DNA of 64,000 nucleotides from Pseudothermotoga elfii DSM 9442 = NBRC 107921 (lineage in GTDB: Bacteria > Thermotogota > Thermotogae > Thermotogales > DSM-5069), in NCBI RefSeq assembly GCF_000504085.1, contig NC_022792.1, forward strand, positions 744,001 to 808,000. Reading direction: 5' to 3'. Of the stretch, positions 1 through 64,000 are shown in pieces. The position numbers and the translations under genes were made by a program. The notes beneath the pieces are model-generated. The model ran no database searches and was not told where the DNA came from. It saw only the letters and a program-made list of their open reading frames with translations. Positions within the stretch are counted from its first letter, which is position 1, and every line of letters begins with the position of its first letter.

Positions 1-71
1 GTTGTTATACCTGCTACGACTTCTTTTCGCACAGAAGTACCATTCTCCTTCAAACGAAAGAGTTTCTCCAC
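1..71 (-). CDS. NCS2-family nucleobase permease, N-terminal fragment
   Basis: Only the first 23 codons are inside the window; the gene runs off the left edge. Reading leftward from a GTG at 69-71, the peptide begins MEKLFRLKENGTSVRKEV. This matches the usual start of NCS2 purine permeases of the AdeP/PbuG type, which open with a lysine-rich 'F-L-K-E-N-G-T-x-V-R-x-E' stretch just before the first membrane helix. A strong ribosome site (GGGAGGGAG, reverse complement of 76-84) lies 4 bases before the GTG. The gene follows the hydrolase at 142-1131 on the same strand after a 70-base gap and may be in the same transcript. The family call rests on this short segment alone. Confidence 0.6.
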   Translation of the reverse strand, partial: MEKLFRLKENGTSVRKEVVAGIT

Positions 72-141
72 TTTTCTCCCTCCCACGAGAAAAATAAAAA
101 ACACAACAAATTCTACACATAAACTTTTAATAAGACGGTTT

Positions 142-1131
142 CTAAATGAAACGATTTTCTGAAAACCTTGTTTTAAGTAAACAATTTTTATTGAGAAAAG
201 TTATCAGATCATCAAGTATTTTCAGTGTAAAATTATCTTTGAAAGTAAATTCAAATCCATGATCCCCAAATGGGTGAATTCTCAAAGTAGACTCAGCTTT
301 CTTTTTGCTTTCCATGTGGAATTTTATTGAAGATTTAACAGGCACAACAGTATCCCTCAAGCCATGCGCCAAGAAAACAGGGGGTTGTTTTTCGTTAATC
401 CAATTTGTTGGAGAGTAAAGACGGTATAGATCAATGTGCTTCGAGGGTAATGTTTTGATTGTCATGATAGTTGAAAACCTTGCGAAAATTGATGTAGATT
501 CGTAATCCCATAAATCGAGCAGATCAGTTGGCGGATAAAAGGCTACAATTCCTCTTAGCCATGAAATTTTGCCTTTTTTATATGATTCGTAGCAGGCATA
601 ATAAAGAGACAGATGACCCCCTGCAGATAGACCCATCAGAAAAATATTCTCAGGGTCCAGATAGAGATTTTCAGCATTTTCATGAATAAACTCGACAGCT
701 TCTGTATAGTTATCAATGATTTCATCAATTTTTGCAGACAATCTTCTTCTATAATCAATGCTTGCAACCGCAAATCCATGGTGATTAAGAAATTTGTACC
801 AGGATAAATTATTGGGTTGCCTCTTGAAGCCGGTAATCCAGCCGCCACCATGGGCGAAGATGACAACAGGACAAGGTACTTGCCGATCTGGGTAATAAAG
901 ATCGAGTTTCAGTGAATCTTTATAAACATAACTGAAAGGTCCCTTTGAGCAATGTTTGTCGATCTTTACTGGCAATCTCCCAAAAATAGATTTCTTTATA
1001 ACATTAAAATTAGCTATCAAAAACAACAAAAGACCAAGTGCAAAATTAAAAAACGTGGTGAAAAATATGGCAAATAAAAGAATAATTTTCAAAAATCTCA
1101 CAATTGATGGTTTTAGAGATTTCATTTTCAT
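142..1131 (-). CDS. Membrane-anchored alpha/beta hydrolase (esterase/lipase, HSL-like)
   Basis: A 329-residue predicted carboxylesterase. Residues 10-45 form one long or two short hydrophobic helices that probably anchor it in the membrane. The oxyanion-hole motif HGGGW is at 94-98, the nucleophile elbow GLSAG at 167-171 (Ser169), and the likely acid and base are Asp260 (GLRDTVVP) and His291 (FGDHGFEF). This layout fits the hormone-sensitive-lipase/BD-FAE branch of alpha/beta hydrolases, which cleave short-chain esters; the natural substrate cannot be told. The ATG at 1131 overlaps the stop of the upstream gene as ATGA, which suggests translational coupling; a second ATG lies two codons in. 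Confidence 0.85.
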   Translation of the reverse strand: MKMKSLKPSIVRFLKIILLFAIFFTTFFNFALGLLLFLIANFNVIKKSIFGRLPVKIDKHCSKGPFSYVYKDSLKLDLYYPDRQVPCPVVIFAHGGGWITGFKRQPNNLSWYKFLNHHGFAVASIDYRRRLSAKIDEIIDNYTEAVEFIHENAENLYLDPENIFLMGLSAGGHLSLYYACYESYKKGKISWLRGIVAFYPPTDLLDLWDYESTSIFARFSTIMTIKTLPSKHIDLYRLYSPTNWINEKQPPVFLAHGLRDTVVPVKSSIKFHMESKKKAESTLRIHPFGDHGFEFTFKDNFTLKILDDLITFLNKNCLLKTRFSENRFI

Positions 1132-1640
1132 ATTGTGTGTGGATCTATAAATACATCAATCCAGGGTTTGGAAAAAGAAAATCTGACGAAAAAGAAAACA
1201 CACACCAGAAAAACGATCAAAACAGTGATCTGTGCAGTCATTCTTGGTTTAGCTTGCTCGACGGTTTTTTCAAAGGTTATACCAAAAAACGCTGAAAGAA
1301 AGACAACAAAGAATGCCCATATTAATTCAATGGCAACGGATTCAATTTTCCCGAAGATAGCAGGTAAAATATACCATATTGTGAGTATCAACCATGGTAT
1401 TGAAATGTTAGAGAGTATTCGAGAAAACCAGAAATTCCCCCCTTTGTTTTTCTTTTTGATCAAAAAATATTCGAATGTACTGGTTAAAAAATAAGAAAAA
1501 AACCCCATTTTCAGATGTTCAAAGACCGATTCATCCACACCAAAAAATGGTATCAGTGCAGCCCATCCTGTAAGTTCATAACCAAAGTGCAGAAGCGAAA
1601 AGACCCCAACGTAAAAAAGTATCTTCCAGGTAAATCCCAT
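1128..1640 (-). CDS. DUF6512-like integral membrane protein
   Basis: A 170-residue protein with about five hydrophobic segments. Near the N-terminus it has 'LLHFGYELTGW' and then 'FFGVDESVFEHLKMGF'. The histidine-tyrosine-glutamate pattern followed by a 'x-E-S-x-x-E-H-L-K' segment is what I associate with the DUF6512 family of small membrane proteins, whose function is unknown. The ribosome site GAGGAGGGA precedes the ATG at 1640. It is the first gene of a short operon with the downstream esterase (4-bp overlap). No catalytic role is claimed. Confidence 0.65.
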   Translation of the reverse strand: MGFTWKILFYVGVFSLLHFGYELTGWAALIPFFGVDESVFEHLKMGFFSYFLTSTFEYFLIKKKNKGGNFWFSRILSNISIPWLILTIWYILPAIFGKIESVAIELIWAFFVVFLSAFFGITFEKTVEQAKPRMTAQITVLIVFLVCVFFFVRFSFSKPWIDVFIDPHTI

Positions 1641-1716
1641 GATTATCCCTCCTCAGTAATATTTCTAACATATTTACTGCGGATATTTTTCTCCATGATG
1701 AGGGAAAATCATTTAG

Positions 1717-1733
1717 ATTACAAAATTTGTAAT
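1717..1733. promoter_or_regulatory. Palindrome upstream of the DUF6512-like gene
   Basis: ATTACAAAATTTGTAAT is a perfect inverted repeat with 8-base arms around one central base. It lies about 80 bases upstream of the start at 1640, in the only non-coding stretch between that gene and the amidohydrolase. Size and place fit an operator for a dimeric repressor; no regulator is identified. A convincing promoter was not found beside it. Confidence 0.3.
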
Positions 1734-1760
1734 TGACTAAAAAGCAGTTTTTGCTGCGTG

Positions 1761-3044
1761 CTAATTAAAATACTTTTCCAAACCTATTTTGTCTTTGAAC
1801 AATATGCCTTCTTTAAAAACGGCCGAGATTTTTGAATGATCCATAAGTATTTTTACATTGCTTAAAGTATTGTCCTCGACAATTAGCAGATCTGCCAGCT
1901 TTCCCTTATCTATCGACCCGACAAGTTGGCTCAATCCAGCGGCTTCGGCAGCCACTTTTGTTGCAGACAGCAGTGCCTGTTCAGGTTTCATACCAATTTT
2001 GTCAACGAGTAAAAGAATTTCCAGAGCATTTTCCCCGTGCTTGAATGCTTTTGTTCCACCGATAAAATCCGTTCCAGCAGCGATCTTCACACCATGTTCG
2101 TACGCTTTTTTGATATTTTCAACGTGTATCTTGTAAACTTCTTCACTCTTTCTCAATCCCCACTCTGGAGCGCCTATCTGCTTTCCATGAATTATCAGAT
2201 GTTCCACAATAGACAGCGTAGGTACAATGATAGCATTTTTCTCTTTAGCCAGCTTACAGCTTTCATCATCAATATATATTGCATGTGCTATGACTTTTAC
2301 TCCTCCAAGCAGGGCATTCATTATACCGTCTTTTCCCTGCGCATGGGCGTGAACAAATTTTCGCGCATGGTTAGCTTCTTCAACAATTGCTTTGATCTCC
2401 TCTACTGTAAACTGTGTGTATTCTGGTCTGTCTCTCTCAGACAGAACACCTCCTGTAGCCATAATTTTTATGAAATCAGCACCACATCTGAGCGCATAAC
2501 GTGCTGCTTTAATACATTCAGCAACACCATCACATATTAATGAGCCAAAGCCTCCTTTGAACTTCGAAGTTCTTGGATCTACATAGTCGATCGGCAAAAA
2601 ATGCTCATCACCGTGGCCAAAAGTTTGGGAAAGAGAATGACCTGCAGCAACAATGCGTGGGCCAGCAATTGTTCCTTCCTGAATTGCTTTTTTCAAGTTT
2701 ATAGCTATGGATCCTCCTGCGTCGACAACGGTTGTAAAACCAGCTTCGATGAGAGATTTCAAATCAGTCACTGTTCGTGCAACAAGTGTTTCATACGGTG
2801 TTAGAAGATGCTCTTTAACCATGTCGCCGCTTCTCATACCTGCTAAATGAAGATGAGCATCGATGAGACCTGGCATAAGGTAACGCCCCTGAAGATCAAT
2901 TTGCGTAAACCCCGATGGTATCTGCGATCTCTTGATTTTCTCCACCGCGAGAATTCGTGCTCCTTCAATGAAAACAGCGCTTTCCACGAATTGTGATAAA
3001 TTTGAATCGAACACGCGAGCGTTAATTAAAGCATACTTTCTCAC
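1761..3044 (-). CDS. Metal-dependent amidohydrolase (imidazolonepropionase/prolidase-like)
   Basis: A 427-residue member of the amidohydrolase superfamily, COG1228 type, related to the Xaa-Pro dipeptidase and 'imidazolonepropionase-like' branch. Metal ligands are visible in order: HLH at 64-66 at the end of the first barrel strand, Lys193 in 'FIKIMATGG' as the likely carboxylated bridging lysine, HAH at 232-234, His254 in 'VIAHAIY', and Asp326 in 'AAGTDFIGG'. The C-terminal 'GSIDKGKLADLLIVEDN' is typical of the family's outer beta domain. There is no signal peptide, so the enzyme is cytoplasmic. Members hydrolyse cyclic or peptide amides such as Xaa-Pro dipeptides; the substrate here is unknown. 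It starts with GTG after GGGGGTGAT. Confidence 0.88.
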   Translation of the reverse strand: MRKYALINARVFDSNLSQFVESAVFIEGARILAVEKIKRSQIPSGFTQIDLQGRYLMPGLIDAHLHLAGMRSGDMVKEHLLTPYETLVARTVTDLKSLIEAGFTTVVDAGGSIAINLKKAIQEGTIAGPRIVAAGHSLSQTFGHGDEHFLPIDYVDPRTSKFKGGFGSLICDGVAECIKAARYALRCGADFIKIMATGGVLSERDRPEYTQFTVEEIKAIVEEANHARKFVHAHAQGKDGIMNALLGGVKVIAHAIYIDDESCKLAKEKNAIIVPTLSIVEHLIIHGKQIGAPEWGLRKSEEVYKIHVENIKKAYEHGVKIAAGTDFIGGTKAFKHGENALEILLLVDKIGMKPEQALLSATKVAAEAAGLSQLVGSIDKGKLADLLIVEDNTLSNVKILMDHSKISAVFKEGILFKDKIGLEKYFN

Positions 3045-3063
3045 TATTTAATCACCCCCATTT

Positions 3064-3080
3064 GTTTCGTAAACGAACAA
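3064..3080. promoter_or_regulatory. Inverted repeat upstream of the amidohydrolase
   Basis: TTCGTAAACGAA at 3066-3077 has 5-base arms around AA, extended by an imperfect flank TTG/CAA. It lies 20 bases upstream of the GTG of the amidohydrolase and could be an operator. The rest of the 3045-3181 gap is AT-rich and shows nothing else recognisable. Confidence 0.22.
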
Positions 3081-3181
3081 TATTTTTCATATGATATTAC
3101 TTCAAAGAAAATTTGTCAACTTTTGCCTGAAACAGTAACAAATTGTGCGGGGCTTTTCGAGAATAAACCTGTACAACAGAT

Positions 3182-3215
3182 GAAAAAACAAAAAACGGTG
3201 GAACAAACTTCCACC
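3182..3215 (-). terminator. Rho-independent terminator after tRNA-Glu
   Basis: Read on the minus strand, GGTGGAA-GTTTG-TTCCACC is a perfect 7-bp hairpin followed by a T-rich tail (GTTTTTTGTTTTTTC). It ends the tRNA-Glu transcript 24 bases past the CCA end. Confidence 0.85.
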
Positions 3216-3239
3216 ATCTCAAAGAGCGGTATAAACTTT

Positions 3240-3315
3240 TGGCGCCCCCAAGGGGATTCGAACCCCTGCTTCTGGCTTGAAAGGCCAGTGTCCTAGGCCG
3301 CTAGACGATGGGGGC
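3240..3315 (-). tRNA. tRNA-Glu (UUC)
   Basis: A 76-nt cloverleaf on the minus strand. Acceptor GCCCCCA (3309-3315) pairs with TGGGGGC, followed by discriminator G and an encoded CCA (3240-3242). The anticodon stem CTGGC/GCCAG holds the loop CTTTCAA, so the anticodon is UUC. The T-arm carries the standard GGTTCGAATCC. It has its own promoter (3328-3356) and terminator (3182-3215). Confidence 0.97.
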
Positions 3316-3327
3316 ACAACACAAGTT

Positions 3328-3356
3328 ATATTACACTATCGGTCAAGTTTGGTCAA
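3328..3356 (-). promoter_or_regulatory. Promoter of tRNA-Glu
   Basis: On the minus strand TTGACC (-35, 3351-3356) and TAATAT (-10, 3328-3333) are separated by exactly 17 bases. The predicted transcription start lies a few bases before the mature tRNA 5' end at 3315. Confidence 0.75.
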
Positions 3357-3362
3357 GAGGTT

Positions 3363-3388
3363 TTCAAAAAAGGCGGCAGATGCCGCCT
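3363..3388 (-). terminator. Rho-independent terminator after tRNA-Pro
   Basis: On the minus strand AGGCGGCA-TC-TGCCGCCT is a GC-rich 8-bp hairpin followed by TTTTTTGAAAA. It begins at the last base of the encoded CCA of tRNA-Pro, so the terminator abuts the mature 3' end, and it separates the two tRNA transcripts. Confidence 0.8.
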
Positions 3389-3465
3389 GGTCGGGGCGAC
3401 TGGACTTGAACCAGCGACCTCTTGCGCCCCATGCAAGCGCGCTAGCCAAACTGCGCCACGCCCCG
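3388..3465 (-). tRNA. tRNA-Pro (GGG)
   Basis: A 78-nt cloverleaf on the minus strand. Acceptor CGGGGCG (3459-3465) pairs with CGCCCCG, then discriminator A and encoded CCA (3388-3390). The anticodon stem CTTGC/GCAAG encloses ATGGGGC, giving anticodon GGG for proline CCC/CCU codons. The T-arm is GGTTCAAGTCC. Confidence 0.96.
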
Positions 3466-3473
3466 CGTTGTTT

Positions 3474-3502
3474 ATAATACCACAAACCGCTTTCTTTAGC
3501 AA
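3474..3502 (-). promoter_or_regulatory. Promoter of tRNA-Pro
   Basis: Minus-strand TTGCTA (-35, 3497-3502) and TATTAT (-10, 3474-3479) are separated by 17 bases, with the -10 ending 8 bases before the mature tRNA end. Confidence 0.65.
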
Positions 3503-3544
3503 GTGACTCATTAATGGGCAATTTATACTCGAACGAACAGTTAT

Positions 3545-3573
3545 TTCAGAAATCTTCAGTGACGATGTATAAT
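3545..3573 (+). promoter_or_regulatory. Putative promoter of the DHH phosphoesterase operon
   Basis: A consensus TATAAT (3568-3573) is preceded at 17 bases by TTCAGA (3545-3550), a weak -35. It lies about 50 bases upstream of the GTG at 3624 and diverges from the tRNA-Pro promoter. Confidence 0.5.
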
Positions 3574-3623
3574 TAATTAAATAAAACTCGAAAGTATTAA
3601 AATTGATACTGGAGGAGACGGGA

Positions 3624-4592
3624 GTGAAATTTTCTTCTATCATTTCTCAAATCAACGAGTCAAAATTTATACTGGTGACAGGTCATATAATGCCTGATGG
3701 AGATGACATAAGTAGCGTTACATCACTTGCAGTTGGCCTGGAGAGGTTAGGAAAAACTGTTGTTGGGTCTATTGATTATCCTGTACCATGGTACTACAGA
3801 AATTTTTACGGGGTAGAAAAATTGAAAACTTATGAGCAGGCGAAAGACCTTGATCCAGATTTGATAATAGTTGTTGATTGTTCCACCCCAGATAGAGTTG
3901 GGAGATTTCAAAATCTCTTGAACGATCGCAAAACTATCGTGATAGATCACCATGCAACAAATACGCTTTTTGGTGGATTGAACTGGGTAGATTCATCTTC
4001 TGCCTCGACGGCGCAAATGGTTTATATACTCAACAAAACGCTTGGTGTTCCATACGATGCAGATCTTGCTACGGTAAATTATTTGGGGATTGCAACTGAT
4101 ACCGGCTTTTTCAAATATTCCAATACAGATTCACACGTTTTCAAAATTGCTGCTGAACTTGTTGAATTTGGTGCCAAACCACATTTTGTTTCATCAACGA
4201 TACTTGAAAACAAGAGTCCTGAACAAATGAAACTTTATTGCAGAATGGTCGACCATATGATTGTGGATGGTCAGCTGGTTTATTCGTGGTTAAGTTATGA
4301 TGACTATCGGGCAAATAACTGCTCTGATGATGACAGTACCGGTTTTGTTTCTGAACTCAGATCAATAAAAAACGTAGAAGTGGCTATTTTGTTCATAGAG
4401 TATCCTGAGGGTCAGGTTCATGTTAGTATGAGATCAAAAAATTGGGTTGATGTGAGCAAAATAGCTTCTAGTCTCGGCGGTGGAGGTCATGCAAGGGCTG
4501 CGGGATGCTCTTTCAGAGATGCAAAGTTACATGAAGTTTTAGATGAAGTCGTCGGGTTAGTAAGAGACTTTTTGCAGGGGGGAAATAGGTGA
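3624..4592 (+). CDS. DHH/DHHA1 phosphoesterase (NrnA-like oligoribonuclease/pAp phosphatase)
   Basis: A 322-residue cytoplasmic Mn-dependent phosphoesterase. N-terminal DHH domain: GHIMPDGDD (about 20-28), 'VVDCSTPDR', the name-giving IDHH motif and 'GIATDTGFF' supply the metal ligands. C-terminal DHHA1 domain has the substrate-binding GGGGHARAAG. NrnA-type enzymes degrade 2-5-nt RNAs (nanoRNA) and 3'-phosphoadenosine phosphate; some relatives cleave cyclic-dinucleotide products, which is notable next to a GGDEF gene. Start chosen at GTG 3624 because GGAGGAG ends 6 bases before it; a TTG at 3603 is in frame but has no ribosome site. The stop overlaps the next gene as GTGA. Confidence 0.9.
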   Translation: MKFSSIISQINESKFILVTGHIMPDGDDISSVTSLAVGLERLGKTVVGSIDYPVPWYYRNFYGVEKLKTYEQAKDLDPDLIIVVDCSTPDRVGRFQNLLNDRKTIVIDHHATNTLFGGLNWVDSSSASTAQMVYILNKTLGVPYDADLATVNYLGIATDTGFFKYSNTDSHVFKIAAELVEFGAKPHFVSSTILENKSPEQMKLYCRMVDHMIVDGQLVYSWLSYDDYRANNCSDDDSTGFVSELRSIKNVEVAILFIEYPEGQVHVSMRSKNWVDVSKIASSLGGGGHARAAGCSFRDAKLHEVLDEVVGLVRDFLQGGNR

Positions 4593-7500
4593 GACTGATC
4601 AGGTTTCTCAGAGAAAATTATTCTGGTGACGAGCATTTGATTCTTGATAACGATACCTACAAGCGCGTCAGGGTAATCAAATTAGAGGCAATAGGCAACA
4701 AACATCATGAACTGCTGGATATTTTGACATCATTTTCGCGTGTTAAGCATCCAAATGTTCTGGTACCTGAAAGCTATGATTTGAGAGAGATTCCAAGAAT
4801 ATACTTTCCTTATGTAGAAGGGAAGGCAATCGATTTAAGCAGCGAATCTGAGAGACGGAGTTTTGCTCTTTTTTTGATAAATCTTCTTCGAGAACTTCTA
4901 CATTACAATGTGAAGATACCAGTTCTATCAATTCAGGATTTTCTAAAATCTCAGAATTATTTTATGTTACCGCCATGCTGGGTGAACCAGGATATCTTAC
5001 CGAAGGCAGAATATACTTTTGTGGCACCTGAATTTGCTGAGAGAGGTAAATTTTCTACGGCTTCAACTGTTTATGTTTTTGGTAAGTTGATAACCTCAAT
5101 TTGCAATGAGAAAGAGATAGAAGATTTTGTGGCAGATTTTTTGTATGAAGACCCTTTGAAGAGAAAAACACATTTTCCACTTGCGGCACCTTTGCTGAGT
5201 GACACGTTTCTTGGTGACAAAATGCTTGGCTTGAAATTTGTGACACTTCGCAGACAAGAAGAAAACACACTGCTCCAGACAATTGAAAATCTTAGATCAA
5301 AGAACGGGTTGTATACAATTTTTCTGAGAGGTCCTCAGAGATCTGGAAAGACAACTTTACTGGATTCGATAACAGAAAAATTAAGGTATAAAAATGTTCC
5401 CGTGATATGGGCGACGGACCTTCAGAGTTTGATTTCCGGTGTGATTCAGTTAGTTGATGATAAAATACTTGCGCGTTTGGATGAGCAAGACAGGAAAAAA
5501 GTTCAATCTCTAATTTTTTCACATGAATTTATGGCCTCAGAGGTCCTCCTGACTCTCGGTAAAATTATGAATAATCTGAGTACTGTATGTATAGCAATCG
5601 ATGATGTACATGAAGTAGATATTTCGCTCAGAGCAATTGTCGAACAGTTGAGAGGTTATAAATTCAAGGTTACTCATTTCGTATTAATTGCTTCTTCTGA
5701 AACCGATCCGTCAGTTGGTTATGATCTGGTTGTGGATATAAAACCGTTTGACCTGCATCGAACTGAAGGTCTTATAAAATCCATGCTAATTGGCTTGGAG
5801 ATCGATCAACAATTCTGTCAGTGGATCTATACCATATCCCGAGGCTTGCCAGGAAGAATAGTTTCCCTGATGAGAATCCTCCACAGAGCTGGTGCTTTAA
5901 AGAATGTTGATGGTAAATTGCAGGTAGCTGAGAGTGTTTTAAAAACGCTGGATTTTAGGGAAATCATAGAATTTTCAACTGAAAATTATATTGATGGAAC
6001 TGCCAGGTTTTTGGCGATCTGTGGAGAAAAGTTTAAGCCTGGTGAAATTGAGATTCTCTCAAAAGTCGTTTCAATAAAATTAGAGACTATCCAGCAGGAT
6101 TTATCTTCATTAATAAACGATGGATTTATCTATTGGGAGAGTGGAAAATACAGGTTCATTCTACACGATATATGGTATTCTTTTTATTCTCAGATTCCAG
6201 AAGATCTCAGAGGAGAATACCATGAAAAATTCTCACAGTTACTTTCAGAACCAAGCAAAAAGGCGTGGCACTTGAAAATGCTTGGTAAGAATACATCTGC
6301 TGTGGTTGTTTACCTGCTTGCAGCCAGAAAAGAGCTTGACACATACAATGACATTTCGGCTGCTTTCGAGCTTTTGGAAGAAGCTGAAAAACTTCTTCAG
6401 GGAAGAGAGAGTTATGCATTGAACACTTTGAAATTAAGGGCACTTATGATCAAACAAGATGCCAACGCCCTGGAACGATTTGCACTGACTCTTGAAGGAA
6501 AAGATGAATACAATTTTTTGAGGTATCGCGCCCTTGTTGGTTCTTCAAAGGTAAATTTGGCAAAAGATATCGAACAACAGTGTACTGATCCATCCAGAAT
6601 GCATACTGAATATGCAAAACTTTTTACGATGGTATGTAAGCTAAAACGTATTTTGATATCAGGGGAAAAGGTCTCAGATGAGTTTTTGAAAGAGATAAAG
6701 CTTTCAATCATGCATATGCAGGATTTTCGCGCACACAAAAAATTGGTTGCAGAGGCATTGTTGTTAATTTCGCGCTGTGATAGGATTTCTAATTTCAGGT
6801 CTTTCGAACTTCTGAATCAAGCACGACAAATTGCACAAACAGAAGGCTTTCTTGATATACTTGCGCTTATACTCAATGAATTTGGAGTCAGACTCGCAGC
6901 CAATTCAGAGGCAGTCAGGTATTTTGACGAAGTTGTGGAGATAGCCCATAAAATCAGCTCAGACGGTCTTGCTCTGTTAGGACTCAGTAACTTGATCTGG
7001 ACAAGTTTATATCGAGGCGAAGCGGGAAGAATGTTCAATGACATATCACGATTGAGGCAAATTGCTTCTATGACAGGAAATCTTCAGTCTGAAGCGTACA
7101 GCTATTTTGTTGAGGCAAATTATCATATTTACAACCGTGAACTGGATAAAGCGCTGGAAGATTTAACACGCGAAAAAGCTATTGAAAAATATCTTGGCAT
7201 TGAAGAAAGAGCTCTACGTGGCATTGTGGCTGCTTATGCTTTGTCAGGAAATGTAGAAGAATCCATCAGGATAATAAGGGAAAATATCGACAATCCAGCT
7301 TTGAATAATCAAAGCTTCAAATATTTCAGGGATTTATTTCTTGCGGAAGACGATGAATCTTTTTTGAGAGCATGGCAGAGATTTTTGGGTAAAGATGATC
7401 CATACTGGCGAGAAGAAGCCTGTCAGGTGTTTGCTGAAAAACTGGTAAAACTTGATAGAGAGGGTTTTTTAAAGTTTGCAAAGCAACTTGAGATGGGCGC

Positions 7501-8662
7501 TATCAAAAGTGGTGCATTTCTATCGCTTGCTCAAATCTATGAAGCAATAGCAATTGCTTATCAGACTGTGGGAGAGATCCCGCTTGCAATCAATTATGCT
7601 GAAAGGGCTACATCCATATACAGAACGCGAACATTTGAAAATGCTGCCCGATGGCTTGAAGAAAATGTAAAGCTTCCACGGAAGCCAAGAGATCTTTTCC
7701 AAATTTTACAGGATTTGAGGTCATCTCTTGGAGATTCCGCCAGAAAACTTTTGGATTTGGTTTATTCTCAAATTGAGCAAATCATGCGATTGTCAAACCT
7801 TGCTCAATATGCACTGGACACACTCAAAGTAACTAACTCACAAGATGAGATACGCACCACTATGGAATTTATGGTTTCAAGAATCATGAACCTTTTACCC
7901 ATTTCATCTGCAGGCATAGCTTTGTTCGATCCGCGTGGCAAAGTCGTTGAGCAGGTCATGTTCAATTTACTGAATATTACTCGTGAACCAAAAGTGTCAT
8001 ACGAACCTTTTGAAATATGCGTAAATACGGAAATAGCTGATGGTTATACTATGGCTTTGAAGGTTGCCAATGAGTCACTTTATGTTGATGAATCAAACGG
8101 ATATGAGCTGTTGAAAACTGTCATGAGTTTTCAAGATGTTGTTGTTTATACTCTGAAAAATGTAATAACTTATCAGAGAAGTATTACCGATCCTCTTACT
8201 GGTCTGTACACACGCTGGTATTTTGTTACCAGGCTGTATGAGGAATTTGAGCGGGTGAAAAGATATGGAGGGCATTTGTCGATAATAATGTGTGACATAG
8301 ACGATTTCAAAAAGATAAATGATACATATGGACATAGAATTGGAGATGAAGTTTTGAAATTCATTTCTTCAGTTCTCAGAAGCAGTACGAGAATAACTGA
8401 TATTGTTGGAAGATATGGAGGAGAGGAATTTATAATGATATTGCCAAACACTCCGAAATTAAGCGCTGCAAAAGTTGCAGAAAAGGTTTTATATCAGATT
8501 ATTGAAACCAATCCCTTTGATTTCAGGTTGACTATGAGTTTTGGTGTGTCTGGATATCCAGAAGATAATGTTAATCAGCCCGAAGAACTCATCAATTTTG
8601 CTGACAAAGCTACTTATATGTCGAAAGAAAGGGGTAAATCCTGTGTCACAGTTTTCCAATGA
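4589..8662 (+). CDS. Pseudokinase - ATPase - helical repeat - GGDEF fusion protein (putative diguanylate cyclase)
   Basis: A 1357-residue protein without membrane segments. Residues about 1-190 resemble a degenerate Ser/Thr kinase: an N-lobe-like part with 'RVKHPNVLVP', then APEFAERGKFSTASTVYVFG, which mimics the APE and 'S-D-V-Y-S-x-G' segments, but no HRD or DFG motif. A P-loop ATPase follows, with Walker A GPQRSGKTT near 248 and a Walker-B-like 'VCIAIDDVHEV' near 340. About 600-1030 is helical and TPR/MalT-like, 1040-1190 may be a GAF-like region, and the C-terminus is a GGDEF domain with active-site GGEEF near 1277 and an inhibitory RITD site five residues before it. It should make c-di-GMP and be feedback inhibited. 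GTGA overlap with the upstream phosphoesterase. Confidence 0.85.
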   Translation: MRLIRFLRENYSGDEHLILDNDTYKRVRVIKLEAIGNKHHELLDILTSFSRVKHPNVLVPESYDLREIPRIYFPYVEGKAIDLSSESERRSFALFLINLLRELLHYNVKIPVLSIQDFLKSQNYFMLPPCWVNQDILPKAEYTFVAPEFAERGKFSTASTVYVFGKLITSICNEKEIEDFVADFLYEDPLKRKTHFPLAAPLLSDTFLGDKMLGLKFVTLRRQEENTLLQTIENLRSKNGLYTIFLRGPQRSGKTTLLDSITEKLRYKNVPVIWATDLQSLISGVIQLVDDKILARLDEQDRKKVQSLIFSHEFMASEVLLTLGKIMNNLSTVCIAIDDVHEVDISLRAIVEQLRGYKFKVTHFVLIASSETDPSVGYDLVVDIKPFDLHRTEGLIKSMLIGLEIDQQFCQWIYTISRGLPGRIVSLMRILHRAGALKNVDGKLQVAESVLKTLDFREIIEFSTENYIDGTARFLAICGEKFKPGEIEILSKVVSIKLETIQQDLSSLINDGFIYWESGKYRFILHDIWYSFYSQIPEDLRGEYHEKFSQLLSEPSKKAWHLKMLGKNTSAVVVYLLAARKELDTYNDISAAFELLEEAEKLLQGRESYALNTLKLRALMIKQDANALERFALTLEGKDEYNFLRYRALVGSSKVNLAKDIEQQCTDPSRMHTEYAKLFTMVCKLKRILISGEKVSDEFLKEIKLSIMHMQDFRAHKKLVAEALLLISRCDRISNFRSFELLNQARQIAQTEGFLDILALILNEFGVRLAANSEAVRYFDEVVEIAHKISSDGLALLGLSNLIWTSLYRGEAGRMFNDISRLRQIASMTGNLQSEAYSYFVEANYHIYNRELDKALEDLTREKAIEKYLGIEERALRGIVAAYALSGNVEESIRIIRENIDNPALNNQSFKYFRDLFLAEDDESFLRAWQRFLGKDDPYWREEACQVFAEKLVKLDREGFLKFAKQLEMGAIKSGAFLSLAQIYEAIAIAYQTVGEIPLAINYAERATSIYRTRTFENAARWLEENVKLPRKPRDLFQILQDLRSSLGDSARKLLDLVYSQIEQIMRLSNLAQYALDTLKVTNSQDEIRTTMEFMVSRIMNLLPISSAGIALFDPRGKVVEQVMFNLLNITREPKVSYEPFEICVNTEIADGYTMALKVANESLYVDESNGYELLKTVMSFQDVVVYTLKNVITYQRSITDPLTGLYTRWYFVTRLYEEFERVKRYGGHLSIIMCDIDDFKKINDTYGHRIGDEVLKFISSVLRSSTRITDIVGRYGGEEFIMILPNTPKLSAAKVAEKVLYQIIETNPFDFRLTMSFGVSGYPEDNVNQPEELINFADKATYMSKERGKSCVTVFQ

Positions 8663-10793
8663 TTTTAAAGAAAAGATCATATCGACTCTATCTGACGGAA
8701 AAAAGTTAACACTGAAAGAAATATGCAAAACATTGCAAATAAAAGATCGCGTTAAAAAAAAGGAACTACGTAAAGTAATCAAATTGCTTTTAGACGAAGG
8801 TGAGATTTTCCGCGATAACAGGGGAAGATATACAAAGATAGGTGAAGATTTTGTCCTCGGTACGATAGAGTTTACTCGAAGAGGGAACATGGCTTTTGTA
8901 AGTTCTGAAAATGGGAAAGAAGTAGCTATTTTTGTTGAGAATTCGGCAGGCGCTATTCATGGTGATAAAGTGTTGGTAGAAATCACTGGAAAATGGAGGC
9001 ATTTGCCACTTGGCAGAATAGTTAAGATTGTTGAAAGAACGAGAGATAAGATAGTGGGTGTCTTCCAGTTAAAAAGATCTTTCGGCTTTGTTATCCCTGA
9101 CGATTCAAAAATTATATACGATTTCTACGTACCAATAGAAAAAATTGATGGTGCTAAACCCGGCCAAAAAGTCATAGCTAAGATAACCAGATGGCCGAGT
9201 AGAGGAAGAAATCCTGAAGCTGAAATAGTTAGTGTCCTGGGAGATATCAAAGATCCAAAAACAGATATTCCAAGTATTATGGCAAAATATGGACTCGATG
9301 AAAATTTTCCAGAAGATGTAATGAAGGAAATCAGACGGTTGCCAGAAACTGTCAATGAAGATGAAATGAAAGATCGAAAGGATTTCAGAAGCACGTTGGT
9401 TTTCACAATAGATGGAGAAAATGCGAAAGATTTTGACGATGCCGTTTCTATAAAAAAAATTTCGAAAGATAAATTCCTGCTATCAGTCCATATAGCTGAC
9501 GTTTCTCATTATGTACAGGAAGGTTCAGCCATTGACAGAGAAGCTTTTCACAGGGGAACAAGCGTTTATTTGCTTGATAAGGTTGTTCCGATGTTGCCAT
9601 TCAAGCTGTCGAATAATCTTTGCAGTTTAGTTGAAGGTAAAGACAGATTGACATTCACAGTGCAGATGGTTATTGATCGAGAAGGAAATACTGTTGATTA
9701 TGAAATATCACCAAGTGTTATTAGAAGTAAGAAACGTTTGACATACACTCTTGTCAATCAGTATTTCAGTGGTGATGAATCGGCCAAAAAAAAGCTCGGA
9801 AAAAGGATATGCAGTTCATTGAATCGAATGCTTGAATTGTCTGAGATTCTCAGAGAATACAGGCGGCGCAGGGGAGCCATCCTCGATATAGAGGGCGGAG
9901 AAGTGGATATTATAATTGACGAAAAGGGCAGGACAGTCGATATCCTACCACGTAGGAGAGGTCCCGCTGAGGTACTTATTGAGGAATTCATGATAAAGGC
10001 AAATGAAACAGTAGCTGAAGTTTTCCACAACGCGGGCTTGCCATTTGTTTACAGGGTACATGAGGAGCCAGATCCCGAGTTTTTAATTCAGCTTAAGGAA
10101 TATGTCGAAGCTCTGGGATTGAAAGTAAAGTTTCCAAAGCAGATCCATCCTGGTGTGTTGCAACAGTTACTCGAAGCAGTGAAAGATCATCCGCTAAGAT
10201 CGAGCGTGGAAAAACTGCTGGTTCGCTCCATGAAACGTGCCATTTATTCAGCTCTTAATGTGGGGCATTTTGGTCTTGCATCCTTTGCTTATACGCATTT
10301 TACTTCTCCGATAAGGCGTTATCCAGATTTGGTTGTTCATAGGCTTTTGAAACTTTATCTAAGTCAGGGCGGAAGGTTCACGCCAAAGCAGATAGAATTC
10401 TACTCACAGCATCTTCCCAGAATTGCTGAACATTGCAGTAAACGCGAAAGGTTAGCTGATGAAGCGGAATGGGATCTACTTGCCATGAAAAAGGTCGAGT
10501 ATATAAGCCGCTATATGGGGAAGGTTTTCAATGCTGTCATAACGAATGTAACCAGATTCGGTCTCTTTGTAGAAATCCCGGAAAAACTCATTTCGGGTTT
10601 GATCCATATCTCCACACTAAATGACTATTTCATTTATGACGAAAAGAAGAACATTTTGATAGGCGAGAGAAGTGGGAAAGTTTTCAAAATAGGAGATTTG
10701 ATAAAAGCAAAAGTTGTAAATGCCAATAAGATTTCCGGTGAGATAGATTTTGAATTAGTGGAGGAAAAAGAAAATGCGGTTGAAAAAAATTGA
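8643..10793 (+). CDS. rnr: Ribonuclease R
   Basis: A 716-residue 3'-5' processive exoribonuclease of the RNase II/R family that degrades structured RNA. Order of parts: N-terminal winged-helix segment (about 10-65), two cold-shock-like domains (about 70-210), the RNB catalytic domain with 'AKDFDDAVS' near 265 holding the Mg-binding aspartates, and a C-terminal S1 domain ('GKVFNAVITNVTRFGLFVEI'). Length fits the family. The reading frame is open further upstream, but I choose GTG 8643: AAAGGGG lies at a good distance, and the overlap with the GGDEF gene is then only 20 bp. It overlaps the downstream hydrolase by 20 bp. Confidence 0.95.
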   Translation: MSQFSNDFKEKIISTLSDGKKLTLKEICKTLQIKDRVKKKELRKVIKLLLDEGEIFRDNRGRYTKIGEDFVLGTIEFTRRGNMAFVSSENGKEVAIFVENSAGAIHGDKVLVEITGKWRHLPLGRIVKIVERTRDKIVGVFQLKRSFGFVIPDDSKIIYDFYVPIEKIDGAKPGQKVIAKITRWPSRGRNPEAEIVSVLGDIKDPKTDIPSIMAKYGLDENFPEDVMKEIRRLPETVNEDEMKDRKDFRSTLVFTIDGENAKDFDDAVSIKKISKDKFLLSVHIADVSHYVQEGSAIDREAFHRGTSVYLLDKVVPMLPFKLSNNLCSLVEGKDRLTFTVQMVIDREGNTVDYEISPSVIRSKKRLTYTLVNQYFSGDESAKKKLGKRICSSLNRMLELSEILREYRRRRGAILDIEGGEVDIIIDEKGRTVDILPRRRGPAEVLIEEFMIKANETVAEVFHNAGLPFVYRVHEEPDPEFLIQLKEYVEALGLKVKFPKQIHPGVLQQLLEAVKDHPLRSSVEKLLVRSMKRAIYSALNVGHFGLASFAYTHFTSPIRRYPDLVVHRLLKLYLSQGGRFTPKQIEFYSQHLPRIAEHCSKRERLADEAEWDLLAMKKVEYISRYMGKVFNAVITNVTRFGLFVEIPEKLISGLIHISTLNDYFIYDEKKNILIGERSGKVFKIGDLIKAKVVNANKISGEIDFELVEEKENAVEKN

Positions 10794-11526
10794 CGGGAAA
10801 AAAGGATATGTAGTTTTAGTTCATGGCTTAGGAGAGCACTGTGGAAGATATACATGGCTGATTGATCTGCTGAGATCTGAGGATTACGGGTTGATTATGT
10901 TCGATCTGCCTGGACATGGGGAAAATTCAGGCAAAAAAGGCCATGCAACTTTCAGAGAGATTTTTGAGATCCTCGATGGAATATTTCACTCTGAGCCCGA
11001 TTCATTTCTAATGGGTCACAGCCTGGGTGGTTTGATTGCGATCAGGTATGCCGAATTGAGAAATAATGTGCGTGGATTGATAGTTACCTCTCCGGCTTTG
11101 AAAATTTCTAATGATAACTTTTTCCTGAGATTATTAGCTACACTTGTTTCTGTAATTTCTCCAAAAACAACTTTCAACAATGGCATAGACCCATATGATC
11201 TTTCTCCAAACATTGAAGCAGTCAAAAGATATATCAATGATCCTTTGGTGCATGAGAAGATATCGGCAAAGTTAGCATTTGATATGCTTGTTAACAGCAA
11301 ACGCGCTTTGAGAGAGGCTTTTAAGATAAAAATTCCATGCTTCATAGGAGTGGGGGAAAAAGATAAAATCACCCTTCCAGAGGGCGCTTATCTATTTTTT
11401 AACAGAGTGAGCAGCGAAGACAAAACACTGAAAACCTACCATGGGGGATACCACGAATTGTTTGAAGATCCTGCAAATATGAGCCTGTTTTTGTCTGATT
11501 TTGTTGATTGGCTGAGAAGGCATTGA
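10774..11526 (+). CDS. Alpha/beta hydrolase, monoacylglycerol lipase/lysophospholipase-like
   Basis: A 250-residue cytoplasmic serine hydrolase. Near the N-terminus 'VHGLGEHCGRY' is the characteristic oxyanion segment of monoglyceride lipases (HGxGEHxxRY). The nucleophile elbow is GHSLGG, the acid probably lies in 'GVGEKDKITLP', and the catalytic His in 'YHGGYHELFEDP'. These match the MGL/PldB (COG2267) family, which hydrolyses monoacylglycerols and lysophospholipids. A GGAGG lies just before the ATG, inside the end of rnr. It is last in the operon and ends against the convergent M23 peptidase with no gap. Confidence 0.9.
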   Translation: MRLKKIDGKKGYVVLVHGLGEHCGRYTWLIDLLRSEDYGLIMFDLPGHGENSGKKGHATFREIFEILDGIFHSEPDSFLMGHSLGGLIAIRYAELRNNVRGLIVTSPALKISNDNFFLRLLATLVSVISPKTTFNNGIDPYDLSPNIEAVKRYINDPLVHEKISAKLAFDMLVNSKRALREAFKIKIPCFIGVGEKDKITLPEGAYLFFNRVSSEDKTLKTYHGGYHELFEDPANMSLFLSDFVDWLRRH

Positions 11527-12351
11527 TTATTCTCCACCAGCTCCAATTTCCTCTACACCTTCTTTCAAGACATAAACTTTACTTGTGGATGGCAAAATAG
11601 CAAGTGGATTTATCGTGTTGTTATTAGCAAGGACTTCAAAATGCAGATGAGGTCCTGTGCTTACTCCGGTACTACCTACTCTTCCAATAATGGAACCTCT
11701 TTCTATTGATTGGCCCTTATAAACGCATATTTTCGAAAGGTGGCCATACCTCACAACATCTTTTCCAGTTTTTATCTCTACCATAAGGCCATATCCCGAT
11801 CGTTCACCGGCAAAGGAAACAACTCCGTTTGTAGAAGAAAAAACGGGAGTTCCTTCTGGAGCAGCAATATCTATACCTGTGTGAAATGACATTTGCTTTG
11901 TAATTGGATGCACGCGCCATCCATAGGGTGAGGAAAGTATTCCATAAACAGGCCATATATAACCTTTCTCTGTGTTGAAAGCCTTTCCAATACAACTTCG
12001 TGGAACAAACAACTCCTGACCCGGTTTGATAAAATCGGATGAAAGATCATTAGCGATCCTAATATCATTGACTGTGGTGAAGAACATCCGAGCAATTGTA
12101 TAAAGATTGTCTCCCTGTTTTACAGTATAAAGAAAACCCTCAGGTTGTGGAAGTGTTATTTGCTGGCCAACTCGAAGTTTCAAAGGATCGAGTAAAGTAT
12201 TCCAATCAAGTATCGTTGAAATGGAAATCTTAAATTTTTTTGATATTTCATAAAGCGTGTCTCCCGGCTGGATTACATAACTAACTTTTAAATACCCTCC
12301 ACAGATCAGGACTGCAACTAAAAGTAAGATCAGAACAAAATGTTTTTTCAC
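11527..12351 (-). CDS. LysM-repeat M23 metallopeptidase (peptidoglycan hydrolase)
   Basis: A 274-residue exported cell-wall enzyme. A hydrophobic N-terminus (5-19) acts as signal or anchor; Cys17 is not in a good lipobox. Two LysM domains (about 24-68 and 74-118) bind glycan. The C-terminal M23 domain keeps all zinc and catalytic residues: H157xxxD161, GHL (His204) and HLH (His235, His237). It therefore looks active, unlike EnvC/NlpD-type activators, and should cleave peptide crosslinks in the periplasm. Last gene of the minus-strand operon after cheB. Confidence 0.92.
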   Translation of the reverse strand: MKKHFVLILLLVAVLICGGYLKVSYVIQPGDTLYEISKKFKISISTILDWNTLLDPLKLRVGQQITLPQPEGFLYTVKQGDNLYTIARMFFTTVNDIRIANDLSSDFIKPGQELFVPRSCIGKAFNTEKGYIWPVYGILSSPYGWRVHPITKQMSFHTGIDIAAPEGTPVFSSTNGVVSFAGERSGYGLMVEIKTGKDVVRYGHLSKICVYKGQSIERGSIIGRVGSTGVSTGPHLHFEVLANNNTINPLAILPSTSKVYVLKEGVEEIGAGGE

Positions 12352-12374
12352 AACTCATCTCCCCTCCGGCAGAT

Positions 12375-13412
12375 TCAAATAATCTCTACCAACTTGTTTG
12401 CTATCTCATGAACAGGTAAAACGAAATCAGCATACCCCTCATCTACAACAGACCTCGGCATGCCATAGACAACGCACGTAGATTCGTCTTCAACTATAAC
12501 AGTTCCTGAGTAGTATTTTACTTTAAATGCGCCCTTTGTGCCATCTTTTCCCATCCCAGTAAGTATAACAGCCACTGTGTTTGATTGGTATATTTCTGCG
12601 ACTTTACTTAGAGTGAAATCGACAGCAGGTCTTACATTGTTTATCTTCTCTGATTTGTCCAGAAATATTTTTACTGAATTTCCATCGGCTTTCACACCCA
12701 TATGAAAATCTCCAGGAGCAACATAGACGACTCCTTTTTTCACCACCTCAGATTCCTCTGCTTCTTTAACAGATAATTTAGAAAGCGAGTTCAGTCGCAT
12801 AGCAAGAGATTTTGTAAACATTGGTGGCATATGTTGCACGAGAAATATCGGAGCTGGGAAGTTTTCTGGCAATGCCGGGATTATGTAGTCCAGTGATCTT
12901 GGGCCACCGGTGGATGCGCCTATAACAACGGCTCTTTCATAGAGAGAGATTTTGCTGGATGTCTTTATTCTCGAAACATAAGGTTTTACAGTCAATTTTT
13001 CAGGATCAACTGACATTGCTGATCGAATTTTCTGTATGAGAGTACCTGAAACCTCGCGAAAACTTAGAGAAGTTGAGCCTGATGGCTTGGTTAGAAAATC
13101 AACAGCGCCAATTGAAAGCGCTGTGATTGTTATATCTGCTCCTTCTTCAGTTAAGCTGCTGACCATAATAACACGTGTTGGGAATTTCCCCATTATATTT
13201 TTGAGAGTTTCTATGCCATTCATTTTTGGCATCTCGACATCCAAGGTTACAACATCAGGTCGTTTTTCTCTGATTATTTCAAGTGCTTCAATGCCATCTT
13301 TTGCCACACCCACAACTTGCATATCATGTTGAGAATCGATTATATCCTTTAAAACCATTCTCATGAAAGCTGAGTCATCAACCACCACAACTTTAATTTT
13401 TCCGCTTGGCAC
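12375..13412 (-). CDS. cheB: Chemotaxis protein-glutamate methylesterase CheB
   Basis: A 345-residue response regulator. The receiver domain (1-120) has the acidic pair VDD (11-13), phospho-acceptor Asp58 in 'VTLDVEMP' and Lys109. The CheB methylesterase domain (about 158-345) has the triad Ser167 (GASTGG), His194 (VQHMPP) and an Asp in 'GMGKDGTKG'. It removes methyl groups from receptor glutamates when phosphorylated by CheA. No cheA, cheR or receptor gene is in the window, so it is an isolated che gene. It starts with GTG 13412 inside the end of the kinase gene (20-bp overlap). Confidence 0.96.
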   Translation of the reverse strand: MPSGKIKVVVVDDSAFMRMVLKDIIDSQHDMQVVGVAKDGIEALEIIREKRPDVVTLDVEMPKMNGIETLKNIMGKFPTRVIMVSSLTEEGADITITALSIGAVDFLTKPSGSTSLSFREVSGTLIQKIRSAMSVDPEKLTVKPYVSRIKTSSKISLYERAVVIGASTGGPRSLDYIIPALPENFPAPIFLVQHMPPMFTKSLAMRLNSLSKLSVKEAEESEVVKKGVVYVAPGDFHMGVKADGNSVKIFLDKSEKINNVRPAVDFTLSKVAEIYQSNTVAVILTGMGKDGTKGAFKVKYYSGTVIVEDESTCVVYGMPRSVVDEGYADFVLPVHEIANKLVEII

Positions 13413-13911
13413 GCTTTCTCAACCCTCCCAAAATGGAAATTAATGGTAGTCCAACAACGAAAAGTACTGCAAAAAGCCTGCCAATGTCGTTTCTCCAGTT
13501 GAAAATAGCCCTTCCCAGAATAATCAGTCCAACAGTAACGGCAAACAAAGAATACCAGAGAACCATTCCAGCTGAGACATCTTTAACAAATTTGATACGC
13601 ACATCATGATTTTCACTGTAAAGATCCATGAGAACTTCAACAAGTGTGTTGAGCAGTTCCATTCCAATAACCGAGAAAACAGCAAAAATAAGCCATAAAA
13701 TTTCTTCGTTTGATAGGTCTAAAAAATACGAGATAATAAGAACTATAGTACCGATCAAAAAGTGTAATCTCAAATTTCTTTCTTGCTTGAAAGCTTCTAC
13801 CAATCCTTCTGTTGCATTTATAAATGATTTTATCAAATTATTCAAATCCGATTGTCCTGATTTTGCGTTCACTTCTGATTTTGAATTCTTTACTGATGAT
13901 CTCATATCCAT
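13393..13911 (-). CDS. DgkA-type lipid kinase (undecaprenol/diacylglycerol kinase)
   Basis: A small integral membrane kinase of the Gram-positive type DgkA family. 'NATEGLVEAFKQERNLRLH' leads into three or four membrane helices, and the signature 'MELLNTLVEVLMD' followed by 'KFVKDVSAGMV' carries the catalytic glutamates, aspartate and lysine. Such enzymes phosphorylate undecaprenol, recycling the cell-wall lipid carrier, which suits the neighbouring murein hydrolase. The start is uncertain: ATG 13911 gives 172 residues but overlaps the upstream gene by 74 bases. Family length suggests a TTG near 13847-13856 beside the KorG stop. The tail is basic (RKRAKRKN). Confidence 0.85.
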   Translation of the reverse strand: MDMRSSVKNSKSEVNAKSGQSDLNNLIKSFINATEGLVEAFKQERNLRLHFLIGTIVLIISYFLDLSNEEILWLIFAVFSVIGMELLNTLVEVLMDLYSENHDVRIKFVKDVSAGMVLWYSLFAVTVGLIILGRAIFNWRNDIGRLFAVLFVVGLPLISILGGLRKRAKRKN

Positions 13912-14440
13912 ATTTGATCGCCTCTATGTTCATTGATACATATCTCTCTGAAATCATATCCTGGATAGCTTTTATCAATGATTCCAACCCCACTATTTTA
14001 GTGGCTTTTATCAGAGCACCAAGGCCAATCATATTACTGACAACCGTTGCATTGAACTTCTCTACAGCCAATTTTTCCAGTGGAATCATCAGTATTTTCT
14101 TGGTAAGTCTCTGGACTGTAAATGGAACAGAATCAACAAATGTTGAGTCGATAAGGATTATACCATTTGCCCTGATTAATTTTTGATAAGCCCTCAATGC
14201 ATCGATATGCATTATATACATGATGTCAAATTGAGAAGCTTCGGGAAAATCTATCCATTCGTCGCATATAATTACATCACAGTGGCTGATGCCTCCACGG
14301 ACCTGAGCACCATACGATTGCGTTTGAACAACATACTTCTTTTCCAGCATGGCTGCCTGTGCCAGAACCTTTCCTGTTAATATGTTTCCCTGTCCTCCAG
14401 ATCCTGCAACTCTTATAGCAAGCGGGTCATTGAGTTGCAA
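13838..14440 (-). CDS. 2-oxoacid:ferredoxin oxidoreductase, gamma subunit (KorC-like)
   Basis: A 200-residue gamma subunit of the pyruvate/2-ketoacid:ferredoxin oxidoreductase superfamily. 'RVAGSGGQGNILTGKVLAQAA' and 'QSYGAQVRGGISHCDVI' are the family's conserved glycine-rich and dimer segments. The subunit contacts coenzyme A and completes the active site that oxidatively decarboxylates 2-oxoacids to acyl-CoA with reduction of ferredoxin. It lies 11 bases after the beta subunit. The alpha subunit that normally precedes beta is absent here. Confidence 0.9.
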   Translation of the reverse strand: MQLNDPLAIRVAGSGGQGNILTGKVLAQAAMLEKKYVVQTQSYGAQVRGGISHCDVIICDEWIDFPEASQFDIMYIMHIDALRAYQKLIRANGIILIDSTFVDSVPFTVQRLTKKILMIPLEKLAVEKFNATVVSNMIGLGALIKATKIVGLESLIKAIQDMISERYVSMNIEAIKYGYEIISKEFKIRSERKIRTIGFE

Positions 14441-14451
14441 TGTTTCACCTC

Positions 14452-15267
14452 CTAACTAATGAATTTTGCAGCAATTTTTTTGTACAAATCGTGAAATGTT
14501 GGCTTATCTTCTTCATGAAATTCACCTATCACTATTTTGTTTTCAAGTTCCTCTGGTGACATGTTTTTTGATTTATCCAGCATTACACTGTTGTTTTTAA
14601 AATACTCGAGCATTTTAGCAGCATTGGGGATTTTGTTGTATCTTCCATAATAAGTGTGGCAATTTGTGACGGCTTCAACAACAGATGTTCCTCTGTGTTT
14701 TAGAGCTTTCATTATGTATCTAACCAGCAATGGATAGTGATAAACTGTTGCTCTGGCCACATAAGTGGCTCCAGCTGCAGTAGCAACTTTCACAACATCA
14801 AGTGGTTTTTCAATATTTCCAAATGGAGCTGTTGAAGCCACTTTTTCTAATGGAGTAGTTGGTGAGTTCTGACCTCCTGTCATTCCATAGATCATGTTGT
14901 TAAATACGACAATGGTCAGATCTATATTTCTCCTGCAAGCGTGTAAAAAATGGTTTCCTCCTATTGCTAAAATATCCCCATCTCCGCCGAGTACTGCGAC
15001 TTTGAAATCTGGTTTGGCAAGCTTTACACCTGTTGCGAAGGCAATAGCCCTTCCGTGGAGGGTGTGCAGAGTGTTGAAATCTATATAACCTGTTGCCCTT
15101 GAAGAGCATCCTATTCCTGAAACAACCGCCATCCTGTCTCTTCTTATTTTGAGTTCATCGACAGCTTCCAGAAAAGCTTTCAGGATTATACCGTTTCCAC
15201 ATCCGGGACACCATATGGTTGGCCATCGTCCTTCCCGAAGGTAAGGGATAAGCCTCTCAACTTTCAA
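14452..15267 (-). CDS. 2-oxoacid:ferredoxin oxidoreductase, beta subunit (KorB-like, TPP-binding)
   Basis: A 271-residue TPP-binding beta subunit. 'WCPGCGNG' near the N-terminus, 'GIGCSSRATGYIDF' and the pyrophosphate/Mg motif 'GGDGDILAIGGNHFLHACRRN' with 'NMIYGMTGGQNSPTT' are those of 2-oxoglutarate/2-oxoacid:ferredoxin oxidoreductase. There is no 4Fe-4S cluster domain of the larger PFOR type. Start chosen as TTG 15267: GGAGGTGA sits 5 bases before it. The in-frame ATG at 15288 lies upstream of that ribosome site and would give a larger overlap with the deaminase gene. Confidence 0.9.
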   Translation of the reverse strand: MKVERLIPYLREGRWPTIWCPGCGNGIILKAFLEAVDELKIRRDRMAVVSGIGCSSRATGYIDFNTLHTLHGRAIAFATGVKLAKPDFKVAVLGGDGDILAIGGNHFLHACRRNIDLTIVVFNNMIYGMTGGQNSPTTPLEKVASTAPFGNIEKPLDVVKVATAAGATYVARATVYHYPLLVRYIMKALKHRGTSVVEAVTNCHTYYGRYNKIPNAAKMLEYFKNNSVMLDKSKNMSPEELENKIVIGEFHEEDKPTFHDLYKKIAAKFIS

Positions 15268-15817
15268 AAAATTCACCTCCATCTCCATTTATATGAATTT
15301 TTTCAGCCGAAACACCGCACATTGCAAAGAAGTAATCTGTCAGCTGATCCGGGTATTCCTGTACGTATACAACACGGGTTATGCCAGCGTTGACCAGTAA
15401 TCTTGCACATACTGAACATGGTTTCGTCGTAACATACATAGTGGCCCCATTTGTAGAGATTCCAAATTTTGCTGCCTGCATCAGGGCATTTTGCTCTGCG
15501 TGCAGCGCATAACAAATTTCCTGATTCTGTCCAGATGGTATCCTTAAATGGTCTCTGATGCACCCGGTTGAATCACAATGGGGAAATGCAGAAGGGGGCT
15601 GGTTGTAACCAGTTGCAAGTATTCGATTTTCCCTGACTATGACTGCGCCAACTTTACGGTGTGTACACGTTGATCTTTCTTTTACTATATAGCATATTCT
15701 CATAAAATACTCATCCCATGGGATTCTGGAATCCTTCGTCTTTTTTGATTTAATTTTACTAAGATACATGGCCAGCTCATCTTCGTTGATTTTCATGGCA
15801 GTAATAATATACAACAT
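15257..15817 (-). CDS. dCMP/cytidine-type deaminase (ComEB-like)
   Basis: A 186-residue zinc deaminase of the deoxycytidylate deaminase family. Zinc-site motifs are HAE ('YALHAEQNAL') and PCxxC ('TKPCSVCARLL'); a further 'THRKVGAVIV' and a 'HCDSTGC' insert are typical of dCMP deaminases, which convert dCMP to dUMP for thymidylate synthesis. The last residues overlap the korB start. ATG 15817 is the longest start; ATG 15796 (MKINEDEL) matches family length better, but neither has a clear ribosome site. Confidence 0.9.
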   Translation of the reverse strand: MLYIITAMKINEDELAMYLSKIKSKKTKDSRIPWDEYFMRICYIVKERSTCTHRKVGAVIVRENRILATGYNQPPSAFPHCDSTGCIRDHLRIPSGQNQEICYALHAEQNALMQAAKFGISTNGATMYVTTKPCSVCARLLVNAGITRVVYVQEYPDQLTDYFFAMCGVSAEKIHINGDGGEFFES

Positions 15818-16084
15818 CTCTGCAAAAAAACAAAACGGATGTTTTTTACCTCGACAGGATTAATTTGTTGAGGATAATTGACAACATTTGTCTATAAATG
15901 AATACACGGCTTTGTTCTGCTGGTAGTACGGCTTTTCGGGATTTTTGTAAAAAAGTCTTAACGATTTCTTATAACCTTTGGGATGGATATGTGCTTATAA
16001 TGACTACGTAAATTTACGAATCGTGATCAATATACTGGACAATATTTCGAGAAATGGCTTTTACAAAGAAAAAGAGGTGTTTTG
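15818..16084. other. Divergent intergenic region between the deaminase and polyamine operons
   Basis: 267 non-coding bases serve both divergent operons. Visible are TTGACA at 15878-15883 without a well-spaced -10 on the plus strand, TTGAGG (15868) 17 bases from TCTATA (15891) as a weak plus promoter, and GACAA-CAT-TTGTC (15880-15892) as an inverted repeat. A consensus TATAAT is at 15996-16001, followed by the palindrome at 16007-16018. I see no riboswitch or small gene. Confidence 0.5.
15996..16018 (+). promoter_or_regulatory. Putative -10 box and overlapping operator of the polyamine operon
   Basis: TATAAT (15996-16001) is followed after 5 bases by the perfect 12-bp palindrome CGTAAATTTACG (16007-16018), which would cover the transcription start. 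That position suits repression. The HTH-cupin regulator encoded 67 bases downstream is the natural candidate to bind it. The -35 box is weak. Confidence 0.45.
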
Positions 16085-16618
16085 ATGAATATTGGAGGAA
16101 AGATAAAGCGTTTGAGATTGTCCCGCGGCTTGACTCAGGAAGAATTGGCTATGCGAACGGATCTTTCCAGAAGTTTTATCTCTCAACTTGAGAGCAATAA
16201 AACATCTCTTGCTGTAGACACGCTTGAAAAAATATTGCGTGCTCTCGGGACTGATTTGAAAGCATTTTTCTCTGAAGAGGAAGAAGCAAAGATCGTTTTC
16301 AAAAAAGAGGATAGAATTCCTGTTTATGATGAACCGGAAGGTATTACATCGTATTTGCTTATGAGCGATGTGGAAACTAAGAAAGTGGATCCCACTCTTG
16401 TTACATTAGCTCCAGGAGCTCAAACAGAGGAAGAGGGTTATCATGAAGGAGATGAATTTGGCTATGTATTGCAAGGTAGAGTTGATTTGTGGCTCGATGG
16501 TGTTAGATACAGGCTGGCTCAGGGAGACTGTTTTTACTATCGAGCAGATAAAAAACATTTTTTGAAAAATCCGAGCAAAAAGAAAGATGCCGTAGTCTTG
16601 TGGATAGAAATTGACTGA
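16085..16618 (+). CDS. HTH-cupin transcriptional regulator (PuuR/XRE family)
   Basis: A 177-residue cytoplasmic regulator. Residues 5-60 are an XRE-type helix-turn-helix ('[20 protein letters not shown]', then '[20 protein letters not shown]'); residues about 105-175 are a cupin barrel with '[16 protein letters not shown]' and '[17 protein letters not shown]'. This pairing is that of PuuR-like polyamine-responsive repressors. Being first in the speD-speE operon, it probably senses polyamines or a related metabolite and controls its own operon. ATG 16085 is preferred over TTG 16082 because GAGGTG is then 5 bases away. Confidence 0.88.
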
Positions 16619-16631
16619 TGGGGAGGGATTA

Positions 16632-17048
16632 ATGGTGAAAAAAAGCCTGGGAAGACACCTGATTGCGGAATTCTATGATTGTGATCAAAGAACACTGGAT
16701 GATGTTCAGTTTGTGGAACAAAAAATGAGGGATGCGGCTATAGTAGCAGGAGCCACAATTATAGGTAGTTCTTTTCATAGGTTCCTCCCCTACGGGGTGA
16801 GTGGAGTTGTTGTCATATCGGAATCGCATCTCACTATTCATACCTGGCCCGAGTATGGTTATGCCGCCATTGATTTGTTCACATGTGGAGAAGATACTAA
16901 CCCCTGGAGAGCTTTTGATTATCTGAAAGAGGCTTTTGGGGCAAGAAGAACTCAGGTTGTTGAGCACACTCGCGGTGATTATAACGCCATAGGTATACCT
17001 ATAGATTCCCCCCACAAAGCAATTAAAGGAGGTGTTTGCAGTGCCTGA
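16632..17048 (+). CDS. speD: S-adenosylmethionine decarboxylase proenzyme
   Basis: A 138-residue class 1B (prokaryotic, SpeH-type) AdoMet decarboxylase. The proenzyme self-cleaves before the serine of '[14 protein letters not shown]', turning that serine into the pyruvoyl group; His and Cys of 'HLTIHTWPE...LFTCG' complete the site. It supplies decarboxylated AdoMet, the aminopropyl donor used by the next gene. Start at ATG 16632 follows GGGGAGGGA; the longer frame from 16611 overlaps the regulator. It overlaps speE by 8 bases. Confidence 0.97.
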
Positions 17049-17913
17049 AAAAATGATACCAGGAAAACATCTGTGGTTTTTTGATTATTTTCCCGGTGGC
17101 GATGTAGGGCTTTTCATGAGGATATCCAATATGGTGCACTCTCAGCAAACCCGGTATCAGAGAATAGACATTTTTGACAACCCAACACTTGGTAGAGTAT
17201 TCGCACTCGATGGTATTACAATGACTACGGATGCAGATGAGTTTATGTATCATGAAATGCTTGCTCATGTTCCAATGTTTTCTCACCCAAATCCAGTTTC
17301 TGTTCTTATTGTTGGTGGTGGCGATGGTGGAACATTAAGAGAAGTTTTGAGACATCCAGGAGTTAAGAGAGCCGTTTTATGTGAAATAGATGAACAGGTT
17401 GTTGAAGCAGCAAGGCAATATTTGAAAACAAGCGAATCATTCGATGACAAAAGGGCAGAGTTCGCTTATGAGAATGGCGCGGATTATGTAAAACGTTTTA
17501 AAAATGAGTTTGATGTTATAATTATTGACTCGACTGATCCCACTGCGGGCGAAGGCGGCCATCTTTTCACGCAAGAATTTTACAAATCGTGTTTTGATGC
17601 ATTGAGAGAAGATGGAATTTTAACTGTGCAGGCCGAGAATGCTTTATATGATTTCGGATGGACAAAGATAACTCACAGGAGAATATCTTCCGTTTTTCCG
17701 ATAGTCAAAGCTTATCAGGGATTTGTACCTACATATCCATCTGGATACTGGCTGTATATTTTCGCATCAAAGAACATTGATCCGGTTGAAAATTTCAGGT
17801 ACGATGATGCGAAAAATATGTCCCAGAAATTGAAATATTATAATGAAGAACTTCATAAAGCTTGCTTTGTGTTGCCAAATTTTATAAAAAATGAACTTAA
17901 GGGAAAGATGTGA
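17041..17913 (+). CDS. speE: Polyamine aminopropyltransferase (spermidine synthase)
   Basis: A 290-residue Rossmann-fold aminopropyltransferase. '[17 protein letters not shown]' is the decarboxylated-AdoMet-binding loop, '[12 protein letters not shown]' holds the acidic ribose ligand, and '[16 protein letters not shown]' the catalytic Asp segment. The sequence is very like the Thermotoga maritima enzyme, which transfers aminopropyl groups to putrescine and longer polyamines. Start at GTG 17041, 6 bases after AAAGGAGGTG; the upstream GTG at 17032 lies inside that ribosome site. Confidence 0.97.
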
Positions 17914-18719
17914 TGGAAAAAATATTTGAATGGTATCTCGAGGTAAAAGATACTGATTTAGCAGAAGAAATGCTGATTTCCGAGGATTTTTTCAATTATG
18001 CTGTTGAAAATGAAGCTGATGAAAAGAGAATAATCCTTTACACAGATAACGAAGAGTTTGTCGATAAAGTTGTGACTCGCTTACAGGCGAAGATATTCAA
18101 AAAGAATATTACTTACAGTAAAGACTGGTTTAGATATCTGGCTATGAAACCCTTTAGAATTCTAAATAAAGTGTGGATAGATCCAACAGGAAAATTCCAG
18201 GTAGATGATGGTATAGTGATTAAGATGAGACCATCTGCAGCTTTTGGAACGGGGGATCATCCAACTACAATGCTTTGTGCCGAATTTCTGGAACGTTATT
18301 TGAAAAATTCATGCTCTGTACTTGATGTTGGCTGTGGTACTGCAGTCCTGTCGATAATTGCAAAAAGACTTGGAGCGAGAAAAGTGACAGCTCTGGATAA
18401 CGATCCTGTTGCTGTGGAAGTAGCGCGGGGTTTTGTTCGTGAAAATAATGTTGAAGTTGATGTTATTGTTTCCGATTTGCTCAACGGGGTGAACGGGGAG
18501 TATGATATAGTAGTTGCAAACATAGTAACCCCGGTCATAATTGAATTATTAAATCAAATTCATAAAGTTTCCAAGAAAGGCGAAACGGTTTTGATAATTT
18601 CTGGTATACCTGTAAAAGATGAACAGAGGATAGTTGGAGAGATTCAAAACAAAGAATTTGTGATTCTTATGGATGGTGAGAAAGCCGGTTGGAAGGTATT
18701 TGCCGTGAAGATTTGTTAG
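17913..18719 (+). CDS. prmA: Ribosomal protein L11 methyltransferase
   Basis: A 268-residue AdoMet-dependent methyltransferase. 'AFGTGDHPTT' before motif I, motif I 'VLDVGCGTAVLSI', 'ALDNDPVAVEVA' and the 'VANIV' segment form the PrmA signature (N-P-P-x replaced by N-I as usual in PrmA). It methylates lysines and the N-terminus of ribosomal protein L11. The N-terminal about 110 residues fit the substrate-recognition domain. ATG 17913 overlaps the speE stop by one base; GTG 17910 is also possible. Confidence 0.93.
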   Translation: MEKIFEWYLEVKDTDLAEEMLISEDFFNYAVENEADEKRIILYTDNEEFVDKVVTRLQAKIFKKNITYSKDWFRYLAMKPFRILNKVWIDPTGKFQVDDGIVIKMRPSAAFGTGDHPTTMLCAEFLERYLKNSCSVLDVGCGTAVLSIIAKRLGARKVTALDNDPVAVEVARGFVRENNVEVDVIVSDLLNGVNGEYDIVVANIVTPVIIELLNQIHKVSKKGETVLIISGIPVKDEQRIVGEIQNKEFVILMDGEKAGWKVFAVKIC

Positions 18720-19204
18720 TTATTGAAAAGCAAATTGGGCGTTTTCCTCGTAATGTGAGAAGAGTTATGAAAAGGTGTACTTATGGTTTCCCTGTTGTCA
18801 TCGAGACATTTCCAGTTGTGGAGGGGAAACCTTTTCCAACTCTTTACTGGCTTACATGTCCTTTTTTGGTTAGGGAAATTTCTCGTTTGGAAGAAAAGGG
18901 ATGGATTAGGGAATTTGAAAAGTTAATAATGACAGATTTGATATTCCGTGAGCGGTATATACAGTCTCATAGTGAGATCAAGAAAAGGCGTATGAATTTT
19001 ACAAAAGATGAATTTGTGAAGACGAAGCTGAGTGAGGTTGGTACAGGAGGTATAAGAGATCTGACGAAAGTAAAATGCCTGCATTTACATGTTGCTGATT
19101 ACCTTGCTGGTGTCAAGAATCCTGTGGGTGAACGTGTTTTAAAGATGATAAAGAATTACACTTGCAATCTTCAATATTGCGCACATGAACTTTTTGAAAG
19201 TTGA
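18689..19204 (+). CDS. DUF501 family protein
   Basis: A 171-residue protein of the DUF501 family. 'IGRFPRNVRRVMKRCTYGFPVVIETFP' followed by 'GKPFPTLYWLTCPFLVREISRLEEKG' is its conserved core, with the block F-P-T-L-Y-W-L-T-C-P. Near the C-terminus 'LTKVKCLHLHVADYLAGVKNPVGERV' adds a conserved Cys-x-H-x-H cluster and two more cysteines follow, so a metal site is possible. Function is unknown. It begins with TTG inside the end of prmA (31-bp overlap); the start is uncertain. Confidence 0.85.
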   Translation: MEGICREDLLVIEKQIGRFPRNVRRVMKRCTYGFPVVIETFPVVEGKPFPTLYWLTCPFLVREISRLEEKGWIREFEKLIMTDLIFRERYIQSHSEIKKRRMNFTKDEFVKTKLSEVGTGGIRDLTKVKCLHLHVADYLAGVKNPVGERVLKMIKNYTCNLQYCAHELFES

Positions 19205-19228
19205 TCGTGTCAAATTAGGAGGAGCAGG

Positions 19229-19783
19229 ATGCGAGATGAAGAATTCCTCAGAGGACTCAAGCGCGGAGAGAATTGGGCATACAGAATACTTTACAACGAA
19301 TATGCAGGAAGGATTGGCAGTGTTGCAAGAACTTACCTTGGAGCAGATGATGTTGACGATGTCGTGCAAGAGGTGATTCTGAGGATTTTTAAAGGAATAA
19401 AAAGATTCAAAGGAGATTCGAAGTTATCAACATGGATTTACAAGATTTCAGTAAATGTTTGCAAAGATTACCTTGCACGTTACAAGAGAAGGAATGAAAT
19501 ACTCACCGATTTTGCAGAAGACGAAGAAGGTTCACTACCACATCCTGTTTCTGAATCAAATACTTTCCTTGAGACCGCAGGAGAAATCGAGTATGAGAGA
19601 ATTATGGAGTTAATAGAGAAGCTTTCGCCTGAGGATAGATTGCTTATCAAACTTAGAGATATAGACGGTTTGAGTTATGAGGAAATTAGTCAAGTAATTG
19701 ATAAACCTGTAGGAAGTGTTAAAAGCAGCTTGCACTATGCTCGTAAGAGGTTGAGGAAGTTGCTTGAGGGGGCGAATGAATGA
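19229..19783 (+). CDS. ECF-type RNA polymerase sigma factor
   Basis: A 184-residue sigma-70 family factor of the extracytoplasmic group. Region 2 spans about 15-95 ('DDVDDVVQEVILRIFKGIKRF' is the core-binding 2.1-2.2 segment and 'LSTWIYKISVNVCKDYLAR' is 2.4). Region 4 spans about 125-180 ('LSPEDRLLIKLRDIDGLSYEEI' then 'PVGSVKSSLHYARKRLRKLL'). Regions 1 and 3 are missing, as usual for ECF. AGGAGGAG precedes the ATG. The stop overlaps the next gene as ATGA, which links it to its likely anti-sigma factor. Confidence 0.95.
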   Translation: MRDEEFLRGLKRGENWAYRILYNEYAGRIGSVARTYLGADDVDDVVQEVILRIFKGIKRFKGDSKLSTWIYKISVNVCKDYLARYKRRNEILTDFAEDEEGSLPHPVSESNTFLETAGEIEYERIMELIEKLSPEDRLLIKLRDIDGLSYEEISQVIDKPVGSVKSSLHYARKRLRKLLEGANE

Positions 19784-20130
19784 ATGAAGAGATTTTTCAA
19801 AAATTTCTTGATGGAGAATTAAATGAAGAAGAACTTGACGAGGAAACCCGCCAGAGTCTTGGAATTTATGTTAAAACTATCCATTTGATGAAAGTCAGGT
19901 TTGAGTACAAACCGGGTAAAAATCTCGAGGACAGGGTTTTTTCAAAATTGCACAGGAAAAGAAGGATTTTTTCTCAGCTTGCCATAGCAATTTCTGCAGC
20001 GGTGGTACTTCTCTTTGTAATGACAAATGTGATATTTGAAAAAAAGCCATCTTTGCCGTCAGAACAGGTTACAGTAAGTGAAGTTTTCGATTACTTGAGT
20101 TTGGTAAAATTGGTGGGAGATGGATTTTGA
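19780..20130 (+). CDS. Probable membrane anti-sigma factor
   Basis: A 116-residue single-pass membrane protein. The cytoplasmic N-terminus is acidic ('EEIFQKFLDGELNEEELDEET') with the short-helix look of zf-HC2/RsiW-like anti-sigma domains, but no His-x3-Cys-x2-Cys zinc motif is present. One membrane helix is at about 66-86, leaving a short exterior tail of about 30 residues. The call rests on position and topology: ATGA overlap with the ECF sigma gene and a secreted protein next. It would sequester the sigma factor until an envelope signal triggers release. Confidence 0.65.
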   Translation: MNEEIFQKFLDGELNEEELDEETRQSLGIYVKTIHLMKVRFEYKPGKNLEDRVFSKLHRKRRIFSQLAIAISAAVVLLFVMTNVIFEKKPSLPSEQVTVSEVFDYLSLVKLVGDGF

Positions 20131-20157
20131 GTATCTCTCAGGAGCGGTGAATAACGA

Positions 20158-20973
20158 ATGAGAAAAGTTTTGATATTTGCCTATGCTATAATTGTCGTCG
20201 CCTTTGCACTTGGACAGTCTTTTGTAGAACTTTTTTTAAACAGCTCTTATTTTGGTCGGAGAATTGTTACAGAATACGGTGCAAGTAACAAAAGCCGAAT
20301 TGAGATTGTCTACAGATGGCCCGAGGATAAAATCGTTCAGGTGCTGTCCCCTCTGGTTTTAATATGGGCGAAACATTCTGGATCTTTTATCATGGGGCAT
20401 GCTAATAATTTTCGCATGTCTCCTTTGGAAATTCTGGATCTTGAAGATCTGTTCATCAAGCAGTTAAAGCAGATTGGAATTTCAAAAGTGGAGAAATTAG
20501 AAAATAAATACAGAATATCTATAGATTCTCCTTCCGGTCTTTTCACAGCTACGATAAATGACAAAGGTTATCCTGAAAAGATAACGCGTATTTTTCAGGG
20601 TATAACGACAGAATTGGTTTACGAAGACATCCAGCCGCTTGATCAAAGTTTCGATGAGATTGCCAGAAAGTACAATATAAAACTTACAGATAATTCAATA
20701 ACTTTGCCCAATGAGATTAAGGAAATCTTGAAGACAGTTTCCTGGTACACTGTTTCAAGGTTGAAAATAGGTAGTGAGCAGGTTGTTCTAATAATGGCAA
20801 ATCATAAATCTGGCTCTATTTTCAAAATGGTTTATTCTTCTCGAGAAGTAAACATAAACATCGAACAAAACGAAAAAATGATTCAATGCAAAGGCGATGG
20901 GTATTACATATACGTTATAACCCAGGATGAAGAAGTATTTGATCAAATACAGCAAATTATTTCTTCTGAGTAA
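20158..20973 (+). CDS. Secreted protein of the sigma/anti-sigma operon (LolA/RseB-like shape)
   Basis: A 271-residue protein with a signal peptide (1-19, 'VLIFAYAIIVVAFALGQ'). The remainder is soluble and beta-rich, with alternating segments such as 'YRISIDSPSGLFTATINDKGYPEKITRIF' split over short strands, which resembles outer-membrane lipoprotein-sorting (LolA/LolB/RseB) folds that bind lipids. I recognise no family for certain. Since RseB is the periplasmic partner of RseA in the sigma-E system, a sensor role beside this ECF pair is an inference from context. No catalytic motif is seen. Confidence 0.5.
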   Translation: MRKVLIFAYAIIVVAFALGQSFVELFLNSSYFGRRIVTEYGASNKSRIEIVYRWPEDKIVQVLSPLVLIWAKHSGSFIMGHANNFRMSPLEILDLEDLFIKQLKQIGISKVEKLENKYRISIDSPSGLFTATINDKGYPEKITRIFQGITTELVYEDIQPLDQSFDEIARKYNIKLTDNSITLPNEIKEILKTVSWYTVSRLKIGSEQVVLIMANHKSGSIFKMVYSSREVNINIEQNEKMIQCKGDGYYIYVITQDEEVFDQIQQIISSE

Positions 20974-20993
20974 TCTAATCAAAGGTGATTTCT

Positions 20994-22640
20994 TTGTCTA
21001 AGAAGGCACTCCTGATAGATGGTTATGTCGATGAGCCAGCTGCTTTTGGAGTACCACCTTACATAAGCCATTATGTTCGCTATGCCGCCGGTATTTTGAC
21101 GATAAAAGGTTATGATGTCACTTACCTGACTATAGATCAAATCCGCGCTAAAAATTTGTGGAATTTTTCGTCTTCATTTGATCTTGTTTTATTAGTAGGC
21201 GGCGTAGCAGTACCTGGAAAATATGTTGGTGGGAATCCTGTCAATTTCAAAGAAATGCAAAGAATATTTTCAAATTGCAGAGGCATTCGATTGATTGCAG
21301 GGCCATTTTCGCTGTTTTATGCGAAAAGGGGAGGATCAAGGGCATACCAGTCCCCTATTCATGCAGATTATTTACTTGGCCCTGATCTGGCAATCGATCT
21401 TTACAATTATCTTTTTGAAACCAATATACCTCGAAATGACTGGAGGATTATTCAGACCGCAGCCGTCTGGGGAGCCTCTATTATCAAACAGCATCCGAGA
21501 TATCCTCATATCATTTGCGAAGTCGAATTGTCGCGTGGATGCGAAAGAAGAACTCATTGCAGCTTCTGCATAGAACCTATTTTTTATCCTGGATTTACTT
21601 CAAGGCCCGTTCAGCATGTTTTAGAAGAAATCACAGAACTTTACAAAAATGGGTGTGTTGCTTTCAGATTTGGCAGGACTGCTAATATCCTGGCTTACTA
21701 TTTTGAAAAAGATGGTAAGCCTTGCAAAGAAGCGTTTAAAGAATTGTATGAAGGTATTTGGAAGAGTTGTCCTGAAATAAAAGTTCTTCACCACGATAAT
21801 GCAAACCCTGCATTCATAACACATTTTGAAAGAGAATGCACAGAAATTCTTGAAACAATTGCTAAGTGGAATACATCGGGAGATGTGTTGTCTTTCGGGG
21901 TAGAAAGTTTTGATGTAAAGGTACTTAAAATGAACAATATCATGAACGATCCTGAAAATATTGTTCGTGCTATAGAGATTGTGAATGAGATCGGAAAATT
22001 CAGGGCAGATGGTATTCCAAAGCTTTTGCCGGGTATAAATTTGCTTCATGGACTTATGGGTGAAACGGACCAAACTTTTGAAGAAAACCTAAAATGGTTG
22101 AAAACGATCTTGGAGAAAGGTCTGTTACTAAGGAGAATAAATATACGTCAGGTCATAATTGAACCAAAAACAGCTCTCTGGAGATATTCAAAGGTGGGGA
22201 AACTAAAATTTAATCGAAATCTTTTCAAGATATACAAAGAAAAAATCAGGCAGGAAATAGATTTGCCAATGATAAAAAAAGTATTTCCTTTAGGTTCGGT
22301 AATAAGGTCTGTATACCCTGAGTACACTGAAGGTTCCATTACTTTTGCAAGGCAACTCGGGAGCTATCCTGTTTTGATAGGTGTAGGAGGAAAAATTTTT
22401 GATTGTTCAGATGTAGTGGTTGTAGACCATGGGCCCCGTTCGCTCACAGCGGTGAAGTACCCTTTAAATATTAATAAGGCTTCTTATGAAGAACTGGTAT
22501 TGATTCCCACAATAGGTCAAAAACGTGCAAGCAAAATAATACTTAACAGACCGTTTTCTTCCTTTGAGCAGTTGAAAGAAGTTCTCAATGATGAAAATTG
22601 CCTGCAAGTACTTCAACAGGTGAATGCTGTGGTATTATGA
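20994..22640 (+). CDS. Radical SAM protein with C-terminal helix-hairpin-helix (COG1031-like)
   Basis: A 548-residue Fe-S enzyme of unknown reaction. An N-terminal about 150-residue region resembles a B12-binding-type Rossmann fold without its His motif. The radical SAM cluster motif is C-x5-C-x2-C (Cys183, Cys189, Cys192 in 'GCERRTHCSFC') rather than the usual C-x3-C-x2-C. The last about 60 residues ('NINKASYEELVLIPTIGQ', then KRASKII) are a ComEA-like helix-hairpin-helix that may bind nucleic acid. This architecture is that of COG1031, known mostly from archaea. Start at TTG 20994, 5 bases after AAAGGTGA. Confidence 0.82.
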   Translation: MSKKALLIDGYVDEPAAFGVPPYISHYVRYAAGILTIKGYDVTYLTIDQIRAKNLWNFSSSFDLVLLVGGVAVPGKYVGGNPVNFKEMQRIFSNCRGIRLIAGPFSLFYAKRGGSRAYQSPIHADYLLGPDLAIDLYNYLFETNIPRNDWRIIQTAAVWGASIIKQHPRYPHIICEVELSRGCERRTHCSFCIEPIFYPGFTSRPVQHVLEEITELYKNGCVAFRFGRTANILAYYFEKDGKPCKEAFKELYEGIWKSCPEIKVLHHDNANPAFITHFERECTEILETIAKWNTSGDVLSFGVESFDVKVLKMNNIMNDPENIVRAIEIVNEIGKFRADGIPKLLPGINLLHGLMGETDQTFEENLKWLKTILEKGLLLRRINIRQVIIEPKTALWRYSKVGKLKFNRNLFKIYKEKIRQEIDLPMIKKVFPLGSVIRSVYPEYTEGSITFARQLGSYPVLIGVGGKIFDCSDVVVVDHGPRSLTAVKYPLNINKASYEELVLIPTIGQKRASKIILNRPFSSFEQLKEVLNDENCLQVLQQVNAVVL

Positions 22641-22656
22641 ATCTGGGAGGGTTTGA

Positions 22657-23958
22657 GTGAGATACGAGCGTGTTAAAGGAACAGTGGATATCTTTGGACA
22701 GGATATACCTTACTGGTATTTTGTTGAGCAAAGAGCAATTCAAGTTGCTCTGCTTTTCGGTTATAAAGAAATACGTACTCCAGTGTTTGAGCAAACGGAG
22801 CTTTTTGCCAGAAGTGTTGGCCAGGAAACAGATATAGTCCAGAAAGAAATGTATACCTTTACTGATAAAGGTGGAAGAAGTATAACTCTCAGGCCTGAAG
22901 GTACTGCTCCAACAATAAGGGCATTTCTCGAAAATTCCATGATTAACCTTGGATTACCTCAGCGGTTTTACTATCTTGGTCCGATGTTTCGATATGAGAG
23001 ACCCCAGGCTGGTAGGCTGAGGCAGTTCCATCAGTTTGGCATTGAATTGATAGGATCAGCTGATCCTGCAGCAGATGTGGAAACTATTCAGCTTGCTAAA
23101 ATGTTTCTGGATTCACTCGAACTGAAAAAATACAAAATATACATAAATTCCATAGGATGCCAGGAGTGCAGAAGAGCTTATAAAGAAGCTCTCAGAAGTT
23201 ACTACGAACATCACTATGACCACATATGCGATGATTGCAAAAGGCGGTTTGAGACAAATATAATGAGGCTTCTTGACTGCAAAGTAGACATTAATGTAGC
23301 AAAACAGGCCCCAAAAATTTCAGATTACCTGTGTGATCATTGTAGAGATCATTACGAGAGCATCAAACAAATGCTCACAGATCTTCGTGTTTATTTCCAT
23401 GAAGATAGCAGTTTAGTGAGAGGACTGGATTATTACACACGTACAGTTTTTGAAATAAAACACGAATCACTTGGGGCTCAGAGTACCATACTGGCTGGCG
23501 GAAGATATGATGGATTGTGTAAAGAGCTTGGTGGCCATGATATACCCTCCCTTGGATTTGCATCTGGCATAGAAAGATTAATTTTAGCTGTAAAAGCTGA
23601 GGAGATCGAGATTCCAAAGCCTCCATACTGTGATGTTTATATAGCTTCTATTGGTAAGCAAGCACGGGTAAAGGCTTTTCAGATCGCGCAAGGTCTCAGG
23701 TTGTGTAAGATACCAGTGATAAGTGATGTTAATTCAAGATCTTTAAAGGCGCAATTAAAGCATGCAGACAAACTTGGGGCTATTTTAGCAATAATAATAG
23801 GAGAGAATGAGTTGGCCCAGTCGACCGTTCAGGTGAAAAATTTGCTCACTGAGACTCAGTCTGAAGTTGAGTTTGATTATGTTGTCGATTATGTTTTGGA
23901 TCTGTTGAAAGTTGAAGGGAGGAAAGGCCGTGGATTTCGAGAGGGAAATAACACTTGA
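22657..23958 (+). CDS. hisS: Histidyl-tRNA synthetase
   Basis: A 433-residue class II aminoacyl-tRNA synthetase. Motif 1 lies near 'YKEIRTPVFEQTELF', motif 2 in 'FRYERPQAGRLRQFHQFG', the histidine-specific motifs in 'VRGLDYYTRTVFE' and 'ILAGGRYDGL', and motif 3 in 'SLGFASGIERL'. The C-terminal about 95 residues are the anticodon-binding domain. A four-cysteine cluster around 167-192 (CQEC, CDDC) plus CDHC is an extra, possibly zinc-binding, insert found in part of the family. GTG start after GGGAGGG. The tail overlaps glpX by 29 bases. Confidence 0.97.
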   Translation: MRYERVKGTVDIFGQDIPYWYFVEQRAIQVALLFGYKEIRTPVFEQTELFARSVGQETDIVQKEMYTFTDKGGRSITLRPEGTAPTIRAFLENSMINLGLPQRFYYLGPMFRYERPQAGRLRQFHQFGIELIGSADPAADVETIQLAKMFLDSLELKKYKIYINSIGCQECRRAYKEALRSYYEHHYDHICDDCKRRFETNIMRLLDCKVDINVAKQAPKISDYLCDHCRDHYESIKQMLTDLRVYFHEDSSLVRGLDYYTRTVFEIKHESLGAQSTILAGGRYDGLCKELGGHDIPSLGFASGIERLILAVKAEEIEIPKPPYCDVYIASIGKQARVKAFQIAQGLRLCKIPVISDVNSRSLKAQLKHADKLGAILAIIIGENELAQSTVQVKNLLTETQSEVEFDYVVDYVLDLLKVEGRKGRGFREGNNT

Positions 23959-24946
23959 ATTGGTTAGGGTTACCGAAGCAGCAGCAATAGTTTCGAGTTT
24001 GCAGCTTGGGCGTGGAGATGTCATAGCTGTTGATAAAGCGGCTGTAGATGCAATGCGTGGTATGTTCGATTATATAGATGTCAAAGGAACTGTTGTGATA
24101 GGGGAAGGGGAGAAAGATAAAGCCCCCATGCTTTATATTGGGGAAAAAGTTGGAAATTGGTCGAAAGATTCGCCTGAACTCGACATAGCTGTCGATCCTG
24201 TTGATGGGACAAAGCTTGTCGCATACGGTTTGCCAAATGCCATAAGTGTTGTCGCAGCTTGTGAAAAAGGGCATATACCTTTTATTCCAACGTATTATTC
24301 GATGAAATTGGCTGTAGGACCGGAACTTGCTGGAAAACTTGATTTGAATTCGCCGCTCAGAGAAAACCTGAAAGTAGCTGCTGCGGCGCTTGGGATAAGT
24401 GTGAATGAGTTAACCGTAGTTGTGCTGAACAGAGAAAGACACAGACGGTTAATAGATGATATAAGAAAATTTGGGGCAAGAATCAAATTGATAAGTGATG
24501 GAGATATAGCAGCTGCGATTGCAACAGCTATGCCAGAATCATCTGTAGATATCTATGTTGGTATTGGAGGAACGCCGGAAGGTATCTTAGCAGCAGCCGC
24601 TCTGAAAACTCTCGGTGGAGAAATACAGATAAAACCTCATCCTGTAAATGATGAAGAAAAGGAGAAATTGCAACAGACAGGTTTTGATTTAGAAAAAGTG
24701 TATTTTACAGATGAGCTTGTAGGTGAAAATACAATATTTGCAGCAACAGGTATAACTAATGGTGAATTTCTCTCTGGCGTCAAATTTCACAGAAGAAAAG
24801 CCATAACAGATTCAATTGTTATGAGATCCCGATCAAGAACAATAAGGCATATTGTTGCCTATCATGATCTCGAGCACAAAACTATCCCACTAAAATCAGA
24901 AGGCGAGGTACGCCTTCTGAATTATTCCCAAATGCGCTTGACATGA
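23930..24946 (+). CDS. glpX: Fructose-1,6-bisphosphatase class II
   Basis: A 338-residue GlpX-type FBPase, which removes the 1-phosphate of fructose-1,6-bisphosphate in gluconeogenesis. 'VVIGEGEKDKAPML' and 'DIAVDPVDGTKL' are the metal-binding motifs of the inositol-phosphatase-like fold, and 'GIGGTPEGILAAAAL' is specific to GlpX. No membrane segment. Start at GTG 23930, 7 bases after GGGAGG, within the end of hisS. It ends one base from the convergent glyA stop. Confidence 0.94.
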   Translation: MDFEREITLELVRVTEAAAIVSSLQLGRGDVIAVDKAAVDAMRGMFDYIDVKGTVVIGEGEKDKAPMLYIGEKVGNWSKDSPELDIAVDPVDGTKLVAYGLPNAISVVAACEKGHIPFIPTYYSMKLAVGPELAGKLDLNSPLRENLKVAAAALGISVNELTVVVLNRERHRRLIDDIRKFGARIKLISDGDIAAAIATAMPESSVDIYVGIGGTPEGILAAAALKTLGGEIQIKPHPVNDEEKEKLQQTGFDLEKVYFTDELVGENTIFAATGITNGEFLSGVKFHRRKAITDSIVMRSRSRTIRHIVAYHDLEHKTIPLKSEGEVRLLNYSQMRLT

Positions 24947-24947
24947 A

Positions 24948-26222
24948 CTAAATAATGATTTTATCTACATAAAGCGGAAACTCCTCGCACAATTTTTTAA
25001 CGGCCATTTGCACATTCGCTTGAATATGAGGGGGTATATTTCCCTCTTCGTCAAGCACATTTTTCAGGACCTCAAATATAAGCTCTGCTATTTTTTTCAT
25101 TTCTTTTTCTCTCATACCACGCGTTGTAACAGCCGGAGTGCCGATTCTGATACCGCTGGCTACAAAAGGAGATCGCGTTTCATTTGGAATAGTGTTTTTG
25201 TTTACTGTTACGCCACATTTTTCAAGAGCTTTTTCTGCTGCTTTACCCGTCACGTTTAATGGAGTCAGATCCACCAGCATGAGATGAGTATCGGTACCGC
25301 CTGAGACTATCCGTAAACCCATGCTGGAAAGTTCATTTGCCAGCGTTTTTGCATTGGCAATTACCTGTTTTTGGTACTCCACAAAACCAGAGCTCATAGC
25401 TTCTTTAAAACACACAGCTTTAGCGGCAATAACATGCATCAATGGCCCACCCTGTGTCCCGGGAAAAACGGTCTTGTTAACGGCTTTGTAGATTTCTGCA
25501 TCATTTGTTAATATCAATCCACCCCGAGGCCCTCTTAAAGTTTTGTGGGTAGTGGAAGTAACTATGTGAGCATATTCAGCGGGGTTGGGATATAATCCTG
25601 CAGCAACTAAACCAGCAAAATGTGCCATATCAACCACAAGGTAAGCACCAGCTTCGTCAGCTATTTCGCGAAATTTCTTAAAATCTATAATTCTCGAATA
25701 AGCACTTCCTCCTGCTACGATTATCTTTGGCTTATATTGAAGGGCCATACTTCTGACTTCATCATAATTTATCATCTCGGTTTCTGGATTTACCCCATAC
25801 TGTATTACTTTGAACAGTTTGCCTGAGAAATTAACGCTTGCTCCATGAGTTAAATGACCACCATGAGAAAGGCTCATACCCATTAGAACATCTCCGGGCT
25901 CTGCAATTGAAAGGTAGGCAGCCATGTTCGCCTGGGAACCAGAGTGTGGCTGAACATTGGCATATTTGACTTTGAAAAGCTGCTTGGCCCTTTCTCTTGC
26001 AAGGTCTTCTATTTTATCTACCCATTCACATCCACCATAATAGCGTTTTGCAGGATACCCTTCAGCATATTTGTTTGTCAGGATGCTTCCCATAGCTTCC
26101 ATAACAGCAACTGATGCGAAATTTTCTGAAGCAATTAATTCTAATCCATATTCCTGCCTTTTCAGTTCTCCTATGAGTAAATCGTGAACTTCTGAATCGG
26201 TTACTTTTAAATGATCCCACAT
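24948..26222 (-). CDS. glyA: Serine hydroxymethyltransferase
   Basis: A 424-residue PLP enzyme interconverting serine and glycine with tetrahydrofolate one-carbon transfer. The PLP lysine is in '[15 protein letters not shown]'; '[18 protein letters not shown]' and '[15 protein letters not shown]' (Asp for the pyridine nitrogen and His stacking on PLP) are also typical. Length and all motifs are normal. AAGGAGGTG precedes the ATG. It follows cysS by two bases. Confidence 0.98.
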
Positions 26223-26224
26223 AG

Positions 26225-27616
26225 TTACACCTCCTTGATAAAAGTATAAGTTGTTCCCTGCGGCATATCTTTCAATTCGATTCCAACTTTCCTGAGCTTT
26301 GAGCGTATCATATCTGAAAGTTCATACTGCTTTTTTGCCCTCAACTCTGCCCTCACATCAATTAGAATTTTGACTAATTCTTCAATTGATCTGTTATCGG
26401 CCCTTTCGGGAAGATCGAACAAGCCGAGTACGGGACAAAACTCCCTTCTCAAAAGATGATATATTTTCAAAGCATCTCTTTCATTCCCGTCATCCATTGC
26501 TCTGTTGAGGCTGTTTACCAGCTCGAAAATAAGTGCCAGGGCTCTTGGTGTGTTAAAGTCATCATCGAGCGAATCAATGAAAATCGATCTTTTTTCATTA
26601 ATCCAGGAATCTTGTTTTGGGATTGCAAATGAAAATTCAGATTCAAATCTTAAAAATGTTTCATTTATTCGTGTAGCTGCCTTGGCCGCACTCGATAGGG
26701 CCTTTTCAGAAAATTCTATAGGACTTCTGTAGTGCTTGGAAAGAAAGAAAATTTTCAGTGCGTCTGCACCATATTTTTTCAAAGCTTCCCTCAGCAAAAA
26801 AATGTTTCCAGTAGATTTGCTCATTTTATCGCCGGTGTATTTGATCATTCCGTTATGCAACCAGTATTTGACAAAGGTTTTACCAGTCAGGGCTTCGCTT
26901 TGGGCTTTCTCATTTTCATGGTGTGGAAATATAAGATCTTCTCCTCCTGCGTGAATATCAAGGGTTGTACCAAGTAATTTCGTCGACATGACGGAACACT
27001 CAATATGCCATCCGGGTCTGCCGTTACCCCAGGGACTTTTCCAGTACGGTTCGCCTGGCTTTGCTGATTTCCACAAAGCAAAGTCGAGTGGGTCACGTTT
27101 TTTCTCATTCAGGTCAATTCTCGCCCCGGCTTTCAATTCGTCAATTGATCGATGAGATAATTCTCCGTAACGAGGAAAGCTCCTTACACTGAAATAGACA
27201 TCTCCGTCAACAACATACGCATGATTCTTTGCTATTAAATTTTGGATGGCGTTGATTATCTCTGGGACAAAATCCGATGTCTTTGGAGAAAAGTTCGGCG
27301 CTCTAACGCCCAGGGCCATCGAATCTCGCCAGTACTCAGCTATGAATGTTTCTGAAATGTCTTTGAAGTCTACAGAAAACTCGATTGACTTATTTATTAT
27401 TTTGTCATCAATGTCGGTGAAGTTTTGAACCATTATAACTCTGTAACCTCTGTATTCTAAATATCTCCTGAGCGCATCAAAAACCACCATCGGCCTTGCA
27501 TTGCCTATATGGATAAGTCCATATACTGTTGGCCCGCAAACATACATCCTTACAATACCTGGTTCATTTTCTTTGAATTCCTCAATGTGTTTACTTAGAG
27601 TATTGTAAAAGCGCAT
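26225..27616 (-). CDS. cysS: Cysteinyl-tRNA synthetase
   Basis: A 463-residue class I synthetase. The signatures are '[18 protein letters not shown]' (zinc-ligand Cys and HIGN) and 'KMSKSTGN' (KMSKS). Zinc ligands continue in 'WHIECSVMS' and '[15 protein letters not shown]'. Start set at ATG 27616, preceded by GGGGTGAG; a longer frame from 27658 would reach into gltX. The stop of gltX is 4 bases upstream. Confidence 0.97.
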
Positions 27617-27620
27617 ATTC

Positions 27621-29033
27621 TCACCCCAAAATTGATTTGATTCTTGCTGCCACTTCATTAGGACCTAAGAGAAAAACAATATCCACAAGCTCTGGTCCTT
27701 CGTGTTTACCAGTCAGAACATATCTCAACGTGCTGTAAAATTCTTTCGCACTCACCTTTTGTTTTTTTATTGTTGACCTGAATACTTCCACAATAGAATT
27801 TTTATCAGAACGGTCAAGGCTTTCAAGTTTGTCGGCACATTCGAGCATGGCACACTTTATTTGATATTCCGTTTCCGTTTTTATCTCTGGCTTCACAAAG
27901 AAGAAATCTGCAACATGTTGAAAATCTTCCAGAGTGTGGAGTCTATCCTTAACAGCAATTATTACTCTGCGTAACCAATCCTGATTCCTGGGTATGAAAT
28001 TCCATTTTTCCAGCAAAGGTTTTAAAAGTTGCTCCAGTTCCTCTTCGTTTGTAGATCTTATGTATTGGCCGTTCATCCAGCTGAGTTTTGCTGGGTCAAA
28101 AATGGCCGGATTTTTGCTAAGTCTATCTATGGAGAATCTTTCAATCATTTCCTGCATGGACATTATTTCTTTTGCATCTGGTGAAGACCATCCAAGCAGG
28201 GCAAGATAATTAACAACGGCTTGAGGCAGGTATCCTCTTTCTCTGAGTTCTTCGATTGAGGTTGCACCATGCCTCTTACTCAATTTCTTTCCATCCGGCC
28301 CGAGAATTGTCGAAACATGTCCAATTTCAGGGGGTCTGGCAGAAAAGGCTTCATATAGCGCGAGTTGTTTCACAGTATTTGGCAAGTGATCGTCCCCACG
28401 TATGACATGCGTTATTTGCATGAGCATATCGTCAACAACGCAGGCAAAATTGTAAGTTGGTATCCCATTGCTTCTCAGTATAGCAAAGTCTCCCACAGAA
28501 CCTTCAGAAAATTGCACGGTGCCTTTTACCAGATCATTGTGAATAAAGGCCTTTCTTGGCATTGAAAAATATATAGCTGGTTTTAATCCTTTCTCTTCAT
28601 ATTCTCTTTTGCGTTCTTTTGTAGCGAATGGTTCGAAGATTGTGCGGTCATAATGGGGGGTCAGCCCTTTCGAAAGCAGTTTTTCTCTTATCTCTTCTAT
28701 TTCTTCGGGATAGGCAAATACTTCATAGGCTTTGTCAAGGGCAATTAGTTTTTTTGCATATTCTTCGTATATATTCAATCGCTCACTTTGCCTGTATGGG
28801 CCGAAAGATCCTCCTATATCTGGTCCTTCATCCCAATTTAGTCCTAACCATTGAAGTGTCTTCATAAGATTTTCTTCGAAAATTCCTTCTGAACGTGCTA
28901 TGTCTGTATCTTCTATTCTCAGAATGAACTTTCCGCCATGATGTTTTGCAAAAAGATAATTAAAAAGGGCTGTTCTTGCTCCTCCAACATGGAGATAGCC
29001 GGTTGGGCTTGGTGCAAATCTTACTCTAACCAA
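27621..29033 (-). CDS. gltX: Glutamyl-tRNA synthetase
   Basis: A 470-residue class I synthetase. The HIGH motif is present as HVGG in '[19 protein letters not shown]', with KLSKRHG as KMSKS. '[12 protein letters not shown]' is the usual Glu/Gln synthetase segment. The C-terminal about 150 residues form the anticodon-binding helical domain. Thermotoga species are known to have two GltX proteins, one of them tRNA-Gln specific; which one this is cannot be told by eye. TTG start 6 bases after GGAGGTG. Confidence 0.96.
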
Positions 29034-29045
29034 TTCCTACACCTC

Positions 29046-29675
29046 CTACTTTTCAACCTTTTTTTTCACGAAAAACCAGAGATAAAGATCGAATTTTCCC
29101 GGGCTTTCACCGAATTTTTCTGCCTCAAAACTCAGGAGTCTTTCAAAGATCAGATATCGTTTTTTGGTGAGTGTCTTTGGAATTTCTTCTATTATATTGT
29201 ATCTATGCATAAGTGATAAGACATGCCTGTCCAAAATTGCCAGTTTTTCAACGCCAGTGTTTCTTAGAAAATGACTGGCTTCCTTATAGCCAATTCCGAT
29301 TGCATTGTTGACCAACCATTCACGTGCTTCGAATGGATCGATAGTTGTCAGTTGTTTCAATTGACCAATGATTTTGCGGTTCTTGATTATGTATGAAGCC
29401 CTCGCCTTTGGAAACCTGTGGCCGAGTTCTGAGAGTTTTTTTGAAAGTTCGTCTTCATCCAAATGAATAAAACCAGCTTTTCCAATTAACTTCTGGGCTT
29501 TAATTCCGCCCTGAGCGGTCCAGTTCGCGGTCAAAACGCAAAAACTGAGCTCACTGAAAAGTTCTTCTTCGGTCCCATTAAGACCGAGATTTTTGAATTG
29601 TCTGAACCTTTCTTCTACAAGATCTTTTGCTTCTTCTCTTATTTTGAGTAATTCATCAGATAAAGATACTGTGAT
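29046..29675 (-). CDS. ogg: 8-oxoguanine DNA glycosylase/AP lyase (Ogg2/COG1059 type), non-canonical start
   Basis: A helix-hairpin-helix DNA glycosylase that excises 8-oxoguanine. The core is clear: 'GIGYKEASHFLRNTGVEKL' holds the HhH and catalytic Lys, 'AILDRHVLSLM' the catalytic Asp, and 'GKFDLYLWFF' the family C-terminus. The first usual start is TTG 29534, which leaves 162 residues and no ribosome site. Homologous sequence continues upstream in frame (…SDELLKIREEAKDLVEER…) to a strong GGGAGGAG (29676-29683), yet no ATG, GTG or TTG occurs in that frame before a TAA. I place the 5' end at ATC 29675; GTA 29667-29669 is another option. Confidence 0.8.
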   Translation of the reverse strand: MTVSLSDELLKIREEAKDLVEERFRQFKNLGLNGTEEELFSELSFCVLTANWTAQGGIKAQKLIGKAGFIHLDEDELSKKLSELGHRFPKARASYIIKNRKIIGQLKQLTTIDPFEAREWLVNNAIGIGYKEASHFLRNTGVEKLAILDRHVLSLMHRYNIIEEIPKTLTKKRYLIFERLLSFEAEKFGESPGKFDLYLWFFVKKKVEK

Positions 29676-29689
29676 CTCCTCCCAAGCTG

Positions 29690-29718
29690 ATTATATCAAT
29701 TTCTTGTGTGAAACAAAA
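29690..29718 (-). promoter_or_regulatory. Promoter of the ogg-gltX-cysS-glyA operon
   Basis: Minus-strand TATAAT (29690-29695) with TTTTGT (29713-29718) 17 bases upstream. It starts transcription a few bases before the ogg ribosome site and overlaps the divergent fur promoter, so the two may be co-regulated. Confidence 0.55.
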
Positions 29719-29730
29719 TAATGGTATAAT
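29702..29730 (+). promoter_or_regulatory. Promoter of the Fur-family gene
   Basis: TATAAT (29725-29730) inside TGGTATAAT, an extended -10 form, with TCTTGT (29702-29707) 17 bases upstream. The start codon follows about 28 bases downstream. Confidence 0.55.
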
Positions 29731-29758
29731 ATAAACAAACAACTGGAGGCATGTTGAA

Positions 29759-30160
29759 ATGTCTTTGGATCAGATAGTAGAGCTTCTTAAAACTTATGGT
29801 TTGAAAATAACTCCTCAGCGGGTGGAAATACTGAAATTTCTGGACAGCAACAGAATTCATCCAACAGCCCAACAGATATATGAGCATGTGCTCTCGAGAG
29901 TGGGAAGTGTTTCCTTCACAACAGTCTATAATACCTTGCACACTCTGGAGCAAATTGGTTCAGTAAAAAGAATCGCTATAGATGACAGCCTGACTATATA
30001 CGATATAGACACAAGCAACCACGGGCATTTTGTATGCAAGGTGTGTGGAAGAATATACGATATCCCATACGAAATAAAAGCAGATCTGCCTGGAAAGGCA
30101 GAAAGAACAGAATTGATAGTTTATGGAGTTTGCAGGCAGTGCGAAAATTATCCTCAATAA
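29759..30160 (+). CDS. Fur-family metalloregulator, PerR-like
   Basis: A 133-residue repressor. N-terminal winged helix with 'TPQRVEILKFL' and 'SFTTVYNTLHTLEQIG' (recognition helix). The C-terminal dimer domain has 'HGHFVCKVCGRIYDI' and a second Cys pair 'CRQC', together the structural Cys4 zinc site common to PerR and many Fur proteins. The regulatory site includes HPTA and the DTSNHGHF segment. Sitting divergently from an 8-oxoguanine repair gene, an oxidative-stress role of PerR type is plausible but not proven; Fur or Zur roles cannot be excluded. Confidence 0.9.
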   Translation: MSLDQIVELLKTYGLKITPQRVEILKFLDSNRIHPTAQQIYEHVLSRVGSVSFTTVYNTLHTLEQIGSVKRIAIDDSLTIYDIDTSNHGHFVCKVCGRIYDIPYEIKADLPGKAERTELIVYGVCRQCENYPQ

Positions 30161-30164
30161 GGAC

Positions 30165-32189
30165 TCACAATTTTTTTTGAACCTGGTGCTGTTCGTAAAA
30201 CTCCAGTTCATCGTTTTCTCTAAGATCTTCATTTGATTTGAGCTTTAGACCACATTCCTGTGGCGCGCTGACTTTATCCACGTCTTCCTTGTAGTGCTTC
30301 AGACTATCTATTTGATCACTGAAAAGAAACGTGCCATTTCTATAAACTTTGACTATGCAATCCTTAGAAACATGACCTTCAAGAAGCTGAACTCCCGCTA
30401 TTTTGCCGACTTTCTTTATGTCAAAGATTTTTCTGATCTCTCCTCTACCAACGAGTTCTTCAACTGTTTCAGGTTTGAGCATGCCTTCAAGTGCTAATTT
30501 CATGTTGTCAAGTAAGTCGTAGATTATTTCATATGTTTTGATCTGTATACCTTCATTTTCTGCTGTTTTTCTCGCCTGAGCATCTACCTTTACTCTAAAA
30601 CCGACTATGATTCCATTGCTCGCAGATGCCAGCATTACATCGCTATTATTCACTGTTCCAACTCCGGAATGAACAATATTGATTTTTATTTCTTCGCTTT
30701 TCAGTGAAGCTATGGCGTTTTGAACTGCACTTAGAGATCCAAAGGTATCTGCTTTCAGAACCAGATTGAGTTCTTTTTTTTCTGATTCTTCCATCATCTT
30801 CAGTAATTCTTCCAGTCGAACCCTTCGTTTTGCCATTTTATCTCTCTCAAGCCTTTCTTTAAGTTGCTGAGTAACTGTACGGGCACTTTCGAGACTTTCG
30901 ACCGCATATATAGAATAGCGGATATCCGGGACTTCCTCGAAGCCAACTATCATAACTGGTTGAGATGGTTCTGCTATTTTAATTGACTTTCCCTTATCAT
31001 CTATTAAAATCCTGACTTTGCAATACGTTGGACCTGCCACTAAATAATCGCCAACTCTCAATTCTCCATCCTTTACTATGACATTTGCGACAGGTCCGAG
31101 AGATCTATCGAGCTTTGATTCAATGATTACACAACGAGCAGGTCCTTTCGGGTAACATTTGATTTCTCTTAATTCTGCAACGAGCAATATCATCTCCAGA
31201 AGTTCATCGATTCCATGGCCTGTTCGGGCTGATATGGGAACAGTAATCGTATCTCCTCCCCAATCTTCAGGGATGATATTTAGTTTGTCTACCAGTTGTC
31301 TTTTGGTCGCTTCGATGTTTGCATTTGGTTTATCGATTTTGTTTATTGCTACAATAACAGGAACATTCGCAACTTTGGCGTGATTATAAGCCTCTATTGT
31401 TTGCGGCATGACACCGTCGTCTGCTGCTACAACAAGGACAACTATATCCGTGGCTTGAGCTCCTTTTGCTCTCATTTCTGTGAACAGTTCATGGCCGGGT
31501 GTATCTATAAAAGTAATCTTTTTTCCTTTGTGAACCACCTGGTAAGCACCTATTGATTGGGTGATACCTCCGACCTCTTTTTCTGCAACTCTTGTCCTTC
31601 TGATTTTATCAAGGAGTGTGGTTTTGCCATGGTCGACGTGCCCCATAACAGTTACTACGGGAGGTCTTATGGATAGCTCATCTTTGTGGGTTTCGTACAA
31701 TGTTTCGAAATATTTTTCTAATCTTTCAAGTTCATTTTCTATAGTTTCCAATTCGCTGATTTCTTCTTCAGGTTGGTAGAATTTTGCACGGTAACCATAT
31801 ATTTTTGCTATATCTTTCGCGGTTTTTTCGTCTATCTGCTGCGTTGGTTTAAGTACTATACCCTTAACAAACATATCCTGTATGATCCTGTTCAACGGAA
31901 CCCCTATTTTAACGGCAAGTGTGTTAAGTTGCAGATCTTCGGGCTTCAAAACAACTTCCTGGAAAATCTCCTCTAATTCTTCTTTTTCCTTTTTTGGCTT
32001 TGCCGCTTTTGCCTTTGCAGCCGTTTCTTCTTCCTCTTCAAATATTTCGAGTAGCAAACCAACTGTTTCTTCATCTATATAACTCATGTGATTTTTGACA
32101 TTCAGACCAAGTTCTTCAAGTTCCTGCAACAAATCTTTTGTAGACATATTAAGTTTTTTGGCTAGCTCGTATACTCTTAATCTGGGCAC
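30165..32189 (-). CDS. infB: Translation initiation factor IF-2
   Basis: A 674-residue GTPase that brings initiator tRNA to the 30S subunit. N-terminal IF2_N ('[20 protein letters not shown]') and a second IF2_N-like stretch about 85-140; G domain with GHVDHGKTT (G1), DTPGHE (G3) and NKID (G4); then beta-barrel domain II and the fMet-tRNA-binding C-terminal domain. The linker is short, so the protein is compact like other Thermotogales IF-2. GTG start after AAAAGGAGTG. It stands alone, not behind nusA as in many bacteria. Confidence 0.97.
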
Positions 32190-32316
32190 AATTTCACACT
32201 CCTTTTCTCTGTTCCTTCATATGTATTTTACACAATTTGTTTGCCTTTTGTCTGAAGAGTTTTTAAATTTTCGTGTTATAAATAAAAGCGAAATTATTGA
32301 AGGGGGCTTTTAAAGA

Positions 32317-33324
32317 ATGGAATCGATCTTTCTAAAAGACATGTTTGAACAGCCAGAGGCAATTAAGGATCTCCTTTCAAAGAAGAAAGAAATTAGATCC
32401 AAAGCTGGTAGATTAACACATGAAAATATCCTTTTTCTTGGTATGGGAGCTTCTCATTATGCTTCCATTTATGCAACAGTATATCTTCGCTTGAAAGGAA
32501 TCAACGCTGTTTCAGTTGAATTGTCCGAGTTCATATGGTATGCCAATCCAGATTTACTCGAATTTTTTGACACGATTTTTCTGATCAGCCAATCGGGAGA
32601 AACTGCTGAATTGACAAGATTTGTAGATCTCTTTAACGACAAACTTAATAGATGTGTTCTTGTCACAAACAACGAAAATAGTTTCAATGCCAGTGCTTTT
32701 GAAGCATCAAGACTGTTTCCAATTTATGCCGGCCATGAAAGGGCAATGGGGTCTTCAAAAACCTTTATTAATACTATTGTAACTCTTTTATTGATAGCTG
32801 AAACGTGGACTGGTGACGAACTACCTTTCGAAAAATTGCCAGAAGCTTTGAGTAAAGCTCTTGAAATTGATGTTAGCCTGTACGCCAAGGATATGTTAGA
32901 CAGTAAGAGTGTCATACTCGTTGGCCGTGGTTTTGCAGTTCCTGTGTTGAAAATGGCTCAACTAACTCTGGCTGAAATTGCAAAGGTCAGCAGCGTTGTT
33001 TACAGTGGGGCTGGCTTCAGGCATGGGCCTATGGAATTGCTCGTAACAGATCCTTTAATAACTGTGGTTGCACAGCACGGAAGAACGTCAAAGCTCACTT
33101 TTGATTTGATAGGTGATCTCTCATTTTATCAAAAGGTCTGGTGTATAACTGATGAAAATGTTTCATTCCAGCGAACAATTTCAACGCCAGACGGCTTGAT
33201 TGAAGAACTTTCCTGTATTCCAGTTATGGCTATTTTTCAAAAAGTCGCCAATGAGATATCAATTGCGAAAGGTTATGAACCAGGAGTGGGGTTGATAGCC
33301 TCAAAGGTAACCAAAAAAGAATAA
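32317..33324 (+). CDS. SIS-domain sugar isomerase/deaminase (GlmS C-terminal-like)
   Basis: A 335-residue protein of two SIS domains, lacking the glutamine amidotransferase half of GlmS. 'FLGMGASHYASIYATVYL' and 'LISQSGETAELTRFVDLF' are sugar-phosphate-binding motifs of domain 1; 'ILVGRGFAVPVLKMAQLTLAE' and 'YSGAGFRHGPMELL' belong to domain 2, including the catalytic E-x-x-H-G-P-like region. Such proteins act as glucosamine-6-phosphate or fructosamine-6-phosphate deaminases/isomerases. The exact substrate is unknown. Monocistronic, with GAAGGGGG before the ATG. Confidence 0.88.
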   Translation: MESIFLKDMFEQPEAIKDLLSKKKEIRSKAGRLTHENILFLGMGASHYASIYATVYLRLKGINAVSVELSEFIWYANPDLLEFFDTIFLISQSGETAELTRFVDLFNDKLNRCVLVTNNENSFNASAFEASRLFPIYAGHERAMGSSKTFINTIVTLLLIAETWTGDELPFEKLPEALSKALEIDVSLYAKDMLDSKSVILVGRGFAVPVLKMAQLTLAEIAKVSSVVYSGAGFRHGPMELLVTDPLITVVAQHGRTSKLTFDLIGDLSFYQKVWCITDENVSFQRTISTPDGLIEELSCIPVMAIFQKVANEISIAKGYEPGVGLIASKVTKKE

Positions 33325-34653
33325 TTAATTACTGTGTGCAAGGGCTTTCAGGCGTTGAACGGCCTGGAAGTCCATATTATTTTTGAACCAGTAAGGTAGC
33401 ACTGTGTTGTTCAACATTACAGGGTCTATTTTTTCATCTATGGCTCCCTGATCAACGAGTTTGAACCAGTCAAGCGAACCATATATTGGTGTATATTCGT
33501 TAATTGAGACAGATATTCCGACCTGCTTGCAAATCTCTATAGCTTTTAATACATCGTCTTCTTTTTGATCTGGCATATTCACCATAATGTATGCCTGGAC
33601 ATCCTCTTTTGTGAAACCGGCTTTCAGCAGTATCTCTGCTGCTCTTACAAGTTCCTCATCATAAACCTTTCCACCTGTTTCTTTTTGCAAATTTCCACTT
33701 GTCTCATACCCGAGTTTAATAGTTTTGAATCCTGCTTCCTTCATCAATTTCGCGGTTTCTTCATCGAGTAATCGTGCATGAAGACCGTTGGGGAGATGAT
33801 AATTAACCTTTAATTGTTCCTTTATAAGCAATTTGAGTAATTTCATGAAGTGTCTTTCTTTGTTGATTAGGATTGCATCGTCAAAGAAAACGATGTTTTT
33901 TACCTGGAAAAGATCTACGTATCTTTTTATTGCAGCAACCACTTTTTGAGGGTCCCTTTGAACAAATTTTTTCCACAATTTTGATGAAATACAATAAGTA
34001 CAGGAATACGGGCATCCAAGAGAAGTAAGAAAAACTAAATATCCAACTTTTTTATAAAGCTCGTATGCTGGATCGAGTTCTTCAAACCATTTTTTCATAG
34101 AAACACCGATAGTTTTTCCAAACAGTTGATTAATCAGATGTGGAAGGTTCGAAAGATCTTTGTCAAAAATAAAATCTGCGTTGGTATTCTTTTTAGCGTG
34201 GTCAGTGTATAATCTGGCATAAAGCCCTCCAAGTACTACCGGAGTTTTCGGAAAAATTTGTTTTATATATTTTATGGTTTCGGCAACACCCGGCCACCAG
34301 TAAGTCAACGATGACGTAACGAAAATAGCATCCACTCTGCCTATTTCTTCAAGTTTGCAGAGAAAATATTCCACAGGAGCACCGTATCTTTTGTATTTGC
34401 GCGGAATATTTTTCAGCAAAAGTGGTTTATCGATTTGTTCAGAGTGAAACTTTCCTGTTCCGAACTTTTTGTCGGGTTTTTGAGAAATGAACTTGCTCAA
34501 ATCAGGGTCGTGCCTGTTGAGAAGATCTATCAAATATACATCAATGCCAATTTGCTTCAGAGCGGCTCCAACATAAAGTAAACCGATTGGTTTTAACCAG
34601 AAATCATATGCCGCAAAATCGTGGATCCATGGATTTATAAGCAGGACACGCAT
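33325..34653 (-). CDS. B12-binding-domain radical SAM protein
   Basis: A 442-residue Fe-S enzyme of COG1032 type. The N-terminal about 160 residues form a B12-binding-like domain ('LLINPWIHDF', 'PIGLLYVGAALKQIG'). The radical SAM motif C-x3-C-x2-C is at Cys214, Cys218, Cys221 in 'SLGCPYSCTYC', with later barrel elements 'KLGYETS' and 'QAYIMVNMPDQ'. Reaction and substrate are unknown; relatives methylate or rearrange unactivated carbons. Its start overlaps coaX by 19 bases. Confidence 0.88.
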   Translation of the reverse strand: MRVLLINPWIHDFAAYDFWLKPIGLLYVGAALKQIGIDVYLIDLLNRHDPDLSKFISQKPDKKFGTGKFHSEQIDKPLLLKNIPRKYKRYGAPVEYFLCKLEEIGRVDAIFVTSSLTYWWPGVAETIKYIKQIFPKTPVVLGGLYARLYTDHAKKNTNADFIFDKDLSNLPHLINQLFGKTIGVSMKKWFEELDPAYELYKKVGYLVFLTSLGCPYSCTYCISSKLWKKFVQRDPQKVVAAIKRYVDLFQVKNIVFFDDAILINKERHFMKLLKLLIKEQLKVNYHLPNGLHARLLDEETAKLMKEAGFKTIKLGYETSGNLQKETGGKVYDEELVRAAEILLKAGFTKEDVQAYIMVNMPDQKEDDVLKAIEICKQVGISVSINEYTPIYGSLDWFKLVDQGAIDEKIDPVMLNNTVLPYWFKNNMDFQAVQRLKALAHSN

Positions 34654-35402
34654 TTTCTCCTCCAGTAAACATACATACCCTTTAAAGTTAGGTCCGGATC
34701 TTTGATATCGTGACGAACCAGTTTTTCTATGACTTTGCTCTGACCGCCTGTTAGAAAAATTTTAGGGTTCATATTGAAGTATTTTTTCACATCACTTACC
34801 AAACCATTCAAAGCGTAAGCTGTTCCTTTCACGATTCCTATTCTTATATTGTCTGGAGTATCTTTACCAACACAGTTAACAGGTACATGCAGGTCAACTT
34901 GCGGTAATTTTGCTGTTTTTTCAAACAAAGAATAGGCTGCTGTCATTAATCCAGGTAATATCGCACCGCCTTCATAAGATTTGTTTTTCAAAACATCAAT
35001 AGTTATAGCAGTCCCCGCATCCAGGATGATTGCATCATCGCAAGTCAAACTCGCTCCAAGAACATTTGCAACTCTATCTGCGCCTATTTCTGATGGATTC
35101 TTTACGTTCCATTTAATATCTAACCCGTCAGTTGCCTCAAGCCAAAAATACCTCGCTTGAAGATATTTTTCGGAAAATCGTTGAAATATGTAGTTCACAG
35201 ATGGTACGACCGATGCTATAACAACTGATCTAATCTGTTTTGACTTTATATCGTGGTTTTCAAGGAGCGTTTTTAGAATTACGAACAATTCGTCTTCTGT
35301 CTCAAATCTGTGAGTCGAAAGTCTCCATTTTAAGAAATCCGTCCCATTTTCAGTAAATCCAGCAACTGTGTGAGTATTTCCCACGTCAAATAAAAGAAGC
35401 AA
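34635..35402 (-). CDS. coaX: Type III pantothenate kinase
   Basis: A 255-residue ASKHA-fold kinase for the first step of coenzyme A synthesis. 'LLFDVGNTHTVAGF' is the phosphate-1 motif; 'NPSEIGADRVANVLGA' binds pantothenate; 'ILDAGTAITIDVL' is the phosphate-2 motif; 'GGAILPGL' and 'FLTGGQSKVI' complete the fold. Type III enzymes need a monovalent cation and resist CoA feedback. Start set at TTG 35402, 8 bases after GGAGG; this matches family N-termini (M-x-L-L-x-D-V-G-N-T). The longer frame to 35528 has no support. Confidence 0.95.
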   Translation of the reverse strand: MLLLFDVGNTHTVAGFTENGTDFLKWRLSTHRFETEDELFVILKTLLENHDIKSKQIRSVVIASVVPSVNYIFQRFSEKYLQARYFWLEATDGLDIKWNVKNPSEIGADRVANVLGASLTCDDAIILDAGTAITIDVLKNKSYEGGAILPGLMTAAYSLFEKTAKLPQVDLHVPVNCVGKDTPDNIRIGIVKGTAYALNGLVSDVKKYFNMNPKIFLTGGQSKVIEKLVRHDIKDPDLTLKGMYVYWRRKCVSCL

Positions 35403-35451
35403 CAAAGCCACCTCCAAAATAATATAATAAACCTTAAAGGGAGGTGAAGGT

Positions 35452-36129
35452 ATACACATATCGGTTTTTGTAAATGCGATTTCCGTTGCATCGGGGTCGG
35501 TTATCGGTATTTTTTTGGGAAAATCCATATCCGCCGGGATAAGAAGGATTCTCTTTCAGGCTGTAGGCCTAACTACTATAGGTATAGGAATTCAGATGGC
35601 TTTGGAAACATCAAATTTTATAATAGTTTTGCTTGCACTTGCATTCGGAGCTGTTGTGGGTGAATTTTTGCGCATAGAAGATATAATTGGTGCTGTAGGG
35701 AAATTTTCGAAAGATTCCCATCGTTTTACCAGTGGATTTGTTGCAGCTACAACTCTGTTTTTGGTTGGTCCAATGACTGTGGTTGGTTCGATAAGAGCCG
35801 GACTGGTTGGTGATGGCACACTAATCTATACGAAATCGGTTCTTGATTTTATATCTTCTATAATCCTTGCATCTATATACGGCATCAGTGTTCTCAGCAG
35901 TTCTATCGCTGTGTTAGTAGTCCAGGGGTTGCTTGTGATGGCATCATCACATCTGGTATTTTTAACTGATCAGAATTACCTGTCTAACTTTACAGGGGCA
36001 GGTGGGTTGATAGTAGTGGCGATAGGGATAAGACTTTTAGAGTTAAAAGAAATAAAAGTTGGGAATTTTCTGCCTGCTTTGATATTCGCACCGATCATAG
36101 ATTTTATAGTGGGAATGTTCATGAAATGA
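35452..36129 (+). CDS. DUF554 family membrane protein, apparent ATA start
   Basis: A 225-residue membrane protein with six or seven helices, DUF554 (YdfK/YqgA type), function unknown. The first usual start is TTG 35515, which has no ribosome site and drops the first membrane helix. Read in frame upstream, the codons from ATA 35452 give a sequence beginning I-H-I-S-V-F-V-N-A-I-S-V-A-S-G-S, which matches the conserved DUF554 start (G-T-x-x-N-A-x-x-V-x-x-G). A strong GGGAGGTGA (35439-35447) lies 4 bases before that ATA, and no ATG/GTG/TTG codon fits. The stop overlaps the next gene as ATGA. Confidence 0.8.
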   Translation: MHISVFVNAISVASGSVIGIFLGKSISAGIRRILFQAVGLTTIGIGIQMALETSNFIIVLLALAFGAVVGEFLRIEDIIGAVGKFSKDSHRFTSGFVAATTLFLVGPMTVVGSIRAGLVGDGTLIYTKSVLDFISSIILASIYGISVLSSSIAVLVVQGLLVMASSHLVFLTDQNYLSNFTGAGGLIVVAIGIRLLELKEIKVGNFLPALIFAPIIDFIVGMFMK

Positions 36130-37034
36130 TATCCCTGGTGATCTCTTTTGCTCTGTCAGTTGCTTTGCTTCCTCTGCTATCTATCATAGCAAAGAAGTTG
36201 AATATAGTGGATACACCAGATGGAAAATTAAAGACACATAGTAGAGCAATACCATATCTCGGTGGCGTGGCTATTTATGTTGCAGTGATCTTTTTCGTGA
36301 AAGAATGGTACCTTTTTGTCGTTATGACATTGATTTTTTTGATAGGTTTGATTGACGATATAAAACAAATACCATGGTATGTTCGCTTTGTAGCTGAATG
36401 TTTGTTAGGTTTACTCATCAGTCAAATTTTTTCAGCAAATTTATTCCAAATGCTTTTCTATACAGTTTTATTTGTTATTACGGTAAACGCTGTTAATATG
36501 ATAGATGGTATGGATGGGATCTGTGCTTCTGTTGTGATTGCTGGGCTAATTTTTGTTAACAAAAGCTCCTTAGAGTGGGCATTGATAGGTGCATTGATTG
36601 GATATCTTGGGTTTAATTTTCCACCAGCTAAGGTATTTATGGGCGATGCCGGTAGTTATCTAATAGGTTGCATAGTTGCATACGAAATTTTTCTTGGTAT
36701 GGAAAATTCTGTCGATTTGAAAGCCTTTCTGCCGTTCTGGGTGATTTTCATAGATATCCTCAGTGGTATTGTGCGGAGATTGGCAGCCCGAGTTTCACCA
36801 TTTCTTGGCGATAGAGATCATATCTATGACAAGGTATACCGAAGGGTTCACGGGAGCGAAACAGCAAAGAAGAGAAAAACACTGTTTTTTGTGGTAATGA
36901 TTTCATTTTGTTTTTCAATTATGAAATATTTTTACTCTCTTTTCTTAGTATTACTCGCTTCAATTGTGGTAGTCTTGTCTCTGGGAATGTTTGTTTACGA
37001 TAATAGAGGAGGAACAACTCATGGGAAAGATTGA
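36126..37034 (+). CDS. WecA/TagO/MraY-family phospho-sugar transferase
   Basis: A 302-residue polytopic membrane enzyme that transfers a sugar-1-phosphate from a UDP-sugar to undecaprenyl phosphate. Motifs: 'HSRAIPYLGGVAIY', 'IGLIDDIKQIPW' (Mg-binding DD), 'NAVNMIDGMDGI' and 'PAKVFMGDAGSYLIG', the last being the nucleophile/Mg region. The 'NMIDGMDG' form is typical of WecA/TagO rather than MraY. It probably starts a surface polysaccharide, in line with the Wzy/WaaL-like protein next to it. Start overlaps DUF554 by four bases. Confidence 0.92.
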   Translation: MISLVISFALSVALLPLLSIIAKKLNIVDTPDGKLKTHSRAIPYLGGVAIYVAVIFFVKEWYLFVVMTLIFLIGLIDDIKQIPWYVRFVAECLLGLLISQIFSANLFQMLFYTVLFVITVNAVNMIDGMDGICASVVIAGLIFVNKSSLEWALIGALIGYLGFNFPPAKVFMGDAGSYLIGCIVAYEIFLGMENSVDLKAFLPFWVIFIDILSGIVRRLAARVSPFLGDRDHIYDKVYRRVHGSETAKKRKTLFFVVMISFCFSIMKYFYSLFLVLLASIVVVLSLGMFVYDNRGGTTHGKD

Positions 37035-40000
37035 GGAAATTTTTCTGCATGTTACAGTTATCATTACAGCCCTATTTGCCAACAAATTTGTGACCTATGA
37101 ATTTAGTGTGCCAAAATATGCTGTTCTCACCACAATGGTACTGATTCTCTCGATCGGGTTAATTTTCAGATGGTGGAAAGAAAAGCAATTGAAGTTATAT
37201 TTCTCGTTTTCACATTTGTTCTGGTTCCTTTTCTCCCTATCTTCAATACTTTCAACAATTTCTGTCTACAGATACAACAGATTTTACTTCAGATATTCCA
37301 TAGATATTGCGTTGTTTGTTGTACTATCAGTATTAATTTCGTTGTACATATCAAACAGGTTTAAAAGCAAAGAGTCAATTACAAGATTGTTTTTGACTTT
37401 TATCGCAACAGGGGTTGTTGTCGCAATTGATGCTATTTTGAATTTCTATACTGGCAGGAGTATTTTCCTTGGGGTAGTTGGTGAGCCATTTTCCAGAGCT
37501 GCCATAAAGAGTACTATAGGGAATACTATTTTTGTGGCAAATTATATGACTATGCTTCTTGTTTCCTGCCTGTATTTCCTGCTGAGTGACAATTATGGCT
37601 GGAAAAATCTTTCTCGCAAAGGATTTCTATTTGTCAAAATTTTTTCAATGGTAGCTTTCTGGCTATTCTTAACAACAGTTGTGATCAGCCAAACAAGGTC
37701 TGAGTATATATCAATGATTTTTTCAGTAGCCGTCTTTGCAATTTTGTATTTTGTATATTCCAGAAAGACAAAAACGGATGATGACGTTCATAACTGGAAA
37801 AATCTGAAAAAGCTTCTGATTACCATCCTGATCTTTGGTGTGGCTGTGATAATGGTAATTTACAACACCGATAATCCTTTAACTGGTGGTGGAAAAGTTT
37901 CAGTCACAAGCAGATTTTCGGCGATGACAAGTGTATCGAGCATTGATGAGCGTTTATTGGCGTGGCTCGGAGCAATATATCAATGGAAAGAAAACAAACT
38001 GATCGGTACAGGTATTGGTACATATCAGATTAAGGCCATTGATATTTTGCAAGATGTCATGGAAGATCGCCCGGAACTTCTCTACGGCTGGAACAATTTT
38101 AAAAGGACGCACAATGATTACCTTCAGGTGCTGGGTGAAACTGGTATCTTTGGATTAATTAGTGTACTGCTGCTCATGCTGATTTTGATAATCTACGCGT
38201 TTAAATATCTAAAAACAGTGGAGAGAAAAGATGATCTACTTTTGTTCCTTACGATTGCTTGTGGATTTATTGCTTTTATGGTTCAGAGTTTCTTTAGCTT
38301 TCCAGGTCATCTCTTGCCCAACTCGCTACTTGCTCTTTTTCTGGCTTCCACAGCCGTCGGAACATATTTCAACGGCAGGAGATTTCTTGCAATTGATATA
38401 GAGGTTGGAAGATCAAAGCTCGCGATTTTCTCGATATTTGTTCTTTTAATAACTATTTCTTCAACTTTTTTGAAGTGGAATTATTTTATAAGTGAAGTCT
38501 ATTTCAAAAATGGTAACAGCAATTATTCTGCTTTACTTTCTGTAACCAGCGAAAAAAGTCGCTTGCAGCAATATGAGCAGTTTTATCTACAAAAACTCGA
38601 GAAACTCGAAAATTTAACAGGTGAATTTAGCTATCTCAGAGCAGAAAATTACAAATCAAATCTGTCAGGAATCGAAGCGGAAAAACAAAGAATAAACCAG
38701 ATAGCTTCGATAAAGAATAATTTGACAAAGAACCTGTCTGCTATTCAAAATAATTTGAAGACTCTGGATAGGCTTGAAATATCTTACTCTGAAAAAGCTC
38801 AGAAAAATCTGACAACTGCTCTGAGGATAAACCACACTTATGGGAAAGCCCATTTTTACCTTGCCTCGCTTTGTTTGAGACCTTTAAGAATAGAAAAGCT
38901 TGAAAGTGCTTTAAAATCCGGGGATTTCTCACCTTTGAGGCAAGAATACGACGATTTTCAGTCTGCCATTGCAAATCAGTACAAAGCATCAGACTTGCTT
39001 TTCTTGAGCGAACTTCTCGAAAAGAGACAAGATTTGATTTCTGCAGGTGATGTGGCTTCACTTCAAGCTATTTTAGATTCATGTGCACTTTTCAAAACTT
39101 CATTACTTTCTTTCAATGAAAGAAATACATATAAAGCTCTGGCATCGAGATATCAGTCGTTATTCTCAAAAATTGACAGGCTTATTGACCAATTGAAGAG
39201 TTATTCAGATGACATTTTGATTGGAAAAACATTAAAGAATCTGCAGAACATTCGAGACCTGTACCTCACAGAATTTGTCAAATATGCGAAAATGACTGTT
39301 GATAGATTACCTGGAGGATGGAACAGATTCCCCGACTGGAAAAACGTAGACCTTGCAAAAGCGATATCCGGCGAGGATATATACAGATTGCTGGCAACAC
39401 TTGCAGCTTCATCTGCCGAAGTTACTGACGAAACGATCTTATCATTACTTGAGTATCTTGCGGAAAAAGAGGCGCAGGCGTGTGAGGGAATGGCTTCAAA
39501 GAACGTGTGGGGTGTGCCAGATGGCGCATCCGAGTTTTTGTTGATAGCGGCAGAAAAATTTGAAGATTTTGATCCTGAAAGAGCAAAGCAAATTTACAGA
39601 AAGATGCTTGAAATTTATACACCTGCTTATGAAAGAATCTCTAAGCATATAGAAAGTCTTGATATCGGAAAGGCGGTTTCAGAGTACATGGATAAAATCT
39701 CCAGTAATCTTTCAATCGCTTTGATTGAAAAAGGAATGGATGTGGAAAAGGTCGAAATAGTTGAAAAAATAGTGGAAGATTATGCGCAGCAGATTCAAAG
39801 CTATTTGAAAAATATTAATTGGAAAGATATAATTAATAATGAGCTTGATGTTGCAATAAAGGAAAATAACTGGAATGAAAAATTTGTTCTCAGCAGAAAT
39901 ATTGCGAACGTTTTGAGTGGAGAGTTGCAGAAACTAATTTCGTCAGTTACAAGTGATGATAATACGGCTATCCAGGTTTTCCAGAAGATATCCTCAAGCG

Positions 40001-40107
40001 TATCTTCTCTACCATATTCAATTTTGCTCTGGGAAAGAGAGTCTCGCTTTATCGCATTTTACAGCATCTTGTCTTCAAAACAGAGTGATTATGCGATTAG
40101 GAGGTGA
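37021..40107 (+). CDS. O-antigen ligase/polymerase-like membrane protein with long helical C-terminus
   Basis: A 1028-residue protein. Residues about 1-500 contain roughly 11-12 membrane helices and the Wzy_C signature '[17 protein letters not shown]' in the large external loop near 360-380, as in WaaL ligases and Wzy polymerases that move undecaprenyl-linked glycans. Residues about 500-1028 are hydrophilic and strongly helical, with coiled-coil-like segments and few known motifs; most homologues end at 400-750 residues. The tail is probably external. ATG 37021 follows AGAGGAGGA and overlaps the transferase by 14 bases. Confidence 0.82.
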
Positions 40108-40112
40108 GAGTC

Positions 40113-40643
40113 ATGGAATGGAAAAGTACAACAGTTCTTGTTGTTAGTAGAAATGGTAAGACAGTAATGGCTGGTGACGGTCAAGTTACTTATGGTAATA
40201 CTGTTATGAAGCACGGTGCAAGAAAAATAAGAAAGATAGGAGATGGACAGGTGCTGGCGGGCTTTGCGGGATCTGTCGCTGATGCAATGGCGCTTTTCGA
40301 TAGATTTGAATCAAAATTAAAAGAGTGGGGAGGAAATCTTACGAAAGCAGCCGTAGAACTTGCGAAGGACTGGAGAACCGATCGAGTTTTGAGAAGACTG
40401 GAAGCACTTTTACTTGTGGCAGATAGGGATAATGTTCTGATAATATCCGGAACCGGTGAAGTGGTTCAACCTGATGATAATGTTGCTGCAATTGGTTCGG
40501 GAGCTCCGTATGCAATAGCTGCTGCGCGAGCTTTAATTAGAAACACAGATCTCGATGCCAGAGAAATAGTTGAAAAATCGATGCAGATAGCCAGTGAAAT
40601 ATGTATATACACAAATGGAAATATAACCATCGAAGAGATTTAA
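40113..40643 (+). CDS. hslV: ATP-dependent protease peptidase subunit HslV
   Basis: A 176-residue N-terminal-nucleophile protease forming the double hexamer core of HslVU. The processed N-terminus is in '[11 protein letters not shown]', where Thr6 or Thr7 becomes the nucleophile after propeptide removal (homologues have HGTTI). '[22 protein letters not shown]' and '[17 protein letters not shown]' are family blocks. Start at ATG 40113 follows AGGAGGTGA; the longer frame from 40104 is rejected. Confidence 0.97.
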
Positions 40644-40657
40644 AAGGAGTGAGATAT

Positions 40658-42046
40658 GTGACAAACTTTGACAACTTGACGCCGAAAGAAATTGTTCGGG
40701 AGCTCGACAAATATATAATTGGGCAGTATCAGGCGAAGAAGGCAGTGGCGATAGCTATAAGGAACAGAATACGCAGGCAAAAATTACCAGATATCTGGCA
40801 AAAAGAAGTATTACCCAAAAATATTTTAATGATAGGTCCTACCGGAGTTGGAAAAACTGAGATAGCTCGCCGATTAGCTCAGCTTTCGGGTTCGCCATTT
40901 CTAAAAGTGGAAGCCACCAGATTCACAGAGGTAGGTTATGTTGGAAAAAATGTGGATTCTATGGTTAGAGATCTGGTTGAAATAAGTGTCAATATGGTTA
41001 AGAAAGAAAGAATGGAACAAGTCAAAGATAAAGCAGAGCAAATGGTTGAAGAAAGGATACTCGATGCATTGATTCCAGAATCTCGGAAACCACAGAACAT
41101 AAGCTTTATGGGTTTATTCACAGCCTCTCAGCAGCAGCAGCCATCGCCTGAAGAGAGAAGATCGCTCAGACAAAAACGAGAAGAAATCAGGCAGAAATTG
41201 AGAAATGGAGAATTAGAAAATGAAATGATAGAAATAGAAATAGAAAAAGAAATATCCCCGTTTATTGGTGCACTCGGTCAGGGAGAACTGGAAGACCTTG
41301 GAATAGATCTTGGAAGTATGCTGGGAAGTCTTATGCCAAAAACAAGGCAGAAGAAGCGAATGACAGTTTCTGAGGCTCGCAGAACCCTTCTGCCGATTGA
41401 GTCGGAAAAATTGATCGATATGGATAAAGCAACGCAAGAAGCTCTGGAAAGAGCCCAGAACAGAGGTATCATCTTCATAGATGAGCTTGATAAAATAGCT
41501 GTAAAATCTTCAGGTTCGGGACCGGATGTTTCCCGTCAGGGTGTTCAAAGAGATCTTCTCCCCATTGTAGAAGGTACAACAATAATGACCAAATATGGTC
41601 CAGTTAGAACAGATTACATACTTTTTATTGGCTCTGGTGCTTTTCATATGAGCAGGCCCTCAGACCTTATTCCAGAGCTTCAGGGACGTTTTCCCATAAG
41701 AGTTGAGCTGTCCTCGCTGACAAGAAAAGATTTCGTGAGAATACTCGTCGAACCAGAAAATGCTATAACGAAGCAATATCAAGCTTTACTATCAACGGAA
41801 GGGATTGAGTTGATTTTCACCGAGGATGGTATTGAAGAAATGGCAAAAATAGCGTATGAATTAAACCAGAGACTTGAAAACATAGGGGCACGAAGGCTTT
41901 ACACTGTTGTTGAAAAAGTTCTTGAGGAGATATCTTTTGAAGCACCGGATGTCCAGGAGAAGAAAATAATCATAGATGCAAAATATGTGATGGGAAAACT
42001 TGAGAATATCATATCAGATGAAGATGTTAGCTCCTATATACTGTGA
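40658..42046 (+). CDS. hslU: ATP-dependent unfoldase HslU (ClpY)
   Basis: A 462-residue AAA+ ATPase that unfolds substrates for HslV. Walker A is GPTGVGKTE, Walker B 'IIFIDELDKIA', sensor 'RFPIRVEL'. The I domain (about 110-240) is intact and includes 'QQQQPSPEERRSL'. The C-terminus ends with 'EDVSSYIL', the tail that docks into HslV. GTG 40658 follows AAAGGAGTGA. It ends 19 bases before the permease gene. Confidence 0.97.
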   Translation: MTNFDNLTPKEIVRELDKYIIGQYQAKKAVAIAIRNRIRRQKLPDIWQKEVLPKNILMIGPTGVGKTEIARRLAQLSGSPFLKVEATRFTEVGYVGKNVDSMVRDLVEISVNMVKKERMEQVKDKAEQMVEERILDALIPESRKPQNISFMGLFTASQQQQPSPEERRSLRQKREEIRQKLRNGELENEMIEIEIEKEISPFIGALGQGELEDLGIDLGSMLGSLMPKTRQKKRMTVSEARRTLLPIESEKLIDMDKATQEALERAQNRGIIFIDELDKIAVKSSGSGPDVSRQGVQRDLLPIVEGTTIMTKYGPVRTDYILFIGSGAFHMSRPSDLIPELQGRFPIRVELSSLTRKDFVRILVEPENAITKQYQALLSTEGIELIFTEDGIEEMAKIAYELNQRLENIGARRLYTVVEKVLEEISFEAPDVQEKKIIIDAKYVMGKLENIISDEDVSSYIL

Positions 42047-42065
42047 AATTTAAGGAGCGTGGAAA

Positions 42066-43316
42066 ATGAAAAGCAAGACGAGAGAAGCATTGCTTGCTTA
42101 TCTTTTTCTGGTACCATCATTTGTCATACTGGGCATGTTTGTATTCTGGCCAGTAGGATTTTCATTTGTTTTAAGCTTCTTTCGCTGGGATTTTAAGAAT
42201 ATGAAAAACCCGGCTTTTGCTGGTCTGGAAAATTATGGAGAGATATTTCGTTTTCAGAGTCCTCTTACGCATGAATTTGCAAGCTCTTTGCTTACATCGA
42301 TTGTACTATTCTTCGTGTGTTTTTCCATAGTTTTTTCAATGTATGCGGTTTTTAAGAAAAAGAAAATGGGTTTTGTGAGTATAGCTATTTCAGTCTCCCT
42401 GATGGTATTACTTCAGAACAGGACTTTTTTTACCCTGCTTTTGTGCAGTTTGGTAGCGACGATGACATACCTGATTTTGAAAACTTACCGGTCTATAAAG
42501 ATTTTCTTAGGAAAAATTTTCTCTTTATCGTTGGTTGCTTTTATATTCCTGATTATTTTTGATAAAAGATCATATACTGTGCTGGATTTGTTTCTTGAAG
42601 CACGTGATAGAAATCTTTTCATTAAAGCTGTTTATAACACGGCGTATTATGTCTTGCTCAGCGTTCCTATCACTATAGCACTTGCACTTGTTATAGCACT
42701 ACTTCTGAATAGCAATATAAAGTTCAGGGCTTTTTTTAGAACAGCTTACTTCATTCCCTTTGTAACCTCTGCAGTGGCTATCTCACTTGTTTGGAGATGG
42801 ATTTTTGATGATGCGTATGGATTACTTAATTATATGCTGTCTTTTTTGAATGTAGAGAGAATTGCATGGCTCAAAGATGAAAGATGGACAATCCCGACAA
42901 TTGCAATCGTATCTATTTGGAAGACTGTTGGGTATGATGCCATCATATTACTCGCAGGATTGCAAAACATTGATAAATCTTACTATGAGGCTGCTGAAGT
43001 TGATGGAGCCACAGCGTGGCAAAAATTTCTTCACATAACGTGGCCACTTTTAACTCCCACGACGTTTTTTTTACTGATAGTTTCACTTATAAGTTCTTTC
43101 AAAGTATTCACAGAGGTTTACGTTCTCTACAGTGGATTGCCCGGACCATATAACAACAGTGGTATGACCATGGTTTACTATGTTTTCGATAGATTTTATG
43201 TCCAGCAAAGAATGGGTATTGCCTGTGCGGCAGCGTACATACTGTTTGGTATAATATTGATTTTTACCGCTGTACAATTTTTAGTGGGTAAAAAGACTGT
43301 CGAGTACGCTTCTTGA
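42066..43316 (+). CDS. MalF-type sugar ABC permease with extra membrane segment
   Basis: A 416-residue inner-membrane subunit of a carbohydrate ABC importer (CUT1). The EAA loop that meets the ATPase is present: 'YYEAAEVDGATAWQKFLHITWPLLTPTT'-like, at about 305-330. The usual length is near 290; here about 120 residues (62-182) with around four hydrophobic helices are inserted between 'FAGLENYGEIF' and 'FIKAVYNTAYYVLL', two segments that are adjacent in normal members. No sugar-binding protein or ATPase gene lies nearby, so partners must be elsewhere. Eleven bases separate it from the MalG-type gene. Confidence 0.88.
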   Translation: MKSKTREALLAYLFLVPSFVILGMFVFWPVGFSFVLSFFRWDFKNMKNPAFAGLENYGEIFRFQSPLTHEFASSLLTSIVLFFVCFSIVFSMYAVFKKKKMGFVSIAISVSLMVLLQNRTFFTLLLCSLVATMTYLILKTYRSIKIFLGKIFSLSLVAFIFLIIFDKRSYTVLDLFLEARDRNLFIKAVYNTAYYVLLSVPITIALALVIALLLNSNIKFRAFFRTAYFIPFVTSAVAISLVWRWIFDDAYGLLNYMLSFLNVERIAWLKDERWTIPTIAIVSIWKTVGYDAIILLAGLQNIDKSYYEAAEVDGATAWQKFLHITWPLLTPTTFFLLIVSLISSFKVFTEVYVLYSGLPGPYNNSGMTMVYYVFDRFYVQQRMGIACAAAYILFGIILIFTAVQFLVGKKTVEYAS

Positions 43317-43327
43317 GGTGAAAAATT

Positions 43328-45568
43328 GTGAGAAAGACGATCTTCTCACTGTTTGTTTATTTGCTCATTACAGCCGGGGCGGCTTTGATGCTTTTGCCCT
43401 TTGCATGGATGGTTTCCACTTCTTTTAAAACAAGAAGTGAGGTTGAAACCTGGCCACCAAAGTGGACCTCCAAGAATTTTTCCAGAACGTGGGATGTTAA
43501 AGTGAAATTGTCTCGAAGCTCAGCAGGAGGAATTGATTGGAAAGGTTTAACGTTGAGAGAAGCTCTGGTTCTTAGCAGAACAGAAGAATCTGGAAATATT
43601 TTGTCAATTCAGATAGACGATGATCCAGTTTATCGTGGGACAATGGTTCTCTCATTATCTGATAACTTTAGCTATCTTGCGGGAAAACTTGATGATTCAC
43701 AGTTTAAAGAGTTTTCTCAAAGACTTCTTCAGAGAGATCTTCCAGAACAGATTGGGAAATTGATTAGTTCATCAAAGAATGCTGAAGAATTTTTCTCCAA
43801 TTTCTTTGCTATGTATCTTTATGGCTCAGAAGCAATCCTCGACAGGAGAAATTATATTTCTCAACTGGAAAAAACGATAGAAACATCCCTGAATCAAGCA
43901 GAGACATTTGAAAGATATTCTAATAGATTGCCAGAAGAATACAAACAGGAGTATATAGAAATGATCTCTGATGGAAAAAAACTGCTCAATGAAAGACTTT
44001 CAGAACTTTCGATATTGAAAAAAGGATCAGTTGCGATTCTTCAGACTGACGAAATAAGCATGATAGATAAATCTTTAAAAAATACTTTGAACATTTTACA
44101 ATCAAACGAATTATTTGAAAATTTAAAAGATAATGCTCTTATGCGGTTGTACAAGGCAAGGGTTATTTCACCAGTTGAAGATTTATTGAATCTTATAGAA
44201 GTGTACACATTTGTCAGAGAATATTTTAAATCTGTTCAAATCCAGAAAGCAGATACCAGACAGATTGTGTTCAGTTTTCTGAGCAAGAAAGAAAAAGATC
44301 AGCTACTCAAAGAATATTTGTCTATGGAACATTTTTCGGCCGATGTTGAGAAGATTATACAATTTCAGATGAATCAATCAACTGAATCACTCCCGGAAAA
44401 TGTAGAAAAGCTTCTTGATGAGCGGCTATATGAAGAGTTTAAAAGTCTGCCGATAGAAAATATTAGAGTTTACATTCAGCAGTTAAAGCAGGTACTTTCC
44501 TCATTAAGCGGAATTCTGTCGGATATGAAAATATCATCGCTGGATCAATTTGAATCTTATGAGAAAATGCTGGAATTTTTTGAAGATCTGAGTTTGAATC
44601 AAACCGCTCAGATTGCCTTGGAAAAACTCGGGAACCTCTCAAAAGTGATTTCAAAAGATGTTTTCTGGAAAATGGCAGTTATTTTGTACGATAATGTTCA
44701 ACAGATAGCCAAACTCAGAAAAATTTATTCTCAGGTTCAGAATTCAATGAAACTTTTACAAGCACCAGATTTTGTGAAAAATGTCAGATTAAAACAGAAC
44801 CAGACCATTGAAATAGAACTGAACAATGTACATCCTGTTTATCTTGAAGACGATAATTATACCTTGCGGGTGAATTTTTCCTTTGCAGAGATGCTTGCAA
44901 ATATATTCCATAATTATGTCACCGCGTGGAAAAGTGCACCTTTTGGCGTGTACTATATAAATACGGCCTTTGTATCTACAGTGACAACTATTCTGGAAGT
45001 TATAATTGCTGCCATGGCCGCATATGCTTTCGCTTTGATGAATTTTCCCGGTAAAAACTTGATTTTCGCTCTTTTCCTTGGCACGATGATGATCCCGGGG
45101 GAAGTTCTATTAGTTCCAAATTTCATAACAATATCCAAGCTTGGGTGGATAGATACTTATTATGCGTTAATAATACCATGGGTTGTAAGTGTGTTTGCTA
45201 TATTTCTTATGCGCCAACATTTCCTAACTTTGCCCAGAGAACTGCAAGATGCCGCCAAAATTGATGGGTGTTCACATTTTAGGTTTCTCTGGACAGTTGT
45301 TGTACCGATATCAAAACCGGTGGTCATAACAAGCGCCCTGCTGAAATTTGTTGGAAGCTGGAATGCTTTCTTGTGGGTCTTAATAGTTACAAACAAAGAC
45401 AAATTTAGGACATTACCGGTTGGTCTTCAAACATTCAGCTCTGACGTCGGAACAATTTATAATCAACTTATGGCAGCAGCAACGTTTTCAATATTGCCTG
45501 TGATTGTACTATTTCTATTCACCCAGAAATATTTTATTCGTGGAATTGCGAGAACTGGCTTGAAATAG
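43328..45568 (+). CDS. MalG-type sugar ABC permease with about 470-residue external insert
   Basis: A 746-residue permease; typical MalG proteins have about 280. TM1 is at 8-30 and the start of the first external loop reads 'SEVETWPPKWTSKNF'. The continuation normally joined to it, 'NYVTAWKSAPFGVYYINT', appears only at about 529. The intervening residues 52-525 are hydrophilic and helical with coiled-coil character and no membrane helix, so they form an extracytoplasmic domain. The remaining five helices and EAA loop ('LPRELQDAAKIDGCSHFRFLW') are normal. The domain may contact the binding protein, as the P2 loop of E. coli MalF does. Confidence 0.88.
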   Translation: MRKTIFSLFVYLLITAGAALMLLPFAWMVSTSFKTRSEVETWPPKWTSKNFSRTWDVKVKLSRSSAGGIDWKGLTLREALVLSRTEESGNILSIQIDDDPVYRGTMVLSLSDNFSYLAGKLDDSQFKEFSQRLLQRDLPEQIGKLISSSKNAEEFFSNFFAMYLYGSEAILDRRNYISQLEKTIETSLNQAETFERYSNRLPEEYKQEYIEMISDGKKLLNERLSELSILKKGSVAILQTDEISMIDKSLKNTLNILQSNELFENLKDNALMRLYKARVISPVEDLLNLIEVYTFVREYFKSVQIQKADTRQIVFSFLSKKEKDQLLKEYLSMEHFSADVEKIIQFQMNQSTESLPENVEKLLDERLYEEFKSLPIENIRVYIQQLKQVLSSLSGILSDMKISSLDQFESYEKMLEFFEDLSLNQTAQIALEKLGNLSKVISKDVFWKMAVILYDNVQQIAKLRKIYSQVQNSMKLLQAPDFVKNVRLKQNQTIEIELNNVHPVYLEDDNYTLRVNFSFAEMLANIFHNYVTAWKSAPFGVYYINTAFVSTVTTILEVIIAAMAAYAFALMNFPGKNLIFALFLGTMMIPGEVLLVPNFITISKLGWIDTYYALIIPWVVSVFAIFLMRQHFLTLPRELQDAAKIDGCSHFRFLWTVVVPISKPVVITSALLKFVGSWNAFLWVLIVTNKDKFRTLPVGLQTFSSDVGTIYNQLMAAATFSILPVIVLFLFTQKYFIRGIARTGLK

Positions 45569-45571
45569 GGA

Positions 45572-45820
45572 ATGATAGGCGTGAAAATGAACCGTAAGAA
45601 AAAGAGGGGAAAACCCAGTATGTTTATAGCAGCAATTTTATGCACATTATGTGCTCTGTCGATATTTTTCTGGACTTCCTATGTGCATTACACAAAAACT
45701 GTTCAGGAGAATATTCATCTTTCTCGCCAGCATGAAAATCTTTCTCAACGGCTGGAGGAGTTGTACAGACTTAATAGAGAGTTGATATCGAAAATGGAGG
45801 GAGAAACGAAAGAAAAATGA
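45572..45820 (+). CDS. Small membrane protein with coiled coil (FtsB/FtsL-like shape)
   Basis: An 82-residue bitopic protein: a basic N-terminus (MNRKKKRGK), one membrane helix (about 17-37), then a coiled-coil heptad stretch ('LSRQHENLSQRLEELYRLNRELISKM'-type, split by charged residues). This shape is that of FtsL/FtsB septum proteins, but the sequence gives no firm match. ATG 45572 is the longest start; GTG 45581 or ATG 45587 are possible. The stop overlaps the methyltransferase gene by four bases. Confidence 0.55.
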   Translation: MIGVKMNRKKKRGKPSMFIAAILCTLCALSIFFWTSYVHYTKTVQENIHLSRQHENLSQRLEELYRLNRELISKMEGETKEK

Positions 45821-46587
45821 TTTTTATCACAACTTCTCACGATCCAGTGGATGAGCAGATTGACAGAGCGAAGGCTCTTTCAAACGATTTAAATATCACC
45901 TATATTTCCAGAAAGCATTGTTCAAATCTCGAGCTATTTATTCAAAATGATTATTGTTATGTCGTGGAAAAAGATCGTATAGTGGTAAGATGGAAAGATG
46001 GTCAGTTGTTTTTTCACCCTTCAATGGCAAAGGTGAGAATGAAAAATCTGCAGAGAGGCTTGAAAGATCATCTCATAGAATCTTTAGACCTAAAAGGCAA
46101 CGAACTGGTACTTGATACAACTCTTGGTCTTGCAACAGAGGCCATTCTAATGGCAGCGTTTTTAGAATCAGGAAAAATCGTTGGAGTCGAGGGATCTCTT
46201 CCAATTTACGTTATTGTCAGAGATGGGTTGTCGAATTATAAATCAAATTTACCGTGGATAAATGCCGCTATGAAAAAAATAGAATTGATTCACGCTGATT
46301 TTAAACAATTCATAAGATCTCTTCCGGATAATTCTTATGATATTGTTTACTGTGACCCTATGTTTGAGAACCCAGTATATGAATCTTCATCTATGAATCC
46401 CTTGAGGCCGTTTGCATTATATGATACGATTGATCAGAATGACGTAAATGAAATGTTGAGAGTGGCGCGAAAAAAACTTGTTTTGAAAGCACACGCGAAG
46501 GATAGCTTGTTTGAACGTATAAAAGTGGATTCGATAACAGGTAGCCGGAAAAGCTGTGTGTTTTATGGGGTGATCTATAAAAAGTGA
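45817..46587 (+). CDS. AdoMet-dependent methyltransferase, RsmJ-like
   Basis: A 256-residue Rossmann methyltransferase. Motif I is atypical, 'VLDTTLGLATEAILMA', followed by 'GVEGSLPIYVIVRDGL' and the catalytic-type segment 'DIVYCDPMFENP', where D-P-M-F is the RsmJ (YhiQ) hallmark. RsmJ methylates 16S rRNA G1516. The N-terminal about 90 residues ('TSHDPVDEQIDRAKALS') differ from the E. coli protein. Enzyme class is fairly sure, the precise target is not. Its stop overlaps miaA as GTGA. Confidence 0.75.
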   Translation: MIFITTSHDPVDEQIDRAKALSNDLNITYISRKHCSNLELFIQNDYCYVVEKDRIVVRWKDGQLFFHPSMAKVRMKNLQRGLKDHLIESLDLKGNELVLDTTLGLATEAILMAAFLESGKIVGVEGSLPIYVIVRDGLSNYKSNLPWINAAMKKIELIHADFKQFIRSLPDNSYDIVYCDPMFENPVYESSSMNPLRPFALYDTIDQNDVNEMLRVARKKLVLKAHAKDSLFERIKVDSITGSRKSCVFYGVIYKK

Positions 46588-47528
46588 TTATTATTACAGG
46601 GCCAACGGCTGTTGGGAAAACAGATTTGTCGATTGCAATCTGTTGCAAATTGAACGCAGAAATCGTTTCGATAGATTCAAGGCAATTGTACAGATATATG
46701 GATATAGGCACTGGGAAACCGACTTTGAGCCAGAGAAAGATAGTAAGACATCATTTGATTGACATAGTTGATCCAGATGAATATTACAGTGTGTATCAAT
46801 TCAGACTGGATGCGATTAGGGCTATTCAAGATATTGTAAAACGTGGTAAGATTCCTTTGTTTGCTGGAGGAACGGGACTTTATATAGATAGTCTTGTAAG
46901 AGGAATCTTTGAAGGTGTTTCGAGGGATGAAGAACTGAGAAAACAACTTCTTCAAAAAGAAACTCAGTGCCCAGGTGTTTTAAGATCTATGCTTGAACGA
47001 ATTGATCCAGAGCTTGCTGATAGGATTCATAAAAATGATTTGAAGAGAACTGTAAGAGCTCTGGAAATCTGGATTAAAAGCAAAGAAAAGCCCTCTGAAC
47101 TCCGAAAAAAAGTGAAACCAGTTGGTAGATTCACCGTAATTATTTTGCATCGTGATAGAGAAGAGCTTTATGATAGAATCAATTTGAGAGTTAATGAAAT
47201 GTTTCAAGCAGGGCTTCTTGATGAAGTAAAAGATCTTATGAAAAGAGGATATTCAAAAAATCTTAATGCTTTGCGGACAATAGGATATCAGGAAAGTATA
47301 GCACATCTGGAGGGTAAATTAAATTTTGAATCAACTGTCGAACTTGTGAAAAAAAATACCAGGCACTTTGCAAGGCGACAGGTGATCTGGTTTAGAAGGT
47401 ATAAAGACGCGATTGTTATAGATCTTTCATCAAGTTCGTACAGAGACGCCGTGAACACAATATCGAGGATCGTGCTACAGGATTTCCAGCACGATTCCTT
47501 TTACGATGGGGGGTTTAGTTATGACTGA
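46584..47528 (+). CDS. miaA: tRNA dimethylallyltransferase
   Basis: A 314-residue prenyltransferase adding a dimethylallyl group to A37 of tRNAs reading UNN codons. 'IIITGPTAVGKTDLSIAI' is the P-loop, 'IVSIDSRQLYRYMDIGTGKPT' the catalytic Asp segment and 'GGTGLYIDSLVRG' a family block; 'RHFARRQVIWFRR' is in the C-terminal core. GTG start overlaps the methyltransferase stop. It is followed by hfq and hflX, the classical miaA-hfq-hflX order. Confidence 0.96.
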   Translation: MIIITGPTAVGKTDLSIAICCKLNAEIVSIDSRQLYRYMDIGTGKPTLSQRKIVRHHLIDIVDPDEYYSVYQFRLDAIRAIQDIVKRGKIPLFAGGTGLYIDSLVRGIFEGVSRDEELRKQLLQKETQCPGVLRSMLERIDPELADRIHKNDLKRTVRALEIWIKSKEKPSELRKKVKPVGRFTVIILHRDREELYDRINLRVNEMFQAGLLDEVKDLMKRGYSKNLNALRTIGYQESIAHLEGKLNFESTVELVKKNTRHFARRQVIWFRRYKDAIVIDLSSSSYRDAVNTISRIVLQDFQHDSFYDGGFSYD

Positions 47529-47796
47529 GAAGTTCAATCTTCAGGATAGGTTTTTGAACATGTTGAGAACTGGAAAAATTGAGGTTAAGGTATACCTCGT
47601 GAACGGATTTCAAACTAAGGGTATTATCCGATCTTTTGACAGCTACACTATTTTGCTGGAAAGCGAGAATCAGCAAAATTTGATTTACAAGCATGCAATC
47701 AGTACGATCATGCCGTCCAGCTTTGTTAGATTGGTGAAGAAAGAAGAAGAAGAGCAGGAAGGTCAAACGGAGAGTGCAACAAATAAAACGCAATGA
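47521..47796 (+). CDS. hfq: RNA chaperone Hfq
   Basis: A 91-residue Sm-like protein forming a hexameric ring that binds small RNAs and U-rich ends. Sm1 is 'NLQDRFLNMLRTGKIEVKVYL' and 'GFQTKGIIRSFDSYTILLE'; Sm2 is 'QNLIYKHAISTIMPSS', where the canonical Y-K-H-A is intact. A short acidic tail (KEEEEQEGQ) replaces the long enterobacterial tail. ATG 47521 overlaps the end of miaA by 8 bases, with GGGGGG as ribosome site. Confidence 0.96.
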   Translation: MTEKFNLQDRFLNMLRTGKIEVKVYLVNGFQTKGIIRSFDSYTILLESENQQNLIYKHAISTIMPSSFVRLVKKEEEEQEGQTESATNKTQ

Positions 47797-47800
47797 GTTG

Positions 47801-49024
47801 ATGAGAGCTATTGTTATTACAATAAAAGGTGATTATTCTTCTGTTGAAGAAATTCAACAGTTGTTGCGTACATTAAATATCGACACTGTCGAAGTTCTCT
47901 ACCAGAAAAGAGAAAGACCTGATTCAAGATATTACGTTGGGGAAGGAAAGATCGGAAAATTGTTAGAATTGATAGATTTTTCTGGTGCGCACATGGTCGT
48001 TGTCGATGATGAATTAACACCGGTTCAGGCAAAAAATCTTGAAAAAAAGCTCAGTGTAGTGATCAAGGACAGAACACAGGTTATACTTGACATATTCGCT
48101 CAGCACGCCACAACAGAGGAAGGAAAGTTGCAGGTTGAGTTCGCGAAGTTGAAGTATGAGTTGCCAAGGTTAATTGGACAGGGAAAATGGTTATCGAGAC
48201 TGGGTGGTGGAACTGGTACAAGAGGGCCTGGAGAACAGAAAATAGAAGAAAAACGTCGCAAGATACGCGAAAGGATCGTTGCTATCAAACGACAACTTTC
48301 AGAACTTGCAAAAGACAGAACACAGCAGAGAAAAATGAGGCTAAACAGTGAATTGCCAATGGTGTCTGTCGTAGGTTACACGAATGCCGGAAAATCAAGT
48401 TTGATAAAAATAATAAGTGGAAGTGATATTTTAATTGCAAATCAGCTTTTCAGCACACTTTCTCCGGTTGTCAGAAGAGTAAAGCTTCCCAGCGGAAGAG
48501 TGGCGCTTTTTAAAGATACAGTGGGATTTATTAAAAATGTACCTCACACAATTATTGAGGCATTCAAGTCCACCTTAGAGGAAATTCTGTTTTCTGATTT
48601 GATACTTTTAGTAGTTGACCTGTCAGATGAAAACTTTCAGGAAAAACTTGACACTTCTCTTTCAGTTGTCTATGAGCTTGGTGCAGATGAAATACCACGT
48701 CTTTTAGTTTTCAACAAGGTTGATTTGATACCTTATTCTCAACGAATAAAAATTTTGCAGTCCTATCCAGGGGCTATCTTGATAAGTGCAGTAAAAGCTG
48801 ACGGCATTCGTGAGCTTCTGAGCTGTATTGATAAAGAGCTGGAAAAATCAGAAAAAGAGGCTCTACTTACCTTCAAATTGCAGGACATGTCATGGGTCCT
48901 GAAAGAAAGAGAAAAAATAGTTGTTAAAGAACAGATATTCAGAGACAATCAGGTGATTGTCAGGATAAAAGCGCGTTCAAGTGTTTTAGAGCGCCTGAGA
49001 CAGCATAGTACGCAGGAGGGATGA
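47801..49024 (+). CDS. hflX: Ribosome-associated GTPase HflX
   Basis: A 407-residue GTPase that splits stalled 70S ribosomes. The N-terminal HflX domain has 'SRYYVGEGKIGKL' and 'DDELTPVQAKNLEK'; a coiled-coil linker follows 'GGGTGTRGPGEQKIEEKRR'. The G domain has 'GYTNAGKSSLI' (G1), 'DTVGFI' (G3) and 'NKVD' (G4). ATG 47801 lies 4 bases after the hfq stop; the longer frame into hfq is rejected. Confidence 0.94.
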   Translation: MRAIVITIKGDYSSVEEIQQLLRTLNIDTVEVLYQKRERPDSRYYVGEGKIGKLLELIDFSGAHMVVVDDELTPVQAKNLEKKLSVVIKDRTQVILDIFAQHATTEEGKLQVEFAKLKYELPRLIGQGKWLSRLGGGTGTRGPGEQKIEEKRRKIRERIVAIKRQLSELAKDRTQQRKMRLNSELPMVSVVGYTNAGKSSLIKIISGSDILIANQLFSTLSPVVRRVKLPSGRVALFKDTVGFIKNVPHTIIEAFKSTLEEILFSDLILLVVDLSDENFQEKLDTSLSVVYELGADEIPRLLVFNKVDLIPYSQRIKILQSYPGAILISAVKADGIRELLSCIDKELEKSEKEALLTFKLQDMSWVLKEREKIVVKEQIFRDNQVIVRIKARSSVLERLRQHSTQEG

Positions 49025-49028
49025 ATCG

Positions 49029-50006
49029 GTGAAAAGGTACCTGGTTTTACTGGTAGCGATGATATCAACTATTGTGATCTGTGCGACATTCTCTTTTCCA
49101 GTAAGTACGACTCCATTGCTTACATCAAGCTTTGGTGAGTTTCGGGGCACTGGAAATCGTGGTCCTCACTTTCATATGGGAATCGATCTATCAACTGGTA
49201 TGAGGAGTGGTGTTCCTATTTTAGCAGCTGAAGATGGGTGGCTCGTCAGAGTGGAAATTGACGAGGACGACATATATGGTAATGTGGTTGTGCTTTACCA
49301 CGACGATGGTTACAAAACACTTTATGCGCATCTGAGCGAATTTTCAGAGAAATTGAAGCTGATCATCGATTCTGTTGTGTCTGAATTTGGAAGAAAGCGA
49401 ATAGTTGTAAAATTTCCAGAAAGAACATTTTTCTTCAAAGCAGGAGAGCCCGTTGGATACTCCGGTCAAACTGGTGAAGCAGCTCAACCTCACTGTCATT
49501 TCGAAATAAGAAATATTGATGAAACCATTTGCTATGATCCATCGCAATTTTTGAATATCCTAAAACCAAAAGAAGCCAGATTCATTGTAAAATCACTTGT
49601 AATTAATTCAGAAAAATATTCCTATAGAGAAGATGAGGTTTATCCTTTTAAAGGAGATTTTCCAAAAATAAGCATCAATGCAGTAACTGAAATTAACAAA
49701 AACGTAATCGGTTTGAAGAGTTTAAAGATGTATTTGAATGAAAATCTCGTGTATCATATTGATTTTAGTGAAATACCAATAGATGAATTTAACAACGTCT
49801 GGAGTGTTTATACGAACGATTCTGTAGCGGATGGATATAATTACGATGCGTGGTACAAACTTTATCCAGACCAGTGGGGCAATGTTATAAAGGTTGATAA
49901 CTACGCCGAGATAGGTAAATTACCATCAAAAATACTTGTGAGAATAATCTGCACTGATTTCTGGAACGAAGAATTTGAGGTTAGATTCTTTCTCGAAAGA
50001 AGGTAG
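49029..50006 (+). CDS. Secreted M23 family metallopeptidase with C-terminal beta domain
   Basis: A 325-residue exported protein. The signal peptide (1-22) is followed by an M23 domain at about 30-165 whose zinc ligands are kept: His49-x3-Asp53 in 'HFHMGIDLS' and HxH in 'QPHCHFEIR', with 'YAHLSEF' in between. An insert of about 35 residues follows YAHL. Residues about 170-325 are beta-rich and unlike LysM; they may aid binding. It probably trims peptidoglycan in the periplasm, as does the LysM/M23 protein at 11527-12351. GTG start. Confidence 0.85.
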   Translation: MKRYLVLLVAMISTIVICATFSFPVSTTPLLTSSFGEFRGTGNRGPHFHMGIDLSTGMRSGVPILAAEDGWLVRVEIDEDDIYGNVVVLYHDDGYKTLYAHLSEFSEKLKLIIDSVVSEFGRKRIVVKFPERTFFFKAGEPVGYSGQTGEAAQPHCHFEIRNIDETICYDPSQFLNILKPKEARFIVKSLVINSEKYSYREDEVYPFKGDFPKISINAVTEINKNVIGLKSLKMYLNENLVYHIDFSEIPIDEFNNVWSVYTNDSVADGYNYDAWYKLYPDQWGNVIKVDNYAEIGKLPSKILVRIICTDFWNEEFEVRFFLERR

Positions 50007-50012
50007 AGAAAA

Positions 50013-50354
50013 GTGTGGTTTTTCAAAAAAAAGAAAAAAAGTGAACAGGATCTGTTGACAAATCCGTTTTATAAAGAAGGGAATTTATTCGTGATTTATT
50101 TCAAATGTGAAAAGTGTGGTGAGTATTTCAGAAGTCATTTGAGGGCTGGTTATGATTTCATAATTGATTATGATAATCCTTCAACTCCATATAAAGTTGA
50201 CAAAATTTATGTTGGTTCCAAATGCCCTAATAAGATTCATCTTATTGCTACCATGAGTTCTAGTTATAAACTTAGAACGGTTACTCTTGAGGGAGGAAAA
50301 TTTATCACAAAAGAAGAATATGAGTCAGTTCAAAAAAAGGAGGATGAGAAATGA
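50013..50354 (+). CDS. Small CxxC protein of unknown function
   Basis: A 113-residue cytoplasmic protein. A basic N-terminus (FFKKKKKSE) is followed by '[19 protein letters not shown]', a CxxC knuckle, and about 55 residues on '[13 protein letters not shown]', a third cysteine with nearby His. Together they could bind one zinc ion, but I cannot name the family. It lies 6 bases after the M23 gene and overlaps metK by four bases, so it is co-translated with both. GTG start without a strong ribosome site. Confidence 0.7.
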
Positions 50355-51541
50355 AAAGACTCTTTACAAGTGAGAGTGTAACAGAGGGACATCCGGATAA
50401 AGTGGCAGATCAGATCTCAGATGCTATTCTTGACGCGCTGATTGAACAGGATCCCGATGCACGGGTTGCTGTTGAGACTCTTGTTACAACAGGGCTGGCT
50501 GTTGTTGCTGGAGAAGTAACCACGGAAGCTTATGTGGATATACAGGATATTGTCAGGAGAACGATTCTGGATATAGGTTACACACGCGCAAAATATGGCT
50601 TTGATGGTGAAACTTGCGGAGTTGTAACATCAATACACAGTCAATCGCCTGATATAGCTCTTGGTGTTAACAAAGCGTTGGAAGCAAAAGAAAAAAATGA
50701 CGATGGAGACGAGTTTGATAAAATAGGGGCTGGCGACCAGGGTATGATGTTTGGATACGCTACCAATGAAACGCCTGAATTTATGCCTCTGCCGATAGTT
50801 CTCGCTCACCAACTTGCGATGAGATTGTCAAAGGTTAGAAAGGAAAAAATTGTACCTTTTTTAAGACCCGATGGAAAGACTCAGGTGACAGTTGAATATA
50901 GCGATGACGGTAAACCGATGAGAATTGATACCATCCTTATCTCTGCTCAGCATGATCCAAATGTGACTATAAACGAATTAAAAGAAGTACTGCTGGAACA
51001 TGTTATCAAGCCGACTATTCCCGAACAATACTGGTCTGATAATATCAAAATATTAGTTAATCCAACTGGCAGATTTGTTCTGGGAGGCCCATCGGCGGAT
51101 ACCGGTTTGACAGGTAGAAAAATTATAGTTGATACATACGGTGGATGGGTACCTCATGGCGGAGGGGCCTTCAGTGGAAAAGATCCGACGAAAGTTGACA
51201 GATCTGCCCACTATATGGCACGGTACGTCGCAAAGAATGTTGTTGCTGCGGGGCTTGCGGACAGATTTATGATTCAGGTAGCATACGCTATCGGTAAAGC
51301 CAGACCTGTATCATTAATGATAGACACCTTTTCTACATCTAAGGTTGACGAAGAAAAATTGAAAGATGTGATAATACAGCTGTTTGATTTTCGCCCGCTG
51401 GCGATTATCAATAAATTGAACTTGCAGAGGCCTATATACAAAAAGACAGCTGCTTATGGCCATTTCGGCAGAAATGATCCTGATTTTACCTGGGAATCTC
51501 TCGATGCTGTTGAAGAGTTGAAACGCGCATTTAATATCTAA
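50351..51541 (+). CDS. metK: S-adenosylmethionine synthetase
   Basis: A 396-residue tetrameric enzyme making AdoMet from methionine and ATP. '[23 protein letters not shown]' carries the ATP-binding His; '[18 protein letters not shown]' and '[19 protein letters not shown]' are the two family signatures. It supplies AdoMet to SpeD and the methyltransferases encoded nearby. Overlap of 4 bases with the CxxC gene; AAAGGAGG precedes the ATG. No SAM riboswitch is possible in the absence of a leader here. Confidence 0.98.
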
Positions 51542-51557
51542 AAAAGGAGGCGTTAAG

Positions 51558-51821
51558 GTGGAAAAAAAGAATAAATCGGCTGAAAAGAGAGTCAGACAAT
51601 CTTTTTTAAGGAGAGAAAAGAATAGGGCATATAAAACCAGGATGAAGAATGCTATAAAGAAGGTTCTTGCAGCAGTACAGACTAAAGAATCAAGTGAGAA
51701 GATTGAGGAATTACTGAAGCAAGCTATAGCAGCCATCGATAAAGCCGCTTCCAAGGGCGTCATTCATAAAAATCAAGCAGCTCGCAGAAAATCACGCTTG
51801 ATGAAAGTAGCGAAAGCGTGA
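51558..51821 (+). CDS. rpsT: Ribosomal protein S20
   Basis: An 87-residue basic, helical 30S protein. '[30 protein letters not shown]' (split by charged residues) and '[20 protein letters not shown]' match bS20, where the last block is highly conserved. GTG start after AAAGGAGG. It closes the long plus-strand run and is followed by a terminator. Confidence 0.95.
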
Positions 51822-51869
51822 ACTCGCTAAGAATGACAAGAAAGATTTAAAAAATTTTTCCTTGATGTT

Positions 51870-51904
51870 CCAGCACTGATTTTTCAAGTGCTGGATTTTC
51901 TTGT
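51870..51904 (+). terminator. Rho-independent terminator after rpsT
   Basis: CCAGCACT (51870-51877) and AGTGCTGG (51887-51894) form a perfect 8-bp stem with a 9-base loop, followed by ATTTTCTTGT. It separates the metK-rpsT end of the operon from the CPBP-clpC-radA-disA run. Confidence 0.75.
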
Positions 51905-51936
51905 CGTGATAAAATTATATTGAGGAGTATGATTTT

Positions 51937-52515
51937 ATGAAGAATCCGTGGATCGGATTTGTGGTGTTTTTATCAATGCTTTTGTCTGGTCCAGTGATAG
52001 CCTATTATATAGCAAAGATGTGGTTTGTTGCAGCATGGTATGTTGCATTGTTTCTATTGAGTCTCTATCTTGCTGCTTTAAACGGCGAAAAGATCCCATC
52101 TCTGTTTACCATCAACAGAAAATGGGTATTAAAGAGCTTTTTATTTTTGCTGTTGATGTATGGACTTTTAATGATAGTTAATACGATATTTCCTGCGCCA
52201 AGTGTGGTAAATCAATTCAGCCAGCTCGATATTGTAACAATACTGATCATTACGTTAATAGGTCCTGTTGCTGAAGAAATGGCTTTTCGAGGCTATATTC
52301 AGGGAATGCTGAGAAAAAAATTCAACGCGAATTTCACCATTGTATTAACAGCATTGATCTTTTGCCTGTTTCATTCGCTGTCGGTATTTCCACAGATTTT
52401 TGTTACAGCGATTATTCTAAGCTTTGTCAAAGAGCTTTCAGGTTCACTGCTACCTTCAATTGTGATACACTGTCTAAATAATACGGTAGCGCTCGTTGCT
52501 TCAGTTTTCGTTTGA
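51937..52515 (+). CDS. CPBP-family intramembrane metalloprotease
   Basis: A 192-residue membrane protein with about six helices of the CAAX protease/bacteriocin-processing (Abi/CPBP) family. Conserved motif 1 'VAEEMAFRGYIQG' has the EExxxR pattern; motif 2 has His in 'LFHSLSV'; motif 3 has His and Asn in 'IVIHCLNNTVAL'. These are the putative glutamic/metal active-site residues. The substrate is unknown. ATG after TTGAGGAG. It lies 13 bases upstream of clpC. Confidence 0.88.
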   Translation: MKNPWIGFVVFLSMLLSGPVIAYYIAKMWFVAAWYVALFLLSLYLAALNGEKIPSLFTINRKWVLKSFLFLLLMYGLLMIVNTIFPAPSVVNQFSQLDIVTILIITLIGPVAEEMAFRGYIQGMLRKKFNANFTIVLTALIFCLFHSLSVFPQIFVTAIILSFVKELSGSLLPSIVIHCLNNTVALVASVFV

Positions 52516-52528
52516 AAGGGGTGATACG

Positions 52529-54976
52529 ATGTTCGATAGATTTTCTGAAAAATCAGCGCAGGTTTTTGTTGATGCACAAAATGAAGCCAAAGAAATGGGA
52601 CATTCTTATGTTGGAACAGAACATATACTTTTATCGGTTCTGAAACAGGACTTACCTGTTGTTGAAGCTCTTTCTGAGATGGGTATAACCTATGCCCGAA
52701 CAAAAAATGAGGTTATTTCAATGGTGGGCATGGGTATGAGAGGATTTGCCAGTTCACCACAGATGACACCGAGGGCAAGAAGAGTAATAGAAATGGCATA
52801 TGAGGAAGCCAAATATCTTGGAAGTGAGAAAATACATCCAGAACACATACTGCTCGGCATCATAAGAGAAGGTGAAGGAATAGCTGTCCATGTACTCAGG
52901 AAAATGGGTATAGATCTTGGTGTATTGAGGCGCATGATAGTTGAAAGTACTTCACCAAGAATTAACGATGCTGGTAGTGAAAGGACTTTTGAGAATTCGT
53001 CGGTGAGACATCTGGAAGGTTTTGGTATAGACTTAACGGCGCTTGCGATGAAGAATCAGCTTGACCCGGTTATTGGAAGAGAGGAAGAAATAGAAAGAGT
53101 TATGCAAATTCTGGTGAGAAGGAAGAAAAACAATCCAGTTTTGATTGGGGAGCCCGGAATAGGGAAAACGGCTATTGTCGAAGGCCTTGCACAGCGAATC
53201 GTTGCTGGAGAGGTTCCTGAGCCGTTGAAACATAAAACAATTTTTTCGCTCGATGTTGCCGCTCTCGTTGCTGGAACGAAATACAGAGGCGAGTTTGAAA
53301 AAAGGATGAAAAAGCTTCTACAGATAGTTACCAAGGACCCCGGCATAATTTTGTTTATTGACGAAGTCCATACAATAGTTGGTGCAGGATCTGCGGAAGG
53401 TGCAGTGGATGCAGCAAATATTTTGAAACCAGCCCTTTCTCGTGGAGAGATTCGCTGTATAGGCGCGACAACACCCGATGAATATAGAAAATACATCGAA
53501 AAAGATGCGGCTCTTGAGAGAAGGTTCCAGAAGATCTACGTCAAGGAACCAACTGTCGAAGAGACTATTAACATCCTTAAAGGTTTGAGGTACAAATATG
53601 AGACTCATCACAGGGTAAAGTATACAGATAATGCGTTAGAGGCTGCCGTATATTTATCAAAGAGATATATTACAGATCACTTTTTACCCGATAAAGCCAT
53701 AGATGTAATTGACGAGGCCGCTGCAAGAGCTCGCTTGAGAAGCTTTGTTATTCCTGATGAGCTGCAACAACTGAGAAAACAGCTTGAGCAAGTCAAAGCC
53801 GATAAAGAACTTGCCGTTTTAAATCAAGATTATGAAAGAGCAGCAGATCTCAAAGAAAAAGAAAAATTGTTGAATCAGGAGTACACAGAAAAATATGAGC
53901 AATGGAGAAAAAATGTTGAATCTTCAATTGTAGCAGTTGATGTTGATCAGATATCCGAAGTAGTCTCAGGCTGGACAGGTATTCCTTTGATGAAAATAGA
54001 AGAGAACGAGAGCATGAGACTGCTCAATCTTGAGAAAGTTTTACACCAAAGAATAGTTGGGCAGGATGAAGCAATTAAGGCCATAGCAAGGGCTATAAGA
54101 AGGGCGAGAAGCGGGTTGAAAGATCCAAGAAGGCCCATAGGAGTGTTTCTGTTTCTTGGGCCTACAGGTGTAGGAAAGACCGAACTGACAAAGGTTTTGA
54201 CCGCGCATCTGTTTGGTGACGAGAAAGCTTTACTCAGATTTGACATGAGTGAATATATGGAAAGATTCTCTGTATCCAGATTAATTGGTGCACCACCTGG
54301 TTATGTTGGCTACGAAGAAGGAGGTACTTTAACTGAAAGAGTAAGAAGAAGACCATTTTCAGTTATACTCTTTGACGAGATTGAAAAAGCGCATCCTGAT
54401 GTATTCAATATTTTACTTCAAATTATGGACGATGGCAGGTTGACGGATTCGCAGGGAAGAGAAGTGGATTTCAAAAATACCATAGTTGTTATGACAAGTA
54501 ATATCGGTGGCAATTTGATAAACAAATCCAAGAAAACTATGGGTTTTGTCTCGCAAGACGCGGATAAAGATTATCAGGAAATGAAATCGTTGGTCCTGGA
54601 GGAAGTTAAGAAAACTTTTAGACCAGAGTTTCTCAACAGGATCGATGAGGTGATAGTTTTCCACCCACTAAACAGGGATCATATAGAAAAGATCGTTGAT
54701 ATACTTGTATCAGACGTACACAAAAGATTGGAAAGTAAGGGCATGACACTGAAGCTTACGAAGGAAGCTAAGAATTTCCTGATTGAAAAGGGCTATGATC
54801 CTGTATTTGGTGCGAGGCCGTTGAGAAGGGCCATACAACAATACCTCGAAGATCCGCTGGCAGAAGAATTGCTACGCGGTAAGTTTGCTTTTGGAGATAC
54901 AGTAGTGTGCAAAGTAAGTGGAAACGGATTGAAATTCACCAAACATAGATCTAAAGCGGGAGCACTTAAAGGATGA
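52529..54976 (+). CDS. clpC: ATP-dependent Clp protease ATPase subunit ClpC
   Basis: An 815-residue Hsp100 unfoldase. Two Clp-N repeats (about 1-150) are followed by AAA-1 with GEPGIGKT and 'ILFIDEVHTIVGAG', a middle region with a UVR-like motif ('LNQDYERAADLKEKEKLLNQEY'-type), and AAA-2 with GPTGVGKTE and 'VILFDEIEKAHPDVF'. A UVR-like middle region and the absence of a long ClpB coiled coil point to ClpC. It feeds substrates to ClpP, which is not in the window, and mcsA/mcsB are also absent here. ATG 52529 follows AAAGGGGTGA. Confidence 0.94.
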   Translation: MFDRFSEKSAQVFVDAQNEAKEMGHSYVGTEHILLSVLKQDLPVVEALSEMGITYARTKNEVISMVGMGMRGFASSPQMTPRARRVIEMAYEEAKYLGSEKIHPEHILLGIIREGEGIAVHVLRKMGIDLGVLRRMIVESTSPRINDAGSERTFENSSVRHLEGFGIDLTALAMKNQLDPVIGREEEIERVMQILVRRKKNNPVLIGEPGIGKTAIVEGLAQRIVAGEVPEPLKHKTIFSLDVAALVAGTKYRGEFEKRMKKLLQIVTKDPGIILFIDEVHTIVGAGSAEGAVDAANILKPALSRGEIRCIGATTPDEYRKYIEKDAALERRFQKIYVKEPTVEETINILKGLRYKYETHHRVKYTDNALEAAVYLSKRYITDHFLPDKAIDVIDEAAARARLRSFVIPDELQQLRKQLEQVKADKELAVLNQDYERAADLKEKEKLLNQEYTEKYEQWRKNVESSIVAVDVDQISEVVSGWTGIPLMKIEENESMRLLNLEKVLHQRIVGQDEAIKAIARAIRRARSGLKDPRRPIGVFLFLGPTGVGKTELTKVLTAHLFGDEKALLRFDMSEYMERFSVSRLIGAPPGYVGYEEGGTLTERVRRRPFSVILFDEIEKAHPDVFNILLQIMDDGRLTDSQGREVDFKNTIVVMTSNIGGNLINKSKKTMGFVSQDADKDYQEMKSLVLEEVKKTFRPEFLNRIDEVIVFHPLNRDHIEKIVDILVSDVHKRLESKGMTLKLTKEAKNFLIEKGYDPVFGARPLRRAIQQYLEDPLAEELLRGKFAFGDTVVCKVSGNGLKFTKHRSKAGALKG

Positions 54977-56298
54977 AAGAAAAGGAACGCTTCATCTGCA
55001 AAAGTTGTGGTTATGAATCTATCAAATGGTTTGGCAAATGTCCTCAATGTGGCGAATGGAACACAGCTGTCGAGGCAACTTCTAAGCCTCTGGAAAGAAT
55101 AGTAGATCTTGTTAATCTGAAAGATGTTTTAAAGTCTGTCAACAGTACCCGGTTGACGACCGGTTTTACGGAACTTGATGCATCTTTGTGCTCAGGGATC
55201 GTGCCCGGGCAGGTGCTTTTACTTGGTGGCGAGCCAGGTGTGGGGAAAAGTACTCTGGCGCTGGAGATCTGTGCGTGGTTTTCAAAAAATGGATATAAAT
55301 CTTTATATGTATCTGCGGAAGAATCAGTAGATCAGCTAGCAATAAGGGCTCGCAGGCTCGCCTGCGAAAACCTTGACGGTATAACTGTTTGTTCAGATAA
55401 CGACATTGATTCTGTTCTTCAAATTATAAACGAAGATTACAGCCTGATAGTGGTGGATTCACTGCAAACGATGTATTCTGAAGAAGTTGGGACGTATCCC
55501 GGGAGTGTTGTGCAGGTTCGAGTTTGTGCCGAAAAAATAATATCTAAGTGCAAAGAATTATCTATTCCATCTATTTTGATTGCCCATATAACAAAGAGCG
55601 GTGAAATATCTGGCCCAAAGCTTGTTGAGCATTTAGTGGATACTGTCATTTATTTTGAAGGTGAAAAAACGACAGAACTTAGAATTTTGCGAGTTATCAA
55701 AAATCGCTTTGGGCCATCGGGAGAAATAGCTGTTTTTGAAATGAGAGATGATGGCTTGAAACAACTATGTGATCCTGTATTTTTTGATCTCACAGACCAA
55801 CTTCCTGGTAATTGTTTATCATGTGTTATAGAAGGCTCCAGGGCTTTTGTTGTTCAAATTCAAGCTCTTGTTTCACGAAGCAGATCGAATATGCCAAGAA
55901 GAGTCAGCAATGGATTTGACATGACCAGATTGTTGTTGTTAATAGCTACTATAGGAAAACACATGCGTTTACCGGTTGAATCGCACGATGTTTATGTAAA
56001 CGTGCTTGGTGGGTTAAGAATAACTGATACAGCCGTTGACGCTGCGGTTGTTGGTGCGATTCTCTCATCTATGATGGAGAAACCCATAGAAAAAACATCA
56101 GTAATTGGTGAAGTTAGTTTGGATGGTAGAATAAAGCCTGTATATCGTATGAGATCAAGAATAGATTCGTTAAAAAGAGCAGGCATACAGTCTGTAATAG
56201 TTCCAAAAAGTGTTGATCTGAGCGATAAAAATCTGGTAAAAATCGATTCTTTACAAGACATGGGGGATGTACTGGGGGTGAAGCTGTTTGATAGCTGA
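54973..56298 (+). CDS. radA: DNA repair protein RadA (Sms)
   Basis: A 441-residue recombination ATPase promoting branch migration. The N-terminal zinc finger CxxC-x9-CxxC is 'FICKSCGYES' and 'GKCPQCGEWN'; Walker A is 'GGEPGVGKST'; the RadA-specific 'KNRFGPSGE' is present; the C-terminal Lon-protease-like domain ('VNVLGGLRITDTAVDAAVVGA') lacks the proteolytic Ser. ATGA overlap with clpC. The coding sequence contains a perfect hairpin (55350-55367) that is probably chance. Confidence 0.95.
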   Translation: MKEKERFICKSCGYESIKWFGKCPQCGEWNTAVEATSKPLERIVDLVNLKDVLKSVNSTRLTTGFTELDASLCSGIVPGQVLLLGGEPGVGKSTLALEICAWFSKNGYKSLYVSAEESVDQLAIRARRLACENLDGITVCSDNDIDSVLQIINEDYSLIVVDSLQTMYSEEVGTYPGSVVQVRVCAEKIISKCKELSIPSILIAHITKSGEISGPKLVEHLVDTVIYFEGEKTTELRILRVIKNRFGPSGEIAVFEMRDDGLKQLCDPVFFDLTDQLPGNCLSCVIEGSRAFVVQIQALVSRSRSNMPRRVSNGFDMTRLLLLIATIGKHMRLPVESHDVYVNVLGGLRITDTAVDAAVVGAILSSMMEKPIEKTSVIGEVSLDGRIKPVYRMRSRIDSLKRAGIQSVIVPKSVDLSDKNLVKIDSLQDMGDVLGVKLFDS

Positions 56299-57340
56299 AG
56301 AGTTGCTTTCGAAAATAGCTATTCTTTCGCCCGGGACAAGATTGAGAAAGGCTCTTGATGATATAATATCAGCAAATCTCGGAGCTCTGCTGTTTTTTGT
56401 TGATGATCCACAGAAATACGAAGACATAATACAAGGTGGATTCGACATAGATTGTCCATTTTCTCCGGAGAAACTTTATGAGTTGGCAAAAATGGATGGT
56501 GCAATAGTTATTTCCGACGATGTAACGAAAATACTTTTTGCTAATGTGCATTTAGTTCCGGATCCAACAATACCGACTATCGAAACTGGAATGAGGCACA
56601 GAACTGCTGAACGCGTAGCGAGGCAAACTGGGCAAATGGTAGTTGCGATATCAAAAAGAAGAAATGTCATATCACTTTACTATGGTCAATACAAATATGT
56701 CATGAATGATGCTCCTTTATTGATTGCACGTGTCTCTCAGGCAGTGGACACACTTGAAAAGTACAGAGAAAGTTTTGACAGGATAATTGGTACTATAGAA
56801 ATTGACGAACTTCGCACCGGTGTTTCCATATACGATGTGGCTCGTGCTATCGAAAAAGGGCTTCTCATGTTGAGAATTCATGAGGAAATATTTCCATATG
56901 TTATAGAACTTGGAGGAGAAGGTAGACTGATAAATATGCAACTTGAGGAAGTTTTGGAGGATGTCACCGATATAACCTCACTTTTAATCATGGATTATTC
57001 AATCAGGGATCTTGATGTTGATCAAGCAAAGGAAATCATAGAAAAGATGAAACAGGACAAGGAAATAAGTTTAATGAGAATTATCCGAACACTTGGCGTA
57101 GATGTACAGAGTTTATCTCAGGCAGGCGAAGCTATATATTATCCAAGAGGATATAGAATATTGAATCATTCAGCGAAGATACCCTTGAGTGTTTCGGCAA
57201 ATGTCGTGAAAACCTTTAAAAACTTGAAAATTATTTCGGAAGCTTCTATTGATGAACTTCAATCAGTTGACGGAATAGGCGAAAAAAGAGCACTTGCAAT
57301 TGCCTCTGCAATTGGTATGCTTAAAAGCAGAACAATTTAA
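56288..57340 (+). CDS. disA: DNA integrity scanning diadenylate cyclase DisA
   Basis: A 350-residue octameric c-di-AMP synthase. The DAC domain (about 1-140) has 'DGAIVISDD' (DGA motif) and 'GMRHRTAERV' (RHR motif), both needed for catalysis. A linker of helices follows, and the last about 60 residues form RuvA-like HhH modules ('ISEASIDELQSVDGIGEKRAL') that bind branched DNA. It reports DNA lesions through c-di-AMP, which fits its location next to radA. TTG start 6 bases after GGGGTGA; overlaps radA by 11 bases. Confidence 0.96.
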   Translation: MIAEELLSKIAILSPGTRLRKALDDIISANLGALLFFVDDPQKYEDIIQGGFDIDCPFSPEKLYELAKMDGAIVISDDVTKILFANVHLVPDPTIPTIETGMRHRTAERVARQTGQMVVAISKRRNVISLYYGQYKYVMNDAPLLIARVSQAVDTLEKYRESFDRIIGTIEIDELRTGVSIYDVARAIEKGLLMLRIHEEIFPYVIELGGEGRLINMQLEEVLEDVTDITSLLIMDYSIRDLDVDQAKEIIEKMKQDKEISLMRIIRTLGVDVQSLSQAGEAIYYPRGYRILNHSAKIPLSVSANVVKTFKNLKIISEASIDELQSVDGIGEKRALAIASAIGMLKSRTI

Positions 57341-57352
57341 AAAGATATATGG

Positions 57353-57358
57353 TACAAT
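57353..57358 (+). promoter_or_regulatory. Putative extended -10 promoter of rpmH
   Basis: TGGTACAAT ends in a -10 TACAAT (57353-57358) with an extended TG, 42 bases before the rpmH GTG and inside the 59-base gap after disA. The -35 region (57330-57335) is poor. Confidence 0.4.
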
Positions 57359-57399
57359 GACAGAGGTTAAAAAGATTTGCTTGTGAAGGAGGTCTGAGT

Positions 57400-57534
57400 G
57401 TGAAGAGGACTTATCAGCCAAACCGCAGAAAAAGGAAGAGAACTCATGGTTTTCTTGTAAGATCAAGGACACCATCCGGCCGAAGAGTATTGGCCCGCAG
57501 GCGTGCAAAAGGAAGATGGAAAATCGCAGTTTAG
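57400..57534 (+). CDS. rpmH: Ribosomal protein L34
   Basis: A 44-residue, highly basic 50S protein; short enough to be missed by length cut-offs. Translation from GTG 57400 gives [18 protein letters not shown]…[11 protein letters not shown], an almost canonical bL34. AAGGAGG lies 7 bases before the start. It opens the conserved rpmH-rnpA-yidD-yidC-jag cluster, commonly found near the replication origin in bacteria. Its end overlaps rnpA by 19 bases. Confidence 0.97.
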
Positions 57535-57881
57535 ATTTTTGTTTGAGAAGAACTGAACGGCTTAGATTTTCCAGAGATTTTGACAGGGTTTTCCGATTTG
57601 GAGCTGTTATTCAGAGCGAGTTGTTAACGATTTTGTACGTGGGTAATGATCTTGAGCACAACAGAATAGGAGTCATTGTTAAAAGAAAGTTTGGCAAGGC
57701 TCACGATAGAAACAAAATTAGACGGTGGATAAAAGAAATCTACAGATTGAAAAAGCATGATCTGAATAAGAGCTTTGATATAGTTGTCTTACCTCGGAAG
57801 ACCCTGTCAGATATTTTTAAAGATATTCCTTACGAAGAATTTTGTAAACATTTGACAGATCTTCTAAAGAGGATAAAATGA
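57516..57881 (+). CDS. rnpA: Ribonuclease P protein component
   Basis: A 121-residue basic protein that binds the RNase P RNA and the 5' leader of pre-tRNA. '[19 protein letters not shown]' and the RNR motif '[23 protein letters not shown]' are characteristic. ATG 57516 lies in the last codons of rpmH; TTG 57543 (giving MRRTERLR) is an alternative with family-like length but no ribosome site. A rpmH-rnpA overlap is known from Thermus, where rnpA is extended, so the overlap need not be an error. Confidence 0.93.
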
Positions 57882-58120
57882 TGAAGAAAATTGTCGTATT
57901 GATGATTCGCTTTTACCAGAAATATATTTCCCCTTTAAAACCTCCAACATGTCGGTTTACTCCGACTTGTTCGTCTTATGCGATACAGGCAATCGAACGC
58001 TTTGGATTGCTAAAAGGAGGGTATTTGGCTGTTAAAAGAATCATAAGATGTAATCCTCTCAACCCTGGAGGACACGATCCTGTACCGGAAAAATTTACTA
58101 CAAGGAGGAGATTCATTTGA
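57878..58120 (+). CDS. yidD: Membrane protein insertion efficiency factor YidD
   Basis: An 80-residue small protein of the Haemolytic/YidD family. '[29 protein letters not shown]' (three Cys) and '[17 protein letters not shown]' are its conserved blocks. It assists YidC-dependent membrane insertion. Start overlaps the rnpA stop as ATGA; a second ATG follows directly. Confidence 0.95.
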
Positions 58121-59448
58121 GGAAGTTGATCATTCTAATTGTTTTGGCATTGTTGATCATAACTGGTATGGCGAAAAATGAAATTCAGGTTGTCACTTTA
58201 GATGATGGGATAAGAGTTATTACACGTTTCAGTGAGCTGGAGTTCAGTAGTTCAGGGGTTTTGAAAAATGTTTATCTCACCGCGGATCGTAGATCTCATG
58301 TATTTGAGGAAGCCGGAGATGGTCTGGAACTCTTCAGCCCAGAGGGCTCTTCTTTAATGGTAATAGATTTTTCAATAGAGGGTGATATGATTTCGCCCAA
58401 CACCTACTCGGGGGATCTGATTTTAAAATACGAATATACGGGAGGTGTAAAAAAAACCATAACCGTTAAGAATTCCCCAGAGTATGTTTTTACCGTTGAA
58501 GTAAGTTCCATGGATCCTGTTATTATTTCTCTGCCGCGGGTATGGTATGAAGATTACGATCGAGTCGTGAAAGATTATTTCATATCCTTCTCTCCGAAGA
58601 TCAAAGCTATATCTCTGGTGAAAACAGGTGAAGGCAAATTAAGCTCAAATAAGCTGGCTATCAATGGTTTTGAAAAAATAGTGGTTCATATGGCTCCATT
58701 TAAAAGGATATTCCTAAAAAAACTCTTTGGTGAAGACTATTCCATACTTATGGATACGATAAAAACAATAGATGGTAGTTCTTCTTGGTACGACCCAGTT
58801 TTCTATCCGTTAGTGTGGTTTTTCTGGTGGTTATTCGAAATGACCAGGAATTTTGGCTGGGCAATCATAATATTCACAGTTATTGTCAGATTTGTTTTGT
58901 ATCCACTTTATCACGCGCAGACCAAATCCATGATAAAAATGAGAAAAGTTCAGCCCAGAATAGAGGCTATAAGGAAAAAATACAAAGATCCGACCAAACA
59001 GCAAGAAGAGCTTATGAAAGTCTACAGAGAAGAAGGCATAAATCCGGCTGGTGGATGTCTTATGCTTCTGATACAGCTGCCAGTTTTCTTTTTGCTGTAC
59101 GCAGTTATAAGATATTTTCAGGAAGAATTTGCTTTTGGTAGTAAATTTCTTCTGTGGAATGATCTTTCAGTAGGTGGATTTGGCCCCAATGCAATCTTTA
59201 TAATTGCGACCGTGGTTGCCAGTTATTTCAACACGCTTATAACCAGTCAGGATTCGCGGAGTGCCTGGCAAGGGATTCTAATGTCACTTATATTTCCGTT
59301 TCTGTTCGTAAGTTTGCCAAGCGGTTTGTTTCTTTATTATACTGTGAACACGGTTATACAACTTGTAATAACTTATTACATTTACAAAAGATACAAAATT
59401 AAGGGAATTACCACAAGAGAGCTGCTTGGTTTGAGAAGTAAGGGGTGA
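58117..59448 (+). CDS. yidC: Membrane protein insertase YidC
   Basis: A 443-residue insertase. N-terminal signal anchor (4-19), a periplasmic beta-sandwich domain of about 190 residues (short relative to E. coli), then five helices from about 225. The conserved core is '[26 protein letters not shown]', with the groove Arg in 'VRFVLYP', the cytoplasmic hairpin '[23 protein letters not shown]' and '[20 protein letters not shown]'. It inserts and folds membrane proteins with SecYEG. TTG start after AAGGAGGAG overlaps yidD by four bases. Confidence 0.96.
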
Positions 59449-59454
59449 GAATTT

Positions 59455-60096
59455 GTGAAAAAGGTACGCATCTCGGGTGCAACAATCGCTGAAGCCTTAG
59501 AGAAAGCCAAGCAGGAGTTTGGTTTAAGGGATGAAGAGTTTGATTATGTTGTTGTTGAAAAAGGTTCAAAGGGATTTTTTGGCATTATGGCAAAAGAGGC
59601 TGTCGTTGAAGTTTCTTTTAAAAAGGAATTCTACGAGAGAAGATTAGAACAATTCATGGTTGGCATTTTAAGAAGCTATGGAAAAATAAAGGTAAAAGTG
59701 AGCTCTGCAGGAAAGAGGTTTCTGGTTTTGCTTGAAGGGGATGACCTCGGCAGATTGATAGGAAAGCACGGGAAAACTCTTGCGGCATTGCAGCACATCG
59801 CAATGATATATCTCAACAGATTGAGTGATACGAAATTGTCAGTGGTGGTTGATGCAGGGGAATACCGTGAAAAAAGAAAGCGAAACCTTGAACAAATAGT
59901 TTTGCAGGCTATAGACAGAGCTCGAGTTGAAAAGAAAAGAATTGTGCTTGATCCAATGTTTGCCTTTGAAAGGCGGTTAGTTCATGAGATTGTGAAAAAA
60001 TATAGGGATGTAAAGAGTTATTCAGTGGGTGTTGAACCATATAGAAAGGTTGTTATAGAGTATTCCCCAAATGGAAAAGAGGTTCACACTACCTGA
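59455..60096 (+). CDS. jag: Jag/KhpB RNA-binding protein
   Basis: A 213-residue protein of three parts: Jag-N (about 1-50, 'SGATIAEALEKAKQEFGL' and 'KGSKGFFGIMAKEA'), a KH domain with 'GRLIGKHGKTLAALQHIAMIY' (GKHG in place of GxxG) and an R3H domain at about 150-210 ('MFAFERRLVHEIVKKYRDVKSYS'). KhpB partners KhpA in binding RNA and affects cell division in Gram-positives. GTG start six bases after yidC. It converges on the gene at 60099. Confidence 0.94.
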   Translation: MKKVRISGATIAEALEKAKQEFGLRDEEFDYVVVEKGSKGFFGIMAKEAVVEVSFKKEFYERRLEQFMVGILRSYGKIKVKVSSAGKRFLVLLEGDDLGRLIGKHGKTLAALQHIAMIYLNRLSDTKLSVVVDAGEYREKRKRNLEQIVLQAIDRARVEKKRIVLDPMFAFERRLVHEIVKKYRDVKSYSVGVEPYRKVVIEYSPNGKEVHTT

Positions 60097-60098
60097 CC

Positions 60099-60695
60099 CT
60101 ATGCGCGTGTTATTGCATCCAAAGCAGCATTAGCTGCCGCAAGAAGAGGATCGCGGTCAAGCTCGGCGCTGCCGATAATGCTTGATTCTTTGCCATCTGC
60201 TAATTTCGTGATATGGCATATGAGGAATTCTTTGCCGGCGAGGGTGATTATGCGGATATCATCAACAGAATAAATGGAATCATTCAAATCGTCCAGCGCT
60301 GACACCACAGCACTCGCGGCTGTTTTTAATTTCTGCAAGCTTGTTTTAGGCCCTTCAGCAGATCCTTCGTATTTTTCATCATTATGTTCCACAATGGCGG
60401 TAACTTTCACATTTTTACCTATGTCCTCAGTCTTCAGAGAATCTATAGAATATTTCGACTGAAACTTTACTTCTCCTGTCATCTGGGCTATACTTATTAT
60501 TTTCCTATCTATTCTAAGCCCCGTTGAAGCTAATATAGCCGTCTCAACATCGCGGACAATTTGTTTTGGATTCTTTTCTGAATCGGCCACAACATGTATT
60601 TCCCTGATTTCTTCTCCATCCTGCACGACTTTAACTGCGCTGACTCCTGCTATTTGCGAAATAATATTCTCTAACTTTTTAGAATCAACCACCAA
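60099..60695 (-). CDS. Conserved protein of unknown function, two alpha/beta domains
   Basis: A 198-residue cytoplasmic protein. The N-terminal half ('SGVSAVKVVQDGEEIREIHVV'-like, then 'KNPKQIVRDVETAILASTGLRIDRKIISIAQ') matches, from memory, an uncharacterised family in Firmicutes that shares this R-x-V-R-D-V-E block. The C-terminal half ('SAEGPKTSLQKLKTAASAVVSALDDL' and 'GSAELDRDPLLAAANAALDAI') has two helix-rich repeats, each after a G-S/A-x-E segment. No catalytic motif seen. It is opposite in strand to its neighbours. TTG 60695 or GTG 60692 start after AAAGGGGG. Confidence 0.65.
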   Translation of the reverse strand: MVVDSKKLENIISQIAGVSAVKVVQDGEEIREIHVVADSEKNPKQIVRDVETAILASTGLRIDRKIISIAQMTGEVKFQSKYSIDSLKTEDIGKNVKVTAIVEHNDEKYEGSAEGPKTSLQKLKTAASAVVSALDDLNDSIYSVDDIRIITLAGKEFLICHITKLADGKESSIIGSAELDRDPLLAAANAALDAITRA

Positions 60696-60738
60696 AAATT
60701 CCCCCTTTTTTGATATTCTAACATAAGGTGATTAAACT

Positions 60739-61410
60739 GTGACAGTTGGTATAATAATGGCTGCCGGGACCGGTAACCGGTTTAAATCTGAAATACCAAA
60801 ACAATTTTGTATGCTTGGAGACAAGCCGGTAATTAATTATTGCTTGAAAAGCTTTGAAAAATCACACCTGATTGATAATTGTTTAATCATGGTACCGACG
60901 AATTGGCAGGAAGAGGTTAAAAAAATGATTGAGGGTTTTAGAAAGCCAAAATGGGTTTTACCAGGTGGTGCCACACGACATGAAACTTCTCTGATCGCAC
61001 TTGAGTTTTTAAGAGATATAAACCCATCCGTGGTTGTCTTTCACGATGCAGCAAGGCCTTTTTTAAGAGTAAAATTGCTCAACAGAGTAATTGAAGAAGC
61101 GCATCTTTTCGGTGCAGCTACGGCAGCTATTCCAGTTAATGATACGGTTGTGTACGCAAAAGATATGTTTGTAAACAATTATCTCTCAAGGGAAGGATTA
61201 TACAGAATTCAAACTCCTCAAGCTTTTGCTTTTGAAATTGCCTTAAATGCTTTTGAGCGTTTCCATGCAAATGATGGAACTGAACCTGTATTACTATCTG
61301 GTGGCAAAGTAAGAATAGTTCCTGGAGATCTTCTTTGTTTTAAAATCACATATCCAGATGATCTTCAGTTTGCGCAATTTGTTTATCCTACCTGGAATGA
61401 ATTAGATTGA
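60739..61410 (+). CDS. ispD: 2-C-methyl-D-erythritol 4-phosphate cytidylyltransferase
   Basis: A 223-residue nucleotidyltransferase of the non-mevalonate isoprenoid pathway. 'IIMAAGTGNRFKSEIPKQFCMLGDKPV' (CTP-binding glycine loop and Lys), 'VLPGGATRHETSLIAL', 'VFHDAARPFLR' and 'QTPQAFAFEI' are the IspD motifs. Length is normal. GTG 60739 follows AAGGTGA. ispF, often adjacent or fused, is not here. Confidence 0.95.
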   Translation: MTVGIIMAAGTGNRFKSEIPKQFCMLGDKPVINYCLKSFEKSHLIDNCLIMVPTNWQEEVKKMIEGFRKPKWVLPGGATRHETSLIALEFLRDINPSVVVFHDAARPFLRVKLLNRVIEEAHLFGAATAAIPVNDTVVYAKDMFVNNYLSREGLYRIQTPQAFAFEIALNAFERFHANDGTEPVLLSGGKVRIVPGDLLCFKITYPDDLQFAQFVYPTWNELD

Positions 61411-61420
61411 TTTGTATATC

Positions 61421-61451
61421 TTGACGATCATCATAGCCTGTGTGGTATAAT
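61421..61451 (+). promoter_or_regulatory. Promoter of the liv transporter operon
   Basis: TGGTATAAT gives an extended -10 (TATAAT 61446-61451). TTGACG (61421-61426) lies 19 bases upstream, wide but near consensus. The start codon is 54 bases downstream. Confidence 0.6.
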
Positions 61452-61459
61452 ATGTGCCA

Positions 61460-61476
61460 ACCTGAAGACCTCAGGT
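61460..61476 (+). promoter_or_regulatory. Hairpin in the livJ leader
   Basis: ACCTGA-AGACC-TCAGGT is a perfect 6-bp stem with a 5-base loop near the 5' end of the predicted livJ mRNA. It lacks a following T-run, so it is not a terminator. It may stabilise the mRNA 5' end or be an operator (ACCTGA/TCAGGT palindrome). Confidence 0.4.
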
Positions 61477-61504
61477 AAATTCTTGATTGTGGGGAGGTTG
61501 AATT

Positions 61505-62632
61505 ATGCGAAAAGTCTACGTGTTTTCACTTTTGGTATTTGTTTTTGCTTTTGCTTTTTCAGCACAAATCAGCGAAGTGAAAATTGGAGCGGGTTGGGAA
61601 ATGACTGGGCCTATAGCCGGTTTTGGTCAGATGTCCTGGGACGGAGTTAAACTTGCCATGAAATTGAGGCCAACCGTTAGAATTGCTGACAAAGATATAC
61701 CCGTTAAAGTAGTTTTGCTTGACAATAAAGGAGACAAAGCTGAAGCAGCCAACGTAGTTAAAAGATTGATTGACGTTGAAAAAGTGTGTGCTATTCTTGG
61801 CCCATGTACAAGTTCATGTGCTCTGGCTGCAGGCGCCATAGCTGAGCAAAAACAGGTTTCTCTGGTAACAAACACCGCCACAAGCCCGCTTGTAACTCAG
61901 AACAGAAGATTTATATTTCGTGCCTGTTTTGTTGATACCCTTCAAGGCGAACTTCTGGCAAAGTTCGCTTGGGAAGAGCTCAAGGCGAGAAATGTTGCTA
62001 TAATGGTCGATGTTGCTCAGGATTATGTTGTGGGACTTGCAAATTACTTTATGCGGGCTTTTGCTAAATTCGGAGGGACGTTTTTCAGTGAATATTACAA
62101 TACAGGTGATCAAGATTTTACCGCCCAACTTACAGACGCCCTGTCAAGAAATCCAGACACAATTTTTATGCCTGGCTATTATGCGGAGATCGCGTTGATA
62201 TGCAAACAAGCTCGAGAATTGGGGTTTACAGGAAACTTTCTGGCTGGGGATGGTGCGGATGCACCTGAACTGATAGAAATTGGTGGTCAATTTGTTGAAG
62301 GACTTTGTTATACCACCTACTTTCATCAGGATGCTGATTTATCGCCGGCAACAAAACCTTTTGTTGAAGCTTATGTAAAAGAGTATGGTAGAAGGCCAGA
62401 CGCATTTGGAGCTCTTGCTTTTGATGCTTACAATCTTGTACTGGATGCCATTGAAAGAGCACAGTCGGTTGATCCAGTTGCAGTGAGGAATGCCCTTGCA
62501 GCTACCAGAGATTTTCAGGGTGTTGCAGGCGGTATCTCTTATCCTCAGGACTCAGGCGATCCGATAAAACCGGCAGTCATAAATACTATAAAAAATGGAC
62601 AATTCGTTCTCATGACTGTTGTTAAACCATGA
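61505..62632 (+). CDS. livJ: Branched-chain amino acid ABC transporter substrate-binding protein
   Basis: A 375-residue exported binding protein of the Leu/Ile/Val type. Signal peptide 1-19 ('VFSLLVFVFAFAFSAQ'), then a type I periplasmic fold: 'IGAGWEMTGPIAGFGQMSWDGVKLA', 'AILGPCTSSCALAAGAIAE', the ligand-gripping 'TNTATSPL', and 'GALAFDAYNLVLDAIERA'. It feeds LivH/LivM, encoded next. The ligand could be leucine-type or another hydrophobic amino acid. GGGGAGG before the ATG. Confidence 0.92.
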   Translation: MRKVYVFSLLVFVFAFAFSAQISEVKIGAGWEMTGPIAGFGQMSWDGVKLAMKLRPTVRIADKDIPVKVVLLDNKGDKAEAANVVKRLIDVEKVCAILGPCTSSCALAAGAIAEQKQVSLVTNTATSPLVTQNRRFIFRACFVDTLQGELLAKFAWEELKARNVAIMVDVAQDYVVGLANYFMRAFAKFGGTFFSEYYNTGDQDFTAQLTDALSRNPDTIFMPGYYAEIALICKQARELGFTGNFLAGDGADAPELIEIGGQFVEGLCYTTYFHQDADLSPATKPFVEAYVKEYGRRPDAFGALAFDAYNLVLDAIERAQSVDPVAVRNALAATRDFQGVAGGISYPQDSGDPIKPAVINTIKNGQFVLMTVVKP

Positions 62633-62637
62633 AATAA

Positions 62638-62660
62638 GCCCCTTCGGGGGCCCTTGTTTA
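62638..62660 (+). terminator. UUCG hairpin between livJ and livH (attenuator or mRNA stabiliser)
   Basis: GCCCC-TTCG-GGGGC (62638-62651) is a very stable hairpin with a UUCG tetraloop, followed by CCTTGTTTA. The weak T-tail suggests partial termination or a block to 3' exonucleases, which would keep livJ mRNA more abundant than that of the permeases. Confidence 0.6.
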
Positions 62661-62679
62661 AAGATTAGGGGGTGGACTC

Positions 62680-63588
62680 TTGAGCCTTTCTTCGTTTTTG
62701 CAACATCTTGTTAATGCACTTTCGCTTGGTGGTATTTACGCCCTCATTGCAATAGGTTATACTATGGTCTATGGGATTCTCAGATTAATAAATTTTGCTC
62801 ATGGAGATGTCTTTACTTACGGAATATACTTCGCATTTTATGGGGTTTCAATATTTTTGATGCCATGGTGGATTAGTTTTATGTTTTCGATATTTTTGAC
62901 AGCTTTTCTCGGGGCCTTTATTGAAAAGGTTGCTTACAGACCGTTGCGGAATGCTCCAAGAATATCTGCTTTGATAACAGCCATAGGCGTTTCTTTCTTT
63001 TTGGAGAATTTTGCGATAGTTGCTTTTGGAGGGAGAGCGAAATCATTCAACCCTCAAACTGGAATTTACCCAAATTCCTTTCTTCGTATGCTTCAAATAG
63101 GGAAAGTAAGGTTACCCATTCTTACACTTATCACTCTGGGAATAACTGCTATATCGCTTTTTATTCTAATATGGATAGTTTATCGAACAAAGATAGGAAT
63201 GGCTATGAGAGCTATCAGCAAAGATATTCCGACCACAAGGTTGATGGGTGTTAACGCCGATAGAGTGATCAGTTTTACTTTTATGATAGGCTCTGGCTTA
63301 GCTGCTATTGGGGGTATTTTGTGGGCGATGAAATATCCTCAGATTTACCCTTTTACCGGAATGATTCCCGGTTTAAAAGCATTCATTGCAGCAGTTGTTG
63401 GAGGCATAGGCAGTATTCAGGGGGCAATGATTGGTGGATTCATACTTGGCATCAGCGAAATAATGATAGTGGCGTTTATACCATCACTTGCTGGATACAG
63501 GGATGCTTTTGCTTACGCAATTCTTTTGTTTGTACTTCTGGTTAAACCAACCGGAATACTTGGCGTAGAAGTTTCAGAAAAGGTGTGA
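62680..63588 (+). CDS. livH: Branched-chain amino acid ABC transporter permease LivH
   Basis: A 302-residue permease with eight or nine membrane helices. 'LVNALSLGGIYALIAIGYTMVYGILRLINFAHGDVF' (across several segments) is the typical LivH start; 'GMAMRAISKDIPTTRLMGVN' is the EAA-like ATPase-contact loop; 'AAVVGGIGSIQGAMIGGFILGI' ends the core. TTG 62680 follows GGGGGTGG. The livM gene begins 4 bases after its stop. Confidence 0.93.
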   Translation: MSLSSFLQHLVNALSLGGIYALIAIGYTMVYGILRLINFAHGDVFTYGIYFAFYGVSIFLMPWWISFMFSIFLTAFLGAFIEKVAYRPLRNAPRISALITAIGVSFFLENFAIVAFGGRAKSFNPQTGIYPNSFLRMLQIGKVRLPILTLITLGITAISLFILIWIVYRTKIGMAMRAISKDIPTTRLMGVNADRVISFTFMIGSGLAAIGGILWAMKYPQIYPFTGMIPGLKAFIAAVVGGIGSIQGAMIGGFILGISEIMIVAFIPSLAGYRDAFAYAILLFVLLVKPTGILGVEVSEKV

Positions 63589-63592
63589 TCAA

Positions 63593-64000
63593 ATGAGGAA
63601 AGGATTGTCATTTCGGGTGAAATTTATATCTACCTTCGTTTTAATTTGCCTCATAGCTTTTTTGTTGTTTTTTGCCAATAGGATCGCAAGTGAATATGTA
63701 ATATTGATATTGAATTTGATAGCCATAAACATCATTTTTTCGACTTCTCTAACTCTGATTAATGGGATAACCGGCATTTTCTCCTTAGGACATGCTGGTT
63801 TTATAGCTATAGGTGCTTATGTCTCAACTCTTCTGACTCTTCCGGTCGAACAGAAGGAAATGACGTTTCTTATAAAGCCTCTTATTTATCCTTTGAACCA
63901 GATTCAGATTTCTTTTCTTCCTGCCACAATAATTGCTGGACTTGTGGCTGCCGGCTTTGGCTATGTTGTTGCTGCGCCTTCTTTAAGGTTAATAGGTGAT
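63593..64000 (+). CDS. livM: Branched-chain amino acid ABC transporter permease LivM, 5' part
   Basis: The first 136 codons of a gene cut by the right edge. From ATG 63593 (after AAAGGTGTGA) the product starts MRKGLSFRVKFISTFVLI, has two or three membrane helices, and carries 'NLIAINIIFSTSLTLINGITG' and 'IFSLGHAGFIAIGAYVSTLL', the LivM block S-x-G-H-A-x-F-x-x-I-G-A-Y. This is the second permease of the liv system; the ATPase genes livG and livF would be expected beyond the window. Confidence 0.93.
   Translation, partial: MRKGLSFRVKFISTFVLICLIAFLLFFANRIASEYVILILNLIAINIIFSTSLTLINGITGIFSLGHAGFIAIGAYVSTLLTLPVEQKEMTFLIKPLIYPLNQIQISFLPATIIAGLVAAGFGYVVAAPSLRLIGD

Follow-up and report, generated by a model that had tools for sequence, protein, structure and literature searches.

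Very few non-canonical start codons have been characterised in bacteria, and gene callers restricted to ATG, GTG and TTG truncate or shift the genes that use them. In Streptomyces, sigR starts at a GTC codon that is kept in 32 of 34 species, has a conserved AGGAGGTG, and is repressed by IF3 (PMC5472188). In Staphylococcus aureus, ccpN starts at AUA and cvfC1 at AUU, each behind an extended Shine-Dalgarno sequence (SD) and with about 10% of the output of an AUG reporter (PMC13009471); the same paper cites an AUU start for Escherichia coli pcnB (Binns and Masters 2002).

We describe here the ogg locus of a 64,000-nucleotide stretch of DNA from a thermophilic Pseudothermotoga bacterium (the whole stretch analysed, hereafter the window). 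The comparisons presented below make it probable that ogg is a functional gene with a non-canonical start directly behind a strong SD predicted to lie at or near the 5' end of its mRNA, and we propose that this weak start sets a low output.

The ogg frame and its N-terminus

The features of the locus are as follows.

27621..29033, minus strand: gltX (glutamate-tRNA ligase; TIGR00464, 509.7 bits), directly downstream of ogg, with its own SD
29046..29675, minus strand: ogg (Ogg2-type 8-oxoguanine DNA glycosylase/AP lyase), full frame counted from ATC 29675, with the TAG stop at the 29046 end
29532..29534, minus strand: TTG, first canonical in-frame start codon of ogg, rejected as the start (conserved coding sequence upstream)
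29667..29669, minus strand: slightly favoured candidate ogg start GTA, at 8 nt from GGAGG; corresponds by homology to the ATT/ATA of G003, G006 and genus g3
29673..29675, minus strand: candidate ogg start ATC, 2 nt after GGAGG; alternatively part of an extended SD, GGAGGAGATC
29676..29683, minus strand: SD of ogg, GGGAGGAG, with GGAGG at 29682-29678
29690..29695, minus strand: putative -10 box TATAAT of ogg, 7 nt before GGAGG, including the in-frame stop TAA 29693-29691
29759..30160, plus strand: Fur-family regulator gene (PF01475, 92 bits), divergent from ogg

The best NCBIfam match of the Fur-family gene was the PerR-like NF052545, at 89.4 bits and below the cut-off of 180. The ogg stop codon TAG lies within TAGGAGGTG, ahead of the gltX start at TTG 29033, and the two genes are probably carried on one transcript.

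After the TAA, the ogg frame reads TCA GCT TGG GAG GAG ATC(29675) ACA GTA(29669) TCT TTA TCT GAT GAA TTA CTC AAA ATA AGA, and no ATG, GTG or TTG occurs down to TTG 29534. The first ORF listed for ogg is the 162-residue form beginning at this TTG; the full frame encodes 209 residues. From residue 5 onwards, the 209-residue frame matched NF002305 (N-glycosylase/DNA lyase; 272.8 bits, cut-off 183), and it also matched Pfam Ogg-HhH at 225 bits (cut-off, 27). The solved chain 3n0u was also aligned from residue 5 (E = 2.9e-85), with the block LLKIREEAK..ELSFCVLTANW conserved. The segments GIGYKEASHFLRN (HhH motif) and LAILDRH aligned with the solved archaeal Ogg 3fhf, and the Lys and Asp of the HhH region that we take to be the catalytic residues of this predicted enzyme are present.

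Translation from TTG 29534, the first canonical start in the frame, would give a truncated Ogg and leave the codons upstream untranslated. Residues 12 to 47, all of which precede this TTG, are 64 to 75% identical to those of relatives, the remainder of the protein being 61 to 67% identical, and codon differences in the upstream part fall mostly at position 3 (e.g., 10/4/20), a bias seen against every relative compared. Since these residues are conserved as much as the rest of the protein, and with both the profile and 3n0u matching from residue 5 and a strong SD lying 143 nt upstream of the TTG, we regard initiation there as highly improbable. On this comparison the 162-residue form is not the real Ogg protein and the N-terminus is intact. 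Among 390 genes in 464 kb of the same genome, ogg ranked first for a coding-like stretch ahead of the first canonical start, more than would be expected by chance. The original prediction, that ogg lacks a canonical start before TTG 29534 despite an intact N-terminus, is therefore borne out by the frame, the profile, the solved structure and the conserved residues.

A second route into the frame would have ribosomes start in the +1 frame, at ATG 29656-29654, and slip by -1 at TCAAAATAAG. The sequence ATG AAT TAC TCA AAA TAA does overlap the ogg frame, which a -1 slip following AAA would reach. However, this ATG sits 21 nt from the SD, TCAAAATAAG differs from the standard slippery heptamers, and the combination of +1-frame ATG and frameshift is not maintained in the aligned relatives, so that we give this route virtually no credence. 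The substitutions point to purifying selection on ogg, and its reading frame is unbroken.

Start codons of ogg across the family

The ogg loci were compared in ten genomes of the family to which the window (G000) belongs. All ten keep the order divergent Fur-family gene, ogg, gltX, and in all ten TATAAT is followed 6 to 7 nt later by GGAGG. The codons found after GGAGG (spacing in nt in parentheses) are as follows.

G000 (window): ATC (2), GTA (8)
G001: ATG (2), TTT (8)
G002: ATT (2), TTT (8)
G003: ATG (2), ATT (8)
G006: ATT (2), ATT (8)
G007: GTG (6), ATT (9)
G005, G008, G009, G010: ATA (9)

At 8 to 9 nt the codon was thus ATA in four loci, ATT in three, TTT in two, and GTA in the window. A canonical codon within 12 nt of GGAGG was present in only 3 of the 10, being ATG at 2 nt in two loci and GTG at 6 nt in G007, where nothing unusual is required; the seven loci without one are spread over three genera. 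In G000, G002, G005, G006 and G010 there is no canonical codon from the predicted transcript start to at least 14 nt past GGAGG. In G000, G005 and G010, 15 to 16 nt separate the opening of the ogg frame from the end of GGAGG, with the next canonical codon following at a distance of 57 to 143 nt. G008 and G009 have an in-frame ATG upstream at -24, ahead of the predicted transcript start. This survey makes an ogg without a well-placed canonical start the rule in the family. The weakness of the start is common to most of the ten loci, yet no single codon is kept. In the sister families, ogg starts with TTG (f2) or mostly with ATG (f3).

To our knowledge, TTT is not a known start class, and in G001 and G002 either the codon at spacing 2 works (ATG and ATT, respectively) or the genes are barely translated.

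The original prediction had allowed, as one option, that a start codon was recently lost, and the alternative that the canonical start disappeared by mutation or through sequencing error, in a gene that is decaying or mis-sequenced, draws on the ATG found at the ATC position in two congeners (G001 and G003), one base away from ATC. Such an ATG in a relative had been named in advance as a possible sign, together with read error, against an unusual start here. However, it lies only 2 nt from GGAGG, where a start codon in this clade hardly ever stands by itself, and no sign of read error was seen. The lack of a canonical start in 7 of 10 loci and the intact frame under purifying selection also speak against loss, which we consider quite unlikely; the weak start is shared across the family and is not a lone recent loss. 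The same ATGs were considered as proof of an ATG ancestor, and this reading was downgraded: lone short-spaced canonical codons are rare in the clade, and the DUF554 gene (see below) likewise has ATG inside GGAGGTGATG with ATA at spacing 8.

Which codon starts ogg

Starts in the five sampled genomes lie most often 7 nt past GGAGG, and for the most part 7 to 9 nt past it. Canonical codons 0 to 3 nt past GGAGG are probably decoys, since in the sampled clade genomes a second canonical codon nearly always follows 6 to 9 nt further on. The spacing is therefore normal for the ogg GTA but not for ATC. Both codons had been proposed as the start in the original prediction, in agreement with the present reading, and no canonical codon lies at a usable distance from the SD. 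Given the usual spacing and the apparent decoys, GTA 29669 is slightly favoured, and we put its use in the window at about an even chance; ATC 29675 is a strong contender, with a probability a little below even. Against the GTA position, G001 and G002 have TTT there, and spacing 2 may be used in the genus. The GAT that follows GGAGG-N also adds to the base pairing with the 16S tail (GATCACCTCC), and this may account for the ATC, ATT or ATG at spacing 2.

If the TATAAT is used, the ogg transcript is predicted to start at or beside GGAGG, which would leave about 8 nt of leader ahead of ATC or 14 nt ahead of GTA. In Thermotoga maritima one class of leaders is short, at 11 to 17 nt, which is reported to be the least that SD recruitment needs, and leaderless mRNAs were not found (PMC3636130). 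The predicted 14-nt leader falls within this class, and the 8-nt leader falls outside it.

Start selection across the genome and IF3

The original prediction had also proposed relaxed start selection in this organism and an inspection of infC for unusual residues. The stretches from which start sites were sampled make up about 40% of G000 and, for each of four other genomes, about 20%. Across these five Thermotogales genomes, 219 SD-defined positions had no canonical codon. CTG was about four times over-represented at SD-defined starts (16 seen versus 3.8 expected, p = 2e-6); ATA, ATC and ATT together (AUH) were not enriched (23 versus 19, p = 0.2). The non-canonical share of starts was 76/491 in G000 and 29/234, 45/240, 41/223 and 28/207 in the four relatives, so that in the sampled stretches start choice in G000 was no laxer than in its relatives. 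The IF3 of this genome aligned in the ordinary way with solved IF3 chains of the T. thermophilus and E. coli types, retaining, e.g., KFR, RRF, FRGRE and GRDM, and no oddities were found in this alignment. These three results give no support to a global relaxation through an unusual IF3, and neither the relaxed selection nor the unusual IF3 residues could be upheld.

Other genes with conserved non-canonical starts

Comparison of related genomes gave the following genes.

35452..36129 of the window, plus strand: DUF554 gene (PF04474, 221.6 bits), ATA start at 35452, 7 nt after GGAGG
L001:1246, plus strand: infC of G000, starting ATA, or ATC one codon earlier
L072:14146-15042, plus strand: mnmL/ytqA (TIGR01212, 354.7 bits); relatives read at L212-L221 and L230-L236
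L058:361, plus strand: uppP (bacA); relatives read at L264-L269, L273, L278 and L280
L063:17736 (plus strand), L123:12250 (plus strand), L240 and L241: dus (tRNA dihydrouridine synthase)

The DUF554 gene has no canonical start for 21 codons and upholds the claim of a second non-AUG start in the window. Its start site is ATA, ATC or ATT in 10 of 11 family genomes and TTG in the eleventh; in three species ATG occurs at spacing 2 inside the motif noted above, the conserved site being the ATA at spacing 8. Starts at ATA or ATC were found for infC in all 11 family genomes, with ATA in the window genus and ATC elsewhere. The start of mnmL is ATT at a spacing of about 10 in 9 of 10 family members and in all seven f3 genomes, the first canonical codon lying up to about 70 codons downstream and the frame opening one codon ahead of the ATT in several genomes. 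This ATT was assigned from an alignment read by hand; automatic best-SD calls chose the preceding codon because the ATT is at spacing 10. A CTG start follows GGAGGAAGG[A/C]TT in uppP in 9 of 10 family members read, the tenth (G004) having TTG-ATG. All four genus members have ATT as the start of dus, and genus g3 has ATG.

As ATA, ATC and ATT all encode Ile, protein conservation could account for part of the conservation of codon class, and the Ile codon at the DUF554 start varies as freely as internal Ile codons. For mnmL, ATT is the start throughout the nine f1 members while variation is seen in five of six other all-Ile columns, a modest argument for selection on the start codon itself.

From these alignments, related species have in common a few genes whose non-canonical starts are conserved. 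The wider hunch behind the original prediction therefore holds for some genes (infC, mnmL, DUF554, uppP and dus) but not as a bulk excess of AUH starts.

Several further sites were observed. In G022, infC (L174:4242, plus strand) has ATT at spacing 9 and a decoy GTG at spacing 0 that is the likely pick of gene callers. A NUDIX hydrolase gene (L071:16829, plus strand) carries GTA at spacing 8, and 20 codons pass without a canonical start; this is a possible second GTA start in G000. Two genes with matching N-termini (APKYRLIEQFLL.. and LPKYRIIEKFLI..), probably GntR-type regulators, were found in different families (L149:18715, plus strand, in G021; L133:18799, minus strand, in G007), each with ATC at spacing 9 and no canonical start for 11 to 33 codons. 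Apparently orthologous membrane permease genes show ATA in G000 (L063:11423, minus strand) and ATC in G007 (L135:13131, minus strand), each of these codons being at spacing 9, and a decoy GTG lies closer, at spacing 0 or 3.

Proposed explanation and significance

Across the loci compared, the ogg start looks like a conserved way to hold Ogg output low and not like an error. We propose that the strong SD would recruit the 30S subunit, that fMet-tRNA would pair poorly with the start codon, and that IF3 would reject most of the resulting initiation complexes. Ogg would be made at a low level as a result of this poor pairing and rejection, while gltX on the same transcript would use its own SD and TTG. 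Because infC of this family itself starts with ATA or ATC, the same IF3 discrimination system is probably present. We infer the identity of the ogg start codon, its dependence on IF3, and low dosage as a selected trait.

The weak start might also be neutral drift, a very strong SD tolerating almost any codon in a gene whose output matters little. This alternative keeps the non-canonical start and differs from selection for low output only in its cause. For ogg itself it has to be taken seriously, since the codon is not fixed (GTA, TTT, ATT or ATA); the enrichment of CTG across the order and the unusually strong SDs of T. maritima (PMC3636130) also fit it. On the other side, SD-defined starts show no bulk excess of AUH codons, and mnmL, uppP and DUF554 hold the same weak start class over deep divergences, which would not result from drift. 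We consider drift a substantial possibility, at roughly one chance in three. Returning to selection for low output, a broader and rather doubtful extension is that the Thermotogales set (infC, mnmL, dus, DUF554, uppP, ogg and others) may be under common control through IF3 activity or initiation fidelity, so that envelope output, DNA repair and tRNA modification would all be tied to the condition of the initiation machinery, with the 5'-end SD of ogg as an extreme form.

These results correct how Ogg, a DNA-repair enzyme, is annotated. The Thermotogales list (mnmL with AUU in 16 genomes of two families, uppP with CUG, DUF554 with AUH, and ogg) provides test cases for an IF3 regulon versus autoregulation alone, and start-codon choice versus SD strength becomes testable in a thermophile.

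Comparison with known systems

Non-canonical starts discriminated by IF3 are already known. Neither ogg nor the Thermotogales set was found described in the literature searched, which does not imply absence elsewhere. The autoregulated infC (AUU, AUC or AUA) resembles ogg in having a non-canonical start behind a strong SD. It differs in its single codon class, normal spacing and feedback loop, whereas the ogg codons are variable and have no known link to IF3 level. Like ogg, ccpN and cvfC1 combine an extended SD with a weak start and are conserved between species; they are other genes in another phylum, and the SD of ogg appears to lie at the mRNA 5' end. According to the citation noted above, pcnB is likewise a nucleic-acid enzyme gene held low by a poor start codon, but it is a single E. 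coli gene outside any conserved set. A further parallel is sigR, which is related to oxidative stress, has a strong conserved AGGAGGTG and a GTN start, was overlooked by gene callers, and has a downstream partner gene made in excess, as proposed here for ogg and gltX. In contrast to ogg, sigR encodes a sigma factor, and its GTC is conserved and its repression by IF3 shown; ogg encodes a repair enzyme and is known from sequence. Both mnmL and sigR keep their start codon as such, whereas that of ogg varies among GTA, ATT, TTT and ATA at a spacing of 8 to 9 nt.
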